From positions 62,001-126,000 of the forward strand of contig NZ_JAFR01000008.1 of NCBI RefSeq assembly GCF_000526235.1: a DNA stretch of 64,000 bases. Direction: 5' to 3'. Position numbers and translations under genes: made by a program. The notes under the pieces are model-generated. The model was not told the origin of the DNA. It saw nothing but the letters and a program-made list of their open reading frames with translations, and made no database searches. Positions 1 to 64,000 of this stretch are shown piece by piece. The stretch is from Acholeplasma granularum ATCC 19168 (GTDB taxonomy: Bacteria > Bacillota_I > Bacilli_A > Acholeplasmatales > Acholeplasmataceae). Numbering within the stretch: position 1 is the stretch's first letter; every line of letters begins with the position of its first letter.

Positions 1-1250
1 TTATATGACCATGTAATATCACTGTTTTTATTACCCTTTGAAACTAAATCAAGATTTGTAGGTGCAATAATATGATTTGTCAATGTTAACTGGTCCTTGT
101 CTGATGTAGCATCTAATTCATTTTGAGGAATAAGTTCTCCTGGATTAGTAGTCCAACTAAAGTTATCTATTGTAATGTGGGCATTTACTGTTGAAGTTCC
201 TTTAATTTTAATTGTTATTGACCAGTCGCCTAAGATTTTTAAATCTTTTTGGAGGAATTTAAAGATTGTTTGATCTTCTCCAGCACCTGTCATGGAATCT
301 TCATAGGTAAATGTTTGATTGGTTGAAAGATCAGTTAATAAAACTTCTACTTCCCTAAAACTTCCACCTGTAAATGCTTTTCTCCAATCAAATGAAAAAG
401 ACTGAAGACCACCAGTAAAGTTTGCTTTTAAGAATGAATCACTTGCTCTGCGAAGTAATATACCATTATCGTTAATTTTATATTTACCAGTTTCTGCTAT
501 TCCAGCATTAATTGCTTGATCAAACTCCCAAGTAATACCTTGGCTTACAAACGAACCACCTCCATAGCGAGTAGTAGTTGGGGCTGTATTTGTTTCAAAA
601 TCTTCAATATAGGTTACACCTTCTCGATATTCACCTAATGGTTTTACAATAACTGTAATTGTGACAGTTGCTTCATTACCAGATAAGTCAGTTGCACTAT
701 ATATTATTTGATAGGTACCTGGTAGCTCCATGTTTACGTTGTTATAAATAATTGTAACATCTAAGGTTTCATCAACATTATCTTCTACTGTAATTCCTTC
801 TAACCAATTAGGTTCACTATCTCCCACTGTAAGATTATAGTCTTTATAACCTTTAATGATGGGTTTAGTTGTATCAGGAATGATTTCTTCTTCTTTTAAA
901 ACAACTAATGAAAAGTGTTTTGTTATTTGTTTATCATTTAATTTAAGGGTTGCACTTAATCTAACAAGTGTATCAGATAAAGGTCTTGTTACAACCCCTA
1001 AATTCCCGTTAATTACAATCGTTTCACCGTTAGATACCCATATGACTTCAACATCTTCAAAACCTTCGTATTCAGTTTTTAAAGTGATGTTTTTAGTTAT
1101 TGTTTCATATGTGTTTGTAGGATTTATTTCTATTTCTACAAGTTCATAGAGAGTCTCTAGTATTTCCATAGAATCTACTTTTTGTGTATCACAAGATACA
1201 ATTATGAAACTGAGTATGAGAGTAGATATAATTAATATTATTTTTTTCAT
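1..1250 (-). CDS. Surface lipoprotein with Ig-like domains, 3' end outside window
   Basis: The frame is open from an ATG at 1250, with GAAGGAG placed eight bases upstream, down to the window edge (416 codons). Residues 1-20 are a lipoprotein signal ending in the lipobox IVSC, so the product should be anchored outside the membrane. Residues about 40-105 resemble an atypical bacterial Ig-like domain. Residues about 118-190 resemble a DUF5011/HYR-type Ig domain, with a tail reading PGTYQIIYSATDLSGN. A beta-rich jelly-roll-like stretch follows (about 195-350), and a second Ig-like repeat begins at the edge (ITWSY). The catalytic part, if there is one, lies beyond base 1. In related bacteria this domain set is often joined to secreted nucleases, which is only a suggestion here. 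It follows the terminator of the transporter operon, so it is probably a separate transcription unit. Confidence 0.85.
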   Translation of the reverse strand, partial: MKKIILIISTLILSFIIVSCDTQKVDSMEILETLYELVEIEINPTNTYETITKNITLKTEYEGFEDVEVIWVSNGETIVINGNLGVVTRPLSDTLVRLSATLKLNDKQITKHFSLVVLKEEEIIPDTTKPIIKGYKDYNLTVGDSEPNWLEGITVEDNVDETLDVTIIYNNVNMELPGTYQIIYSATDLSGNEATVTITVIVKPLGEYREGVTYIEDFETNTAPTTTRYGGGSFVSQGITWEFDQAINAGIAETGKYKINDNGILLRRASDSFLKANFTGGLQSFSFDWRKAFTGGSFREVEVLLTDLSTNQTFTYEDSMTGAGEDQTIFKFLQKDLKILGDWSITIKIKGTSTVNAHITIDNFSWTTNPGELIPQNELDATSDKDQLTLTNHIIAPTNLDLVSKGNKNSDITWSY

Positions 1251-1398
1251 TAAACAAACTCCTTCAAATTATTTAAAAATATTAAATAATTATTTTATGT
1301 AGTTCTATTATATAATTTATTGACTTATTTACAAAATTCTAAGTATTTGTTTATTGATTATTGAATATACTTTTATATTTAAATTGCCATTAAATACA

Positions 1399-1435
1399 AA
1401 AAAATGAGATTACATTGTGTGTAATCTCATTTTAA
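1399..1435 (-). terminator. Rho-independent terminator of the transporter/lipoprotein operon
   Basis: A near-perfect 14-bp stem (AAAATGAGATTACA with its complement, 1401-1433) has a five-base loop. On the minus strand a T-run follows it, and it lies just downstream of the stop of the 887-residue lipoprotein. Confidence 0.88.
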
Positions 1436-1455
1436 CTATATTTTTATGTTAATTA

Positions 1456-4119
1456 TTAACCAAATACCTTCAAGCTAGTAATAAGTGTACGTTTCTCAAA
1501 TAGTAAATCTAATGTTGATGAAGCAGTTGCTAAATCAATTGTTAATGTTGCATAAGTTTGACCAATTGCAGCTTGTTTAACGCCGTTAACGCTAAATGTA
1601 TCTGTAGTGCCCCACCCACGAATAGTTATTTCAATTTTTGAAACATTTTCTGCAAATGTTAATGTCATCGTTCCATTAGCACTACTGGTTCCAGTTTTAA
1701 TTAGGTTTTCGTTATTCTCATCAGCACCACCACCTGAACCATTACCTTGGTAAATTTTGGCAACATTAGATGCTGATAACAGTAATGTATTGTCAGTAGA
1801 TACTGAATTAAATGCAGTAACAAGATCTGTTGCGTTTGGGAATTCTACACCTTTTTTACCACTAAATTGTGTAAAATCATATGTAGCCAATAATTCAATA
1901 ACTGGAGCAGGTTCACCTGTTTGTGCAAGTACTGTAAATTCAACTGTATTGTTTTCAATTACGATATCTGTTGTACCTAATTTAGCTGTATAAGTTAATG
2001 TAACTACTTCATCATTTTGTCCAACTGCTGGTCTTGTTACTGTACCATCGTTCGCAATTACATCTGTATTGCTTGATGACCAAGTAATTGTAGCACCAAA
2101 GATTGTAGTTGGTAAAGTAATATTGGAAACCACTTCTGCATTACCTGAAATCATTTCTGATTTAATAAGTGCAGCTAGTCCAACTGGATCTGCTTCTAAT
2201 ACTGTTACTTGAGCTTTATTAAATAATAAGACTTGAGGTGATAAGTTGTAGTGACCTACGATACCAGTTACTCTAACTTTACTTCCCGCTTTAAATTGTG
2301 CTAGAAGTTCATTAAATACTACTGCTGTTAAGTCATCAGATGATGATGAGTATAATGTATATTCAATTTCACCATTATATAGTTTAATTGTTCTACCTGT
2401 TGCATCAACTTTTACAAATCCTTCGATTGTAACAAAGCTATATACATCATCAGAATTAAGTGCTCTAGTTAGTACTGTAGCAGTAGGCGCTACAGCTTCT
2501 GCTGAAGTTTTAGTTAATACTGCACCTGTTAATTGAACTTTATTTTGATAGAATGCTACTTTACCTTCAACTTCATATTCGCTACCCACTGATAATAGTG
2601 AAGTTTGAGCGCTTGAAACTTGGTGTAAAAGAGCTATACCTGTTGCATCTTGAATGTATACAGCAGAGTTAGAAAATTTATCACTTGTCATGAATGTAAC
2701 GATTCTACCCTTGATTTTTACTTCTGCATCAGCAGCCATATCATCTAAGTCAGCAATATTTGTAATTGGCATTTCACCAACAACGATATTGAATACTTTA
2801 GTCTGAGTTACTGCACCAACTGTAAGAGTTGCTGTTACTGTAACGTTCTTAGATTGTCCTGCTGTTACTGTTACCGCACCTGTTTCAACATTAAATACTG
2901 CTGCATCAGTTGTAGTCCAAGTAATTGCTGAACCATTTGCACCAGTTGCAGGTAATGTAACTGTTGTAGATTCTAAGAATAGATTTGATAATGTTAAATT
3001 GTTTTTATCAATTGTAACTTTTTGTTCATCTGTTAATGTTGCTTCATAGTGAATTACAAATATTTCAAATGATGGTAATGTACCTTCAATTGTTGAAGGT
3101 TTAACTCTATCATTACGTATTGTATATGCTACTGCATAAATTGTAACGTTATCTGTACCACTTAAAGTTACCATATCAGCATGTTTTGCACCACCATAAT
3201 AACTTCTTACATATTTAGTTTCATCAAGTGGATCATGTAAAACAGTTGTATAGTTTGTTGTTGAACCATTTGCCCATTCTGGATGGTCTTTTACGTTTGC
3301 TGTGAATTTAACAAATGTATTTTTAGCTGGATCAATTTTAGCTGCTTTTTCAGCTTCTACAATTGAAGTTGGAGTTCCTGGTTCTAACCAGTAGTTAGAT
3401 ACTTCAAAGTCAACTGCCATAGCTAGTAATTCAGGCATTGCAACTGTTGATTTTTTAGTAAATGTAGCTTTTGAAAGTTGTGGTGAATCAAAGTTTACAC
3501 CGTATTCACCAACGATTTCTCCGCGGTCTCCGACAGCAACAATTTTAGCTAAGTCTGAACCATATACAAAGATTGCGTGTTTAGATGTTGGATCAAATAC
3601 TGAAACACCATTGCTTGCAACGTGAACAATTATAACGTCTGATAGTTTAATTGATGAACCTAAATCATATTCACCATTACGTACATCAGCAATTGAAACT
3701 ACTTCAGATACAGGAATTGCGATAACTCTGATTGTAAAATCAACTGATTCAGAATATACTTCACCAGATGGTCCTGTCCATGTAAGTGTTGCAGTTAATT
3801 TAACTGTTTCGTTTTCAGCACCTTCAGCAGGGCGGTTAACTACAATTAAATTTTGGTTTGCAACCACTTCAAATTTTGCAAATGCATCTTTATCAGATGT
3901 CCATGTAACAGTACCACCACCAGCTATTTCTACCGGTACTGAAAAACTGTTAACAACTTGACTACGATTAGCAGTTGGTACACTGATGTCTACTAATAAT
4001 AGCATTTCATCAAATGTAGCTTGCTCTTGTTCTAAGTCGAATTTTTCACCATTATCACACGCTACTAATACTAGAGCGAATAATAATACCATGAAAATAG
4101 ATACTATTTTTCTTTTCAT
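1456..4119 (-). CDS. Large lipoprotein with Ig-like and OB-fold domains
   Basis: This 887-residue protein begins with a lipoprotein signal (lipobox LVAC, Cys21). Several atypical Ig-like repeats are visible around residues 35-130, 365-450 and 685-765, with the signatures VTWTSD, ITWTTTD and ITWSSSN. Two stretches look like OB-folds of the YhcR/nucleic-acid-binding type: about 140-220, and about 455-540 around KIKGRIVTFMTSDKFSN and the phrase VYIQDATG. The C-terminal 130 residues are a beta-rich jelly-roll-like domain. No catalytic motif is seen. It is the last gene of the run nuclease - ATPase - permeases - binding protein, 33 bp after the binding-protein gene. I infer a surface protein that binds nucleic acid or polymer for that transporter. 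The domain calls are by eye. Confidence 0.75.
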   Translation of the reverse strand: MKRKIVSIFMVLLFALVLVACDNGEKFDLEQEQATFDEMLLLVDISVPTANRSQVVNSFSVPVEIAGGGTVTWTSDKDAFAKFEVVANQNLIVVNRPAEGAENETVKLTATLTWTGPSGEVYSESVDFTIRVIAIPVSEVVSIADVRNGEYDLGSSIKLSDVIIVHVASNGVSVFDPTSKHAIFVYGSDLAKIVAVGDRGEIVGEYGVNFDSPQLSKATFTKKSTVAMPELLAMAVDFEVSNYWLEPGTPTSIVEAEKAAKIDPAKNTFVKFTANVKDHPEWANGSTTNYTTVLHDPLDETKYVRSYYGGAKHADMVTLSGTDNVTIYAVAYTIRNDRVKPSTIEGTLPSFEIFVIHYEATLTDEQKVTIDKNNLTLSNLFLESTTVTLPATGANGSAITWTTTDAAVFNVETGAVTVTAGQSKNVTVTATLTVGAVTQTKVFNIVVGEMPITNIADLDDMAADAEVKIKGRIVTFMTSDKFSNSAVYIQDATGIALLHQVSSAQTSLLSVGSEYEVEGKVAFYQNKVQLTGAVLTKTSAEAVAPTATVLTRALNSDDVYSFVTIEGFVKVDATGRTIKLYNGEIEYTLYSSSSDDLTAVVFNELLAQFKAGSKVRVTGIVGHYNLSPQVLLFNKAQVTVLEADPVGLAALIKSEMISGNAEVVSNITLPTTIFGATITWSSSNTDVIANDGTVTRPAVGQNDEVVTLTYTAKLGTTDIVIENNTVEFTVLAQTGEPAPVIELLATYDFTQFSGKKGVEFPNATDLVTAFNSVSTDNTLLLSASNVAKIYQGNGSGGGADENNENLIKTGTSSANGTMTLTFAENVSKIEITIRGWGTTDTFSVNGVKQAAIGQTYATLTIDLATASSTLDLLFEKRTLITSLKVFG

Positions 4120-4152
4120 TTATTTGTTACTCTCCTTTTTTTTAAAAAACTA

Positions 4153-5562
4153 TTAGAATGATGATTCTTCATATGCATTTTGGAATACTGTATTAATGTT
4201 TTGACCCGCAAATACATATCCAAAGATTGCGCCTACTTCTTGTCTAACTTTAGCTGATTTACTAAATACTGGTGTTGTAAAGAATGAATCACTTACTAAG
4301 TTACCCATTTCTAATACTGCAATAATTGCTTTTTGTTCAGCTTGTGCTTTATTAGCTGGATTTTCTGGTTTTGTAGCAATAAACTCTTTATATACATCAG
4401 TATCATATGAAGATTGTCTAACTGGTGAATAACCAGATTGTACTGCGAATCTTGCAGATACTTCTGGAGAAGTTAAATATTTCAAGAATAACCAAGAAGC
4501 TAATTCTTCTTGTGGATTAGATTTTCTAAATAGGTTAATATTTGGTCCTTGTTGTGCTTGACGAGGATTTTCTAAGTCAAATTGAGGAACCGGTGCAACA
4601 CCAACTTCAAATGTAGATGCTTCACTACCTTCAGGAATGTTATATGTTGTACCACCTGTTGAACCAACTGCCATAAATAATTCTTGTCTAACAAACTTAG
4701 TTGAAGTATATGTGTTTCCTAATTGAGCTCTTGTTGTAAATAGACCTCTTTCATATAAATCTTTAAAGTATAGAACCATATCTTTTGCTTGTTGGTTGTT
4801 AAATAATATTGACCCACCATTTTCAGTACTTGTGTAAGGAATACCTTGTTGAATTGATGCAGTAATGAATAAGTTATCTGTTGAGTCATAACCAAAAGGT
4901 ACAACAGCTGCATTATCTTTATATGCTGGCATGTTTTTAATAGTTTGAGAAACAGTTTCTACTTCTTCCCAAGTTTTTGGAACTGTTAAACCGTTTGCAT
5001 CAAAGAATGTTTTGTTGTAGAACATTGCTTCTGTAGATTTAGAGAATGCAATACTATATACTGATCCTTTATCATCATACATTTTACCTTCTTCCCAATA
5101 TCCAGGAACAAAGTCAGAAACTTCCTCTTCAGTTAAACCAATAACTCCACCTTTACCATCAGATTTTCTGTTGTCGATAAAGTTATTTAATGATAGTGCA
5201 CGACCTGAACGCATATATCCTGCAACGTGGTCACCATAGCTTTCTACCATGTGTGGCTCTTGTCTTGCTGGAATAGCAGTTGAGACTGCAGTGTTTAATT
5301 CATTGTAACTACCATCAACTTTCTTGACAGCATCTACAGTAATATGTGGATACATTACTTTAAATTCATTAATAAATTCTCCTAGTAATGTTTCGTTACG
5401 TCCACCCATTCTGTGCCAAAATGTAATGGTCACATTTTTACTTGTATCTAATTCTAAGTTGACATCAGATCCTAGACCACCATCTCCTGTTTCATTACCA
5501 CTACATGCAACAAGTACAGTAGCTAGAAATAATACGAAGATAGCACCAAGTATTTTTTTCAT
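4153..5562 (-). CDS. ABC transporter solute-binding lipoprotein, family 1
   Basis: This is a 469-residue extracellular binding protein of the family that includes maltose and glycerol-phosphate binding proteins (SBP_bac_1). The signal ends in LVAC with Cys20 as the lipidated residue. The mature protein opens with the typical strand ITFWHRMGG and continues with AMFYNKTFFDANGL and PKTWEE, all characteristic of the family. AAAAGGAG precedes the ATG. It lies downstream of the two permeases, separated by 96 bp that contain a weak inverted repeat (5584-5615). The family usually binds sugars. The nuclease and OB-fold lipoprotein neighbours make nucleosides, nucleotides or oligonucleotides plausible ligands here. 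Confidence 0.92.
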   Translation of the reverse strand: MKKILGAIFVLFLATVLVACSGNETGDGGLGSDVNLELDTSKNVTITFWHRMGGRNETLLGEFINEFKVMYPHITVDAVKKVDGSYNELNTAVSTAIPARQEPHMVESYGDHVAGYMRSGRALSLNNFIDNRKSDGKGGVIGLTEEEVSDFVPGYWEEGKMYDDKGSVYSIAFSKSTEAMFYNKTFFDANGLTVPKTWEEVETVSQTIKNMPAYKDNAAVVPFGYDSTDNLFITASIQQGIPYTSTENGGSILFNNQQAKDMVLYFKDLYERGLFTTRAQLGNTYTSTKFVRQELFMAVGSTGGTTYNIPEGSEASTFEVGVAPVPQFDLENPRQAQQGPNINLFRKSNPQEELASWLFLKYLTSPEVSARFAVQSGYSPVRQSSYDTDVYKEFIATKPENPANKAQAEQKAIIAVLEMGNLVSDSFFTTPVFSKSAKVRQEVGAIFGYVFAGQNINTVFQNAYEESSF

Positions 5563-5658
5563 GTTCTTTTCTCCTTTTATTTATGTAGTTTCTTATTTTA
5601 TTTTTTTTAACTACACATCAGATTGTTCATTTAAACTTTTAAAAAATTTATATGTATA

Positions 5659-6585
5659 TTAACCTTTAATACCACTTCTTGACACACCCCTCATAATATA
5701 CTTTCTAAAGAATATAAATACGAGAAGTAGCGGTATTGTAACCATGATTGTTGCAGCCATTTGATAGTTTACAGCTGAACGACCTGTAATTGGATCGATA
5801 AAGCTTCCTCTTAACCAGCTTGTGATCATTTTATAATCTTCATGAGCAACTAAGTTTGGCCATACATAAGCGTTCCATGAACCCATTACTTTTAATATTA
5901 CGATTGTAATAATACTTGATTTTGCCATTGGAATCATTACTTTCCATAAATACTTCCAATCACTCGTACCATCAACTTTAGCTGCATAATATAATTCATT
6001 TGGTACTTGCTTAAATGTTTGTCTGAGTAAATAAATATGGAAAATACTGACTAAGAATGGGAAAATCATTGAATAATAGTTTTCAATGCCCGCACTACCA
6101 TACCATCCAAATTGTGATACTGTAATGAAGTTTGTAATAACCATCATTTCACCAGGAATCATCATGGTTGCTAATAATATTGTAAATATTGCATTTTGAC
6201 CTTTAAATTGTAGTCTAGCAAGTGCATAGGCAACCAAAATAGATGATAATGTTCCAAATAATGTGGAAACAATTGCAACAACCACTGTGTTTTTTAAGTA
6301 GCTAATCATTGTTAGGTTATTAGACCCTGAGTTAAATGCATCTACAAAGTTTTTCCATACAACGACTTTAGGAAAAATTGTTGGCGTTAAGCTTTCATTA
6401 ATTTCTGCTGATGTTTTAAGTGCTGTTATAAACATCCAATAGAACGGTAAGATCATAACAAACGCCATAACTGTTAAGAATGTATAAATAAGAACTTTCC
6501 ATAAAATTGATAATACTTTTTGTCTTGATAATGTTTTGTCTAATTCAGTTTTTGGAGATTTTGTAATTATATTTTCTGTATTCAT
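5659..6585 (-). CDS. ABC permease, MalG/UgpE type
   Basis: This is a six-helix binding-protein-dependent permease of about 308 residues. The EAA-type cytoplasmic loop is visible as YYAAKVDGTSDWKYLWKVM, which docks on the ATPase. Two ATGs lie six bases apart. AGGAGG sits only two bases from the first and eight from the second, so I place the start at 6585. It follows the partner permease after a 12-bp gap and is surely co-transcribed with it. The C-terminus ends in MRGVSRSGIKG, as is usual for MalG-like subunits. Confidence 0.93.
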   Translation of the reverse strand: MNTENIITKSPKTELDKTLSRQKVLSILWKVLIYTFLTVMAFVMILPFYWMFITALKTSAEINESLTPTIFPKVVVWKNFVDAFNSGSNNLTMISYLKNTVVVAIVSTLFGTLSSILVAYALARLQFKGQNAIFTILLATMMIPGEMMVITNFITVSQFGWYGSAGIENYYSMIFPFLVSIFHIYLLRQTFKQVPNELYYAAKVDGTSDWKYLWKVMIPMAKSSIITIVILKVMGSWNAYVWPNLVAHEDYKMITSWLRGSFIDPITGRSAVNYQMAATIMVTIPLLLVFIFFRKYIMRGVSRSGIKG

Positions 6586-6597
6586 GTTCATACCCTC

Positions 6598-7506
6598 CTA
6601 GTAGTGAACGCGACGTTTACTAACATATAAGTTAAATACTGTAAATATTAGTATGATCACGAATAATATAAACGCAGCAGCTGCACCAATTTGATATGTT
6701 GTAGAATCTTCAATCATTCGGTAAATAAACCCAACGACTGTTTGCATATCACGGTTATCTGCCCATGTTCCACCAAATACCCCAATAACTGATTCATATG
6801 TTTTAAATGATCCAATAAATGATGTAATTACAACATATGAAATAATTGGTGATAATAAAGGTATTGTAATGCGAGTTAGAACACGCCATTTAGGCGTTGC
6901 ATCAATACGAGCAGCATCATAATATTGTTTTCCAATATTTTGTAAACCACCAATAAAGATTAAAATCTTAAATGGTAATGCGTTCCATATAATGTAGGTA
7001 TGTAATACAAATCGTTTAGACCATGGGTCTGCGCCAATTCCTACCCAATCTTTACTTAAACCAAAGATGTGGTTAATAATACCATTACTTATGACATCTC
7101 CACCCGGTCCACTGTTAAATGAGAATAAGACCGCAAATACCATACCAATAGCGATTGTATTGGTTACATATGGCATGAAGAATATCGTTTGAAATAATTT
7201 TTGTAAAGGTTTAATTGAGTTGAGTGCAACAGCAATTAAAAGTGCAATAACAGTTGATGCTGGCACTGTTATAAAAACAATTAATAATGTATTACCTAAA
7301 ACATTCATAAATGATGGATGTTGGAATAATCTTTGGAAGTTATATAAACTTAGGTCAAAATACATTCTATCAATACTTGCATCATAAGATTTATCAAATG
7401 ATATAAGGACTGTTTTAATGATAGGATAAAATGTAAATATAATTAGTAGTATCAGTGGAATGGCCATGTATAGCCATGCATGATAATCTTTTTTACGTTC
7501 AAGCAT
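6598..7506 (-). CDS. ABC permease, MalF/UgpA type
   Basis: This 302-residue membrane protein has about six transmembrane helices and the EAA-loop signature YYDAARIDATPKWRVLTRIT. It is the first permease of the pair and its start codon shares one base with the stop of the ATPase gene, so the two are translationally coupled. Together with the downstream permease it forms the membrane channel of a carbohydrate-uptake-transporter-1-type importer. Confidence 0.93.
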   Translation of the reverse strand: MLERKKDYHAWLYMAIPLILLIIFTFYPIIKTVLISFDKSYDASIDRMYFDLSLYNFQRLFQHPSFMNVLGNTLLIVFITVPASTVIALLIAVALNSIKPLQKLFQTIFFMPYVTNTIAIGMVFAVLFSFNSGPGGDVISNGIINHIFGLSKDWVGIGADPWSKRFVLHTYIIWNALPFKILIFIGGLQNIGKQYYDAARIDATPKWRVLTRITIPLLSPIISYVVITSFIGSFKTYESVIGVFGGTWADNRDMQTVVGFIYRMIEDSTTYQIGAAAAFILFVIILIFTVFNLYVSKRRVHY

Positions 7507-8648
7507 TACAGTATCCTCTCACCTGTTTCTTTATTGAATAGAAACACTTTCTCCTTCACCACGTCAAAGTTTATTGTTTCAGGTGTGATTTTTGATGGAT
7601 CATTTAGTATGATTCTAAATGTTGGTAGAATAGAATCTTTATGGTTAGCAACAATTGCTAAGTCTCTACCAATACTTTCAACAAAGGTGTAAGGTATTGT
7701 TAATTTTCCTTCTTTATTTGGTATATAACCTTCTGGTCTAATACCAACAACAACTTCTTGATTGATATCTTTAAGTTTTGAATTAGTAAATAACAGTGTA
7801 TTACCAATAAATACTTGATTTTTATTTACACGGCCATTATAAAGGTTAATAGGTGGCGTACCTAAGAATTGTGCAACAAATTGATTTGCAGGATTATCGT
7901 ATACAGCCTGTGGTACATCATCTTGTTGATTCTTACCAAAGTTCATAACAAAAATCTTGTCACTTATACTCATAGCTTCTTCTTGGTCGTGTGTAACAAA
8001 GATTGTTGTAATTCCTGTTTCTTTTTGAATACGTTTGATTTCTTCTCTTGTTTGAAGTCTTAATCTAGCATCTAAGTTTGAAAGTGGTTCATCAAGTAAT
8101 AAAACTTTAGGTTTTTTAACTAATGCTCTTGCAATAGCAACTCTTTGTTGTTGCCCACCTGATAATTGACCAGGTTTTTTGTCTAATTGGTCTTCAATAC
8201 CAACAAGTTTAGCTATTTTAATAACTTCAGTTTCTATGATATTCTTGTCAACTCTTAAATTTTCTAAAGGAAAAGCGATGTTTTGACGAATAGTCATATG
8301 TGGATATAAAGCATAGTTTTGGAAAACTAATCCAATTCCGCGTTTTTCAGGTGCTAATTCAGTAACATCTTCATCACCAAATAAAATTCTACCTTCAGTT
8401 GGGTCTAAAAGTCCCGCGATCATAAATAATGTTGTAGACTTTCCACAACCAGACGGACCTAAAAGACCTACCAATTGGCCAGCAGGTATAACAACATCGA
8501 AGTTATCTACCGCCCTTGTCTCACTTTTAGTTTTCACATCTGTAAATACTTTAGTAAGGTTTTTTAATGTAATTGCAACACCAGCATGGTTAACTGATTC
8601 TTTTGCAACTGCATCTGCATTACTTTCTGTAGTTTTGCTTGTATTCAC
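7506..8648 (-). CDS. ABC ATPase of the MalK/MsmK/UgpC class
   Basis: The product is 380 residues. It has Walker A GPSGCGKST, signature [15 protein letters not shown], Walker B LLLDEPLSNLD, the switch His in FVTHDQEEAM, and a C-terminal TOBE-type regulatory region of about 130 residues, as in MalK/MsmX. The start is a GTG, supported by GGAGG seven bases upstream. The first 25 residues are an unusual polar extension before the ABC core. It is the only MalK-class ATPase in this window, so it could also energise the ATPase-less importer at 60733-64000. MsmX of Bacillus is known to serve several importers; its sharing here is inference. Confidence 0.93.
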   Translation of the reverse strand: MNTSKTTESNADAVAKESVNHAGVAITLKNLTKVFTDVKTKSETRAVDNFDVVIPAGQLVGLLGPSGCGKSTTLFMIAGLLDPTEGRILFGDEDVTELAPEKRGIGLVFQNYALYPHMTIRQNIAFPLENLRVDKNIIETEVIKIAKLVGIEDQLDKKPGQLSGGQQQRVAIARALVKKPKVLLLDEPLSNLDARLRLQTREEIKRIQKETGITTIFVTHDQEEAMSISDKIFVMNFGKNQQDDVPQAVYDNPANQFVAQFLGTPPINLYNGRVNKNQVFIGNTLLFTNSKLKDINQEVVVGIRPEGYIPNKEGKLTIPYTFVESIGRDLAIVANHKDSILPTFRIILNDPSKITPETINFDVVKEKVFLFNKETGERIL

Positions 8649-8851
8649 TGTAAATCCTCCAATTTTTTTAAGTAAATTACTTTTTATTAAGTTTATTATT
8701 TTACATATTTTATAGTGTGAACTCTTTAAAATACATATTTTAAATAATAGTGAATTAAATACACGTCAATTATAGTATATTCTCATATAAAAATCAATTT
8801 TTGAAGGTCTTCCTTAAAAATTTTACATAAAATATACAATTGATTATTTTA

Positions 8852-10036
8852 TTAGTTTTTCCAGTCTTGATCATTAGGATAGTGGCTACATCCCCCGGAT
8901 ATTAGCTCGCCTCTACCATAATCCCAACATGAATCAACTCCGCCCATAACGCCTAAATTCTTATCAGCAGCATTTGCTTGAGCTGCTAAGAGATAAGAAA
9001 TGTACGGTACTTGATTATATGCAGCAGACATACTATGGATTGAGAAATCTTTACTTACTTGTGATAATCCGTTACGTACGATGACGTGATTAGATAAGAT
9101 GCCATCAACCCAAACAAGTGCTAAGAATCTACCAAATGTATCTACTGTGGATAGTCCTTCTATTGTTTGTAGATAAATTTCTTTTTCTGATGTATTAGCC
9201 AGTAAGTATTGTTTATTAAAGTTACTTGCTTGCATACCCCATGGTTGAACTGTTGTGTGTGTGCCATTTACTTCTGGTGTATCTACATAAAGGTATCTAA
9301 CTCTAATAGTTTCGTTATTATCAGATCTTTGGAAACTTGCTGTATCTCCATCAGCAATACTTACTAAAGTTACCTTTAATAACCCACCACCACCAATTGT
9401 TGGATCAGTTGCACTTAAGAATGGTTTATCGAATAAAGATTCATTAAACTGTGGACCATCAAGTAGTTGTTCCATTGTTTGAACTGGGAAGTTATCATTT
9501 TTTAAATATTCAAACACTTCTGGTTGATAAACAATAAAATCTCCTTCATCATAAACACTGTTTTGTTCCATACGATCTGGCATTCTAATTAATGTAGCGT
9601 CTTTTCCAAAATCAGCACTTGATAAATAATGTCCAACAACATCTAGTATTTCATCATCCGTTACTAATGCAACCATATCATTACCATTAAATAGTAAATC
9701 ATTAGTGGTCATATCAGCTATTTCTAGAATCTCAGCTTTTGCATCTGGTCTAGCAATTAGATAATAACCTTTAGGTTCAATCTTTCCTTCTAATTTGATG
9801 CTGTAGTCTCTAGTTGCTGCTCCATTAGCATAGATATCTAATGTCAGATTATTAAGTTTGATTTCATCATTTCCGTTGTTATATAATTCTATGACACTAT
9901 TGTTCATAGTAAGTGCTTCATAGTATTTTGAAATGACAATATCGCTGTAGTATTCTTTATTAGATACTTTGGGCCCACATGCTACTAATATTAGTGTTGT
10001 AAATAATAGTGCTAATATTGTTATTTTTTTATGCAT
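8852..10036 (-). CDS. Staphylococcal-nuclease lipoprotein with lamin-tail domain
   Basis: The product is 394 residues, with a lipoprotein signal ending in LVAC (Cys20). Residues about 30-150 match a lamin-tail (LTD) domain (IELYNNGNDEIKLNNLTLD). Residues about 220-365 are a thermonuclease (SNase) domain. The active-site pattern is complete: D229-G-D231-T232, R247 and D252-T-P-E255 (VDTPE), and R303 in FGR, equivalent to SNase D21, R35, D40, E43 and R87. It should therefore cut DNA or RNA at the cell surface using calcium. It heads the operon-like run that continues into an ABC importer, as described for SNase genes next to ABC transporters in several mycoplasmas. Its promoter carries a LacI/CcpA-like operator. 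Confidence 0.92.
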   Translation of the reverse strand: MHKKITILALLFTTLILVACGPKVSNKEYYSDIVISKYYEALTMNNSVIELYNNGNDEIKLNNLTLDIYANGAATRDYSIKLEGKIEPKGYYLIARPDAKAEILEIADMTTNDLLFNGNDMVALVTDDEILDVVGHYLSSADFGKDATLIRMPDRMEQNSVYDEGDFIVYQPEVFEYLKNDNFPVQTMEQLLDGPQFNESLFDKPFLSATDPTIGGGGLLKVTLVSIADGDTASFQRSDNNETIRVRYLYVDTPEVNGTHTTVQPWGMQASNFNKQYLLANTSEKEIYLQTIEGLSTVDTFGRFLALVWVDGILSNHVIVRNGLSQVSKDFSIHSMSAAYNQVPYISYLLAAQANAADKNLGVMGGVDSCWDYGRGELISGGCSHYPNDQDWKN

Positions 10037-10079
10037 TGTAATCTCCTTTTTGTAAATGTAAAATTCGGCATGACTGTAT

Positions 10080-10109
10080 ATTATAGCATACGAAAGTAAA
10101 ACGTTTACA
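10080..10109 (-). promoter_or_regulatory. Promoter with LacI/CcpA-type operator for the nuclease-transporter run
   Basis: On the minus strand a perfect TATAAT (-10, 10085-10080) lies about 18 bp downstream of TGTAAA (weak -35), which is part of TGTAAACGTTTTAC (10109-10096). This matches the cre/LacI-family operator form TGNAANCGNNNNCA except at its last bases. Because it overlaps the -35, a bound regulator would be expected to repress. The transcript would start near 10073 and read into the nuclease gene. Which regulator binds is unknown, because none is encoded in the window. Confidence 0.6.
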
Positions 10110-10247
10110 TTTTTGATAATTTTTTTTATTTTTGTATATATATTTTAATTTTTAAAACGATATATACATCTATTACGCTTAATATTTTATCATTTAATGC
10201 CTCCTTTTTAACATTAAATGTTGCTTAGAGGCCTTAAAAAAGATAAA

Positions 10248-10281
10248 AGATCATATGGTATGAAAATTAACCATATGATCT
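10248..10281 (-). terminator. Terminator of the carotenoid operon
   Basis: A perfect 12-bp stem (AGATCATATGGT with its complement) encloses a ten-base loop. On the minus strand it is followed by TTTATCTTTTTT. It lies just downstream of the stop at 10295 and closes the seven-gene run that begins at 16382. Confidence 0.88.
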
Positions 10282-10294
10282 ATGTTTTTTGATA

Positions 10295-11077
10295 CTAAAT
10301 TATCAATATTATGTAGGTTACAATAGATATTGTAAGAACCATTATGAAGTTGACTGTGTTATTATTTACAAATTTGTTACCAGAGATTAGAATATGCTGT
10401 CCTTTGTTAGATATAAATTCAATAATTTTTCCACTTTTTAAATCCTTATATTTGGCTTGTAAGAATATACCTAAATAACTATCTAATAAACTTCCTAAAA
10501 AACCAGCTATTGATATAATAATTAAGAATTCAGAAAATAGAAATATATTAAAACTATTTTCTATAAAATAAAGCAAGTTAAATAATAAGGCGACTGCAAT
10601 TGCTCCAAATAATGAAGAAATTGTACCAGTTAAACTAACCGCTCCAGATAAACCTTTTTCCATTTTTTTAAATGTTAAAATAGAAAATGTTTTTCCCTTA
10701 CTCATAGCTCCTATTTCCGATGCCCATGTATCTGCTGTTGATGCTGCAATTGCTACAACTGAGACAATCAAATACGGAAGTTCATCTAGATAATAGTATA
10801 GTATTAAAAAGGTTAAAGATACCACAGAGTTTGAGATGACTTGTATAAAATTTCTACCATTTTTTTCTTTATCATCTTTATTAAATTTGGTAATAATGCT
10901 AGAACTAAAAAAGAAGAATATGAGTACAGACCAAACAACATAAGAACCGAACATAAAAAACAATGTTCCAATAATTGTAGCTGATAAAAACCCACTTAAT
11001 GTTAGTGATTTTTTAATGTATGCTGTTATTGTAATTAAGAAACTTAGTGCAAACCCTATGATGCCTAGTACTAACAT
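10295..11077 (-). CDS. DUF92 membrane protein, VTE6-like (putative prenyl-phosphate kinase)
   Basis: This is a 260-residue, six- to seven-helix membrane protein of the DUF92/TIGR00297 family. The family signature is clear: AASTADTWASEIGAMSKG, followed by KGLSGAVSLTGT. The plant and cyanobacterial members (VTE6) phosphorylate phytyl phosphate to phytyl diphosphate. It is the last gene of the carotenoid operon, 17 bp after the phytoene synthase gene, and a VTE5-like kinase gene lies on the other side of the desaturase. I infer a role in making prenyl diphosphate for the synthase. Substrate and chain length cannot be read from the sequence. Confidence 0.8.
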   Translation of the reverse strand: MLVLGIIGFALSFLITITAYIKKSLTLSGFLSATIIGTLFFMFGSYVVWSVLIFFFFSSSIITKFNKDDKEKNGRNFIQVISNSVVSLTFLILYYYLDELPYLIVSVVAIAASTADTWASEIGAMSKGKTFSILTFKKMEKGLSGAVSLTGTISSLFGAIAVALLFNLLYFIENSFNIFLFSEFLIIISIAGFLGSLLDSYLGIFLQAKYKDLKSGKIIEFISNKGQHILISGNKFVNNNTVNFIMVLTISIVTYIILII

Positions 11078-11094
11078 AAAGGTTTTCCCTCCTC

Positions 11095-11952
11095 TTATAG
11101 TAATGTTTTGATTATTTCTTTTTTTGTTTCATCTGAAACTATACTTCTAATGGAAAACACTTGATAGTTATTCATTCGTATACTATCTAAAATTGCTTCA
11201 TAAAATTTTGATGCAAGCAGGAGTGGTTTTCTAGCATCTACTTTAAATAAGTCTATTTGATCTATTGCACTTTGGTATTTATCATGTGCATACAAAGCAA
11301 GATATTCCACCGTATTAATAAAGTTTTCATTTACAACTTCATTATATAAATCATCTTTTGAATAATTAAACTTATTCATTACATCCTTAGGTAGGTAGAT
11401 TCTATTTCTTTTCTTATCTTCACCAATATCTCTTAAAATATTAGTAATTTGCATCGCCTCACCTAAATTAATAGCAACCCTATTTATTTTATCAACATCT
11501 TTTTTTTCTGCAAGTATATAGCCCAACATTTCACCAACAACACCGGCAACTTTATAACAATAATCTAAAAGTTCATTTAGTGTATTTGGCTGTGTAAAGC
11601 GGTAATCCATTTCTTGACCTATGATAAGTTCATAATATGGTTTAAAATCATATTTTATAGGGTAATAGGTTTTAATGACTTCATTTAGACTTCTAAATAT
11701 GAAGTCATCAGGAATGTTTCCGTTTTTTAATGCACTAAGTTTTCTTTCATAACTTTTTAATAAATCTAAGTCTTTATATTCATCAATCGAATCATCGACA
11801 ACTCTACAGTAAGCATAAATTGCATAGATTGCATATCGGTCTGCCTTACTTTTTAATGTACTAAATGCTTTATAAAATGTCTTTGAGTTGTCCTTTATGA
11901 TTTGTTCACAGAGTTTAAATTCTTTTATTTGTTCTTTAGTAAGCTTTTGCAT
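11095..11952 (-). CDS. crtB: Phytoene/dehydrosqualene synthase
   Basis: The product is 285 residues, the normal length for the family. It joins two prenyl diphosphates head to head to give the carotenoid backbone. Both metal-binding motifs are present: DDSIDE at residues 53-58 and NILRDIGED at 171-179. Its ATG shares a base with the desaturase stop codon, so the two are translationally coupled. Whether it uses geranylgeranyl (C40, crtB) or farnesyl diphosphate (C30, crtM) cannot be decided by eye. No prenyl diphosphate synthase gene lies in the window. Confidence 0.93.
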   Translation of the reverse strand: MQKLTKEQIKEFKLCEQIIKDNSKTFYKAFSTLKSKADRYAIYAIYAYCRVVDDSIDEYKDLDLLKSYERKLSALKNGNIPDDFIFRSLNEVIKTYYPIKYDFKPYYELIIGQEMDYRFTQPNTLNELLDYCYKVAGVVGEMLGYILAEKKDVDKINRVAINLGEAMQITNILRDIGEDKKRNRIYLPKDVMNKFNYSKDDLYNEVVNENFINTVEYLALYAHDKYQSAIDQIDLFKVDARKPLLLASKFYEAILDSIRMNNYQVFSIRSIVSDETKKEIIKTLL

Positions 11953-13439
11953 TATTTTAAATCCTTATGAAGTTCATTTACAGCCAGTTTTGCACTATTT
12001 AAAACAATTGGTACTCCTGCTCCCGGATGATTACTGCTTCCAGCTGAATATAAATTATTTAAGAATTTAAATTTGTTTTGAGGACGATAATAATTACTTT
12101 GTAAAAGGGTTGGACGTAATCCAAAAGTTGCTCCAAACTGAAGGTTAAACTGTGTTTCAAAATCATTAGGCGTATAAACTTTTAGGTATTCAATATTATC
12201 CTTAATATCTTTAAAGACCTCATGGTAAGACATCATATCTAAAATTTTGTCTGTATATGCTTTTGTTTGTTTTTCATCCCATTTTTCAGGGCTATCTGAT
12301 TTATTTGGTACAGGCACTAAAACATATAATGACTCTTTACCTTCAGGTGCCATTGAACTATCAATACGACTTGGTGCATAAACATAGTATGATGGATCAT
12401 CCGGTGTTTTACCATCAAAAATATCATTAATGTTTCCATTAAAATCATTTGTAAAAAAGAATGTATGAGGTTTGAGATTATAACGTTTTTTAGTTCCAAT
12501 ATAAAGGATAAATGAAGATGATGAATAAAGCATTTTATCAATCTTTTTAGGGGTGTATTTACCTTTGTTTTTGTTATCTTTAATCAAATTATTCATAGCC
12601 CACGGGAAATCTACATTTGATAATACTGCATCATAGTTTTCAGATATTTTTCCATTAACTTTAATGGCTTTAATATTTTTATTTTCTATAATAAATTCTT
12701 CAACATTTTGATTTAATAGTATTTTCCCACCCATTTCTAAAAATCTTTTTTCCATAGCTTTGGCCATACTATACATCCCACCTTTAATATAATAAACGCC
12801 ATATAAAAGTTCAATCATTGGAATGATTGTATAAATAGATGGCCCATTATAAGGTGATATTCCTATATATAATGTTTGAAACGCTAGTGATTGTCTTAAT
12901 TTTTCATTTTTTACATATTTTGAAATGGATTTATATGCCGAACTTAATGTTTTAAGTTTAAGTCCTTGATATAACATTTTAGGATTATAAAATTCACTTG
13001 GTTTTCTAAAACTTCGATCTATAAAATGATTTTTAGCGACTAAATATCTTTTATATACTTCTGCTAAGTATGCCATATAACCCTGAGCATCTTCTTCACT
13101 AACTTGTTCGTTTTCTAAAGTCATACGTACTAAGTCATTGGATGCTGTAAGTGTTGTGCGATCTCTATATTGAATTTCAAACATTGGATCTATTCTTAAC
13201 ATTTCAATATAGTCTTTATAATCAGCACCACTTACTTCAAATATTTCTTGATAAAGTTTAGGCATCATCACAATAGTTGGACCTACATCAAATGTAAATC
13301 CATTTTCTTTAATTTGATTCATACGGCCGCCTATTTTATCATTTTTTTCATAAATGGTGACATCATAACCTAAACTTTTTAATCTAATTGCAGATGCTAG
13401 TCCTGCTGTACCTGCACCAATAACTGCTACTTTTTTCAT
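11952..13439 (-). CDS. crtI: Carotenoid desaturase (phytoene/diapophytoene desaturase)
   Basis: This 495-residue FAD-dependent desaturase begins with the dinucleotide-binding fold GAGTAGL (8-14) followed by YEKNDKIGGRM. It ends with the CrtI/CrtN family motif SAGSSNHPGAGVPIVLNSAK, which is part of the FAD site. It introduces conjugated double bases into the product of the adjacent synthase, giving coloured carotenoid. It sits between the VTE5-like gene (15-bp gap) and crtB (1-base overlap). CrtN, the C30 enzyme of Gram-positive bacteria, is an equally good name. Confidence 0.93.
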   Translation of the reverse strand: MKKVAVIGAGTAGLASAIRLKSLGYDVTIYEKNDKIGGRMNQIKENGFTFDVGPTIVMMPKLYQEIFEVSGADYKDYIEMLRIDPMFEIQYRDRTTLTASNDLVRMTLENEQVSEEDAQGYMAYLAEVYKRYLVAKNHFIDRSFRKPSEFYNPKMLYQGLKLKTLSSAYKSISKYVKNEKLRQSLAFQTLYIGISPYNGPSIYTIIPMIELLYGVYYIKGGMYSMAKAMEKRFLEMGGKILLNQNVEEFIIENKNIKAIKVNGKISENYDAVLSNVDFPWAMNNLIKDNKNKGKYTPKKIDKMLYSSSSFILYIGTKKRYNLKPHTFFFTNDFNGNINDIFDGKTPDDPSYYVYAPSRIDSSMAPEGKESLYVLVPVPNKSDSPEKWDEKQTKAYTDKILDMMSYHEVFKDIKDNIEYLKVYTPNDFETQFNLQFGATFGLRPTLLQSNYYRPQNKFKFLNNLYSAGSSNHPGAGVPIVLNSAKLAVNELHKDLK

Positions 13440-13454
13440 ATTATAAATCTCCTT

Positions 13455-14117
13455 TTAAATAACCAGAATTAATAGATAATAAATAAGTGATGCACCAAGT
13501 GGTAGCGTTAAATTATCTAATCCCTTAGGTGTAATATATTCTATTATTGTTGATATAAAAGCAATCACAAGTGCCATATAAATATGGTTTAATCCTTCAC
13601 TAAAATTTATTATTATAGCTGCAACCACTAATGATGATACAAACATAGTAATGCTTCCAATAAGTGATTTACCATTACCAATTTCTTTCTTACCATATTT
13701 TTTTCCAATTACAGCAGCTAAACCATCCCCATAGCCCATAATTAAAATACCCATTAGCCCAATCATGGTATTTTCTACAAATACGATTGAAAAAATAACT
13801 AGTATTAATAATGATATTGGAAAATATACAGTTCCTAAATTACCTTTTCCACTGCGTTCCATGGATTTAATTAGGTTCATTTTATATGATAAGTAATTTA
13901 ATGCAACAAATGATATTGGTGGTATTAAAGTCCACCATATATCATTTTTGTCTTGCATAAATATAAGTACTAGAAAATACCAATTAGAGACACCTATATG
14001 TATAAATTTTCTACTTGCCTCATCACCTAATATGTTTTTCTTTTGAAGAATTGTTGAAATACCTATAATGATTCCAATGAATGCATATGAACTAAGTAAG
14101 TAATATAATATGTGCAT
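13455..14117 (-). CDS. VTE5-like phytol/dolichol kinase family membrane protein
   Basis: This 220-residue protein has about six to seven transmembrane helices. The CTP-transferase/kinase signature of the phytol kinase, dolichol kinase and CDP-diglyceride synthetase superfamily is visible as GYGDGLAAVIGKKYGKKE followed by GKSLIGSITMF. The N-terminal motif SRKFIHIG is typical of VTE5/DGK1-like proteins rather than CdsA. Such enzymes phosphorylate isoprenoid alcohols. It lies directly upstream of crtI in the same operon, with a DUF92 protein at the other end, so phosphorylation of a prenol for carotenoid synthesis is my favoured role. A lipid kinase role is the alternative. Confidence 0.78.
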   Translation of the reverse strand: MHILYYLLSSYAFIGIIIGISTILQKKNILGDEASRKFIHIGVSNWYFLVLIFMQDKNDIWWTLIPPISFVALNYLSYKMNLIKSMERSGKGNLGTVYFPISLLILVIFSIVFVENTMIGLMGILIMGYGDGLAAVIGKKYGKKEIGNGKSLIGSITMFVSSLVVAAIIINFSEGLNHIYMALVIAFISTIIEYITPKGLDNLTLPLGASLIYYLLILVI

Positions 14118-14132
14118 AATTTCTTTCCTTTT

Positions 14133-14807
14133 TTACGTTCTTTGAGTTAAGATACCATCAACAATAACATAAACCTTATCACAATACTCCAGTAATCTTT
14201 CATCATGGGTGACCATGATGGTTGCCTTTTTTTGTTCCTTAGTTTCTTTAGCTAAAAGTTTTACAACTTCATATGCTTTATTCGTATCTAAGCTTGCTGT
14301 TGGTTCATCTGCAAATATCACGTTTGGGTTATGATATAGTGCTTTTGCAATTGCTGATCTTTGGCGTTCTCCACCTGAAAGTTCATTTGGATACTTATTC
14401 TTTAATTTATCTACACCTAGTTTTACAAATAATTCATCCATCCAAGCTTGGTTTGGTTTTGTCTTTGTAATATTATTGTATAAAACCATTTGCTCTTTTA
14501 CTGTTAAAAATGGAATAAGGTTTGATGCTTGTAAGATAAAACCTATTTCATTTAATCTAATCTTTGATTTTTGATTGTTATCTAATTCAGAAAATGGTTT
14601 ACCATTAATTAAAACTTTACCTGTTGTGGGTTTTTGAAGACCACCTAAAATCGTTAAAAATGTAGATTTACCACTACCAGATGGTCCAATAATAGCAATA
14701 AGTTCACCTTCATAAGCTGTAAAGTTAGTTTGTTTTAATGCACGAATAACATTATCACCTTGTAAAAAATCTTTTGATACGTTGATCATTTCAATAACTG
14801 GTTTCAT
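14133..14807 (-). CDS. ABC ATPase, LolD/MacB type
   Basis: The protein is about 224 residues. It has Walker A GPSGSGKST, signature LSGGERQRSAIAKAL, Walker B VIFADEPTASLD and the switch His in MVTHDERLLE. A longer reading from a TTG at 14822 overlaps the ribosome-binding site GGAGG, so I choose the ATG at 14807, eight bases after it. The adjacent permease ends four bases upstream. The pair resembles export- or lipid-linked MacB/LolCDE transporters. It lies between the peroxidase and the carotenoid genes in one unbroken run. Confidence 0.92.
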   Translation of the reverse strand: MKPVIEMINVSKDFLQGDNVIRALKQTNFTAYEGELIAIIGPSGSGKSTFLTILGGLQKPTTGKVLINGKPFSELDNNQKSKIRLNEIGFILQASNLIPFLTVKEQMVLYNNITKTKPNQAWMDELFVKLGVDKLKNKYPNELSGGERQRSAIAKALYHNPNVIFADEPTASLDTNKAYEVVKLLAKETKEQKKATIMVTHDERLLEYCDKVYVIVDGILTQRT

Positions 14808-14811
14808 ATAA

Positions 14812-15882
14812 TTAACCTCCAATTGCTTTTAGTGGATCGATTTTTAGTACAGCCTTCACTGAGAATAATGCACCTAAAAATGCAAATAAGAAGAATGCTA
14901 ATGTAATCACACCATAAAATAATATATTTGTTGCAAAAGGTATAATATCTGATAAGAATATACCACTAATAATTGTAAGTCCAAGGCCTAATACAATACC
15001 TATAAGTACTAATAAGAATGTTTGTACAACTACAGAACTTGCAATATAAAAATTTGAAATACCTTGCGCTTTCATTACACCAAACATTGGTGTTTTTTGA
15101 ATGGTTAAAACATAAATAAAGATACCTAAAACAAATGCAACAATAATAATTAAAAATATAATCATTGTTGAAAAGGTAAGTACTTGTGCTGTATAACCTG
15201 GTAGTGTAGAAATATAATTATCTGTTGTGTAAACTAATAATTTATCAGATACACTTTCTGTAGTACCCCTTACAATTACACCACTAAATAAATCTGGTGC
15301 ATTTTCTGAGTTATATCTATATTTTTGCCATGTAGCCATTTCCATATAAATAACTGGTGCCGTTTGATAGGTTGTTTTTGAAGTGAACCCTATAATTTTA
15401 AATTGTGTGTCCGTACCTGATACACCAAGCATGTCACCAACCTTATAACCTTCTTTTTTAAGTTCTTCATCTACAACAACATCATTACCTTCAATAACTA
15501 AATCTTTTACCTCTTCTGGAATAAGAAAACTACCTTCATCTATTCCAAAAAAATAAACATTCACTCTCGTATCTAATATATTTGTTGATAAAGGATTATT
15601 AATTACTGCCGGAAATAGTCCAATTCTAGCTTTTGTACCATCAACAACAACTTGATCATAATCACTATTTGTCATAAATGACATCATTATAGAGTCATTT
15701 GCATCGACAGTCATGACAATTTCATTTGAATCCCATTTATTAACTGCATTGGTATATGATGAGGCTAATCCATATGCAAGTGATGTTAGAAAATATACTA
15801 GGTAACTAATTAATACAATAACTGAAATTATAAGTGCAAATTTACCCTTAGTATACTTAAGTTCTTTAATTGCTAAAAACAT
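14812..15882 (-). CDS. FtsX/MacB-type ABC permease
   Basis: The product is 356 residues, with one helix at the N-terminus (about 15-40), an extracytoplasmic domain of about 190 residues, and three helices at the C-terminus. This is the standard FtsX/LolC fold. The last helix is followed by ALFSVKAVLKIDPLKAIGG, the normal end of this family. It pairs with the ATPase immediately downstream. The substrate is unknown. Membrane lipid, carotenoid or peptide are possibilities given the context. Confidence 0.87.
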   Translation of the reverse strand: MFLAIKELKYTKGKFALIISVIVLISYLVYFLTSLAYGLASSYTNAVNKWDSNEIVMTVDANDSIMMSFMTNSDYDQVVVDGTKARIGLFPAVINNPLSTNILDTRVNVYFFGIDEGSFLIPEEVKDLVIEGNDVVVDEELKKEGYKVGDMLGVSGTDTQFKIIGFTSKTTYQTAPVIYMEMATWQKYRYNSENAPDLFSGVIVRGTTESVSDKLLVYTTDNYISTLPGYTAQVLTFSTMIIFLIIIVAFVLGIFIYVLTIQKTPMFGVMKAQGISNFYIASSVVVQTFLLVLIGIVLGLGLTIISGIFLSDIIPFATNILFYGVITLAFFLFAFLGALFSVKAVLKIDPLKAIGG

Positions 15883-15899
15883 ATGTTGTATCCTCCTTT

Positions 15900-16382
15900 T
15901 TATTTGTTATTATTAAGTAATTTTTCAATATCTTTTGCTATTTTTTCTGGTTTAACCATCGGTGCATAGCGTCTAATAACTTTTCCATTTTGATCGACTA
16001 AAAACTTAGTAAAGTTCCATTTAATTTTTTGATTAAATAATCCTTTTTCATGACGTTTTAAATAAGTAAATAAGATAGATTCATCATCCCCATTTACCTC
16101 AACTTTTTTAAAACGTTTAAACTCTGTTTGATAGTTTTTTACACAGAATTCATTAATTTCATCAATTGTGCCTTTAGCATCTTTAAAATTGTTACTTGGA
16201 AAATCTAGTATTTCAAAGCCCTTTTCTTTATATTTATTATATAAATCTTGTAGACCCTCATACTGTGGTGTAAAAAAACATGTGGTTGCTGTATTGACAA
16301 TTAATAGTACTTTTCCCTTATAGGAAGATAACTCAACGATATTACTATCAATATCTTCAACTCTAATTTGATATAAACTCAT
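15900..16382 (-). CDS. Glutathione peroxidase family (thioredoxin-type) peroxidase
   Basis: The product is 160 residues, normal for the family. The peroxidatic Cys35 sits in NTATTCFFTPQYEGL, the Trp of the active site is W122 (KWNFTKF), and Cys80 in EFCVKNY sits where thioredoxin-dependent members carry the resolving Cys. The motif that normally reads FPCNQF is FPSNNF (61-66), so the catalytic Gln is replaced by Asn65. It should reduce lipid or organic peroxides with thioredoxin. It is the first gene of the operon that continues into the ABC transporter and carotenoid genes, with AAAGGA upstream of the ATG. Confidence 0.9.
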   Translation of the reverse strand: MSLYQIRVEDIDSNIVELSSYKGKVLLIVNTATTCFFTPQYEGLQDLYNKYKEKGFEILDFPSNNFKDAKGTIDEINEFCVKNYQTEFKRFKKVEVNGDDESILFTYLKRHEKGLFNQKIKWNFTKFLVDQNGKVIRRYAPMVKPEKIAKDIEKLLNNNK

Positions 16383-16472
16383 TTTTTAATTCCTTTCTTA
16401 TAAATTATTTTTTTGTGACTTATTTATAGTATAATAAAGATACTTAATTACTAGAAATTTGGGGTATAGACA

Positions 16473-17201
16473 TTGATTTCAATTGCTCTTTGCGATAATG
16501 AAGATAAATACTTAAATCATTATGAATCTAAAATTAAATCATCTGCAAAAGAATTAAACTTAATGGTTGAAATCATTCGTTTTAATAGTGGTGAATCACT
16601 TCTTTTTTACTTAGAAGATCATCCAAATAAATTTGATATCATTTACTTAGATATTATGATGGGTAGAATAAACGGTATAGAAACTGCTTTAAGTATTAGA
16701 AAGTTTAATCAAGATTCTAAAATAATATTTTTAACTAGTTCTAGGGATTTTGTATATCACGCATTTGATGCAAATGCTACAAACTATCTAATTAAAGACT
16801 TACATGATACAAAGTTTGATTTAGTTTTTAAACAAACATTAAACTCTTTAAATAAATTTAAATCTAGAAACGTATTTTCCATAGAAACACCTAAAGAACA
16901 AATTATCATACCACTAGATGAAATTATATATTTCGAGAGCTTCAAAAGGTTAGTTATTTGTCATATCAATCAAAAACCAAGTATTGAGTACTACTATAAA
17001 ATCAGTGATGTAACAAAAACTTTAGAGGATAAAAGTTTTGTATTAATACATCGTTCTTTTTTAGTTAATATGCAATTTATAGCCAAACTAACAAGTTCAG
17101 AAGTTGTATTAAAAAACGGAGTTGTTTTACCTATTTCACGAAATAAATATGATGATGTAAAATCTTTATTTATCAAATATTTAAATGGGATGAAATTATG
17201 A
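16473..17201 (+). CDS. LytTR-family response regulator (AgrA/ComE-like)
   Basis: The product is 242 residues: a receiver domain (1-125) with the acidic pocket at LCDNED and phospho-acceptor D60 in YLDIMMG, then a LytTR DNA-binding domain (about 135-235) with the typical EIIYFES and VLIHRSFLVN. The start is a TTG, preceded by GGGG eight bases away. A TATAAT lies at 16430-16435. The kinase gene follows after 22 bp. It runs against the surrounding minus-strand genes, divergently from the peroxidase operon, which is a plausible target. That target is inference. Confidence 0.9.
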   Translation: MISIALCDNEDKYLNHYESKIKSSAKELNLMVEIIRFNSGESLLFYLEDHPNKFDIIYLDIMMGRINGIETALSIRKFNQDSKIIFLTSSRDFVYHAFDANATNYLIKDLHDTKFDLVFKQTLNSLNKFKSRNVFSIETPKEQIIIPLDEIIYFESFKRLVICHINQKPSIEYYYKISDVTKTLEDKSFVLIHRSFLVNMQFIAKLTSSEVVLKNGVVLPISRNKYDDVKSLFIKYLNGMKL

Positions 17202-17223
17202 TGATGTCTTAATAGGGGGATTT

Positions 17224-18555
17224 ATGATTTATTTACATCTGTTATATGCATGTATTGCTGCAACAATTTATTCATATTTTTATATTAGAATTTACTCCAA
17301 GTTTTTTGATTTAAGAAAGTATTATTACTTGGGTTTTTTAATATTTCTAGTTACAATTTTTATTCAATTTATGACAATTAGTGTCTTAGGCATGACAATT
17401 GGATATATTGCTCTACTTTCTTTTATTACATATCCAATTGCTTTATCTATGATTTATCGTACAAATATTTTTAATATTGTCTTTTTATCATTAAATGCAA
17501 TTCTTACAATTTATGTTGCTTTTATATTTTTTGCTGCAATTTATGCTTCTATCCATCAAGTTCAGTTTACGATCACATGGATTTATGTATCAAACTATTA
17601 TCATCTATCGCAAGCTCACGCTTACTTAAGTTCTTTATTATTACTTATCTTTTTTGATAAATTTATATTGTCTGATAAATTGAAGGATTTTTTCTTACTT
17701 AGAAGAAACTTAATATTAATCATAGGCATTCAAACAATATTGATTATTAATATGATTTGGATAAGTGTTTCAAGAGAAAACTTACCTTTTAGTTGGTATA
17801 ACACAGTATTAATTTTAATTGCTTTTAGTGTTTACGGAATTTATGTAATGCTTAGATTATTCACAGCTAATTCTACATATTTTAGTGTCTTTAAAACACA
17901 TACGGAAACTCTTAAAAAACAATTAAATTTTCAAATAGAACATTACAAAAACTATGAAATGCAAACTCAAGAATATTTAAAATTTAGACATGATTATGAA
18001 AAAATTCTAAAAGGTATTACAACTTTGCTTGATCTTAATGATTATGAAGGTGTCAAACAACTTATTAAAGATTCCAATGATGAGTTTGATTCTATATCTT
18101 TTACTTACAAGAAATATTCTAATAACTTAATTATTGATGCACTACTTAATGATTATCAAAAACGGTTTAACAAAATTGGTGCAATATTCGATTCTAAAGT
18201 TTATATTCACTTGGATCAGGAGTTTTCTGATATTAACCTTATAAAACTATTTTACAATATATTAGAGAATAGTTATGAATCTTTAATAAAAGTTGATGAT
18301 GCTAATATGCGTATTATGAAAATCGAAAGTGAATTAATAGATCGATATATTAAAATAAGTTTTATTAACAGTATGAACATTAAGTTTTATGATGATTCAA
18401 CAAGAACATCTAAATCTGATAAACTTCGACATGGATTCGGTAAAGCAATTATTGATAATATTCTTTCATCCATTGATGGTTTTTCAAATAGATTCATTAC
18501 TGAGGAAAATAATATCAGTTTTTATAATTTAGAAATATTTATCCCAATAAGTTAA
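17224..18555 (+). CDS. AgrC-like sensor histidine kinase, GHKL family
   Basis: The product is 443 residues with about six transmembrane helices in the first 225. The phospho-acceptor is H256 in the FRHDY motif typical of AgrC/HPK10 kinases. A GHKL ATPase domain follows, with the N-box IKLFYNILENSYES and the G-box KLRHGFGKAIIDN. It is paired with the LytTR regulator just upstream. No AgrB or AgrD homologue is visible nearby, so the input is unknown. It converges on the DUF1295 gene with only five bases between. Confidence 0.9.
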   Translation: MIYLHLLYACIAATIYSYFYIRIYSKFFDLRKYYYLGFLIFLVTIFIQFMTISVLGMTIGYIALLSFITYPIALSMIYRTNIFNIVFLSLNAILTIYVAFIFFAAIYASIHQVQFTITWIYVSNYYHLSQAHAYLSSLLLLIFFDKFILSDKLKDFFLLRRNLILIIGIQTILIINMIWISVSRENLPFSWYNTVLILIAFSVYGIYVMLRLFTANSTYFSVFKTHTETLKKQLNFQIEHYKNYEMQTQEYLKFRHDYEKILKGITTLLDLNDYEGVKQLIKDSNDEFDSISFTYKKYSNNLIIDALLNDYQKRFNKIGAIFDSKVYIHLDQEFSDINLIKLFYNILENSYESLIKVDDANMRIMKIESELIDRYIKISFINSMNIKFYDDSTRTSKSDKLRHGFGKAIIDNILSSIDGFSNRFITEENNISFYNLEIFIPIS

Positions 18556-18560
18556 TTTGA

Positions 18561-19343
18561 TTATTTTTTAGGTGGTAATGGAAAGAAAATTGAGGTTTTG
18601 GATTTATATACTTGATAGTTTGGATCATCCTTATATCTTTTTTCAAGTAGTGGTATCCCTGATACTTTTACAAGTAAGAATGTAATAATAATTGGGCTTA
18701 GTAACCCTAAAAGACCAATAAGATTTAATGTAGATACCGCTAATAGACCTATACCCCACCAAATCATAGACTCTCCAAAATAGTTAGGATGACGTGAATA
18801 CTTCCAAACATTTGATTGCATTATTTGACCCTTATTCTTAGGGTCTTTTTTAAATCTTTGGAGTGAATGGTCGGCAAGTACTTCAAAGATGAATCCTAAT
18901 AAAAAGACAACTATCCCAACACTTATTAAACTTATATTAATTATATTTAAAGTAGATTCTGGGTTTAGGTTCGTTAAAATAATTGGAAGTGCAATAACAA
19001 AATTAATAATAGATTGCATAAAGAATATATAAAAATATGATTTAACTTTAATACTTGTTTTCCATCTAATTTTCATATTTGTATATCTGTAATCTTCTTT
19101 TTTATTAAAATTTCTTACAAATAAATACATACTTAATCTAAGTCCCCAAATTGTAGTTAATATTGTAATAATTATGCCTATAACAGAGTAATGAGCTCCA
19201 ATAATTAGGGATGATATCGCACTAATGACAATACCTAGTCCCCATGCGATATCAACTAGTCCATTATTATTTTTAACTTGAGCTACAATATACCATAGTG
19301 TAAAGAATGCTAATGATATTAAATAAATATATAAAAATTCCAT
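18561..19343 (-). CDS. DUF1295 membrane protein (steroid-5-alpha-reductase-like fold)
   Basis: The product is 260 residues with about six to seven helices. The family signature is near the C-terminus: KYSRHPNYFGESMIWWGIGL, shared with steroid reductases and isoprenylcysteine methyltransferases, where it binds the nicotinamide or methyl-donor cofactor. Its exact reaction is unknown, and a lipid-modifying role is likely. It lies three bases after the FakA-DegV fusion in a three-gene run that starts with DUF2177. DUF1295 and DUF2177 genes recur near photolyase genes in other bacteria, to my recollection. Confidence 0.85.
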   Translation of the reverse strand: MEFLYIYLISLAFFTLWYIVAQVKNNNGLVDIAWGLGIVISAISSLIIGAHYSVIGIIITILTTIWGLRLSMYLFVRNFNKKEDYRYTNMKIRWKTSIKVKSYFYIFFMQSIINFVIALPIILTNLNPESTLNIINISLISVGIVVFLLGFIFEVLADHSLQRFKKDPKNKGQIMQSNVWKYSRHPNYFGESMIWWGIGLLAVSTLNLIGLLGLLSPIIITFLLVKVSGIPLLEKRYKDDPNYQVYKSKTSIFFPLPPKK

Positions 19344-19346
19344 AAA

Positions 19347-21122
19347 TTAATCCTTTCTTATGTAAGCAATACCTACAGATCCTTTTCCTGAGTTCATGGC
19401 TATAATTGTTGAAATATCAGACATGTACTCTGGTTTAAATCCCGTGATATCAATTACTTTTGTTTTTATTTTTTCAGCTAATTTTAAATTATCTAAATGC
19501 ACAAGCGCATATTTTTCAATACCGTGTGATTGGTGAATCTTTTTGATGTATTTAACAATTTTATTTATATTATTCTTTTGACCTATTGATTTTGATAGAA
19601 CAATTCCGTTACCTTCACTATCTATAGAAACAATCGGTTTAAGGTGTAGTATTTTTCCTATTTTTCCTAAACTTTTTTTAATTCTACCGCTTCTTACCAT
19701 TAAATCTAGTGTTTCTACGTGAACCAATATTTTAGTTTTATTTGTTAATTCTATTGCTTTTTTTTCTATTTGATTAAAGTCCATACCTGAATCAATTAGT
19801 TCTGCAATTTTCATGACTAATAACCCTTGAGATACACTGTTTTGTTTTGTATCTATAACTTTAATTTGAGTATCTAAAAAGCTATTAGCAATTTTATTAA
19901 ATATATTGTATGTACCACTCATTTTTCCAGAAACTGTAAGTACTAATATGTGCTTATAGTGTTTAGCTAATGTAGCTAATAAAACTTCAACAGATTTGGG
20001 ATTTGGTGCAAATGATTTTGGGTATGTTTTTGAATTTAGGATATATTTGAAAAATTGTTCATTATGTATGGTAAGTTTGTCATAAAATATGACATCATCA
20101 ATATTAATACCTACAGGATATACATGGATTTGGTAGTGATCAATAATTTCTTTAGGTATATCTGCAATTGAGTCTGTAACGATTGCAATCTTATATTTAG
20201 GTTTTAACTGTATTTGTTGTTGCCTTAACATGTCATCAACTTTAGATTCTAATATTTGACCTAGACTTGATAGTTCATATAATACTTTTTCTGGATGATT
20301 TGTATGTATATGAATTCTTTTTAATCTTTTTGATTCACCTACTACGACTGAATCACCTAAGTTTGAAATGATTTTGGTAAGTACATCTTTACTTATTGTT
20401 GTTTGAAGTAAAACCTCTGTACAATATCTTGTGTTATCATTATGGATATGTTCTTCTTTAAAACTAAGTGTAGGTAGATCAACCTTGAATTCTTGGGCAA
20501 CTATTTTATTTTCACCTATTAATCCTTCAATAAATCCTTCTACAAATAATGTAAATCCTAATGCACCAGCATCAACAACGTTGTGTTTTTTTAGGATATC
20601 TAATGTATTTTTAGTTTCTTCTAGTGCAATTTTTAGCTTTTGACTTGTTGCTAGTAAATAAGCCTTTATTGAGTCATGATTCTCTTTTTCGATTAGTAGA
20701 TATTCAAGCCATTGGCGCATTAAAGTAATCATTGTTCCTTCTAATGGATTTTCTAGTGCCTCATATGCATATGAGACACCTGATTTTACTCGTTCAATTA
20801 ATTTAATATCATTTGATTTTTTATCATCTTCTAATAGTGTAAATCCATAAAGAAATTGTGAGAATATTAATCCTGAATTACCTCTAGAACCTAATAGTGC
20901 AGCCTCTGATACAGATTCTAGTGTTTCACTGATTGAATTTCCTTTTTTTGTGAGTTCAATAATTGATGACATAAGCGCTGATAAATTACTTCCTGTGTCC
21001 TTATCTCTTACAGGAAACACATTTAATTCATTTAATGTTTCTTTATGTTTTATAACTGATTTTGCTGCAGTAATAATTGCTTGATACAATTGCTCATTTT
21101 CTAGTAATATTTGATCTGTCAT
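19347..21122 (-). CDS. Fused fatty acid kinase: DAK2 (FakA-like) plus DegV (FakB-like)
   Basis: This is a 591-residue two-part protein. Residues 1-200 are a DAK2/DhaL kinase domain with the metal- and ATP-binding motif VRDKDTGSN (38-46) and LLGSRGNSGLIFSQFL. Residues about 200-305 match the FakA middle domain, with the metal-binding Cys in RYCTE and the His pair in IHIHTNHP. Residues about 310-591 are a DegV/FakB lipid-binding domain, from KIAIVTDSIADIP to the conserved VRSGRIKK. In Firmicutes FakB holds a fatty acid while FakA phosphorylates it for phospholipid synthesis. Here both are on one chain. The four-base overlap with the DUF2177 gene indicates coupled translation. Confidence 0.9.
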   Translation of the reverse strand: MTDQILLENEQLYQAIITAAKSVIKHKETLNELNVFPVRDKDTGSNLSALMSSIIELTKKGNSISETLESVSEAALLGSRGNSGLIFSQFLYGFTLLEDDKKSNDIKLIERVKSGVSYAYEALENPLEGTMITLMRQWLEYLLIEKENHDSIKAYLLATSQKLKIALEETKNTLDILKKHNVVDAGALGFTLFVEGFIEGLIGENKIVAQEFKVDLPTLSFKEEHIHNDNTRYCTEVLLQTTISKDVLTKIISNLGDSVVVGESKRLKRIHIHTNHPEKVLYELSSLGQILESKVDDMLRQQQIQLKPKYKIAIVTDSIADIPKEIIDHYQIHVYPVGINIDDVIFYDKLTIHNEQFFKYILNSKTYPKSFAPNPKSVEVLLATLAKHYKHILVLTVSGKMSGTYNIFNKIANSFLDTQIKVIDTKQNSVSQGLLVMKIAELIDSGMDFNQIEKKAIELTNKTKILVHVETLDLMVRSGRIKKSLGKIGKILHLKPIVSIDSEGNGIVLSKSIGQKNNINKIVKYIKKIHQSHGIEKYALVHLDNLKLAEKIKTKVIDITGFKPEYMSDISTIIAMNSGKGSVGIAYIRKD

Positions 21123-21523
21123 TTAAGATACCTCCGATAGATTAAATAGGTTAATGTTGATGTAAGACTTGTAAGTAACATTCCCCACATAATGTCAATA
21201 ATTACAATAGTTAGTGGAAAACCAGCCAGTGTAATATAGTTGGTTAAATCATAGGTTGAGTATGTTACTAAGCCAAATAATGCACTTAATATAACTACTT
21301 TATAAATACTTTGTTGATCTATCATTGGTTTTATTACAAATATGAAGAGCCCTATTATAAATATCATGTAAAATAAAATTATTGGTATGATAGGAAAATC
21401 TGTTTTCATTAAACTTCCTAATTCATTTTGATAAAGACTTTTAGCAATAAGTCCTAACCAAAGTCCATCGATTACTGCAAATATTAATGCTGAAATTAGT
21501 ATTGTAATTATATTTTTTTTCAT
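21119..21523 (-). CDS. DUF2177 membrane protein
   Basis: This four-helix membrane protein of about 134 residues belongs to the DUF2177 family. Family landmarks are VIDGLWLGLIAKSLY near the N-terminus, TYSTYDLTNYITLAGFP in the middle, and DIMWGMLLTSLT. A GTG-started reading from 21532 would use part of the ribosome site AAAGGTG, so the ATG at 21523 is the likely start. It overlaps the kinase fusion gene by four bases. Its molecular function is not known. Confidence 0.82.
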   Translation of the reverse strand: MKKNIITILISALIFAVIDGLWLGLIAKSLYQNELGSLMKTDFPIIPIILFYMIFIIGLFIFVIKPMIDQQSIYKVVILSALFGLVTYSTYDLTNYITLAGFPLTIVIIDIMWGMLLTSLTSTLTYLIYRRYLK

Positions 21524-21636
21524 ATTTATCACCTTTTTATTTACAACATTATTATATTTTATTAATTTTTCTATTTTTTTATGATGTAACCAAATGTTAG
21601 ATTTTAGTAATCAAATGTCATAAAACTTTAGCTTAA

Positions 21637-21669
21637 ACAAAAAAAGATGCATTTTATTAGCATCTTTTA
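21637..21669 (-). terminator. Terminator after the photolyase gene
   Basis: AAAAGATGC and its complement (21642-21668) form a nine-bp stem with a nine-base loop. A run of seven T follows on the minus strand, just downstream of the photolyase stop. Confidence 0.87.
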
Positions 21670-21687
21670 ATCTAAGGTATATTTGTT

Positions 21688-23064
21688 TTATAAATTATTT
21701 ACGTAATCTACATAAGTTTCCATATCAAATTTTCTTTTTAATCCTGCTTCATTCATATATCTTAATGTACCAAATATACTTCTTTCTTGCCATGGTCTAT
21801 CGTGTCTACCAAAACACCAAGCAATATTACTATATGAATTTGGATTTCTACCATCTATGAAGTATTTGTTATTTAAATATACGATGATTTCATAGGCACT
21901 TTCCATAGAACTTGACCATTCCATGATTTTTTTTGCCCAATACATTCTTAAATAATTAGCCATAAAACCAGTTATGATAGCTTCTTTCATGGCACTGTTA
22001 AAGTAAATATCATGTGTCTTTGCTGATTCAATTTCTTCTAAGGTGTAGATGTAGTCTCTTAAATCTTCTTTATGCGCATTCATTGTAATATATGCCCATT
22101 TTTCTGTTATATGATTAAAATCATCATAATTAGGATTGTATGTTACAAAGTTATATGCAAGCTCACGTCTAACTATTAATTGTTCAATAAAGGCTTCTGA
22201 TTCTTCTTTATAGGTATGAAAATTAGGATGCTTAAATAGTTTTTTTAAGATATCTTGAACTGAAATTTGTCCAAATTGTAGATACATCGATACATATGAT
22301 TGGATATGAAGTGATGCATCGGATCTATCTTTATATTTAGGTAATAAATTATCTAAAAAATCATTTAGATGTTTAATTGCCTCAACATAGCCACCTTTAA
22401 ATTTGAAATATGGTTTTACATTTAAGTCTATGTTAAGTTTTTGTATGATTGAGTCTATATTTTGTATATCTACATCACTTTTGAAGTTAAGTTTTTGAAT
22501 GTTTTCTAGGTTGTTTGAATATTTAAAATCAATGTACTCAAAAAACTTTTTATGTACTGATGGCCTAATAGCATATGCAGCATAGGCTAGTTTGGGATAA
22601 AGTGATTCTACCGGAATTAATACATCTGATTCGATTTGATATATGTTTAATTTAGGATTGTTTCTTTGACATAGTTCATATATTTTGTTTCTCATTTGAA
22701 GTTGTGGTTTTAAATAAGCTCTATCTGTTATGAGTGTATGTGCATTTTGAATCAGTGGTTTTAATGTATCTTCCACATGACCTAGTTTTATAATAAATTC
22801 TATATTTCTTTTTATAAAGTCAGATTGTAAGTTTTTTAATCCTTCTAACATAAAATGATAATGTCTTAAGTTAGCATCTGGATAGTTTAAAACGATATTA
22901 AATACAACAATTAGAGGAAGTTTTTTATCATTAGCTATATGAATTGCATATTCTAGTGCATGATTATAATACATACGCATAGATTGTTGCATCCAGTAGA
23001 GTATGTATTGACCTTCATTATCTTCTTGATTTGAATTTATGATTTTTATACGGTCTTTATGCAT
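21688..23064 (-). CDS. phr: Class II CPD photolyase
   Basis: This 458-residue flavoprotein uses light to split cyclobutane pyrimidine dimers. Class II features are YILYWMQQSMR near the N-terminus, a middle section SLHIQSYVSMYLQFGQIS, and the FAD-binding C-terminal half with RRELAYNF, DGRNPNSYSNIAWCFG and RHDRPWQERSIFGTLRYM. The length is normal. It is the last gene of the run asnS - acyltransferase - phr, 12 bp after the acyltransferase, and is followed by a terminator. A heliorhodopsin remnant lies 5.2 kb upstream. Confidence 0.93.
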   Translation of the reverse strand: MHKDRIKIINSNQEDNEGQYILYWMQQSMRMYYNHALEYAIHIANDKKLPLIVVFNIVLNYPDANLRHYHFMLEGLKNLQSDFIKRNIEFIIKLGHVEDTLKPLIQNAHTLITDRAYLKPQLQMRNKIYELCQRNNPKLNIYQIESDVLIPVESLYPKLAYAAYAIRPSVHKKFFEYIDFKYSNNLENIQKLNFKSDVDIQNIDSIIQKLNIDLNVKPYFKFKGGYVEAIKHLNDFLDNLLPKYKDRSDASLHIQSYVSMYLQFGQISVQDILKKLFKHPNFHTYKEESEAFIEQLIVRRELAYNFVTYNPNYDDFNHITEKWAYITMNAHKEDLRDYIYTLEEIESAKTHDIYFNSAMKEAIITGFMANYLRMYWAKKIMEWSSSMESAYEIIVYLNNKYFIDGRNPNSYSNIAWCFGRHDRPWQERSIFGTLRYMNEAGLKRKFDMETYVDYVNNL

Positions 23065-23076
23065 AAGTATTCTTCT

Positions 23077-24342
23077 TTATGTTATATTTTTTGATTGTTT
23101 GGATAATTTATATGCTTCTTCAACAGCAAATCTTATTTTTGTAACTACATCTTTTTTATTATTTGGATAAATATAGTAGGTATCATTATCGGTTGATAAA
23201 ACCACAGCAGCAGCCCTTTTTTTATCACTTCTTTTATATCCAAATTCTATATGTATCGTATATAAAGAACTTGACTCTCTAAATAAATTAAGAGGTCCTT
23301 CGATGTCGTTACCAGTTAATTTAATACCTTCTTTTGTATGTATTAAATTACCTTTACCTAATGGAATAAATCCTTTAGCATTTCTTAATGATTCGATCAT
23401 TACTTCATCTTCAAAGTAGTATGTGTCGTTTAATAATTGTTCTTTTGTAAATTGTCTTTGAAATTCGTACCAATCTGGTACATGATCATAAATTGTTTTT
23501 CCATTAAGGTTATTAAGTTTGCCATAGATTGATAGTTCATGTGCTGTATGACATTTTAAGCATGTGATTGTCGCACCCTTAGCCTCCATTTGGTGTTCAG
23601 TTAAGCAATTTGGACATTGATAGAGTATACGGTTTAATCCATGTGCTCTATTTTTATCTTTAATTGCTATTTTATTATCAAATTGGTATTGCCATTCATC
23701 ATATTCAAATGCTTTATTTACTCTACTTTTAATTTCATCTAATGTAATAGTTTCTAAATCTATTTTAGTAATTATTTGAGTCATATCTGCTGTTAATGGT
23801 ATTTTTCTTAATTTTGGCATCATATAGTTTGGTTGTGTTAAAAAGTTTCCGTGCATATTTAATACAACTACAGGATGATTAAATAGTTTAATAGCTTTAT
23901 GTAGTGAATCTGGAAGTGCTGAGTTTGTTCCAGAAATTGAATATGCACTTTCAGCATAGATTGTAGTAATTAGTTTAAGTTGATCTAAACTATATTTAAT
24001 GTTTCTATATAACATTTTATCTTGTGGTGTGAATTTTCTTTTTCCGATACCACCTACATTTCTAAGTAACCATTCTTTACCAATAAACCCATCAATTGCA
24101 ACAACATATGTTGCTTTATGAGGAAATATAGCACGTGTTTGAACTTTAAAATCTATAAATGCATGATGTGTACATAAAAGTAAATATGGTGGTTTTAATC
24201 CATCCATATTTACTTTATTCACTTTTAATTTTCTATAATAAGTTGTTGGTAGTGAAAGTATCCATTTAATAGGGGTTAGAAACCATTTTTCTTTGACTGG
24301 CTTTTTTTGCATATCAAATGGTTTAGTATTTATCTTCTTCAT
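23077..24342 (-). CDS. PlsC-like acyltransferase with zinc ribbon
   Basis: The product is 421 residues. Residues about 30-210 form a glycerophosphate-acyltransferase-type domain: LLLCTHHAFIDF carries the catalytic H(X4)D motif, and YAESAYSISGTN and VVVLNMHGNF correspond to the acceptor-binding motifs. Around residues 235-270 there is a CxxC...CxxC zinc ribbon (CPNC and CLKC). The C-terminal 150 residues are of unknown fold. It probably acylates a lysophosphatidate-type lipid at the inner membrane face. It lies between asnS (17-bp gap) and phr (12-bp gap), in the same transcription unit. Confidence 0.82.
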   Translation of the reverse strand: MKKINTKPFDMQKKPVKEKWFLTPIKWILSLPTTYYRKLKVNKVNMDGLKPPYLLLCTHHAFIDFKVQTRAIFPHKATYVVAIDGFIGKEWLLRNVGGIGKRKFTPQDKMLYRNIKYSLDQLKLITTIYAESAYSISGTNSALPDSLHKAIKLFNHPVVVLNMHGNFLTQPNYMMPKLRKIPLTADMTQIITKIDLETITLDEIKSRVNKAFEYDEWQYQFDNKIAIKDKNRAHGLNRILYQCPNCLTEHQMEAKGATITCLKCHTAHELSIYGKLNNLNGKTIYDHVPDWYEFQRQFTKEQLLNDTYYFEDEVMIESLRNAKGFIPLGKGNLIHTKEGIKLTGNDIEGPLNLFRESSSLYTIHIEFGYKRSDKKRAAAVVLSTDNDTYYIYPNNKKDVVTKIRFAVEEAYKLSKQSKNIT

Positions 24343-24359
24343 TTTTCTTCTTTTAACTT

Positions 24360-25751
24360 TTAAAACAAGATGTTTTTAGGTGTTCTTGGGAAAGGTATAA
24401 CATCTCTAATATTTTCTACACCTGTTAGATATATTAATAATCTTTCAAATCCAAGTCCAAATCCAGCGTGTTTAGCGCCGCCATAACGACGTAGGTCAAC
24501 ATACCAATCAAGGTCTTTAATTGGAATATTCATTTGTTCCATACGTTGTAATAATACATCTAATCTTTCTTCTCTTTGCGAACCACCCACAAGTTCTCCG
24601 GATCCTGGTACAAGTAAGTCTACAGCTGCAACTGTTTTATTATCGTCATTTAATCTCATGTAAAATGCTTTAATATCTTTTGGCCAGTCTGTTACAAATA
24701 CAGGACCATTAAATGCTTTTTCTGTTAAGTATTTTTCATGTTCTTTAGCTAAATCTTGACCATGAGTTGGTGTATTAACAAATTTTTGATTTGATTTTAA
24801 TAGGATATTAATTGCTTCTTCATGTGATACTCTATTAAATTTAGCGGATATTAATTTATTTAGTTTATCTAGTAAACCTTTTTCAACAAATTTATTAAAG
24901 AATTCCATTTCTTCTTTAGCATGTTCTAATACATATGAAACTACATACTTAACCATTTCTTCAATTAAAACCATATTATCGTTTAAATCAGCAAACGCTA
25001 TTTCAGGTTCTATCATCCAAAACTCTGATGCATGTGTAGTTGTATTAGAGTTTTCTGCTCTAAATGTTGGACCAAATGTATATATATTTCTAAATGCCAT
25101 TGCATAGGCTTCACCTTCTAGTTGACCTGTAACTGTAAGGTTGGCTTCTCTACCAAAAAAATCTTTAGAATAATCTACTTTTCCTTCTTCTGTACGTGGT
25201 GGTTTTTCCATGTCTAGTGTGGTTACTTTAAACATAGCTCCAGCACCTTCACCATCATTTGCTGTTAATATTGGTGTATGAACATAAACAAATGATTGTT
25301 CTTGGAAGAATTTGTGTATTGCAAATGATGCAATACTACGTACTCTAAATACAGCTGAAAATAAATTTGTTCTTGGTCTTAAGTGAGCTACTTCACGTAA
25401 AAACTCACGTGTATGACGTTTAGGTTGTATTGGAAAAGTCTCATCTGCATCACCTATTAAATTGATTTCTGAGGCTTTAATTTCAAATGGTTGACTACGA
25501 TCAGGTGTTAATTCTAGTCTACCCTTAACCTCTATTGATGAACCAATATGTAGTTTGGTTACTTGTTCAAAGTCTTTTGTGTTTTCCTTTTCATAAACCA
25601 CTTGGATATTTTCAAAAAATGTTCCATCATTTAAATTAATGAAACCAAACTCTTTTTGGTCACGGTGATTTCTAATCCAACCTTTAAGAGTTAGTTCTTG
25701 ATCCTTATACTTTTTAGGATCTTGATATATTGTGCGAATTGTTAAGTCCAT
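24360..25751 (-). CDS. asnS: Asparaginyl-tRNA synthetase
   Basis: The product is 463 residues, class II. The N-terminal OB anticodon-binding domain (about 15-105) begins [18 protein letters not shown]. The catalytic core has motif 2 ([20 protein letters not shown]) and motif 3 ([13 protein letters not shown]). The Asn-type sequence and the T-box specifier AAC upstream agree. AAGGAG precedes the ATG. It starts a run into the acyltransferase and photolyase genes, so those may share T-box control. Confidence 0.96.
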
Positions 25752-25786
25752 ATTTATTTACTCCTTTTTATTTATATATAATAAAA

Positions 25787-26057
25787 GTCCTTAGACAAAA
25801 ACTTTGCCTAAGGACGAATTTAAATATCGCGGTACCACCTTAGTTCTAAAAGAATTAATCTTTTAGCCCTCAAATATATTTGGTAACGAGGTTTTGTTCC
25901 TCGAAGCGGTTCTACTTACAATTACTTGCTTTCTTCCGTCTCTAAAGTAGGGTTATTCATTTATTTATATTTGTTAATTTTCACCGATCATTAACTCTCT
26001 TTTTTAAATATATAATAAATTACTTGTTTACTTTGTATGATTTGTATTTATTTGATT
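25787..26057 (-). promoter_or_regulatory. T-box riboswitch leader of asnS (Asn)
   Basis: On the minus strand the leader contains the T-box core TGGTACCGCG (25837-25828) and a terminator stem GTCCTTAG...CTAAGGAC followed by TTTT (25815-25787). The stem I element AGAGAG lies near 26000, with CTTTAGAGACGG further on. The specifier loop reads GAAT-AAC-CCTA, with AAC at 25954-25952, an Asn codon. Uncharged tRNA-Asn should stabilise the antiterminator and allow asnS transcription. The stretch between asnS and rmuC (335 bp) is otherwise explained by this leader and its promoter. Confidence 0.92.
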
Positions 26058-26063
26058 GATTCT

Positions 26064-26090
26064 ATTGTATCATTTTATTTTATAATTCAA
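26064..26090 (-). promoter_or_regulatory. Probable promoter of the asnS leader
   Basis: On the minus strand TTGAAT (26090-26085) and TACAAT (26069-26064) are separated by 15 bp. They sit just before the start of the T-box leader. The spacing is short, so the assignment is tentative. Confidence 0.4.
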
Positions 26091-27214
26091 TCACTTATGT
26101 GTTTATTTTCATTAAGTGAATCAAATTCTGCTTTTTCAATGAGGTTAACTTTCTTTTTTAATTTTTCAATCGGAATGTCAACAAGTTTAACTTGCTCATT
26201 TAAATGATTAATAATTTTATTTAGTTGAACCCAACGATCAAAGAGTCTTTTATAATCATCATTTAAATTTTTTAATTCATATAACATTTTTTCTACATTA
26301 TTTTGGCGTTCAACGTGTTGTCCGATAACGAGTATCATAGTTAGCATGTATACTAAAGTATTTGGTGAGACTATCCATATTTTAGATTTTTGAGCATACT
26401 CAATTAAATCACTAAAATTTGATTGTATTTCTATAAAAACAGCTTCACTTGGTATAAACATGAGGGCTTGAAGTGAAGTTTCTCCGTCTATAATATATTT
26501 TTTAGAAATATTATCTATGTGTGTTTTTATATTGTTTCTAAATTCTTTACGTGCATTTAATCTTTCATCGTTTGTAAGATTTTCGTTATTCATGAGTGAA
26601 TAATTTTCTAGTGGAAATTTTGAGTCTATAGGTATATTCCCAATTCCTTCTGGTCCATAAACTATGGCATCAACAATAACATTAGTTGATAGTTTTTTTT
26701 GTTTTTCATAAACTACTTTATTATTGGTACCTAATACATTATCTAATATTTGATAAAGTTGTGCCTCACCATACGCACCACGTAGCTGTTTATCTGATAA
26801 TAATTTTGATAAATCGTCGACATTAATCGATAATTTCTCTATGTTTTTTTGAGTAGTGTCGATGATTAATAATCTTTCTGCCATCTCTTTAAATATTTTA
26901 TCTGTTGTAGAAAATCCTTCTTTAAGTCTATTTTCCACCTTTTCGTTAATAGATGTAACATCGAGTGTAACTTTAGATGAAATTGCATCTTTGAAAATAT
27001 TTAGTTCATTTTTAATATCACTTTTAGATTTTAAATTCATTAATTCTAGTTGGTGTGATACTTCTTGTTTTAATTTTTCTAATTGATTAAATATATCTTC
27101 GTTTTGAGGTTTTTTATTTATCTTTTTAATAATTAATAGTATAAAGATACCTATCATAACTATAATTACAATCAAACCTGCTATTAATATGATTAATTGT
27201 TTATCCGTTAACAT
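26087..27214 (-). CDS. rmuC: RmuC-family DNA recombination protein
   Basis: The product is 375 residues: an N-terminal membrane anchor (about 7-30), a long coiled coil (about 38-135), then the RmuC nuclease-like domain with LRGAYGEAQLYQILD, IPIDSKFPLENYS and LMFIPSEAVFIEI. The family limits DNA inversion and rearrangement. The exact activity is not established. GAGG lies in front of the ATG. It follows the YiiX-like peptidase gene by nine bases. Confidence 0.92.
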   Translation of the reverse strand: MLTDKQLIILIAGLIVIIVMIGIFILLIIKKINKKPQNEDIFNQLEKLKQEVSHQLELMNLKSKSDIKNELNIFKDAISSKVTLDVTSINEKVENRLKEGFSTTDKIFKEMAERLLIIDTTQKNIEKLSINVDDLSKLLSDKQLRGAYGEAQLYQILDNVLGTNNKVVYEKQKKLSTNVIVDAIVYGPEGIGNIPIDSKFPLENYSLMNNENLTNDERLNARKEFRNNIKTHIDNISKKYIIDGETSLQALMFIPSEAVFIEIQSNFSDLIEYAQKSKIWIVSPNTLVYMLTMILVIGQHVERQNNVEKMLYELKNLNDDYKRLFDRWVQLNKIINHLNEQVKLVDIPIEKLKKKVNLIEKAEFDSLNENKHISD

Positions 27215-27223
27215 TTAAATACC

Positions 27224-28135
27224 TCAAATTACATCTTCTAAATAATATATATGAATACCGTCTGATTTAGTTTCTTTATAGATTGTAATATAAATATCAT
27301 CAGATAATAATATGTCATGAATTGATGGAATAAAGCCATCTTCATCAATATTATAATCGGTATCATTTACTCTATTAATATCGTTAAATGCACGTGTAAT
27401 TAAATCTGAACAGTAAAATTTGTTTTTTGTATCGAATATGAATAGATAATTATAAAGTCCTCGGTCTACTTGATTCTTTCCAAAGTTAACTGCAATATCT
27501 ATTTCTTCATCTTTTTTTGATTGATCTTTATATTTTAGTCTTGTAGTAAGTATTTCAGTTCTATAATATTCTCCATAATAGGGATATTCGGCGTGTGTTT
27601 CATTTCTTGTAGGTTTTAACCAGTAGTTTCTTACCTCTTGAACAGATACACCAAACTTATTTGTTTCATCATATCCACGGTGTAATATAACACTAAACAT
27701 CGTTGATAAATCTAGTAAGCCATTAGATGTCATACCTGTAGATTGAATAATTTTATTATTGTCACTTACAAGTGCTGCATGTCCTCCTAACCAATATGAA
27801 ATGATTGGATCGATTATAGGTATATAAGGAAATGGTGCTTGAAAGGTAAGTAAAATATCACCTTTAAGTCCTGGTTCGATTTTATTTTCATCATAAAAAA
27901 CATTACGGGAATCTTCTATTTCGTAATCATAGGTTCTTTTTACTTTATGATAAAAATAAGTAGTACCATATTTTTCTTCTACTACTGTTTCATAGGCTCT
28001 TTGTTTAAATGCTTCTATTTTTTGATCTGTCTTATAATTTTCATAAATAGATTCACCAATAAAGTAGGCGACAATTAATAAAAATAGATAGCCAATTAAT
28101 TTTAGTATTTTTAATCTCTTTTTTCTTTTTTTCAT
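27224..28135 (-). CDS. YiiX-like permuted papain-fold cysteine peptidase, membrane-anchored
   Basis: The product is 303 residues. A lysine-rich start is followed by one membrane helix (about 11-27), so the rest should lie outside. GDILLTFQ, GGHAALVS (candidate catalytic His) and KFYCSDLITRAF (candidate catalytic Cys) match the circularly permuted NlpC/P60-like (YiiX/YebB) group, in which His comes before Cys. Substrates of this group may be lipids, peptides or amides. In an organism without a visible wall synthesis cluster, a lipoprotein or lipid target is more likely than peptidoglycan. This is inferred. Confidence 0.7.
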   Translation of the reverse strand: MKKRKKRLKILKLIGYLFLLIVAYFIGESIYENYKTDQKIEAFKQRAYETVVEEKYGTTYFYHKVKRTYDYEIEDSRNVFYDENKIEPGLKGDILLTFQAPFPYIPIIDPIISYWLGGHAALVSDNNKIIQSTGMTSNGLLDLSTMFSVILHRGYDETNKFGVSVQEVRNYWLKPTRNETHAEYPYYGEYYRTEILTTRLKYKDQSKKDEEIDIAVNFGKNQVDRGLYNYLFIFDTKNKFYCSDLITRAFNDINRVNDTDYNIDEDGFIPSIHDILLSDDIYITIYKETKSDGIHIYYLEDVI

Positions 28136-28242
28136 ATGTAGATTATAACATGTATTAAAGATGTTTTTAAGTAATTAGTTTTTCATATATTAAGTGATTA
28201 GAAACACGATAAAAATTATGTGATTTATATATATTAAAATGA

Positions 28243-28278
28243 TTAAAAGGTCTCTTTTTAAAAATGAGACCTTTTAAT
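28243..28278 (-). terminator. Terminator downstream of the heliorhodopsin remnant
   Basis: AAAAGGTCTC (28245-28254) pairs with GAGACCTTTT (28266-28275) around an 11-base loop. It lies 30 bp after the end of the decayed gene, so the old transcription unit seems to have kept its terminator. Confidence 0.8.
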
Positions 28279-28306
28279 ATGATGAGTTATTAATCTATTA
28301 TTATAC

Positions 28307-28624
28307 TTATGGTTGCATTGCACCAAATAATACCAGCCAAGCAAGAATTGATTTAGCAACAAGTGAAAGTATAATATAGGTGCGTTCACCATATAAATAA
28401 TCTTTCCACTTACCAACTTTTTAAATATTGAAGTGTCATGTTTAAAGGAAATGTATTAAATGCAACAAAATATGTACCAACAATAGCCCATACAAACCAT
28501 GGAACTTGATTTAGTGCAGGATTACCTTTGCTTGAATCAGATGCAAAAACCCCATAATAAAGTTAAAACGACGTAGTCTATCTAAATTATTTTCACCACG
28601 TAAAAACTGGAAAGAATTACTCAT
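28307..28624 (-). pseudogene. Heliorhodopsin remnant with internal deletion and frameshifts
   Basis: The ATG at 28624 has AAAGGGA in front. It opens a frame with LRRFNFIMGFLHLIQ, the conserved start of heliorhodopsin helix A, and then a stop arrives within six codons. From about 28530 another frame gives PWFVWAIVGTYFVAFN and NMTLQYLK (helix F). A one-base gain in an A-run (28422-28418) then shifts into VGKWKDYLYGERTYIILS and LVAKSILAW (helix G), ending at TAA 28309-28307. The Lys in LVAKS (28354-28352) is the retinal-binding residue of the family. The middle of a protein of about 250 residues (roughly helices B-E) is missing, so no working rhodopsin can be made. Identification rests on my memory of the family motifs. 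Confidence 0.85.
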
Positions 28625-28691
28625 GTTTTATCCCTTTTCTTTTACTATATTCTTATATTTACTGTTGTAAAATTATAAATGAGCTCATTTA

Positions 28692-28723
28692 TATATAAAA
28701 AACCACCATTTTTTTGGTGGTTT
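28692..28723 (-). terminator. Terminator of the rpmH-rnpA-yidC-jag run
   Basis: AAACCACCA and TGGTGGTTT form a nine-bp stem with a six-base loop, followed on the minus strand by TTTTATATA. It stands right after the jag stop at 28732. Confidence 0.88.
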
Positions 28724-28731
28724 ATGATTTA

Positions 28732-29352
28732 TTACTTGTTTCTAGGTTTAATGATAATTGCTCTATTTTCGCCTTCACCTTCGGAATAGGTTTCAACATC
28801 ACGCCACTCACTTAATTTAGAGTGTATGATTCTGCGATCAAATGCATTCATAGGATCTAGTTTAACTGCAATGCGGCTTCTAGCAACATCTTTTGCAGTC
28901 TTAGTAGCAAGTATTTCTAATTGTTTTTTTCTAGACTCATGATAATTACCAATATCTAGTGAGATGAGTAATTGCTCATCAGTAAAACTTGACAAATGAT
29001 TTCTTAATAATGTTTGAAGGGCTAGAAGTGTTTTACCATCCTTACCAATTAATAATGCATTTTCATCTGTTTGAAGACGATAAAATATTGTTGATTCATC
29101 AGGGGATTGTATCTCCATTTTTACATCAATATCAAGTGCACTAATAATACCTTCAATAAATAGTTTACCTTCAGTTGTTAAATCAATATTAGGAGATGCT
29201 TCATATAATACTGAACTACCTACACCAAGGAAACCTCTTTTTTCTTTTACAACTTCTAATTTAATCTTATCTTCTGATATTCTTAATAATTCGGTTGCTT
29301 TTTTAGTTGCTTCTTGAAGTGTTTTAGCTTCAATTTCTACTTTTTTTAACAT
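28732..29352 (-). CDS. jag: Jag/KhpB RNA-binding protein
   Basis: The product is 206 residues with three modules: the Jag-N domain (1-50, with EVVKEKRGFLGVGS), a KH domain with LIGKDGKTLLALQTLL, and a C-terminal R3H domain (ALDRR-type stretch FDRRIIHSKLSEW). KhpB binds RNA and affects cell division and envelope in Gram-positive bacteria. Its place directly after yidC is the classical origin-region order. The gap to yidC is 15 bp. Confidence 0.95.
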   Translation of the reverse strand: MLKKVEIEAKTLQEATKKATELLRISEDKIKLEVVKEKRGFLGVGSSVLYEASPNIDLTTEGKLFIEGIISALDIDVKMEIQSPDESTIFYRLQTDENALLIGKDGKTLLALQTLLRNHLSSFTDEQLLISLDIGNYHESRKKQLEILATKTAKDVARSRIAVKLDPMNAFDRRIIHSKLSEWRDVETYSEGEGENRAIIIKPRNK

Positions 29353-29367
29353 GTCTTAGTCCTTTCT

Positions 29368-30828
29368 TTAGATTATACTTTGAGCGGATTTTGACTTTTC
29401 ATATTTCTTTTCTGATAATCTACGGTTGATAAATGATTGTCCAATTGAATATAAGTTACCAATTACCCAATAAAAACCTAACGCATTAACTGATGTAAGT
29501 GTTGTTAATACCATCATACCAATCATAACTGTTGACACAGTTTTCATTGTTTTTTCTTGTTGAAGAGCTTGTTCTGTTTTCACTTGAGTACCAGTGTTTT
29601 TTGCATAACTTGGTTTTTTAGCAGATAATCTTTGAAGTAACCACATTGTTACACCAACAATGATTGCTAAGATATAACTCCAAAAATCATCATAACCACC
29701 TTTGGTAAGGTCTATTAAACCAAATAATACTGTACGGGTTGCAACTTTATCTGTATACATACCACCTTCAACAGTTATACGATATACGGTTTGGAACATC
29801 GCAAGGAAGATTGGCATTTGAAGAATTGGAGTAAAACATCCTAGTACTGATATTTTGTGTTTTTTATAAATTTGCATCATTTCCATTTGCATTTTTTGTT
29901 GTGATGCAGGATCTTTTTTAAGTGCATATTTATTTTGAAGTTTTGTCATCTCAGGTTGTGCAAGTGCCATTTTAATTGACATATCATTAGCTTTTGCATA
30001 AATCGGCCATGCAATTGTACGCACAATGATTGTTGCAAATAAAATACCTAGTCCAAAACTACTTAATCCAAATAATGATGCAAAAAATTGCATTACAAAT
30101 GAAATTGGTATGATAAATATCCAGTCCCAGACATATCCTAACCATGTATTTTCCATTTCTGTATGAATTGGTAGTTGGTTATCTGCTGGTTTAAAAGTAT
30201 TATTTTTTACAGTTAATTGATTTCCATCTCTTAAATCAAATATCATGTTATGCGTATATTTCATTTTAAATACATTTTCAGCATAACCTTCTGGTTTATT
30301 TAAGAACGCTGAAGCATTTGAAACATCTACATCTTCTTGTGAGGTAGTTTCAAATGTTGCTGATAATACATTGATATTTGTTAAATTAATTTCGTTTGTA
30401 ATTGGAGTAAAAAATAAGTCAGTTACATTTTTAATTTTGGTTTGTGCATCCTCAACGCCATAAGTTGGGCTTAGTGCAGCTACAGCAACAGCAGTAGGAA
30501 CACTTACAGTATCTTCAAAATTATCTTCGTAAACATATACATTATATTGAAGTCCACGCACTTTGACTTCATAAATGTTAAAGTCTTTTGGAGTTACAGT
30601 TATCTCAGTTAATGGTACATCAACTTTTGTAGCTGTCTTATTTGCTTTAATTGAATAGTATTCAAAGTCATTGGCTCCAATGATTGGCCCATTAACATTG
30701 ATTTCTTCTTGTGTATAAACAATTTTGTTAGCGGATAAGAATGTATCTATTTCACTTGTATCAGGAGCACAAGCAACTAGAACTAACCCAAAAACTAACA
30801 CTGTAAGTAATGCTAAGATTTTACGCAT
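29368..30828 (-). CDS. yidC: YidC membrane insertase with long lipoprotein N-terminus
   Basis: The product is 486 residues, well above the 250-300 of Bacillus SpoIIIJ. Residues 1-20 are a lipoprotein signal ending in LVAC. Residues about 22-225 form an extracytoplasmic domain without recognised family. The YidC core follows, with IIVRTIAWPIYAKAN carrying the conserved Arg of the hydrophilic groove, the cytoplasmic hairpin (QPEMTKLQNKYALKKD), VLGCFTPILQMPIFLAMFQ, and a final helix ending in a basic tail. It inserts membrane proteins. Its start overlaps the rnpA stop by eight bases. Confidence 0.95.
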   Translation of the reverse strand: MRKILALLTVLVFGLVLVACAPDTSEIDTFLSANKIVYTQEEINVNGPIIGANDFEYYSIKANKTATKVDVPLTEITVTPKDFNIYEVKVRGLQYNVYVYEDNFEDTVSVPTAVAVAALSPTYGVEDAQTKIKNVTDLFFTPITNEINLTNINVLSATFETTSQEDVDVSNASAFLNKPEGYAENVFKMKYTHNMIFDLRDGNQLTVKNNTFKPADNQLPIHTEMENTWLGYVWDWIFIIPISFVMQFFASLFGLSSFGLGILFATIIVRTIAWPIYAKANDMSIKMALAQPEMTKLQNKYALKKDPASQQKMQMEMMQIYKKHKISVLGCFTPILQMPIFLAMFQTVYRITVEGGMYTDKVATRTVLFGLIDLTKGGYDDFWSYILAIIVGVTMWLLQRLSAKKPSYAKNTGTQVKTEQALQQEKTMKTVSTVMIGMMVLTTLTSVNALGFYWVIGNLYSIGQSFINRRLSEKKYEKSKSAQSII

Positions 30829-31177
30829 TTGGTGTTTCCTCTTTCTTTAAGATGTCAGCCTTAATAAGTAGTTTTATTAAATTCGACTCTATTTCTTTAT
30901 ACTTTAGTTCGTTAACGCTTGGTTTAACGACAATGACAAAACTCTTATTTGATTTGATCATTTTTTGATTTTGGGAAATAATATACCTAATGCGTCTTTT
31001 AGCTTGGTTTCTTTCTACCGCATTGCCATATTTTTTTCCAATAGATAGTGCATATTTAAAATGTGGTAACAAATGATATTTTATATATATTGCAAAATAT
31101 TTGTTTCCGACTGATTTTTTTTCTTTAAAAACTAAATCAATATCGGTTTGACTTTTTATTGAATACACTCTTTTCAT
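30821..31177 (-). CDS. rnpA: Ribonuclease P protein component
   Basis: The 118-residue basic protein carries the RNR motif as VERNQAKRRIRYII, which contacts RNase P RNA. It helps mature tRNA 5' ends. It lies between rpmH and yidC as in most bacteria. A terminator-like hairpin stands just upstream of its start (31198-31247). Confidence 0.95.
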   Translation of the reverse strand: MKRVYSIKSQTDIDLVFKEKKSVGNKYFAIYIKYHLLPHFKYALSIGKKYGNAVERNQAKRRIRYIISQNQKMIKSNKSFVIVVKPSVNELKYKEIESNLIKLLIKADILKKEETPNA

Positions 31178-31197
31178 TACATCACCTTAAATAAAAT

Positions 31198-31247
31198 AAA
31201 GGACTACCTTAAACAAGTAACAATTGTTAATTATCTGGTAGTCCTGG
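31198..31247 (-). terminator. Terminator or attenuator between rpmH and rnpA
   Basis: AGGACTACC and GGTAGTCC(T) form an eight- to nine-bp stem around a 28-base loop that itself contains CAATTG. On the minus strand it is followed by TTTATTTTATTT. Since rnpA starts only about 20 bp later without an obvious own promoter, it probably lowers rnpA-yidC expression relative to rpmH. Confidence 0.65.
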
Positions 31248-31275
31248 TATTTATTAACTTTATTCAAATTTTTAA

Positions 31276-31410
31276 TTAAACAGTAAGAGTTTGACGGCCT
31301 TTTGCTCTTCTTCTAGCTAGAACTTTACGTCCGTTAGCTGTTGCCATACGAGCTCTAAATCCGTGTCTTCTTTGATGTTTGATTTTACTTGGTTGATATG
31401 TTCTTTTCAT
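31276..31410 (-). CDS. rpmH: Ribosomal protein L34
   Basis: The 44-residue highly basic protein has the typical L34 sequence ([20 protein letters not shown] at the start, [11 protein letters not shown] at the end). AGAAAGG lies upstream of the ATG. It is a large-subunit protein and marks the left boundary of oriC. Confidence 0.98.
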
Positions 31411-31772
31411 AATCAATAACCACCTTTCTTATGAAACCTAGCCTTATTAATTATAAATAAAGAATGCCCAAATGTCAAACAGAAAATTAGCTTTATTTTA
31501 TTTTATTTTAATTGTATTATTTATCAACAGTTTTTAAATAAAAATTGTGGATAAGTTTTCCACAAATTATCCACAATGTTCAAAAGTGGATAAAACACTA
31601 ATTAGGGCTTTAAGAAGCCAACAAATTACCTAATTTTATCCACATTTACAATATTTAATGATTTTAAAGTTTAAAAGTTATCCACAAATATTGTGGGAAA
31701 CTTTTTAGAAATAAACTAATTTAATATGCTATCATAGTTTTACATATATAATAATTTCTCTGGGAGGCATCA
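31411..31772. other. Origin of replication oriC (rpmH-dnaA intergenic)
   Basis: This 362-bp AT-rich gap holds a cluster of DnaA boxes. TTATCCACA is exact at 31567-31575, 31636-31644 and 31678-31686 (plus) and at 31554-31546 (minus). One-mismatch boxes are TTATCAACA at 31521-31529 and TTATCCACT on the minus strand at 31593-31585. The stretch after the last box (31687-31760) is very AT-rich and is the candidate unwinding region. Gene direction diverges here. The dnaA ribosome site GGGAGG lies at 31762-31767. Confidence 0.92.
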
Positions 31773-33134
31773 ATGAGTCCAAATGATACACTATGGCAGA
31801 CAATATTAAAGGATCTGGAAAAACTTTATAATGAGGAAACCTATAATGAGTTATTCTTACCATTAACTTCTACATTTAAGGATTCAAACGGTCTAATTAC
31901 AATGGTCGTTGCGAATGAATTTTTAAAAAACAGAATTAATAAACTCTATATAGCAAAAATCAATGAACTCGCATCTAAATATTCACCAACAGCGGTTCGT
32001 TTTAAGTTTATTTCAGAAGACGAGGTTAAACATGATGAACCAGTTACTGATCGTCAATTAACCATAGACTATCGTCAAGGTAATTTAAATTCTACTTATA
32101 CCTTTGACTCTTTTGTTGTCGGAAAATCAAATATGTTTGCTTTTCGTATGGCAATGAAGGTTGCTGACCAACCTGGAGCTGTTGCCAATCCATTCTACAT
32201 TTTTGGTGATGTCGGTTTAGGTAAAACACACCTTATGCAAGCAATCGGTAACTATATATTAGATAATGATGTAGAAAAACGTATTCTTTATGTCAAAGCA
32301 GACAACTTTATTGAAGATTTCGTCTCCTTATTGTCTAGAAATAAAAATAAAACTGAAGAGTTTAATGCAAAATACAAAGATATTGATGTCATTTTAGTTG
32401 ATGATATTCAAATTATGGCAAATGCTAGTAAAACTCAAATGGAATTCTTTAAATTATTTGACTATTTATATTTAAATAATAAACAAATTGTCATTACATC
32501 TGATAAACCTGCATCACAATTAACAAATATCATGCCAAGATTAACAACAAGATTTGAAGCCGGTTTATCAGTAGATATTCAAGTACCTGATTTAGATCAT
32601 AGAATAAACATTTTAAAGAGAAAAACGGCTACTTTAGATGCTAATGCCGAGATTTCTGATGAAATACTAAGTTTTATAGCTACACAGTTTGCTGCAAACA
32701 TTCGTGAAATGGAAGGTGCTTTAATTAGACTTGTAAGTTATGCTCAAACATTCGACTTAGAAATTACTATGAACGTTGTAGAAGATGCATTAGGTGCTGT
32801 ATTAAAAACTAAAAAGAAAACCAATGAACTTACAGAAAACAATTATGATAAGATTCAAAGTGTTGTTGCCGATTACTTCCAAGTTTCATTACCAGATTTA
32901 ATTGGTAAGAAAAGACACTCAAAATTTACTGTTCCAAGACATGTTGCAATGTATTTAATAAAATTAAAATACAACATACCTTATAAAACCATTGGAACTT
33001 TATTTAACGACAGAGATCACTCAACAGTACTTGCAGCTTGTGAAAAAGTAGAAAAAGATATTCGTATGGATGGTAACTTAAAATTTGCTGTAGACTCAAT
33101 TGTCAAGAAATTAGATTCCGCACTACTTAAATAA
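31773..33134 (+). CDS. dnaA: Chromosomal replication initiator DnaA
   Basis: The product is 453 residues. Domain I spans about 1-85 and is followed by a short linker. The AAA+ core has Walker A GDVGLGKTH and Walker B VILVDDIQ. The DNA-binding domain IV near the C-terminus contains the signature FNDRDHSTVLAACEKV. It opens oriC by binding the boxes on both sides of its gene. GGGAGG precedes the ATG. It is followed by dnaN after 130 bp. Confidence 0.98.
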   Translation: MSPNDTLWQTILKDLEKLYNEETYNELFLPLTSTFKDSNGLITMVVANEFLKNRINKLYIAKINELASKYSPTAVRFKFISEDEVKHDEPVTDRQLTIDYRQGNLNSTYTFDSFVVGKSNMFAFRMAMKVADQPGAVANPFYIFGDVGLGKTHLMQAIGNYILDNDVEKRILYVKADNFIEDFVSLLSRNKNKTEEFNAKYKDIDVILVDDIQIMANASKTQMEFFKLFDYLYLNNKQIVITSDKPASQLTNIMPRLTTRFEAGLSVDIQVPDLDHRINILKRKTATLDANAEISDEILSFIATQFAANIREMEGALIRLVSYAQTFDLEITMNVVEDALGAVLKTKKKTNELTENNYDKIQSVVADYFQVSLPDLIGKKRHSKFTVPRHVAMYLIKLKYNIPYKTIGTLFNDRDHSTVLAACEKVEKDIRMDGNLKFAVDSIVKKLDSALLK

Positions 33135-33197
33135 AAATGTGCATAAATTGTTAACAAATATGGTAAAATAATAACTATACAAAGCGATTAAGCCTAG

Positions 33198-33214
33198 TTA
33201 TCCACATATCCACA
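33198..33214 (+). other. DnaA boxes between dnaA and dnaN
   Basis: An exact TTATCCACA (33198-33206) is directly followed by ATATCCACA (33206-33214). They could extend the origin to the far side of dnaA or serve autoregulation of the dnaA-dnaN genes. Confidence 0.7.
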
Positions 33215-33264
33215 ACACCTAATAATAACAAAATAGAAATAATAATAAATAAAAGGGGTACAAA

Positions 33265-34395
33265 ATGAATTTTACAATTGACAGAGATATTTTATTAAAT
33301 CATTTAATCCATGTACAAAAAGGATTACCAAATAAAACACCACTACCTATTTTATATGCAATTAAATTCGAAGTTTATTCAGACTACATACAACTAACAG
33401 CATCTAACTCTGATATTGCTATTCAAGTACTAGTTGATGATCCTTCACTAAAAGTACATAAAACAGGAAAAATAGCATTACCTGGTCGTTATTTTATCGA
33501 TATTATTCGTAAAGTAGCTGCTAAAAGAATAGAAATAGCTCTACAGGAAGAAAGATTACTTGTAATAAAAGCCGATCGTTCTGAATTTAAACTTAAGTTA
33601 ATGGATATCGAAGATTATCCAGATGTAGATTTTTTAGACTTAACAGAACCTGTTATTCTTTCATCAGATATGATAAAAGAAGTAATTAGAGCAACAAACT
33701 TCGCAACAGCAGATAATGAAAAACGCCCGATTTTAACAGGTGTTAATTTTAAATATCAAGATAATCATTTATATGCAGTAGCAACAGACTCATACCGCTT
33801 ATCTCAAAAGAACTTAAGTTTAAGAACACATTCTAAAACATTTAATATTGTTATACCAAATAAATCATTAGATGAACTTTCAAAAATATTAGATCATGTT
33901 CAAGAAGATATAGAAGTATATATCAATCCAAATAAAGTTTTATTCAAAATGAACAAAATTTGGTTCCAAACAAGATTACTTGAAGGTACATATCCTGATA
34001 CATTTAAAATAATTCCTACAAATTTTCCTACAATCATTACATTTAATAAAGAAGAATTATTAAATGCAGTAGACCGTGTATCTTTATTATCACCAAGAGA
34101 TAGAGAATCAAATTATAACATCATTAAGTTAACTTTAAGACCAGATCAAATAATAGAAATTTCATCAACTAATAGTGAAGTTGGTGATGCAAAAGAAGAA
34201 ATTATACCAACATCAGATGTAATCGGTGACTTAATAACAATCGCATTCTCATCTAAATATCTAAACGAAGCATTAAAAGCATTTAACTCATCTGAAGTTA
34301 CCTTAAATTTCGCAGGAGAAATCAAACCATTTGTTGTAAAAGGTAACCAAGATCCAGACCTTCTACATCTAATTTTACCAGTTAGAATTGATTAA
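33265..34395 (+). CDS. dnaN: DNA polymerase III beta sliding clamp
   Basis: The product is 376 residues and spans the three clamp domains. Recognisable stretches are LPILYAIKFEV, LPGRYFIDIIRKV, NEKRPILTGVNF, ATDSYRLSQKNL and the C-terminal LILPVRID that closes the fold. The ring holds the polymerase on DNA. AAAAGGGG precedes the ATG. It is followed by its own terminator, so it is separated from yaaA-recF. Confidence 0.97.
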   Translation: MNFTIDRDILLNHLIHVQKGLPNKTPLPILYAIKFEVYSDYIQLTASNSDIAIQVLVDDPSLKVHKTGKIALPGRYFIDIIRKVAAKRIEIALQEERLLVIKADRSEFKLKLMDIEDYPDVDFLDLTEPVILSSDMIKEVIRATNFATADNEKRPILTGVNFKYQDNHLYAVATDSYRLSQKNLSLRTHSKTFNIVIPNKSLDELSKILDHVQEDIEVYINPNKVLFKMNKIWFQTRLLEGTYPDTFKIIPTNFPTIITFNKEELLNAVDRVSLLSPRDRESNYNIIKLTLRPDQIIEISSTNSEVGDAKEEIIPTSDVIGDLITIAFSSKYLNEALKAFNSSEVTLNFAGEIKPFVVKGNQDPDLLHLILPVRID

Positions 34396-34397
34396 AA

Positions 34398-34438
34398 ACA
34401 AAAATCCTTAAAACTAAAAATAGTTTAAGGATTTTTTT
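34398..34438 (+). terminator. Terminator of dnaN
   Basis: AAAATCCTTAAAACTA pairs with TAGTTTAAGGATTTT with one bulged A, and a run of seven T follows. It lies directly after the dnaN stop. Confidence 0.88.
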
Positions 34439-34539
34439 ATTTGAACTAACTACAAAATTAACCATCAAATCAAAAACAGTCTTAATTTGCCAAAATTAGA
34501 GATTTTAATCATTTAGACAACTTCAACATTTATCTACAC

Positions 34540-34566
34540 AAAAGCGCTAAAAAAACGCGCTTTTTC
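34540..34566 (+). terminator. Second terminator-like hairpin before yaaA
   Basis: AAAAGCGC (34540-34547) pairs with GCGCTTTT (34557-34564) around a nine-base loop, followed by T residues. It lies about 105 bp after the dnaN terminator and just ahead of the yaaA promoter. It may be a backup stop or the end of a short transcript. Confidence 0.55.
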
Positions 34567-34575
34567 CTTATATTA

Positions 34576-34584
34576 TGTTATAAT
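34576..34584 (+). promoter_or_regulatory. Extended -10 promoter of yaaA-recF-gyrB-gyrA
   Basis: TGTTATAAT is an extended -10 (TG at 34576, TATAAT at 34579-34584) without a good -35. It lies 25 bp before the ATG of yaaA and after two terminators, so it is the likely start of the gyrase operon. Confidence 0.55.
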
Positions 34585-34608
34585 ATAAATAGGTATGAGG
34601 TAAAATTA

Positions 34609-34815
34609 ATGAGTCAATTTGAACTAGAATCAGAATACATTACAATTACACAATTATTAAAGGTTTTAGATTACATCGGTTCTGGTGGAGAATCGAAGTA
34701 TTTTTTATTTGAAAACAAAGTGTTACTCAATGGTAATGAAATTTATGAAAAGAAAAAGAAGATAAAAAAAGGTGATGTTGTTACGATTAACAACAATAAT
34801 ATTTTAATCAAATGA
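34609..34815 (+). CDS. yaaA: S4-domain RNA-binding protein YaaA/RlbA
   Basis: This 68-residue small S4-like protein has the motif [18 protein letters not shown] and [19 protein letters not shown], typical of the protein encoded between dnaN and recF. It probably binds RNA. Its exact role is unknown. It overlaps recF by four bases (ATGA), so the two are coupled. Confidence 0.9.
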
Positions 34816-35837
34816 TCAAAAAAATTGAACTCAGAAACTTTAGAAATTTAAATGAGTATCAAACAAATATTACGAAACCTTTAATTATAATCGAAGGACA
34901 AAATGGAGTTGGAAAAACCTCTATTCTAGAAGCAATATATTTTGCAGCAACAACAAAGTCTCACAGAACTAATAATGAAAAAGATATGATTACATATGAT
35001 AAACCTTATGCAGCTGTTAAAGTAACTCAAGAAAACCAAATCAATGAAATCATCTTATCTAGTAGTGGTAAAAGAACATCGATTAATAAACAAGAGCTTA
35101 GAAAGATATCTGATTATATTGGTCGATTAAACGTTGTTATGTTTGCACCTGAAGATTTAATGCTCATTAAAGGTAGCCCATCAGAAAGAAGATACTTTTT
35201 AGATATGGAATTAATGCAAATATCTAAAAAATATCTAAAAAACTTAAACACATATAAAAAAATACTCAAACAAAGAAATACGTTGTTAAAGAAAAATAAA
35301 GAATTAATTGATTATACATTCTTAAACATTTTAGGTGAACAACTCTATAGTGTTGGCACCGAAATTTTTGATGATAGGCAAATATTTATAAATCAGCTAA
35401 ATGAAAAGTTAAAAAAAGTCTCATCAAAATATAAAAACTTCAATATAGAAATCATCTATGATCCAAACATTAGTAAAGAAAACTGGCTTAAACATTTAAA
35501 AACAAAACAAAAGCAAGACATCTTTTATGAAACAACAACAACGGGTATACATAAAGACGACTTTAAAATACTTTATAACGGTTTAAATGCTAAAGACAAT
35601 GCATCACAAGGAACTTCTAGATTAATCGTCATAGAACTGAAATTAGCGCTCTTAGAATGGATAAAAGAAGTTAGTGGTAAAGATGCTGTGCTCTTATTAG
35701 ATGATGTATTAAGTGAATTAGACTTAAATAGACAAAATTTATTTTTAAGTCAACTATCTAAAAATAATCAAGTTTTCATAACAAGTGCAGTACCAATTGA
35801 AATCGAATTAGAATATCAAAAAATTGTATTACAATAA
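34812..35837 (+). CDS. recF: DNA replication and repair protein RecF
   Basis: The product is 341 residues, an SMC-like ATPase. It has Walker [37 protein letters not shown], the signature region [14 protein letters not shown], and Walker [14 protein letters not shown]. With RecO and RecR it loads RecA on gapped DNA. It follows yaaA by overlap and precedes gyrB by 14 bp. Confidence 0.97.
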
Positions 35838-35851
35838 GGAGATGTATATAA

Positions 35852-37759
<1,908 letters not shown>

Positions 37760-37779
37760 TTGGAAAGGATGTATAAAAA

Positions 37780-40380
37780 ATGAGTGAAAAAACAGATAAA
37801 CTTTACGATAAAATCAAAGAGATAAATATTACATCTGAGATGAAAACATCCTTCTTAAACTATGCAATGAGTGTTATTGTATCACGTGCATTACCAAATG
37901 CTAAAGACGGATTAAAACCAGTTCAAAGACGTATATTGTATGGTATGCATGAAAATAACATGTATGCTAATACAGCACATAAAAAATCAGCTAGAATCGT
38001 TGGGGATGTTATGGGGAAATACCACCCTCATGGGGATTCTTCAATTTATGATGCAATGGTACGTATGGCACAACCATTTAGTTATAGAAAACCCCTTGTT
38101 GATGGACATGGAAACTTCGGTTCAGTTGATGGTGATGGTGCAGCTGCAATGCGTTACACTGAAGCTAGATTATCTAAAATTGCCGGTGAAATGGTTAGAG
38201 ATTTAGACAAAAACACAGTTGATTTTCAAGATAACTATGATGCTTCTGAAAGAGAACCAGTCGTTCTACCTTCAAGATATCCTAATTTACTTGTTAACGG
38301 ATCAACAGGTATTGCTGTTGGTATGGCAACAAATATTCCGCCACACCACTTAGGTGAGGTTATTGATGGTATTTTTGCATATTTAGATAATCCTGATATT
38401 ACAATATTAGAATTAATGCAATATATTAAAGGACCAGATTTTCCTACAGGTGGCCAAATCCTAGGTATAACAGGACTTCGACAAGCTTATGAAACAGGTA
38501 GAGGAATTATTGCAATTCGTGCAAAACATGAAATTGTTGAAACAAAAAACAGAACTGAATTAATTATTACTGAAATTCCATATCAAGTAAATAAAACAAC
38601 ATTAATTGAACGTATTGCTGATGTAGTTAAAAATAAAATTATTGAAGGTATATCCGATCTACGTGATGAGTCATCTAGAAAAGGTATGCGTATTGTAATC
38701 GAACTTAAAAAAGATACCAATCCAATGGTTACATTAAATAATTTATATAAACATACTCAACTTCAAACATCTTTTGGTATTAATATGATTGCCTTAGTTG
38801 ATAATAAACCTCAACTACTTACATTAAAAGATGCACTAACACATTATATTGCACACCAAATAGACATTATTACAAGACGTACTCAATTTGACCTTGATAA
38901 AGCTGAAGCTAGAATGCATATTCTAGAAGCTTTAGTTAAGGCATTAAATGATGTAGATAATGTAATTAAAATTATTAAAGATGCTAAAACTCCTGAAGTT
39001 GCTAGAATTAATTTAATTGAAGCATATGATTTTACTGAAACTCAAGCACGTGCAATATTAACAATGCAACTACAAAGATTAACCGGTCTTGAAATTGATA
39101 AAATCAATGAAGAAGCAGGCAATTTAGAAATTAAAATAGGTGAACTTAAAGAAATATTATCTAATGAAGATCTTAAAATAGAAATTATAAGAACAGAACT
39201 TCAAGAAATTAAAGATAAATATGATGATCCTCGTCAATCTGAAATTAACCTTTATGAAGATTTAGATATTGATAATGAAGATTTAATTCCTGTAGAAGAT
39301 ATTGTTGTAACTGTAACAAATAATGGTTATATTAAACGCATGAATGTCGATGAATACAAACTTCAAAATCGTGGTGGAGTAGGTATGAGTGGTGTTAAAC
39401 TTCATGAAGATGATTATGTAGAACATATTCTAATGACATCAACCCATGACTTCCATTTATTCTTCACAAACTTAGGTCGCGTATTTAAATTAAAAGGATA
39501 TACCTTACCAATGGGATCACGTCAATCAAAAGGTGTTCCAATAGTAAACTATCTAAACTTCCAACCTGGTGAAAAGTTAGCAAGTTTCACATCTATTAGG
39601 GATTTTGATGATCCAAACCATTTCTTATTCTTTGTAACTAAAAAAGGTATCGTTAAACGTACACATATTAGTAACTACAAAAATATCAGAACAAATGGTA
39701 TTATCGCATTAAACTTAAAAGAAGATGATGAGTTATTAGTTGCTAAATCAACTGATGGCAATAAACATATTTTATTAGGTGCATCAAATGGTAAAGCAAT
39801 CCATTTCTTAGAAACAGATATTAGAGAAATTGGACGTACAGCAACTGGTGTACGTGGTATGGATATTCCTGATAATGAAGAAATCGTTGGATTTGCTGTT
39901 ATAGATGCAAAAGAAGATGATATCTTAGTTATTACAGAAAATGGCTACGGTAAGCGAACACCGATTACAGAATACCGTGTACAAAATCGTGGTGGTAAGG
40001 GTGTGAAAACCTTAAACGTTACAGAGAAAAACGGTAAACTAGCAACCTTACGTAGAGCATCTGATGATGAAGATTTAATTGTAATATCCGATAAAGGTAT
40101 AACAATACGTATGCCAATGAGTCAAATCTCACAAACAAAACGTGCAACCCAAGGTGTTAGAATTATTACACTAAAAGGTGAACAAAAAGTTGCAACAATT
40201 GCTGTTGTTCCACACCAAGAGACTGAAGAACAAGAAGATGTAGAAAATATTATCATTACACAAGAATCACTACAACTTAATAATGTTAAAAAACATGTTG
40301 AAGCTGTAGAACTTTCTGTCGAAACAAATGATGAAGAAAAAGAAGAAACAACAACTGAACAAACAAAACTTGATTTATAA
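37780..40380 (+). CDS. gyrA: DNA gyrase subunit A
   Basis: The product is 866 residues. The breakage-reunion domain contains the quinolone-determining stretch [15 protein letters not shown], with Ser and Asp at the two usual resistance positions, so it looks wild type. The catalytic Tyr lies in [11 protein letters not shown]. The C-terminal propeller has a GyrA box QNRGGKGVK, which favours GyrA over ParC. A long acidic tail (about 50 residues, many E and Q) ends the protein. A strong terminator follows. Confidence 0.97.
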
Positions 40381-40393
40381 TTATAAGATAAAC

Positions 40394-40432
40394 AAAGGGA
40401 ACAACCAGAAATTTTGGTTGTTCCCTTTACTT
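40394..40432 (+). terminator. Terminator of the gyrase operon
   Basis: A perfect 14-bp stem (AAAGGGAACAACCA with its complement, 40394-40428) has a seven-base loop and ends in TTT-AC-TTTATTT. It sits 14 bp after the gyrA stop. Confidence 0.88.
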
Positions 40433-40569
40433 TATTTCCCACGATGATAAATATTTAAGTATAATTCCAAACAAAAACAATCAAATTCGTTTATAATCAT
40501 ACTACTATAAATATAATTATATAATAATTAACTTTACAATTTATAACAAAGTAGAAAGGAATTATATAT

Positions 40570-42876
40570 ATGTTAAAACTCATTAATTTACATAAACACT
40601 ATGTATTAGGGGAACAAAAATTTACAGCTTTAAATGGAATTAATTTAAGTTTTAGAGCACACGAGTTTGTATCAATTCTTGGTCAATCAGGTAGTGGAAA
40701 AACAACACTATTAAATTTAATAGGTGGACTAGACCGTTATAATAGTGGAGACATTATTATAGATGGTGTATCAACTAAGAACTATCAAGATAAAGACTGG
40801 GATGCATACAGAAATCACAGAGTAGGGTTTGTTTTTCAAAATTATAATTTAATTACACATCTAGATATTCTTTCAAACGTAGAACTAGCTCAAACATTAT
40901 CAGGTGTTAGTAGAGAAGTTAGAAGAAAAAGAGCGATTGAAGTACTAACCCGTGTTGGATTAAAAGATCATATTAGAAAAAAACCAAATCAACTATCAGG
41001 TGGACAGCAACAAAGAGTATCAATTGCGCGTGCACTTGTTAATAATCCAACTATTATCTTAGCAGATGAACCTACAGGTGCACTAGATTCAGAAACATCT
41101 GAAGATATTATGAATCTTTTAACCGAAATATCTAAAGACAAACTTATTATCATGGTAACTCATAATGCAGACATCGCAAAAAGATTTTCAAATAGGATTG
41201 TATCATTAAAAGATGGAGAAGTTATAGGAGATACCAATCCATATACTATGGAAAAAGCTCTACCAGATAAAGTAGATACTTCTAAATCAAGTATGAACTT
41301 TTTTACAGCACTTAGATTATCATTTAAAAACATGCTTACAAAAAAGGTAAGAACAATTATTACAGCACTTGCAGGATCTATTGGAATAATTGGTGTTGCA
41401 CTTGTTATGTCCTTACAATATGGCTTTACAGATTATTTAAATAAAATGGAAAAAGGCACATTTGCAGGATTACCACTAGAAATTAGCAGGTCCTATATTG
41501 ATATTGGAGCATTTATTGAAGCACGACAAGATCAAGTAAATCAAAAACCTATTGAAGATGGAATTCAAGGTTATGAAAGAGAAGTACAAATTGGTCGTAA
41601 AACAAATAAAATTACACAAGAATATATTGATTACCTAGAAAACAGTGATATTAAAACACAGGGAACAATTGTTTATCAATATGGTTTCGATGCACAATAT
41701 TATTATCTGGATGGAAATACTCTTAATTCAAATCCAAAACAACTATCAATGACCGGGTCAACCAACTACATAGATGAAACAGCATTCTCAATGGATTTTA
41801 TCGAAGAATATTTTGATAAAGTCAGTGGAAATTATTTTAATCCAGATGAATATGAGGCATTACTTGTAGTAAATAAACAACATAAATTACCAAACCAAAT
41901 TATTCAATTTTTAGGATTTGATGCAGACGAAGTTATAAGTTTTGATGAAATTATTGGAAAAGAATTTAAAATATTTACAAATAATGTAAGTTATAAATTT
42001 AATGGTACAGAGTATATATTAAAAAACCAAGTTACTGATGAAGTTGATTTAAAATCAATTTATAATGATACAAATAATCCAGAAGTTATTACTGTAAAAA
42101 TATCTGGAATTATCAAATCAAACTCTGATTTTGTATCTGTATCAGAAGGCATTTATTACACACCTAAAGTAGCTCAAATAGTTATTGACTTAAACGATGT
42201 TTCAGATGTGGTTATTGCACAAAGAAATAGTTCACAATCAGTAATCCAAGGCGAAGTAATAAGTCTAAATAATACAAAAGATGACATTCTTCAAAAACTT
42301 GGAGGTATAAAATTACCTAGTTCTGTATTAATTTATCCTAATAGCTTTGATTCTAAAGAAGCTATACTAGATATATTAGATGCTTATAACGTTAATCAAG
42401 ATGATGCTGATAAAGTAAATTATACAGATTCAGTAGCAGCTGCAGTTGGTATGATTAAAACTGTTATGGACTCTATTAGTGCAGTATTAATTGCATTTGC
42501 AGCAATTTCATTATTTGTATCAAGCGTCATGATAGGTATTATTACATATACATCCGTTTTAGAGCGAACCAAAGAAATTGGTGTGCTTCGATCAATTGGA
42601 GCCAGAAAAAAAGATATTTCAAGAGTCTTTAACGCAGAAGCTATATTAATAGGTTTATTTTCAGGGTTATTAGGAATATTTATTACATATTTACTAGTTC
42701 CAATTATAAATATATTATTAGAAGGACCAACAGGTACTTCTAATGTTGCACAATTGTTTTACCTACATGCAATCATACTAGTAATCATATCAATCTTACT
42801 TACATTTATTGCAGGATTAATCCCATCTAAAATTGCTGCTAGAAAAGATCCTGTTGTTGCTTTACGAAGTGAATAA
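40570..42876 (+). CDS. MacB-like ABC transporter, ATPase and permease fused
   Basis: The product is 768 residues. Residues 1-225 are an ABC domain with Walker [10 protein letters not shown], signature [15 protein letters not shown] and Walker [14 protein letters not shown] helix at about 255-280 is followed by an extracellular domain of about 350 residues. Three helices in the last 140 residues carry FtsX-type features ([18 protein letters not shown]). Such fusions export peptides or lipoproteins or act in antimicrobial peptide resistance. The substrate here is unknown. AGAAAGGA stands upstream. It is a single gene between terminator and T-box. Confidence 0.9.
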
Positions 42877-42889
42877 AATAATGTATAAT
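42861..42889 (+). promoter_or_regulatory. Promoter of the serS T-box leader
   Basis: TTTACG (42861-42866) and TATAAT (42884-42889) are 17 bp apart. The -35 lies inside the last codons of the preceding ABC gene. The T-box leader begins just downstream. Confidence 0.6.
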
Positions 42890-42895
42890 ACATAT

Positions 42896-43120
42896 AACAC
42901 GTAGAAAGAGCCATTTTAAACGATATTTTAAAAAGAGAATCTGTGTTTGGTGAAAACAGATAAGTATCATTTAAAAATTCCACTCTGGAGTGGTGTTAAC
43001 AGCACCCGGATTGTATCCGTTAAAAACATTTAAAGCGCTATGTATTTTTTAGTACATAGAATTAAGGTGGCACCGCGATATTAAATTCGTCCTTAAACTA
43101 TTTTTAGTTTAAGGACTTTT
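42896..43120 (+). promoter_or_regulatory. T-box riboswitch leader of serS (Ser)
   Basis: The leader contains the stem I landmarks AAAGAGAATC and GGTGAAAA. The specifier region reads AAAAAT-TCC-ACTCTGGAG, with the Ser codon TCC at 42979-42981. The T-box core is AAGGTGGCACCGCG (43064-43077). A terminator stem GTCCTTAAAC...GTTTAAGGAC (43089-43116) is followed by TTTT. It should raise serS transcription when tRNA-Ser is uncharged. The extra long-loop segments between 43000 and 43060 fit stems II and III. Confidence 0.93.
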
Positions 43121-43145
43121 ATTATATATAAGGAGAGATTATAAA

Positions 43146-44417
43146 ATGTTAGATTTAAAATATATTACAGAAAATAACGAAGAGGTTATTAAAAAATTAA
43201 ATACTAGAGGTGGAGATTTTAGTTATTTAAGACAAATTCCTACACTTCAAGAAGAAAGAAAACAATTAATTATTGAAGTAGAAACGCTTAAAGCTAAAAG
43301 AAATGAAATATCTAAACAAATCGGACAATTTAAAAGAGAAAAAAAGGATGTTACACCACTTTTAGATAATGTTGAAATAATTAAAAATCAAATTCCAGAA
43401 CTTGAAGAAAAACTTACTAAAATCGATGAAGAGTTATTAAAGATACTAATTGAAATCCCAAATATTCCAGCAGAAGATGTACCGATTGGTAAAGATGAAA
43501 CAGCCAATGTAGAAATTAGAAAATGGGGCGAAATTCCTAAATTTGATTTTAAAGTTTTAGATCATACAGAACTTGGTGAAAAACTAGGAATTTTAGATTT
43601 TGAACGTGCAACTAAAATTACCGGGCCAAGATTTGTAGTAGATAAAGGATTAGGAGCAAGACTTGAACGTAGCTTAATGAGTTTTATGATGGATGTTCAT
43701 ACACATGAGCACGGATATACAGAAATTATTCCACCTTTTATAGTAAATGCTAAAAGTATGTTTGGTACAGGGCAATTTCCTAAATTTAAAGAAGATGCTT
43801 TTAAACTAGAGGGTAGAGATTGGTATTTAAATCCAACTGCAGAAGTACCTACAATCAACCTTTTTTCTGATGAAATTATAGATGGTAATAATTTACCAAT
43901 TCACTATGTATCTTATACAACTGCATTTAGATCTGAAGCAGGTTCTGCAGGACGTGATACCAAAGGTATATTACGTCAGCATCAATTTAACAAAGTTGAG
44001 CTAATCAAATTTGTTAAACCGGAAAACTCTGAAGAAGAACATCAAAAGATGTTAGAAAACTCAGAACGTATATTACAACTTTTAAATCTACCATACCGTG
44101 TGATTGTTTTATCTACTGGAGATATGGGATTTGGTATGACAAAAACTTATGATATTGAAGTTTGGTTACCGGGTCAAAATACATACCGTGAAATCGGATC
44201 TATTTCAAATGCAAAAGACTTTCAAGCAAGACGTGCTAACATTCGATATAAAGAAACAAAGGATTCTAAAACAGAATATATTCATACATTAAACGGTTCT
44301 GGTCTTGCTATTGGTCGTACAATGATTGCAATTATTGAAAATTATCAAAACGCAGATGGTACAATTACAATTCCTGAAGTATTACTACCTTATATGAAAA
44401 CTGATGTTATCAAATAA
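43146..44417 (+). CDS. serS: Seryl-tRNA synthetase
   Basis: The product is 423 residues, the normal length. An N-terminal coiled-coil arm (about 30-105) binds the long variable arm of tRNA-Ser. Class II motif 2 appears as TTAFRSEAGSAGRDTKGILR followed by HQFNKVELIKF, and motif 3 as NGSGLAIGRTMIAIIENYQ. AAGGAGAG precedes the ATG. It is controlled by the Ser T-box just upstream. Confidence 0.97.
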   Translation: MLDLKYITENNEEVIKKLNTRGGDFSYLRQIPTLQEERKQLIIEVETLKAKRNEISKQIGQFKREKKDVTPLLDNVEIIKNQIPELEEKLTKIDEELLKILIEIPNIPAEDVPIGKDETANVEIRKWGEIPKFDFKVLDHTELGEKLGILDFERATKITGPRFVVDKGLGARLERSLMSFMMDVHTHEHGYTEIIPPFIVNAKSMFGTGQFPKFKEDAFKLEGRDWYLNPTAEVPTINLFSDEIIDGNNLPIHYVSYTTAFRSEAGSAGRDTKGILRQHQFNKVELIKFVKPENSEEEHQKMLENSERILQLLNLPYRVIVLSTGDMGFGMTKTYDIEVWLPGQNTYREIGSISNAKDFQARRANIRYKETKDSKTEYIHTLNGSGLAIGRTMIAIIENYQNADGTITIPEVLLPYMKTDVIK

Positions 44418-44538
44418 AAGTGTGAAAAACCTATGTAAAAATGGTAATATTTACAATAATTTACATAGTTTACGATAATGATTGAACAAGAAATACTTCC
44501 AAGTTATACTATAGATACTTCATTTTTCTCTCTCGAAT

Positions 44539-44568
44539 AGCCGCCCTTTTTTAAGGCGGCTTTTCTCT
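44539..44568 (+). terminator. GC-rich terminator between serS and the OmpR-type regulator
   Basis: AGCCGCC (44539-44545) pairs with GGCGGCT (44555-44561) and is followed by TTTCTCTT. It is unusually GC-rich for this genome. It lies 120 bp after the serS stop, far enough to leave room for a short separate transcript. Confidence 0.75.
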
Positions 44569-44593
44569 TATTTCATACACAACTTAAATTATG

Positions 44594-44602
44594 TGATAAA
44601 AT
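44594..44602 (+). promoter_or_regulatory. Extended -10 promoter of the OmpR-type two-component system
   Basis: TGATAAAAT (TG at 44594, TAAAAT at 44597-44602) is an extended -10 about 38 bp before the regulator ATG. No convincing -35 is seen. Confidence 0.45.
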
Positions 44603-44640
44603 AAAGATATATTATTTTTAATAAAAACGGAGGTTTAGTT

Positions 44641-45291
44641 ATGAAAATATATTTAGTTGAAGATGAAAAAAACTTATCAGAAATCATTAGAAAATATTTA
44701 ACAAGAGAATCATATGATGTTACAGTCTTTTATGACGGCGAAACAGCAATGGAACATGTTAATGATCAAGTTGATTTATGGATACTTGATGTCATGTTAA
44801 CTGGAGAAATTGATGGATTTGATTTAATGGAAGCAATCGCTAAAAATAATCCGGATACATCTGTAATCTTTACATCTGCTAGAGACCAAGCACTAGATAA
44901 AATTAGAGGACTTGAACTAGGATCAGATGATTACTTAGCTAAACCATATTCACCTAGAGAATTAATGCTTCGAGTTAAAGCTATATTAAAACGTAAAACT
45001 AAAAGACCAGGTCTAATTACTTATAGTGATTACACAATACAACTAGACTCCAGAGAAATTAAATACGGTGATAAAATTCTAGATTTAACAAATAAAGAAT
45101 TTGAAATGCTACTCGTATTCTTAAAAAACAAGCAAGAACCAATCGAAAGACATTTTTTACTTGAAACGATATGGGGTAAAAATTATGTAGGCTCTGATAG
45201 AGTTGTTGATGATTTACTTAGACGCTTAAGAGCTAAAATGCCACTATTAAGAATTGAAACAATTTACGGTTACGGTTATAGACTTCTATGA
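44641..45291 (+). CDS. OmpR/PhoB-family response regulator
   Basis: The product is 216 residues. The receiver domain has the acidic pocket VEDE, phospho-acceptor D50 in WILDVML, and the conserved Lys in YLAKPYSPREL. The winged-helix DNA-binding domain (about 120-216) ends in RIETIYGYGYRLL, typical of the family. ACGGAGG precedes the ATG. It overlaps the kinase gene by four bases (ATGA). Confidence 0.95.
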   Translation: MKIYLVEDEKNLSEIIRKYLTRESYDVTVFYDGETAMEHVNDQVDLWILDVMLTGEIDGFDLMEAIAKNNPDTSVIFTSARDQALDKIRGLELGSDDYLAKPYSPRELMLRVKAILKRKTKRPGLITYSDYTIQLDSREIKYGDKILDLTNKEFEMLLVFLKNKQEPIERHFLLETIWGKNYVGSDRVVDDLLRRLRAKMPLLRIETIYGYGYRLL

Positions 45292-46601
45292 ATCGATTAA
45301 AACTAGGCTCCCAATTAAATATCATTTTTTCCTTTGTCACATTATTAGGGGGCATGGTTTTTTTATTTATTCTTAATTTAAGTTTCAACACAGCTTATCA
45401 AAATCAAAATAAGAATTACCTTCAAAACTTTTTTAGCGAATTAATTGATAGGTATGATGCAAATCCAACAACTTTTGAGTATGATAATCAAACACTTTAT
45501 AATGATTACTTTATTATAGAAGATGGCGTAAGAACAAAGTATACCAGATACAACATTTCAGAAGAAGACTTTAATATTGTTGTCAATCAAATAATCTCAG
45601 AATATTTTGAGCAAATTAATGAACGCAACTTCATTAATGTACCCTATACAATTAGTGGCAAAATCGCATACATGGGCCGTGTAATAAAACCCATTGGAAA
45701 ACCAAGATATGCTGTTTTTGTAGTATCTAATTCAGATGAGTTTATTGAAAACATGACAGGAAATATTCCTTTTTATGCAACAATTTCATTTTTAAATATA
45801 TTAGTATTAGGAAATATTATTATTTGGTTATGGAGTTCGTCTACTGTAAATAAACTAAAAGATTTACAAGATGCAGTTAATAAAATGATTGAAGATGATT
45901 ACCAAACCGAAGTAAAAATAGAAGATGCCGCTGAAGAAATAAGTTCACTATCATATACAATTAATAAAATGCGAATTGAAATTAAAAATAATGAAGATAC
46001 AAAAAAAGAAATGATTCAAAATCTAGGACACGATTTAAAAACACCGATTGCTGTTATTAGATCTTATGCTGAAGCAATTCAAGATGGTATAGAAGATGTA
46101 ACATCAACAGATTTAATCATTAAACAAGCAGATATATTAAATAATAAGGTGAAACAAATTATTGAATATAGTAAAATTGGGTATATTGAAAATGACAGAA
46201 ACTTTGAAGATGTATCCTTTAAAGAAGTAGTTACACAAGTTGTTAACCACTATAAATATATTACAGATAGACAATTTATATTAGACATTGAAACTGACTG
46301 GATACATCTAATGGATAAAGAAGGTTGCTATATTGCTGTATCTAATATTGTAGATAATGCAGTCAGATATGCAAAAACTAAAATAGTCATTCAGTTAAGT
46401 ACAAAAAAACTCACCATCTTTAATGATGGTGAGGCTATAGAAACCAATGTATTACCTAAAATATTTAAAGCATATGAAAAAGGTAGTAAGGGTCAATTCG
46501 GTCTAGGACTTGCCATTGTAAAAGAGACAATGGACAGATTTGGATTAAGGGTAAGTGTTGCTAACCATGCAAATGGTGTATTATTTACAATAGAGCTGTA
46601 A
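45288..46601 (+). CDS. Sensor histidine kinase, HAMP/HisKA type
   Basis: The product is 437 residues. There are two membrane helices (about 10-32 and 160-185) with an extracytoplasmic sensor of about 130 residues between. A HAMP-like linker follows, then the H-box NLGHDLKTPIAVIRSYAEAI with H248. The ATPase domain has VSNIVDNAVRYAKT and GQFGLGLAIVKETM. It partners the OmpR-type regulator just upstream. The signal is unknown. Its stop codon lies inside a terminator hairpin. Confidence 0.94.
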   Translation: MNRLKLGSQLNIIFSFVTLLGGMVFLFILNLSFNTAYQNQNKNYLQNFFSELIDRYDANPTTFEYDNQTLYNDYFIIEDGVRTKYTRYNISEEDFNIVVNQIISEYFEQINERNFINVPYTISGKIAYMGRVIKPIGKPRYAVFVVSNSDEFIENMTGNIPFYATISFLNILVLGNIIIWLWSSSTVNKLKDLQDAVNKMIEDDYQTEVKIEDAAEEISSLSYTINKMRIEIKNNEDTKKEMIQNLGHDLKTPIAVIRSYAEAIQDGIEDVTSTDLIIKQADILNNKVKQIIEYSKIGYIENDRNFEDVSFKEVVTQVVNHYKYITDRQFILDIETDWIHLMDKEGCYIAVSNIVDNAVRYAKTKIVIQLSTKKLTIFNDGEAIETNVLPKIFKAYEKGSKGQFGLGLAIVKETMDRFGLRVSVANHANGVLFTIEL

Positions 46602-47001
46602 TGATCATTTCAGCTCTTTTTTTATAGTCCTCAACATTTAAATTACTTGAGTTATTCTTAAGTTTAATATCTATCTCATTTAAATCATATCTTGGTATGA
46701 TGTGTACATGATAATGAAAAACAGTTTGACCTGCTTCTATGCCATTGTTATTAAGTAAATTAATACCTAATGGATTAAAAGATTTATTGATTGCCCCACT
46801 TAATTTATGTACAACTCCAAATAAGTGTTTAAATAAATCTCTAGGTATTTCAAAAATATCTTTATATGGTGCCTTACTAACAACTAAAGTATGTCCTTTA
46901 GTCGCTTGTGTAATATCTAAGAATGCTATAACTAAATCATCTTCATACACAATGTGAGCAGGTATTTGTCTGTTCACAATCTTTGTAAAAATAGTTTCCA
47001 T
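46585..47001 (-). CDS. hit: HIT-family nucleotide hydrolase
   Basis: This histidine-triad protein of about 138 residues has the motif HYHVHIIPR and the N-terminal IFTKIVNRQIPAHIVYEDD typical of HinT-like proteins. It cleaves AMP-linked nucleotides or phosphoramidates. An ATG at 47010 directly touches AAGGAG, so the ATG nine bases later at 47001, with eight-base spacing, is the likely start. It runs against the neighbouring plus-strand genes and overlaps the kinase 3' end by 17 bp. Confidence 0.93.
   Translation of the reverse strand: METIFTKIVNRQIPAHIVYEDDLVIAFLDITQATKGHTLVVSKAPYKDIFEIPRDLFKHLFGVVHKLSGAINKSFNPLGINLLNNNGIEAGQTVFHYHVHIIPRYDLNEIDIKLKNNSSNLNVEDYKKRAEMIITALL
46592..46625 (+). terminator. 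Terminator overlapping the histidine kinase stop
   Basis: AGAGCTG (46592-46598) and CAGCTCT (46611-46617) form a seven-bp stem followed by seven T. The stem starts within the kinase coding sequence and extends into the 3' end of the convergent HIT gene. Confidence 0.8.
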
Positions 47002-47041
47002 TAAAATCATCTCCTTATAACCTATTATAACAAATCTTTTC

Positions 47042-47070
47042 TTGTAGATAGTGGCATAAAGTGATATAAT
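47042..47070 (+). promoter_or_regulatory. Promoter of the PduL-type gene
   Basis: TTGTAG (47042-47047) and TATAAT (47065-47070) are exactly 17 bp apart, with a TG extension before the -10. This is one of the best-formed promoters in the window. The ATG follows 35 bp later. Confidence 0.78.
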
Positions 47071-47104
47071 TTATATGAATTATTTAATAAGGAAGGAAAT
47101 TAAA

Positions 47105-47695
47105 ATGAAAAAAATCCCAGTAGGCATTTCAGGACGTCATGTCCATTTATCTAAAGAACATTTAGAAACGTTATTTGGAAAAGACTACCAATTAACGGTG
47201 TTAAAAGAATTAAGTCAACCAAATCAATATGCAGCTGAAGAAAAAGTTGATGTTGTTTCACCTCAAGGCAAAGTATTAGAAGGTGTTAGAATATTAGGAC
47301 CAGTACGTCCACAATCTCAAGTGGAAATCTCACAAAGTGATGCAATTCGCTATAAATTTGTAGCTCCAGTACGTTCAAGTGGAGATGTTAAAGGTAGTGG
47401 TGCAGCTAAACTTGTAGGACCTAAAGGTGAAGTGGAAATTTCAGAAGGTGTTATTATTGCTGATAGACATATTCATTTCTCACCTGAAGAAGCTAAAGAA
47501 TTTGGTGTAAAAGATAAAGATATTGTTGCTTTAAAAATTGATGGTATTAAAGCGGGTATTTTAGAAAATGTATTATGCCGCGTACATGAAAACTTCAGAT
47601 TAGATTGCCACCTAGATACAGATGATGGTGCTGCATTTATGTTAAAAAACGGCGATCAAGTTACACTTGTAAAAAAATACACAATTAATGAATAA
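47105..47695 (+). CDS. pduL: PduL-type phosphotransacylase
   Basis: The product is 196 residues from the ATG at 47105. The earlier ATG at 47075 lies upstream of the ribosome site GGAAGGAA and is rejected. Two zinc-site motifs are present: GISGRHVHLS near the start and ADRHIHFSPEEAKEFGV in the second half. PduL interconverts acyl-CoA and acyl-phosphate. Here it probably acts as the acetyl-CoA/acetyl-phosphate enzyme of fermentative ATP production, since no microcompartment genes are nearby. Its terminator follows directly. Confidence 0.92.
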   Translation: MKKIPVGISGRHVHLSKEHLETLFGKDYQLTVLKELSQPNQYAAEEKVDVVSPQGKVLEGVRILGPVRPQSQVEISQSDAIRYKFVAPVRSSGDVKGSGAAKLVGPKGEVEISEGVIIADRHIHFSPEEAKEFGVKDKDIVALKIDGIKAGILENVLCRVHENFRLDCHLDTDDGAAFMLKNGDQVTLVKKYTINE

Positions 47696-47719
47696 AAAGT
47701 GGCAACAGCCACTTTTTTA
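47694..47719 (+). terminator. Terminator of pduL
   Basis: AAAAAGTGGC and GCCACTTTTT form a ten-bp stem with the tetraloop AACA, then one more T. It includes the last base of the stop codon. Confidence 0.88.
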
Positions 47720-47742
47720 TCATTTAATGTTAGGATAAAAGT

Positions 47743-48954
47743 ATGGAAAAGAAAAAAAGACAACAAGTATTTAGAGATCCTCTTTATGGATACATTCATG
47801 TAGACTATGATTTAATAACTAACTTAATCGATACATCTGTTTTTCAACGTTTAAGAAGAATACGTCAGTTAAGTGGTGTACATATGGTATTTCATGCTGC
47901 AGAGCATTCTAGATTTTCACATGCACTTGGTGTTTATGAACTGGCCTATAGATTCTTACAAATTGATGAAATATATAAGAATCTAAATGAACGTGAACAA
48001 TTACTATTTTTAGTATCTGCATTATTACATGATATTGGACATGGAGCATACTCACATGCATTCGAGTATGTCTTTAAAGTTAATCATGAATCAATTGGAG
48101 CTAAAATCATTACAGATCATATCGAAATAAGAACTATCCTTGATAAAGTTGATAGCAAGTTTGCTTTAGATGTTGCAAGCATTATTTTAAAAAAGGGTAG
48201 TTTTCCATTAATTGAACAACTTATCTCATCCCAACTAGATGTGGATAGATTAGACTATTTAGAAAGAGATGCATACTTTACAGGTGCTGCTTATGGTCAG
48301 ATAGACTTAGATAGATTAATGAGAGTTGTTGTTGTAAGAAATAAAAAATTAGCATTTAAAGCATCAGGCATACATGCAATTGAAAACTATTTAGTAGCTA
48401 GATACCATATGTACTGGCAAGTATATTATCATCCAACCGCTAGAGCATATGAAGTAATTTTAGAAAAAATATATCTTCGCGTAAAAGACTTATTAAAATC
48501 AAACTATAAATTTAATCATGATGTATCCTCATTAAAGAAAATATTAGAAAATCCTGAAGATATGAATGCTTATTTAGAAATTGATGATTTTTATATGAAT
48601 GGACTTATTGCTTTTTTCCTAAAATCCGAAGATAAAATATTAAATACATTAGCCCATGATTTTCTGAATAGAAAAATATGGAACATTATAGATGATACAC
48701 CAGAAAATCAAGAACATATTAAAGAAATATTAAGTAAGAGAACTGATGAAGAATTAAAATACTATACATTACATACATCAGTCAATCAGGGTGCATATTC
48801 AGAAACAACAAATAACTTAGGTGATCATATTTTTATTTTAGATAATAAAGATGAATTAATTACATTATCAAATTATTCATCAATCGTACACTCACTTATT
48901 ACATCAAGTCAAAAATCAGATCCTAAACTATTTTATAGAACCAATGAAAAATAA
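47743..48954 (+). CDS. HD-domain phosphohydrolase (YwfO-like)
   Basis: The product is 403 residues. The HD metal site is visible as HSRFSHALGVYELAY, then LLHDIGHGAYSHAFE, with a later Asp in LDVDRLDYLERDAYFTG. The start FRDPLYGYIHVD is typical of the YwfO/SAMHD1-like group, which hydrolyses dNTPs. Substrate is not certain. It overlaps rnmV by 11 bp, so it is co-transcribed with rnmV and rsmA. Confidence 0.9.
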   Translation: MEKKKRQQVFRDPLYGYIHVDYDLITNLIDTSVFQRLRRIRQLSGVHMVFHAAEHSRFSHALGVYELAYRFLQIDEIYKNLNEREQLLFLVSALLHDIGHGAYSHAFEYVFKVNHESIGAKIITDHIEIRTILDKVDSKFALDVASIILKKGSFPLIEQLISSQLDVDRLDYLERDAYFTGAAYGQIDLDRLMRVVVVRNKKLAFKASGIHAIENYLVARYHMYWQVYYHPTARAYEVILEKIYLRVKDLLKSNYKFNHDVSSLKKILENPEDMNAYLEIDDFYMNGLIAFFLKSEDKILNTLAHDFLNRKIWNIIDDTPENQEHIKEILSKRTDEELKYYTLHTSVNQGAYSETTNNLGDHIFILDNKDELITLSNYSSIVHSLITSSQKSDPKLFYRTNEK

Positions 48955-49480
48955 GTTATATGTTGTAGAAGGTATTCATGATGAAGCCCTTTTAAAAAAA
49001 CTTGATGCAAACATTAAAACTATATCAGTAGGTGGTTCAGAAATTAAAAAAGATGTATTAGATTTTTTAATTACTCACCAAGATAAATTTGAAATTGTTT
49101 TAATGTTTGATCCAGATCATGCAGGCGAACGTATACGTAAAAAAATAAGCCAAAAGTTATTAAACCCCACACACATATTTATTCAAAGAGAAAAAGCAAT
49201 TAGTAAAAACAATAAAAAAATTGGTGTAGAACATTTAAGTTATAAAGACTTAAAGGAAACACTAAATCATGAAATAAAATCAATAAACCAAATGCATTTA
49301 ACCCTTGCATCACTTTATAATCTAGGATTGACCGGTAAAGCTGATTCAAAGGCTAAAAGAAAGATTCTAAGCCATAAACTGCATATAGGGCATACAAATT
49401 CTAAAACACTATTAGAACGCTTAAATTGGTTAGGTATTACAGAAGAAGATATAAGGAAGATACTTTATGCATCAAGCTAA
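48944..49480 (+). CDS. rnmV: Ribonuclease M5
   Basis: The product is 178 residues. The TOPRIM domain has VVEGIHDEALLKK with the catalytic Glu and MFDPDHAGERIRKKI with the Asp pair. The C-terminal domain binds the 5S rRNA precursor. It matures 5S rRNA. The pairing with rsmA, whose start lies 14 bp inside its 3' end, is the usual Firmicute order. Confidence 0.94.
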   Translation: MKNKLYVVEGIHDEALLKKLDANIKTISVGGSEIKKDVLDFLITHQDKFEIVLMFDPDHAGERIRKKISQKLLNPTHIFIQREKAISKNNKKIGVEHLSYKDLKETLNHEIKSINQMHLTLASLYNLGLTGKADSKAKRKILSHKLHIGHTNSKTLLERLNWLGITEEDIRKILYASS

Positions 49481-50264
49481 AAAAAGATTTGGTCAAAACT
49501 TTTTAACAGATAAAAATCTATTAATGAAAATCGTTGATCAATCAAAAATTAAAGATAAAAACGTACTTGAAATTGGACCTGGATTAGGAGCACTTACTCA
49601 ATATCTTGTACCACAAGCTAAAAAATATTTAGCTTTTGAAATTGACTACTCCTTGAAGGATAGTTTAAAAAAATTTGAAAATACACATACAAAGTTTATT
49701 TTTGAAGATTTTTTAAGTGTAGATGTTGAAACTGTTTTAAACGAATATTTTATTAATGAAGAAGTTCACCTTGTAGGTAACCTACCATACTATATTACAA
49801 GTCCAATTATTTTTAAATTTTTAGATATAAAAAATTTAAAAACTGCAACCATGATGGTACAAAAAGAAGTTGGATTAAGAATGATGGCTGATGCTAATAA
49901 TAAGGTATATAATGGTTTTTCTGTAATCTTACAGTATTTTACAGATGTTAAGTTATTAATGAATGTAAATAAGAAGATGTTTAAACCTGTTCCAAAAGTT
50001 GATTCGGTTGTTATGCAATTAACTAAAAAAGATACACCACTTGATAAAACTGATCAAGCGTTATTTATTAAATTAGTAAAACTTGCATTTGCTCATAAAA
50101 GAAAAACACTATTAAATAACTTAGCAACAGGCCTAAACTTAGAAAAAAACAATATATTAGATGTACTAAAAGAACTTGACTTTAATGAAAATACTCGTGC
50201 TGAATTACTAAGTGTAAATGATTTTGTAAGATTAACTACTCATATTAAAAAGATAATTAACTAA
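49467..50264 (+). CDS. rsmA: 16S rRNA dimethyladenosine transferase
   Basis: The product is 265 residues. It has the KsgA start KKRFGQNFLTD, the SAM-binding motif LEIGPGLGALTQYL and the catalytic NLPYYITSPIIF. It dimethylates two adjacent adenosines near the 3' end of 16S rRNA. It overlaps rnmV by 14 bp. Confidence 0.96.
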   Translation: MHQAKKRFGQNFLTDKNLLMKIVDQSKIKDKNVLEIGPGLGALTQYLVPQAKKYLAFEIDYSLKDSLKKFENTHTKFIFEDFLSVDVETVLNEYFINEEVHLVGNLPYYITSPIIFKFLDIKNLKTATMMVQKEVGLRMMADANNKVYNGFSVILQYFTDVKLLMNVNKKMFKPVPKVDSVVMQLTKKDTPLDKTDQALFIKLVKLAFAHKRKTLLNNLATGLNLEKNNILDVLKELDFNENTRAELLSVNDFVRLTTHIKKIIN

Positions 50265-50337
50265 TTTATAAATAAAAATTGGTATTTTAAGAAATAAATT
50301 AAAAATATAAATAGTAAAAAAAGTTAAAATTATGATA

Positions 50338-50373
50338 TGTAAGCGCTTGAAAATTGCTTTTTTATGCTATAAT
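50338..50373 (+). promoter_or_regulatory. spoVG promoter with a palindromic cre-like site
   Basis: TTGAAA (50347-50352) and TATAAT (50368-50373) are 15 bp apart, with a TG extension before the -10. TGTAAGCGCTTGAA (50338-50351) has the palindromic core AAGCGCTT and overlaps the -35, resembling a cre/LacI-type operator except for its last bases. Confidence 0.5.
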
Positions 50374-50405
50374 GTATTTAGTATCAAACAACCAGGAGGG
50401 GCAAA

Positions 50406-50702
50406 ATGCAAGTAACTGACGTAAGGGTAAGATTAGTAGATAGTGAATCAAGATTAAAGGCTGTAGCTACTATCACATTTGAAAGTGCATTTGTAGTACA
50501 TGATATTCGTGTGATTGAAGGGGAAAACGGTATTTTTGTTGCAATGCCAAGTAAAAAAATGCCAAATGGCGGATTTAGAGATATCGCACACCCAATTCAT
50601 CAAGAAATGCGTAAGCAAATTGAAGATGCGATCGTTGAAGCATATCATAAAACAGTAGCTGAGAACCCAGAAGGTGCAGCTGGCCAATTATTAGAAGATT
50701 AA
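50406..50702 (+). CDS. spoVG: SpoVG regulatory protein
   Basis: The product is 98 residues and matches the SpoVG family from start to end ([40 protein letters not shown]). In other Firmicutes SpoVG binds DNA or RNA and modulates envelope, virulence or division genes. No sporulation is expected here. AGGAGG precedes the ATG. It has its own promoter and terminator. Confidence 0.95.
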
Positions 50703-50740
50703 CAGGGTTTTAAGAGGGTAATTAGTGCCAAAAATTAATA

Positions 50741-50773
50741 AAAAAAGTATTGCTTGCAGCAATATTTTTTTGC
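50741..50773 (+). terminator. Terminator of spoVG
   Basis: AAGTATTGCT and AGCAATATTTT form an imperfect nine- to ten-bp stem with a two- to four-base loop, followed by a T-run. It lies about 45 bp after the stop. Confidence 0.8.
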
Positions 50774-50781
50774 TTAATTAA

Positions 50782-50815
50782 AAAAACCACTATTTTTCAT
50801 AAATAGTGTTTTTCT
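50782..50815. terminator. Second hairpin between spoVG and prs
   Basis: AAACCACTATTT and AAATAGTGTTTTT pair with one mismatch around a five-base loop, and T residues follow on the plus strand. It may back up the spoVG terminator. The A-run on the other side could also let it act on the minus strand. Confidence 0.55.
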
Positions 50816-50846
50816 CCATGATTGAATAGTAAAGAATAATATTTAG

Positions 50847-50855
50847 TGATATAAT
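50847..50855 (+). promoter_or_regulatory. Extended -10 promoter of prs-pth-mfd
   Basis: TGATATAAT is an extended -10 (TG at 50847, TATAAT at 50850-50855), 32 bp before the prs ATG. The only -35-like element (TTGAAT, 50822-50827) is too far away, with 22-bp spacing. Confidence 0.5.
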
Positions 50856-50886
50856 GGAACTTAGAACAAATGGAGGTTTTATTAAC

Positions 50887-51852
50887 ATGACTATAGAAGA
50901 AAAGAAAGTAAAACTTTTTACCCTTTCAGCTAACAAACCTTTAGCTGAATCAATTGCTAAAAGCGCTGGAATCCCCCTTTCCAACGTAGAAGTTATAAGA
51001 TTTGCAGATGGTGAAATTACTGTCAATATTGAAGAATCAGTTCGTGGTAATCACGTCTTTGTTATTCAACCAACAAGTCAACCTGCAAATGATCATTTAA
51101 TGGAAGTTTTAATTCTAACAGACGCATTAAGACGTGCATCTGCATCTTCAATTACTATCTTAATGCCATATTTTGGCTATTCAAGACAAGATAGAAAAGT
51201 TAAATCACGTCAACCGATTACTGCAAAACTTGTAGCAAACCTACTAACTGTTGCAGGTGTTGATAGAGTAGTAAGTATTGATTTACACGCGGCTCAAATT
51301 CAAGGGTTCTTTGATATTCCTATTGATAATTTTCCAGCTGCACCAAGTTTGGCATCATATTTTAAAAGAAAGAAGTTTAAAAATATAGTTGTTGTTTCTC
51401 CTGATCATGGTGGTGTGACACGTGCACGTGTTTTTGCATCATTTTTTAATGCCCCACTAGCTATTATAGATAAGCGTAGACCAGAACCAAATAAAGCTGA
51501 AGTTATGAATATTATTGGGGATGTTAAAGGTGCAACATGTATTATGATTGATGATATTATTGATACTGGTGGTACTTTAATTGCTGGTGCTAACGCATTA
51601 AAAGAAGCAGGCGCTGTTGAAGTTTATGCAGCTGCAACTCACGGTGTATTTACAGGCATTGCAACTCAAAGACTTCAAGAGTCTGTAATTAATGAAATTA
51701 TTATTACAGACACAATCTACTTAGACCCTGCAAAAAATCAACCTAAAATTAAACAATTATCAATTGGCTCACTATTAGGTGAGGCAATCATACACATCTT
51801 ACAAGATGAACCAATCTCTCAAATATTTAACAGAATACAAGAGGAAAAATAA
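50887..51852 (+). CDS. prs: Ribose-phosphate pyrophosphokinase
   Basis: The product is about 321 residues from the ATG at 50887, ten bases after GGAGG. The ATG at 50854 lies ahead of this ribosome site and within the promoter, so it is rejected. Family motifs are [40 protein letters not shown] and the PRPP loop [12 protein letters not shown]. It makes PRPP for nucleotide synthesis and salvage. Its stop overlaps the pth start by one base. Confidence 0.96.
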
Positions 51853-52427
51853 TGAAGTTAATTGTCGGATTAGGAAATCCCGGCAAACAATATATACAAA
51901 GTAGACACAATATAGGTTTTATTGCTATTGATAAACTTACAAATTCTTTAAATCTGGATTTAAAAGTAGACTCTAAATTTAATGCTGCATATGTAAAAAC
52001 CAAAATAGGTACTGAAGATGTGATTATTGCTAAACCATTAACCTACATGAATCTTTCAGGACAGGCAGTAGTAGCTCTAATGAATTATTTTAAAATAGAT
52101 ATTTCAAATTTATTAGTTATATTAGATGACACAGCGCTACCCTTATCTAAAGTAAGAATTAGACAAACAGGTAGTCATGGTGGACAAAATGGACTTAAAG
52201 ATATAATTAATAAATTAGGAACCAAAGATTTTAAAAGAATCAGAGTAGGTATTGGTAGCCATGACCACATGGATAAAGTGGACTTTGTATTAGGAAAGTT
52301 TAGCCAGAAAGAATTAGACATATTAATACCTTCTATTCATTTAGTTGAAGATGCAATCTTAGATTGGATCAAAGAAGATAACTTCAACAACGTAATGACA
52401 AAATACAACACCCCCCAGACTACTTAA
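51852..52427 (+). CDS. pth: Peptidyl-tRNA hydrolase
   Basis: The product is 191 residues. It has the start [18 protein letters not shown] with catalytic H19, then [27 protein letters not shown] and [12 protein letters not shown]. It recycles peptidyl-tRNA dropped by ribosomes. It overlaps prs by one base and precedes mfd, the usual order. A hairpin covers its stop codon. Confidence 0.96.
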
Positions 52428-52438
52428 GTCTGGGCTTT
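52414..52438 (+). terminator. Hairpin over the pth stop codon
   Basis: CCCAGACT (52414-52421) and AGTCTGGG (52427-52434) form an eight-bp GC-rich stem around the pth stop region, followed by CTTTCT. The T-run is poor, so it may only attenuate transcription into mfd. Confidence 0.5.
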
Positions 52439-52460
52439 CTGGGTTATAAGGTGATAAAAA

Positions 52461-55400
52461 ATGATGCATCCAACACTCAATAAAATATATTCAGAATCTA
52501 AAGTTATAAACGCCTTAAAAGGCGATTTTAGACGTGCATCCCATACATACATTCAAACAATCTTACCACTGAGATTTGAAAAAAATAATAAACATCAAAT
52601 CATTGTTCTACCAAATCTGTATGATGCTCAAAAATATTACGATACATTAAGCAACACATTAGGAGAAGAAAATGTATTATTCTATCCTATGGATCAAGTC
52701 CTAACTTCAATGATGGCACTTGGTTCACCTGAATTTAAAAATGAAAGATTATTTACTTTAAGAAAATTATTACTAAATGAACGAAATTACATAATAATAA
52801 CAACCCAAGAAGGTTTACTGAAAAGACAACTAAAGCCTGAAGATTATGAACAAAGCGTTAAAACTATAAAAGCTGGTAACAACTATGATCTTAAAGATTT
52901 AACAAGAAAACTAACATACGATGGATACCATTTTAACTATACAGTTGAACGTCCGGGTGAGTTTTCATTAAGAGGTTCAATTCTAGATATTTATACACAT
53001 GATCATAAAAATCCTTATCGATTGGATTTTTTTGGTGATGAACTAGAATCGATTAAAACCTTTGATGTCATCACACAAAAATCAATGGAAAAAGTAGAGT
53101 CAATTGAACTTGCACCACTTAATGAATTATTTTACACAGACCTTCAAAAACAAACAGCAATTAAAGAAATTAGAAATCATTTTGAGAATTTAGAACTATC
53201 CGAAAAAGAAAGTAAAAAATTAGAAACGGATCTTATGCATCTAGAAGAAAGAAACAGAATGGATAGTCTTGGACTATATATTCAGTTTTTTAACAAAGAT
53301 AAGACGAGCATTCTAGATTTTGCGCTTAGATATGAACTTATTATTGTTGATCCATATAAAATGAAAATCAATGATGAAACACAAAGTCATGACCTATTAA
53401 CTTATGAAGAAACAATGGAAGGTAATCATTTAAGTGGATTAGATTTTAAATTACCATTTGATTACATACTTGATAAATATCATTTATCATTTGAAATATA
53501 CAATGTTTCAAGCGATAAGCTCATCGATTTAGGGATTTCTGAAATTGAACCATTTTCAGAAATGCTAGAACAAATCATACTTTTCATGAATCAATATAAA
53601 GATCATAACGTACTAATTAGTTTAAAAAATAAAGTATCTTTTGAACGAATTAAAGATTTCTTTTTAAATCACCAAATAGAATACTCATTAACCGATTTTT
53701 CGAAACATAATAAACTTATCATCAATGAAGATTTACCAGGTTCATTTATAGATAATTACAATAAATTAATTGTATTAACCGAAGATGTAATATTTGATAC
53801 TAAAAAAAGAACGAAAGTAAGATACCGCTCTGTAATTAACCAAGCAGTAAAAATAAGAGATGCTTCAGAACTTCAAAATGGTGATTATGTAGTACACTAT
53901 GATTTTGGTATTGGTCAATATATAGGCCTAAAAACGATGTCATTATCAGGTGAAAAAAGGGATTACTTACATATCATCTATGAAAAAGATGAAGCATTAT
54001 ACGTACCAACAGATCAAATAGAGCTCGTTTTAAAATATAAAAATTATGATCAAGCTCCACCTAAATTATCAAAACTAAATGCTAAACAATGGAGTAAAAC
54101 AAAAGCGGCAGTTAAAAAGCGTATTAAGGATTTATCAGATAGACTACTTAATCTTTATGCATCAAGAACAAAGGCTCAAGGGTTTAAATTTAGTCCGGAT
54201 AACGATTTAGTTAAAGACTTTGAAAAAGATTTTTTATATGAAGAAACAATTGATCAACAAAAAGCTATTGATGATGTTAAAAAAGATATGGAAAATTCTA
54301 AACCAATGGACCGTTTAATTGCAGGCGATGTTGGTTATGGAAAAACTGAAGTTGCCCTACGTGCAGCTTTCAAAGCTGTTGTCGATGCCAAACAAGTTGC
54401 ATACTTAGTACCAACGACTGTACTTGCAAGGCAACACTATCTAACATTCAAAGAACGTTTTGAAAAATATGGTGGTCATGTTGAATTACTATCTAGATTT
54501 GTTAGTAAGAAAAAACAAAATGAAATTATTGATCGATTATCCAAAGGTTACATTGATGTAGTAATTGGTACCCATAGACTACTAAGTCAAGATATTAAGT
54601 TTAAAGATTTAGGACTATTTATCATTGATGAGGAACAAAGATTTGGTGTTGAACATAAAGAAAAAATTAAAGAAATTAAAGTTAATGTAGATACCTTAAC
54701 TTTATCAGCAACACCTATCCCAAGAACGCTTCAAATGGCGATGTACGGACTCAAAGACTTATCAATGATTGATACGCCACCATTAAATAGATATCCTGTA
54801 CAAACATATGTAGTTGAACGTGAAAAAGCGCTCATTAAAGAAGCAATTGACAGAGAATTATCAAGAGGGGGTCAAGTATTTTACTTATATAACTACACCG
54901 ATAGAATGGAATCTCAAGTATTAAAACTACAACAATTAATACCTAATGCAAGAATTACATATGCACACGGTAAAATGCCTAAAAACAGATTGGAAGATGT
55001 TTTATCGCGCTTCATTGATAAAGAATTTGATATTTTAGTTTCAACAACAATTATTGAAACAGGTGTAGATATACCAAATACAAATACATTAATCATACAT
55101 GATGCAGATAAACTTGGGTTAGCTCAACTTTATCAACTACGTGGTCGTGTTGGACGATCAGATAGAATTGCATATGCATATCTTATGTATGATGGAATAA
55201 AAGATGTTAATGACGAAGCCAAAAAAAGATTATCAGTTATTGAAGACTTTACAGACTTAGGTTCAGGATTTAAAATTGCATTAAGAGATTTAGGTATTCG
55301 TGGAGCGGGTGATATATTAGGAGAAGAACAATCCGGGTTTATTGATTCAGTTGGAATGGAGCTATATATGAAACTATTAGATGAAGTTATGCAAGGTATA

Positions 55401-55886
55401 GACACCGATGAACAACCAAATAAACAAGTTGTAGATCAAGTATTTTCTAGTCGACATATTCCACAAAGTTATATAAATCACGATCCGGTACGGATTGAAA
55501 TACATAAAAAGATTGCATCATTAAATTCAATGCAATCTTTAGAAGAATTAAAAATTGAATTAACCGATAGGTTTGGTCCAATAGATATTGAAATGATTAC
55601 ATATATGTATGAAAAACTATATAAAAAATTATCAAATAAATTGGGAATAGAAAAAGTGTCGCAACAAAAAGATTACGTAAAAATGATATTATCAGAAGTA
55701 GCCAGTGAACAAGTGGATGGACTAAAATTATTACAAGCAGCACAAAATAGTACAACTAGAATAACTCTTGGTCAATTAAGAGGCCACGTAGAAATAAATC
55801 TATCAACACTTAACCAAACAAAACACTGGCTATATTTAGCATGTGAGTTTCTTGAAACCTATTTTAAAGGAGAGCATATTTCATGA
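52461..55886 (+). CDS. mfd: Transcription-repair coupling factor
   Basis: The product is 1141 residues, full length. The N-terminal UvrB-homologous region includes YTVERPGEFSLRGSILDIY. The RNA-polymerase-interaction domain includes LQNGDYVVHYDFGIGQYIGL. The translocase motor has Walker A AGDVGYGKTEVALRA, the DEEQ box IIDEEQRFGVEHK, SATPIPRTLQMA and QLRGRVGRSDRIAYAYL. A TRCF domain ends the protein. It removes stalled RNA polymerase and recruits excision repair. Its TGA stop overlaps the next start (ATGA), which also shows TGA is a stop codon here. Confidence 0.97.
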   Translation: MMHPTLNKIYSESKVINALKGDFRRASHTYIQTILPLRFEKNNKHQIIVLPNLYDAQKYYDTLSNTLGEENVLFYPMDQVLTSMMALGSPEFKNERLFTLRKLLLNERNYIIITTQEGLLKRQLKPEDYEQSVKTIKAGNNYDLKDLTRKLTYDGYHFNYTVERPGEFSLRGSILDIYTHDHKNPYRLDFFGDELESIKTFDVITQKSMEKVESIELAPLNELFYTDLQKQTAIKEIRNHFENLELSEKESKKLETDLMHLEERNRMDSLGLYIQFFNKDKTSILDFALRYELIIVDPYKMKINDETQSHDLLTYEETMEGNHLSGLDFKLPFDYILDKYHLSFEIYNVSSDKLIDLGISEIEPFSEMLEQIILFMNQYKDHNVLISLKNKVSFERIKDFFLNHQIEYSLTDFSKHNKLIINEDLPGSFIDNYNKLIVLTEDVIFDTKKRTKVRYRSVINQAVKIRDASELQNGDYVVHYDFGIGQYIGLKTMSLSGEKRDYLHIIYEKDEALYVPTDQIELVLKYKNYDQAPPKLSKLNAKQWSKTKAAVKKRIKDLSDRLLNLYASRTKAQGFKFSPDNDLVKDFEKDFLYEETIDQQKAIDDVKKDMENSKPMDRLIAGDVGYGKTEVALRAAFKAVVDAKQVAYLVPTTVLARQHYLTFKERFEKYGGHVELLSRFVSKKKQNEIIDRLSKGYIDVVIGTHRLLSQDIKFKDLGLFIIDEEQRFGVEHKEKIKEIKVNVDTLTLSATPIPRTLQMAMYGLKDLSMIDTPPLNRYPVQTYVVEREKALIKEAIDRELSRGGQVFYLYNYTDRMESQVLKLQQLIPNARITYAHGKMPKNRLEDVLSRFIDKEFDILVSTTIIETGVDIPNTNTLIIHDADKLGLAQLYQLRGRVGRSDRIAYAYLMYDGIKDVNDEAKKRLSVIEDFTDLGSGFKIALRDLGIRGAGDILGEEQSGFIDSVGMELYMKLLDEVMQGIDTDEQPNKQVVDQVFSSRHIPQSYINHDPVRIEIHKKIASLNSMQSLEELKIELTDRFGPIDIEMITYMYEKLYKKLSNKLGIEKVSQQKDYVKMILSEVASEQVDGLKLLQAAQNSTTRITLGQLRGHVEINLSTLNQTKHWLYLACEFLETYFKGEHIS

Positions 55887-57067
55887 GTCATTTAGGAGTT
55901 ATAGCAAGAGGTATACGTACCCCAATTATTCGTAAAGGTGATGATTTATCAACAATCGTTGTTGATTCATTACTTAAAGCACAAAAAGATGAAAACTTTA
56001 TTTTTGAAGATAAAGATATTGTAGCTGTTACCGAAGCTGTTGTAGGAATTAGCCAAGGTAATTATGCAACACTTGATCAAATTGCTGAAGATATCAAACT
56101 TAAATTTAAATCAGAACATATTGGATTAGTATTTCCGATATTATCTCGAAACCGATTTGAAAATATATTACGTGCAATAAGTAGAGGAACATCTAAAGTA
56201 ACCATCTTACTAAGTTTTCCTAAAGATGAAGTGGGAAATAGTATTATGTATGAAACGGACCTAGAAAGACTAAATATAAATTTATATAGTGATATCATAA
56301 AAGAAGATCTTTATAATAAAGAGTTTTCTAACTTTACACATCCTTTTACTAAAATTAATATGGTAGAGTATTACAGAAAAGTAGTACTATCAGAAAAAAA
56401 GGAAGTAGAATTCGTTTTTTCAAATAATCCTTGTGACATATTAAAATACACAAAAGATATACTAGTTTGTGATATACATACTAGAAAAGAAACTAAAGAA
56501 AAAATAAGTAAACACTCATATCATACATTATTAACCTTAAGTGACATACTAACTTCTCCAGTAATGAATAGTGGATTTAACCGTGAATATGGGTTATATG
56601 GCTCTAATGCTGCTGGTAAAGAAGTTGTTAAATTATTTCCTCATCATAATGATCCGATCGTTTATAACATTCAAAACAAACTAAAAGAAATTACAGGTAA
56701 AACGCTTGAAGTAATGATTTATGGTGATGGAGCTTTTAAAGACCCGGTTGGTCAAATATGGGAATTAGCTGATCCGGTTGTTAGTCCTTCATATACCAAA
56801 GGTTTAGAAGGCACTCCTAATGAAATTAAATTAAAATATATGTCAGATGATAAGTATAAACATCTAAGTGGTAAAGCACTTGAAAAGGCAATACATGATG
56901 AAATATCAAAAAAATCAAATAATCCTACAGATGATTCAAAATTGGGAACAACACCAAGAAGATATGTTGATTTAATCGGTTCACTATGTGACTTAATGTC
57001 AGGAAGTGGTGACAAAGGCACACCTGTTATATATATTAAGAACTATTTTAAGAATATAACCGATTAA
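55883..57067 (+). CDS. Orphan F420-0:gamma-glutamyl ligase family protein
   Basis: The product is 394 residues. The N-terminal half resembles the CofE/F420-ligase fold (VIARGIRTPIIRKGDDL, DIVAVTEAVVGISQGNY, GLVFPILSRNRF). The second half has MIYGDGAFKDPVGQIWELADP, with acidic residues fit for metal or nucleotide. Classical CofE adds glutamate to coenzyme F420, but mollicutes are not known to make F420 and no other F420 gene is nearby, so the substrate must differ. It is coupled to mfd by a four-base overlap and followed by a terminator. Confidence 0.78.
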   Translation: MSHLGVIARGIRTPIIRKGDDLSTIVVDSLLKAQKDENFIFEDKDIVAVTEAVVGISQGNYATLDQIAEDIKLKFKSEHIGLVFPILSRNRFENILRAISRGTSKVTILLSFPKDEVGNSIMYETDLERLNINLYSDIIKEDLYNKEFSNFTHPFTKINMVEYYRKVVLSEKKEVEFVFSNNPCDILKYTKDILVCDIHTRKETKEKISKHSYHTLLTLSDILTSPVMNSGFNREYGLYGSNAAGKEVVKLFPHHNDPIVYNIQNKLKEITGKTLEVMIYGDGAFKDPVGQIWELADPVVSPSYTKGLEGTPNEIKLKYMSDDKYKHLSGKALEKAIHDEISKKSNNPTDDSKLGTTPRRYVDLIGSLCDLMSGSGDKGTPVIYIKNYFKNITD

Positions 57068-57103
57068 TCATAAGAAGAACAATTAAACATAAAAATACAT
57101 GAT

Positions 57104-57141
57104 AAAATAGAAGTTAGTTAAGACAAACTTCTATTTTATTT
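57104..57141 (+). terminator. Terminator of the prs-pth-mfd-ligase run
   Basis: AAAATAGAAGTT and AACTTCTATTTT form a perfect 12-bp stem around a ten-base loop, followed by ATTT. It lies 37 bp after the ligase-family stop. Confidence 0.85.
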
Positions 57142-57174
57142 ATATAGTAAAAAAACATTATAAGGAGTAAACTT

Positions 57175-58359
57175 ATGGGAAAAGTAGATATATTAAAAAT
57201 AGCGAAAATAGCTCAAGAAGCGAAAAGAATAAATCCAAATGTAATTGATGCAACAATTGGTATGTTTTATGATGATCATAAAAATCTTATCATACCAAGA
57301 GTTCAAAAAGCTTTTTATGATCTCAATATTTTAGAAACTTTTCAATATGGATCAACAGATGGTGGTAAGGAATTTGAAGAAAATCTTCTTGATTGGGTTT
57401 TAGATGATAAACAAAAAATATTAAAATCAAAATTTCAAGTTACAGGTCTATCAACACCTGGCGGTAGTGGCGCATTGTCATTACTATTTAATGCATATGG
57501 TAATATTGGTGATAAGGTATTACTACCTTCATTAAGATGGCGCTATGAATATTTTTTAAATTCAGCAAAACTATCAGGTCACGAACATAACTTATTTAAA
57601 GATTCCAAATTTGACTTAGAAGACTTTCAAATTCAACTATCATATTTAGCAAGTAAACAAAAAACAGTAATCGTAGTTATTAATGATCCGTGCCACAATC
57701 CAACAGGCTATCAACTATCAAAAAATGAGTGGCACTCAATTATTAATATAGTCAATAAATTTGAGAATAATAATATTATTATCGCTTATGATATTGCATA
57801 TTTTGATTATAATCCATTAGGTTTTAAAGAGGCTAGAGAAACTTTTGAATACTTCCTAGATTTAAAACCACACGTTCAAGTATTAACGGCATTTAGCGCA
57901 TCCAAATCGTTTGCTATTTATGGTGTACGACTTGGTGGTCTTATTGGGTTACATCATACAAAAGAGCAATTAGATTATTTTAAGAAAAACGTATATGAAG
58001 ATGTACTTGGTAAATGGAGTACTGCACCCAATGTAGGTATAGGCATTTTTAATAAAGTAGCTCTTCAAAAAGATGAATACATAATAGAACTTAATAAATT
58101 AACATCACAACTTAAAGAGCGTGGAGATATTTTTATAAAGGAAGCTAAAGAAAATAGCTTGGATATATACCCATATAAAGGCGGATTTTTTGTACTTGTA
58201 AAAAGTGATAATCCCCAATATCATTTTGAACAATTAATAAATAAAAACATTTATTTAATTCCGATGAATAATGGCCTTAGAGTGGCACTTTGTGGAATTA
58301 CTACAAAAGAAGTTTATGGACTAGCAAAACAGATAAAAGATGTAGTAGAAGGCAAATAA
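57175..58359 (+). CDS. Class I/II aminotransferase (aspartate/aromatic-like)
   Basis: The product is 394 residues, PLP-dependent. The cofactor-phosphate loop is TPGGSGALSLLF, the substrate and ring contacts are INDPCHNPTGYQLS and IAYDIAYFDYNP, and the internal-aldimine Lys lies in AFSASKSFAIYGVRLGGLIG. It most resembles aspartate or aromatic aminotransferases. The amino acid is not certain. AAGGAG precedes the ATG. The acetyltransferase gene begins one base after its stop. Confidence 0.9.
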   Translation: MGKVDILKIAKIAQEAKRINPNVIDATIGMFYDDHKNLIIPRVQKAFYDLNILETFQYGSTDGGKEFEENLLDWVLDDKQKILKSKFQVTGLSTPGGSGALSLLFNAYGNIGDKVLLPSLRWRYEYFLNSAKLSGHEHNLFKDSKFDLEDFQIQLSYLASKQKTVIVVINDPCHNPTGYQLSKNEWHSIINIVNKFENNNIIIAYDIAYFDYNPLGFKEARETFEYFLDLKPHVQVLTAFSASKSFAIYGVRLGGLIGLHHTKEQLDYFKKNVYEDVLGKWSTAPNVGIGIFNKVALQKDEYIIELNKLTSQLKERGDIFIKEAKENSLDIYPYKGGFFVLVKSDNPQYHFEQLINKNIYLIPMNNGLRVALCGITTKEVYGLAKQIKDVVEGK

Positions 58360-58360
58360 T

Positions 58361-58969
58361 ATGACCGAAAAAGAAAAGATGTTAAGTGGTGAATTATACT
58401 TAGCAAATGATAAAGAACTTTCAGAAATAAGAAAAAATATGCTCTCTAAACTACACACTTATAATCATGCAGATTATAACGACTATAAGCTTAGAGATAA
58501 ACTTATTAAAGAAATACTTGGTGGACATAAAACTAATTTAAAAATAACAGCTCCTGTATTTTTTGATTATGGTATTAATACATATGTTGGGAAAAACTTT
58601 TATGCTAACTTTAACTGTATCTTCTTAGATGTTAGCACGATTACTATTGGAGATAATGTCATGTTTGGACCTAGGGTGGGACTATATACTGCAACTCACC
58701 CAATAGATAGTGAAGTTAGATCAAGTGGATTAGAATATGGCTTACCTATAACAATTGGAAATAATGTATGGATAGGTGGGGACGCTACAATTAATCCTGG
58801 TATAACAATTGGTGATAACACAATCATTGGATCAGGAAGTGTAGTTATAAAAGATATTCCAAGTAACTGTATTGCTGCAGGAAATCCCTGTAAAGTTATT
58901 AGAAAAATAAATGATTCAGATAAATCATACTGGCAAGCCAAACATAAATCATACTTTGATAATCTATAA
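58361..58969 (+). CDS. maa: Maltose/galactoside O-acetyltransferase family
   Basis: The product is 202 residues. An N-terminal Mac domain (EKEKMLSGELYLANDKEL) precedes a left-handed beta-helix of hexapeptide repeats. The catalytic His lies in YTATHPIDSEVRSSGLEYG, and the end IAAGNPCKVIRKI is typical. It transfers acetyl from acetyl-CoA to a sugar. It forms a pair with the aminotransferase, with cls 21 bp downstream. Confidence 0.92.
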   Translation: MTEKEKMLSGELYLANDKELSEIRKNMLSKLHTYNHADYNDYKLRDKLIKEILGGHKTNLKITAPVFFDYGINTYVGKNFYANFNCIFLDVSTITIGDNVMFGPRVGLYTATHPIDSEVRSSGLEYGLPITIGNNVWIGGDATINPGITIGDNTIIGSGSVVIKDIPSNCIAAGNPCKVIRKINDSDKSYWQAKHKSYFDNL

Positions 58970-58990
58970 GATTTATCTTAGGGAGGAATT

Positions 58991-60499
58991 ATGAGAAAGT
59001 TTATAAATTTAGTTACAAATAGGCTAACTATTATTGGATTAATTTTATTACTACAAATAATCTTATTGTGGTTATTTGTCTATAAGTTTGCTGCTTCATG
59101 GTACTACATGCACTTAACATCCATTATTCTAGGTATTATAATTAGTTTATACATGATAACTACAGATGAAAATCCAATGTTTAAATTAATATGGATTGTT
59201 TTTTTATTAACAATCCCGGTATTTGGAGTGTTATTTTATTTTTATTCTAGAACAGAAAGAATATCATATGCCTCATCAAATGCAATGATTAGAAGCCAAA
59301 AAAATAGAGAACAAGAAACAGCTAAACTTTCCTTTCAATATAGTCAAGAATATAAAAAACACCAAATATATTTAACTTCTCTAAATTTCCCTTCTTTTAA
59401 AAATACCAAATCATTATTTTTAGGTAGCGGAGAAGAAAAACAAAGTGAAATGTTAAGGCACCTAAAACAAGCAAAACACTTTATCTTTATGGAATATTTT
59501 ATTATTACTATTTCAAAAATGTGGGATGAAATATTAGAAGTGCTCATTCAAAAACAAAAAGAAGGTGTTGAAATAAAAATCATTTATGATGATTTTGGTT
59601 CGGCCACCAAACTACCATTTAATTATCATAAAAAATTACAAAAACTAGGATTTGAAGTCATAAGATTTAATCCTTTAAAACTTCATCTAAATTACGGAAT
59701 GAATTTTAGAGATCATAGAAAAATAGTAGTTATTGACAATAAGGTTGCATTTACAGGTGGTGTAAATATTGGTGATGAATATACAAATAAAAAACATATG
59801 TTCGGTCATTGGAATGATGCTGCTATTATGATTGAAGGTAATGCAGTTTGGGGGATGACATTAATTTTTTTAGAAAATTGGACATACTCAACAAAGCAAA
59901 TTAATTTAGATTTTTCTAAATATAATTTAAAACACGAGCCAGTTTATAATGAAAACATATATATACCTTTCTCAGATATACCAGCAGATAAAAATTTAAC
60001 CGCTAAAAATATATACCTACATTTAATTAATGATGCTAAAAAATCTGTATATATTACAGCACCATACTTAATATTAGATAATGAAATAGCAACAGCACTA
60101 AAACTAGCAAGTCAAAGTGGTGTTTCTGTGAATATAATTATGCCAAGTATCCCAGATAAAAAACTAGTTTATATGGTTTCTAAATCATATGCGGAAGAAC
60201 TGGTTAGATCGGGTGTAAAAGTATATAAATACATACCAGGTTTTATACACTCAAAAATGATCATTACAGATAAAAAAGTTGCAATGATAGGTTCAAGTAA
60301 TTTAGACTTTAGAAGTTTATATATGCACCTAGAAAATAATATATGGTTAAATGATGAAGATACAATCAAGCAAATGACTAATTATTTTGAATATACGATT
60401 AAGGAAAGTGAATTGATTAGTTTAGAAAATATCAAAAGAAGAAGTATTTTTTATAAAGTGTTTCAGGCAATACTCAAAGGTTTTTCTCCGCTATTATAA
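58991..60499 (+). CDS. cls: Cardiolipin synthase
   Basis: The product is 502 residues: two N-terminal membrane helices (about 12-35 and 38-60, with a further hydrophobic stretch near 68-88), then two phospholipase D domains. The HKD motifs are NFRDHRKIVVIDNKVAFTGG and FIHSKMIITDKKVAMIGSSN. It condenses phosphatidylglycerol to cardiolipin. GGGAGG precedes the ATG. The first motif reads HRKxxxxD as in other Cls enzymes. Confidence 0.95.
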   Translation: MRKFINLVTNRLTIIGLILLLQIILLWLFVYKFAASWYYMHLTSIILGIIISLYMITTDENPMFKLIWIVFLLTIPVFGVLFYFYSRTERISYASSNAMIRSQKNREQETAKLSFQYSQEYKKHQIYLTSLNFPSFKNTKSLFLGSGEEKQSEMLRHLKQAKHFIFMEYFIITISKMWDEILEVLIQKQKEGVEIKIIYDDFGSATKLPFNYHKKLQKLGFEVIRFNPLKLHLNYGMNFRDHRKIVVIDNKVAFTGGVNIGDEYTNKKHMFGHWNDAAIMIEGNAVWGMTLIFLENWTYSTKQINLDFSKYNLKHEPVYNENIYIPFSDIPADKNLTAKNIYLHLINDAKKSVYITAPYLILDNEIATALKLASQSGVSVNIIMPSIPDKKLVYMVSKSYAEELVRSGVKVYKYIPGFIHSKMIITDKKVAMIGSSNLDFRSLYMHLENNIWLNDEDTIKQMTNYFEYTIKESELISLENIKRRSIFYKVFQAILKGFSPLL

Positions 60500-60541
60500 C
60501 AAGTTAGAACTAAACAATAAATACATAAATTTAAAATTTGA

Positions 60542-60590
60542 AAATTAAGCACACAAAGAAAATATTTTTTCATGTGCTTAATTTTTTTAG
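60542..60590 (+). terminator. Terminator of the aminotransferase-maa-cls run
   Basis: AAAATTAAGCACA (60542-60554) and TGTGCTTAATTTT (60574-60586) form a 13-bp stem with a 19-base loop, followed by TTT. It separates cls from the transporter operon. Confidence 0.85.
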
Positions 60591-60647
60591 TTAAATACAA
60601 CATGAATCACTTTTTATAGTATTATGAAAATAAGTTTATATTTATAC

Positions 60648-60696
60648 TTGACTATACAAGAAAGCTATGATATCATTTCATGTGTAAACGCTAACA
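60648..60696 (+). promoter_or_regulatory. Promoter plus LacI/CcpA-type operator for the sugar importer
   Basis: TTGACT (60648-60653) and TATCAT (60671-60676) are 17 bp apart. TGTAAACGCTAACA (60683-60696) follows at the expected transcription start and fits the cre form TGNAANCGNNNNCA fully. A bound CcpA or LacI-type protein would block initiation. The similar site at 10096-10109 suggests a shared regulator. Confidence 0.75.
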
Positions 60697-60732
60697 AAGC
60701 AAAAAAACATTGCCATATAGGGAGGCTATAAA

Positions 60733-62262
60733 ATGAAAAGAATTTTAGGTTTACTCTTTGTTGTTATACTTGCAGTAACATTAGTTGCATGTAATGATAA
60801 TGAAGCAGAATTGACTTCAATCAAAGTATTAGGTAACTTTGATACATTCGATCCACAAAAAGACTATGTCTCAACATTAATTAAAGAAGTTACAGGGATC
60901 GATGTAGAATATGAATTCTTACCACAAGATTCAACAGCTGATGCTAAGTTATATTTAGATATTGCAGGTAGAGCTCAATATCATTTATTAAAACTTTCAT
61001 CAACACAATTCAACCAACTAAGGGGTGTTGGTGCATTACTTGATATTAAACCATTACTAGAAAAACATGGTAAAAACATCTTATCTTCTGTAGATGAGCA
61101 AATTTGGGGAACAACAACATTTGATGGTAAAATTTATGCAGTACCACAAAAAAACCCAACAAATAATATTAATAGTGCATTATTCTTAAGAAAAGATATA
61201 TTTGTTAAAAATAATATTGATTTACCAGAAACTTTAACAGAGTTCAAAGAAGCTATGATTGAGTTAAAAACAAAAGAAGGTTCAAACTTTGTACCGTTTT
61301 CTGCAAGTTCACATAATATTGAACCAATCAGAGGTGCATTTGGAATTGTAACTGACTGGGTACCACAAACTGATGGTTCAGTTAAATACTGGGCTGAAAC
61401 TCCACAATTTGAAGCTTATGCATCATATATTAAAGAGTTAGTAGATGCTGGTGTTATGCAAGAAGGTTATTTAACAGTTCCAGGTTATGGTTCTTCAAGT
61501 AGACCAGGATTACAAAATGGTACAGTTGCTGTAACACTTGATGCTTGGTGGAGTGGAAATGGTATTATTAACGGTATTGCTTCATCACTAGGTAAAACAG
61601 AACAAGAAATTTATGAAAATGGATCAACTTACTTACACTTTATTCCTTCATTAAAAGGGGATGCAAACTATCCATTATCTACAGCAGGTAAGGGCCAATC
61701 TAAAATGGATTATTCAGTAACTTATTTCTTTGCAATTCCAGCTTATATGAGTGATTATGCAGTTGAAGTTATTAAATTCATGGATAAAAAATTAGAAGAA
61801 GATAACTTTAAGAAATTAACAATCGGAACTGAAGGTGTACATCACGAGGTTATAGACGGTAAATACTACCCTATCTTAACCCCTGATGCAGCAAATAATA
61901 TTCCATTTGATATGATGAATAAAGCGGATTACTTCTTAACAGGTACAGATGCAGATAAATATGCACAATACTGGGAAGCAAGAGCTAGAAAAAATCCACG
62001 TCAACAATTTGTTTGGGAAAGTATGAATACAGAAGAATTAAAAACTACTTTTGGTATTTATGATAAACTAGGATTAGCTCCAGGATTCCAAATTTATGGA
62101 TCAAATGTTGCTAAACTTACTGACCTAGCTAAAATTTATTTAGAATTACGTATCACTGGAGGAAACAGTGGAACTCATCAACAATTAATTGATAAACTAA
62201 GAACTGATGCTAAATTAGTAGAGGCAACAACCGAAGTTAATGCATGGTATCAAGCGAACTAG
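60733..62262 (+). CDS. Solute-binding lipoprotein, LplA-like
   Basis: The product is 509 residues, with a lipoprotein signal ending in LVAC (Cys20). The mature part is a family 1 binding protein of the longer LplA/YtcQ type: VLGNFDTFDPQKDYV at the start, VPQKNPTNNINSALFLRKDI, and a C-terminal helix-rich tail. It catches an oligosaccharide at the surface for the permeases downstream. The ligand is not evident. GGGAGG lies upstream of the ATG. It is the first gene of the operator-controlled operon. Confidence 0.9.
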   Translation: MKRILGLLFVVILAVTLVACNDNEAELTSIKVLGNFDTFDPQKDYVSTLIKEVTGIDVEYEFLPQDSTADAKLYLDIAGRAQYHLLKLSSTQFNQLRGVGALLDIKPLLEKHGKNILSSVDEQIWGTTTFDGKIYAVPQKNPTNNINSALFLRKDIFVKNNIDLPETLTEFKEAMIELKTKEGSNFVPFSASSHNIEPIRGAFGIVTDWVPQTDGSVKYWAETPQFEAYASYIKELVDAGVMQEGYLTVPGYGSSSRPGLQNGTVAVTLDAWWSGNGIINGIASSLGKTEQEIYENGSTYLHFIPSLKGDANYPLSTAGKGQSKMDYSVTYFFAIPAYMSDYAVEVIKFMDKKLEEDNFKKLTIGTEGVHHEVIDGKYYPILTPDAANNIPFDMMNKADYFLTGTDADKYAQYWEARARKNPRQQFVWESMNTEELKTTFGIYDKLGLAPGFQIYGSNVAKLTDLAKIYLELRITGGNSGTHQQLIDKLRTDAKLVEATTEVNAWYQAN

Positions 62263-62282
62263 TTAGAAAAAGGTAAAATTAT

Positions 62283-62912
62283 ATGAATCAAAGAGCACTT
62301 GTAAAAATAGGATTACTAATAATTTTAAATATGACTTACATTTTAGTTAATGTCTTAAGTTTAGGATTATTACTCTTACCTTCAACAAGTGCTCTTTTTA
62401 ATTTTATTTATAAAATCAGAAGAAACTCAAATGAACATTTTGAGATAGTAAAACCATTTATACTTAAAACATTTGAAAAAACCAAGAAATTATTTTTGGT
62501 AATAATAATTATGTATGTATTGTTTTTCACTATATTATTTAACTATGAAAATATTGAATTACTTAATTATCATGTCACCATTAAACAATTACTTACGGTA
62601 ATATATTTAGTCTTTATGGGCGAAATTATACTTAATTTAATAATGGCTGCTCAGTTAAGTAGTATTTATGAATTTAAAAGTAATAAAGATCTATTAAAAA
62701 TGTCTTTCTTTATTACACATCGACATATAATAAGTACATTTATCTTAATTGTTGTACTACTAACAGTTGGATACTTAATTATTATTTCCACATGGATAGT
62801 TATATTTTTTGGACTATTTTCATTTCTATGCTATTTAATGTGGGGGTTATATCTTCCGATTTTTGAAAAATATATAATAAAGGATGAATCAGAACATGGC
62901 AAAAGCAATTAA
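62283..62912 (+). CDS. DUF624 (YesL-like) membrane protein
   Basis: The product is 209 residues with about five helices. The N-terminal helix pair around LSLGLLLLPSTSALFNFIYK matches the YesL/DUF624 family, which accompanies LplABC/YesOPQ-type oligosaccharide importers in Bacillus. The role is unknown, possibly transporter assembly. It lies between the binding protein (20-bp gap) and the first permease, which it overlaps by 17 bp. Confidence 0.82.
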   Translation: MNQRALVKIGLLIILNMTYILVNVLSLGLLLLPSTSALFNFIYKIRRNSNEHFEIVKPFILKTFEKTKKLFLVIIIMYVLFFTILFNYENIELLNYHVTIKQLLTVIYLVFMGEIILNLIMAAQLSSIYEFKSNKDLLKMSFFITHRHIISTFILIVVLLTVGYLIIISTWIVIFFGLFSFLCYLMWGLYLPIFEKYIIKDESEHGKSN

Positions 62913-63846
62913 TTTACATAAAAAACCTGTTTCTAAACTCGTTAAAAACTCATTACCGCTATATTTGTTTATTCTTCCAGCAGTCATATTATTATTAGTC
63001 TTTAACTATACACCTATGTTAGGGATAGTAATTGCGTTTAAAGACTATAATATATTTGCCGGTAATTCACCTATTGATGCGATATTTAAAAGTGAGAATG
63101 TCGGATTTACTCATTTTGCAAGATTATTTTCTAATACCGATTTTTTAAGAGCATTTAGAAACACATTAATAATATCTACGTATAAAATTGTTTTCTTATT
63201 TCCAATACCAATTTTTCTAGCAATTATGATTACTGACATTAAAGCACTTTGGTATAAAAAAACAATTCAAACGATATTATATTTACCTCACTTTTTATCA
63301 TGGATTGTAGTTACTTCACTATTTATCCAAATTCTTGGACCTTACGGGGTTATTAATAACTGGCTAAAAAGTATGGATCTAATCGGATCTTCTATCCAAT
63401 TTTTTGGAAATAACGATTTATTTAGAAGTTTAATTGTTGTTTCGGCTGGATGGAAGGAAGTAGGATGGAACGCTATTATTTATATTGCAGCAATCGCAGG
63501 AATTAATCCACAACTTTATGAGGCTGCAAAAATAGATGGTGCCAATAAAATACAACAAATTATTTATATTACAATACCTTCAATATCCTCAACTATTGTT
63601 TTACTATTCATTCTAAGAATAGGTGCGATATTAGATGCTGGATTTGACCAAATATTTAATATGTATACTTCTTCTGTATTTGAAACTGGAGACATTCTAT
63701 CAACGCTAGTTTATCGAGAAGGTTTAGCTGCAGGGGACTATAGTTTTGGTACTGCAGTAGGTCTGTTTAACTCGGTTGTTGCCTTAATAATGGTTTTAGG
63801 CGGTAACTATTTTACAAGAAAAGTATTTAAGAAAGGACTATGGTAA
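62896..63846 (+). CDS. ABC permease, LplB/YtcP-partner type
   Basis: The product is about 316 residues with six helices. The EAA loop reads LYEAAKIDGANKIQQIIYIT, and the helix-1 region YLFILPAVILLLVFNYTPML is typical of LplB. An ATG at 62884 touches AAAGG directly, so the ATG at 62896 with good spacing is the better start. It forms the channel with the partner permease that follows two bases after its stop (stop 63844-63846, next ATG 63848). Confidence 0.92.
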   Translation: MAKAINLHKKPVSKLVKNSLPLYLFILPAVILLLVFNYTPMLGIVIAFKDYNIFAGNSPIDAIFKSENVGFTHFARLFSNTDFLRAFRNTLIISTYKIVFLFPIPIFLAIMITDIKALWYKKTIQTILYLPHFLSWIVVTSLFIQILGPYGVINNWLKSMDLIGSSIQFFGNNDLFRSLIVVSAGWKEVGWNAIIYIAAIAGINPQLYEAAKIDGANKIQQIIYITIPSISSTIVLLFILRIGAILDAGFDQIFNMYTSSVFETGDILSTLVYREGLAAGDYSFGTAVGLFNSVVALIMVLGGNYFTRKVFKKGLW

Positions 63847-63847
63847 T

Positions 63848-64000
63848 ATGTTAGAAACAAAAGGTGACAAAATATTTAGTATTGCTGTTTACATCATACT
63901 TACAATCTTTGGATTTACTATAATTCTTCCGTTTGTTAACTTACTAGCAACATCGCTTTCACACGAAGTTGCTGTTTCAAATAACCAAGTAACTTTCTTT
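63848..64000 (+). CDS. ABC permease, LplC/YtcP type, 5' part only
   Basis: The ATG at 63848 opens a frame that stays open to the window edge (51 codons). It reads as a short cytoplasmic start (MLETKGDKIF), a first helix (about 10-35) and LPFVNLLATSLSHEVAVSNN, the usual beginning of LplC-type permeases. AGAAAGGA lies upstream inside the preceding gene. The rest, and any ATPase gene, lie outside. Confidence 0.9.
   Translation, partial: MLETKGDKIFSIAVYIILTIFGFTIILPFVNLLATSLSHEVAVSNNQVTFF

Follow-up and report, generated by a model that had tools for sequence, protein, structure and literature searches.

The window, a 64,000-nucleotide stretch of the Acholeplasma granularum ATCC 19168 genome (contig NZ_JAFR01000008.1), contains one unbroken open reading frame of 591 amino acids with an ATG start, in which Pfam matches above the gathering cut-offs were obtained for Dak2 (E = 4.5e-25), FakA-like_M (E = 1e-18) and DegV (E = 1e-61, profile positions 1-279 of 280). 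These domains in an intact frame bear out the original prediction of a Dak2 kinase domain and a FakA middle domain followed by a complete DegV domain in place of the FakA C-terminus. The same prediction had placed the gene with DUF1295 and DUF2177, and both were confirmed as its flanking genes (Pfam E = 3.4e-72 and 2.4e-40, respectively; Table 1). FakA-like_C also matched residues 354-558 (E = 5.5e-12), with DegV the better match by about 160 bits. FakA_C is described as a relative of FakB that docks FakB (PMC9136124).

Table 1. Location of the fused gene and of neighbouring features in the window.
Feature	Position	Strand	Remarks
Phytoene/squalene synthase and CrtI-type phytoene desaturase (carotenoid genes)	11095..13439	-	
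ABC ATPase and FtsX-type permease	14133..15882	-	
Glutathione peroxidase family protein	15900..16382	-	
LytTR response regulator (16473-17201) and GHKL histidine kinase (17224-18555)	16473..18555	+	Convergent with the operon
DUF1295 protein, steroid 5-alpha-reductase/ICMT fold	18561..19343	-	Starts 3 bases past the fusion stop
Fused FakA(N+L)-FakB protein	19347..21122	-	Dak2 kinase 38-198, FakA middle domain 232-303, DegV/FakB 311-589
DUF2177 small protein (membrane protein by family name)	21119..21532	-	4-base overlap (ATGA) with the fusion start; same operon
Direct repeat ACATTTGATTAC-N9-ACATTTGGTTAC, 21-base period	21586..21618	-	Just upstream of the operon; candidate LytTR site
Photolyase, phr2-like, below NCBIfam cut-off	21688..23064	-	Upstream of the operon, same strand; hairpin and T-run after the photolyase

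The fused protein scored under the curated cut-offs of YloV/TIGR03599 (canonical FakA; 242 bits, cut-off 396), of the FakA model NF038248 (154 bits, cut-off 975) and of the FakB1 equivalog NF038249 (104 bits, cut-off 350), and over that of TIGR00762 (DegV/EDD domain; 223 bits, cut-off 99.7). Its likeness to canonical FakA lies in the N-terminal 300 residues, which align with TIGR03599; canonical FakA ends in FakA_C, however, and the fused protein in DegV, and the two are largely separate in the tree described below. The fused architecture is, we presume, very likely listed in domain databases already. A single FakA-FakB/DegV chain was not found in the available text of the open-access literature, including PMC9136124, PMC12594616, PMC10138225, PMC10146087, PMC13400652 and PMC12288450, and an earlier mention elsewhere is possible; the last of these states just that DegV is present in some multidomain proteins.

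The model of the fused protein had a pLDDT of 86.7 and a pTM of 0.82, and its top Foldseek match was the S. suis FakA-FakB2 complex. The kinase part superimposed on S. aureus FakA_N (8vip; Z = 30.2, rmsd 2.1, 206 residues) and the DegV part on the DegV/FakB structure 2dt8 (Z = 35.6, rmsd 1.8, 277 residues). The sole long low-confidence stretch, residues 205-228, forms the linker between kinase and middle domain, and the corresponding stretch of S. aureus FakA is reported to be flexible (PMC9136124).

In S. aureus FakA, Asn32, Asp38, Asp40, Thr41, Asn82 and Asp185 are given as the ATP-Mg residues, and Cys240, His282 and His284 as those of catalysis (PMC9136124). Their equivalents, mapped by motif or alignment, are N34, D40, D42, T43, N82 and D184 at the nucleotide/metal site and C234, H271 and H273 in the middle domain. 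All were invariant in the 28 aligned fusions, and the same positions were invariant in 40 fusions from other phyla, except for the Cys, which was present in at least 90%. The residues named for FakB1 are Thr62, Ser95, His270, Arg173 and Arg205 (PMC8892158). The counterparts of Ser95 (S402) and Arg173 (R480) were kept in 28/28 Mollicutes-side and 40/40 other-phylum fusions. At the His270 position, Asn (16), Ser (7) or His (5) was found among the 28 Mollicutes-side fusions, compared with His in 26/26 stand-alone DegVs (the 7 clear proteins of the own genome and 19 high-ranking matches from relatives); His270 was kept in 27 of the 40 other-phylum fusions, 3 being gapped there. The Thr62 position is Thr or Ser, with Ser in 19 of the 28 Mollicutes-side fusions. 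The window protein has Ser and Asn in the Thr62-His270 carboxylate network, so that the network expected of Fak was not found. It is therefore classed as a diverged fused variant that would work like Fak and not as a proven member, and its ligand or head-group handling may differ.

Arg205, said to be central to FakA binding and to contact with the membrane (PMC8892158), was missing in 65/66 fusions. Because most of the sampled stand-alone DegVs (19/26) also lack it, its loss is not specific to the fusion, and the idea that it is a signature of cis tethering was dropped. Like the two-protein FakA and FakB of S. aureus and S. suis (7w7h), the fused protein has the Dak2 ATP site, the Cys-His-His middle domain and a DegV domain with Ser95 and Arg173; it differs from them in being one chain, in lacking the FakA_C docking domain and Arg205, and in the replacement of His270 in most Mollicutes-side members.

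Dak2, FakA-like_M and DegV were all detected by Pfam in 66/66 homologues, 26 from the Mollicutes side and 40 from other phyla, the latter being the scanned part of the 47 top loci (L103-L149). The gene was full length and in a single frame in 16 of the 61 genomes of the relatives set (own genome included), so the fusion is not an assembly artefact; in one genome (G017) the match was cut near a contig end. Broken copies, still lying between DUF2177 and DUF1295, were found in G024 (L054, 7621-9410) and G030 (L055, 7942-8762), which suggests recent loss of the fused gene in some relatives. Scanning genome contigs with the window protein gave at least 80 loci, and among the best 80 the match ran through the DegV end in many phyla, including Bacillota (Vagococcus, Enterococcus, Acidaminobacter), Bacteroidota, Aminicenantes, Marinimicrobia, Calditrichota, Spirochaetota, Lysobacteraceae and others.

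Quick trees were made for each half. The kinase-half tree (116 rows, 71 fused and 45 canonical) had 2 label changes versus about 36 in shuffles, and the DegV-half tree (105 rows, 71 fused and 34 stand-alone) had 3 versus about 29, with some deep fused rows falling among separate ones. Both trees keep fused and separate proteins largely apart, and a recent local fusion was therefore rejected. A single origin of the fusion is compatible with the trees, though they do not establish it.

A search of the own genome for separate fakA and degV genes found both: a canonical FakA at C9:90898-91803 (574-amino-acid frame), and seven clear stand-alone DegVs plus one weak match. Here, as in the sampled Bacillota, the fused gene is an extra, encoding an accessory kinase beside canonical FakA. 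The original prediction had the fatty acid delivered in cis, in place of separate, exchangeable FakBs. The first part stands insofar as a FakA-type kinase and a FakB share one chain, which is the sole set found in most of the 12 non-Bacillota genomes considered below; the replacement of exchangeable FakBs does not, as FakA and seven DegVs are also present. The fusion had further been said to suit an organism that takes fatty acids from its host, a view that was not upheld. PlsY, PlsX and a FabF-type ketoacyl synthase are present, so that dependence on host lipids is unsupported, though not fully excluded, and fused homologues occur in lineages that are not known to scavenge from hosts, such as Marinimicrobia and Lysobacter. 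The neighbourhood of the gene points to light or oxidative stress rather than to host scavenging.

In the 18 genomes behind fused loci, canonical full-length FakA was found in 6/6 Bacillota and 0/12 non-Bacillota, and DegV outside the fusion in only 2 of the 12; some are drafts or MAGs of unstated completeness, so that any one absence is weak, but the pattern is consistent. With no canonical FakA found in 12/12 and no non-fused DegV in 10/12, both functions would there fall to the fused chain. The plsY gene lay within four genes of the fusion in 13 of 44 other-phylum loci (3 of the 47 had no called fusion ORF), adjacent and on the same strand in 10, and near canonical FakA in 0/33 loci. PF02660 was confirmed in all 7 of the 13 plsY neighbours that were scanned. 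Two loci (L107 and L118) have the gene order FakAB - DUF1295 - 248/251-amino-acid protein - plsY, the third protein of L107 being AhpC/TSA-like. Because PlsY uses acyl-phosphate, which FakA/B can supply in vitro (PMC13400652), this linkage is the best functional evidence obtained. Lipocalin-like proteins (PF08212) also adjoin the fused kinase in other phyla (L109, 5391-5936; L123, 2820-3365).

Co-occurrence was counted in 392 genomes of the phylum, which contained the fusion (25), DUF2177 (31 over cut-off), DUF1295 (84 over cut-off) and photolyase (32). DUF2177 was present in 25/25 fusion genomes versus 6/367 others, DUF1295 in 25/25 versus 59/367, and photolyase in 22/25 versus 10/367; Fisher p values for these counts are too small, because the genomes are related and not independent. 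Within the family of the window (26 genomes), DUF2177 was found in 11/11 genomes with the fusion versus 1/15 without. Among 29 Mollicutes-side fusion loci with flanks, at least 23 had DUF2177, at least 19 DUF1295 and at least 12 photolyase within four genes, these being lower bounds since several loci stop at contig ends. Photolyase was equally close in 1 of the 44 other-phylum fused loci. The surroundings of the cassette otherwise vary between genera. Six genomes have DUF2177 without the fusion. DUF2177 and DUF1295 are adjacent in three of these with no gene between (G001, G112 and G257), and in G259 the order is DUF2177 - DUF1295 - stand-alone DegV, a hint that there an unfused FakB-type protein can fill the role. 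In one genome lacking the fusion, DUF2177 adjoins a glycerophosphodiester phosphodiesterase gene (L189, 7525-8484), another lipid-turnover link.

The fold of the DUF1295 protein is that of 5-alpha-steroid reductase/ICMT, matching PbSRD5A (7c83; Z = 16.0, 205 residues, rmsd 3.1) and 5v7p (Z = 12.5, 169 residues, rmsd 3.6), and its sequence weakly matches steroid 5-alpha-reductase 2 (E = 1.2e-4). The fold is shared with this superfamily, but identity is 17%, and the protein may be a reductase or a methyltransferase. DUF2177 gave no match to solved structures by sequence. The earlier suggestion that the neighbours are lipid-related is supported by the DUF1295 fold and by the adjacent plsY in other phyla.

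Heliorhodopsin (PF18761) adjoins the fusion in L077 (6743-7543) and DUF1295-DUF2177-photolyase in L186 (8088-8879). DUF2177 is among the frequent neighbours of heliorhodopsins (PMC11109279), which have been argued to act against light-induced oxidative stress (PMC8612252). In Chlamydomonas, induction of the genes for DUF2177, DUF1295, DUF1365 and cyclopropane synthase by singlet oxygen depends on SAK1 (PMC4067076, Table 5). Light and oxidation are likewise suggested by the carotenoid genes, the glutathione peroxidase and the photolyase of the window. Gene association, together with this one distant alga, suggests that the cassette is a light- or oxidation-linked membrane-lipid module that may help to repair or remodel membranes. 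In Enterococcus sp. MJM12 (L112), a permease 42% identical to the FtsX-type permease of the window follows the cassette.

The direct repeat in front of the operon has no mismatches, with 0.01 such repeats expected in shuffles allowing up to 3 mismatches. LytTR regulators usually bind direct repeats of this kind, and the repeat is a candidate site for the neighbouring LytTR regulator. Looser repeats precede DUF2177 in three congeners, at L038, L040 and L039, the three of eight scanned loci that also carry the LytTR/GHKL pair; in the other five (L041, L185, L043, L046 and L052) a repeat before DUF2177 was not found. A promoter scan of the operon region gave no more sites than shuffles.

Taken as a putative self-contained, single-chain fatty acid kinase, the fused protein is well supported by its architecture, catalytic residues, predicted fold, the lack of separate partners in other lineages and the plsY linkage; its kinase activity, ligand and cis transfer we infer. 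The C-terminal FakB domain would take a fatty acid from the membrane and offer it to the ATP site at the N-terminus, either within one chain or between the chains of a dimer. The Cys-His-His middle domain would complete that site, and the product would be an acyl-phosphate for PlsY (or PlsX). Tethering would replace the docking given by FakA_C in the two-protein system. FakA_NL without FakA_C was reported active when given 10 uM FakB (PMC9136124), so keeping FakB close may make FakA_C unnecessary. Under light or oxidative stress, the fused kinase, DUF2177 and the reductase-like DUF1295 would jointly handle or recycle the acyl chains of the membrane. The best explanation, which we regard as probable, is a self-contained fatty acid kinase, accessory in the Bacillota sampled, in a light- or oxidation-linked lipid cassette.

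The fused DegV could instead be a diverged docking domain and not a substrate carrier, making the protein an alternative FakA that serves separate FakBs. FakA_C is itself FakB-related and docks FakB (PMC9136124), the fused DegV is altered at His270 and Thr62, and the own genome offers seven clear stand-alone DegVs. We nevertheless consider such a role improbable, given that Ser95 of the fatty-acid site and the catalytic Arg173 are invariant (28/28 and 40/40), that 10 of the 12 non-Bacillota genomes yielded no further DegV for it to serve, and that the DegV profile is some 160 bits ahead of FakA_C.

Alternatively, the protein may be a redundant fatty acid kinase of the ordinary sort, without any particular tie to stress, and its cassette a matter of old operon history. 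This would agree with the other phyla, in which the fusion is the only kinase found and is linked to plsY and not to photolyase. The near-perfect co-occurrence with DUF2177, seen also within one family (11/11 vs 1/15) and in differing surroundings, and the candidate regulator site that precedes the operon make it unlikely, however. The substrate might also be a special acid (oxidised, branched, isoprenoid or carotenoid-derived) made or removed by DUF1295, and not an ordinary fatty acid of host or membrane. The steroid-reductase-like fold of DUF1295, the changed head-group residues of the fused DegV and the carotenoid genes in the same window all favour such a substrate, but the plsY linkage suggests ordinary acyl chains in other phyla, and we hold the special acid to be doubtful.

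Returning to the self-contained kinase in its lipid cassette, what would set it apart, judged by gene association, is the partnership with DUF2177 and DUF1295. We tentatively propose, as a possibility somewhat short of an even chance, that DUF2177-fusion-DUF1295 is a light- or singlet-oxygen-responsive lipid pathway, in which DUF1295 would reduce or modify an acyl chain, whether light-damaged or protective, and the kinase would return the free acid to phospholipid as acyl-phosphate. If true, this would be the first mechanism for two widespread families of unknown function that also belong to the singlet-oxygen response of an alga. The tight pairing of the fused kinase with DUF2177 and DUF1295 makes the two families a testable lipid pathway. 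Fatty acid kinases in the available text of the literature surveyed are two-protein systems of Gram-positive bacteria. In several other phyla a one-chain kinase was the only form found. Such a kinase would carry the activation of free fatty acids to acyl-phosphate far outside Bacillota, and it would give a simple enzyme for catalytic work.

Further genes of the window were noted around the cassette. A DUF92 protein (10295-11077) and a 220-amino-acid protein with no Pfam match (13455-14117) lie around the carotenoid genes. A 421-amino-acid protein with no family match (23077-24342) has an HHxxxD-like motif and C-x2-C pairs. Its assignment as a PlsC-like acyltransferase, suggested by the motif as seen by eye, was rejected for want of support from Pfam, NCBIfam or the PDB. 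A neighbour of the same length in L185 is unrelated to it (20% identity), and its counterpart in L039 (70% identity) lies directly upstream of DUF2177.
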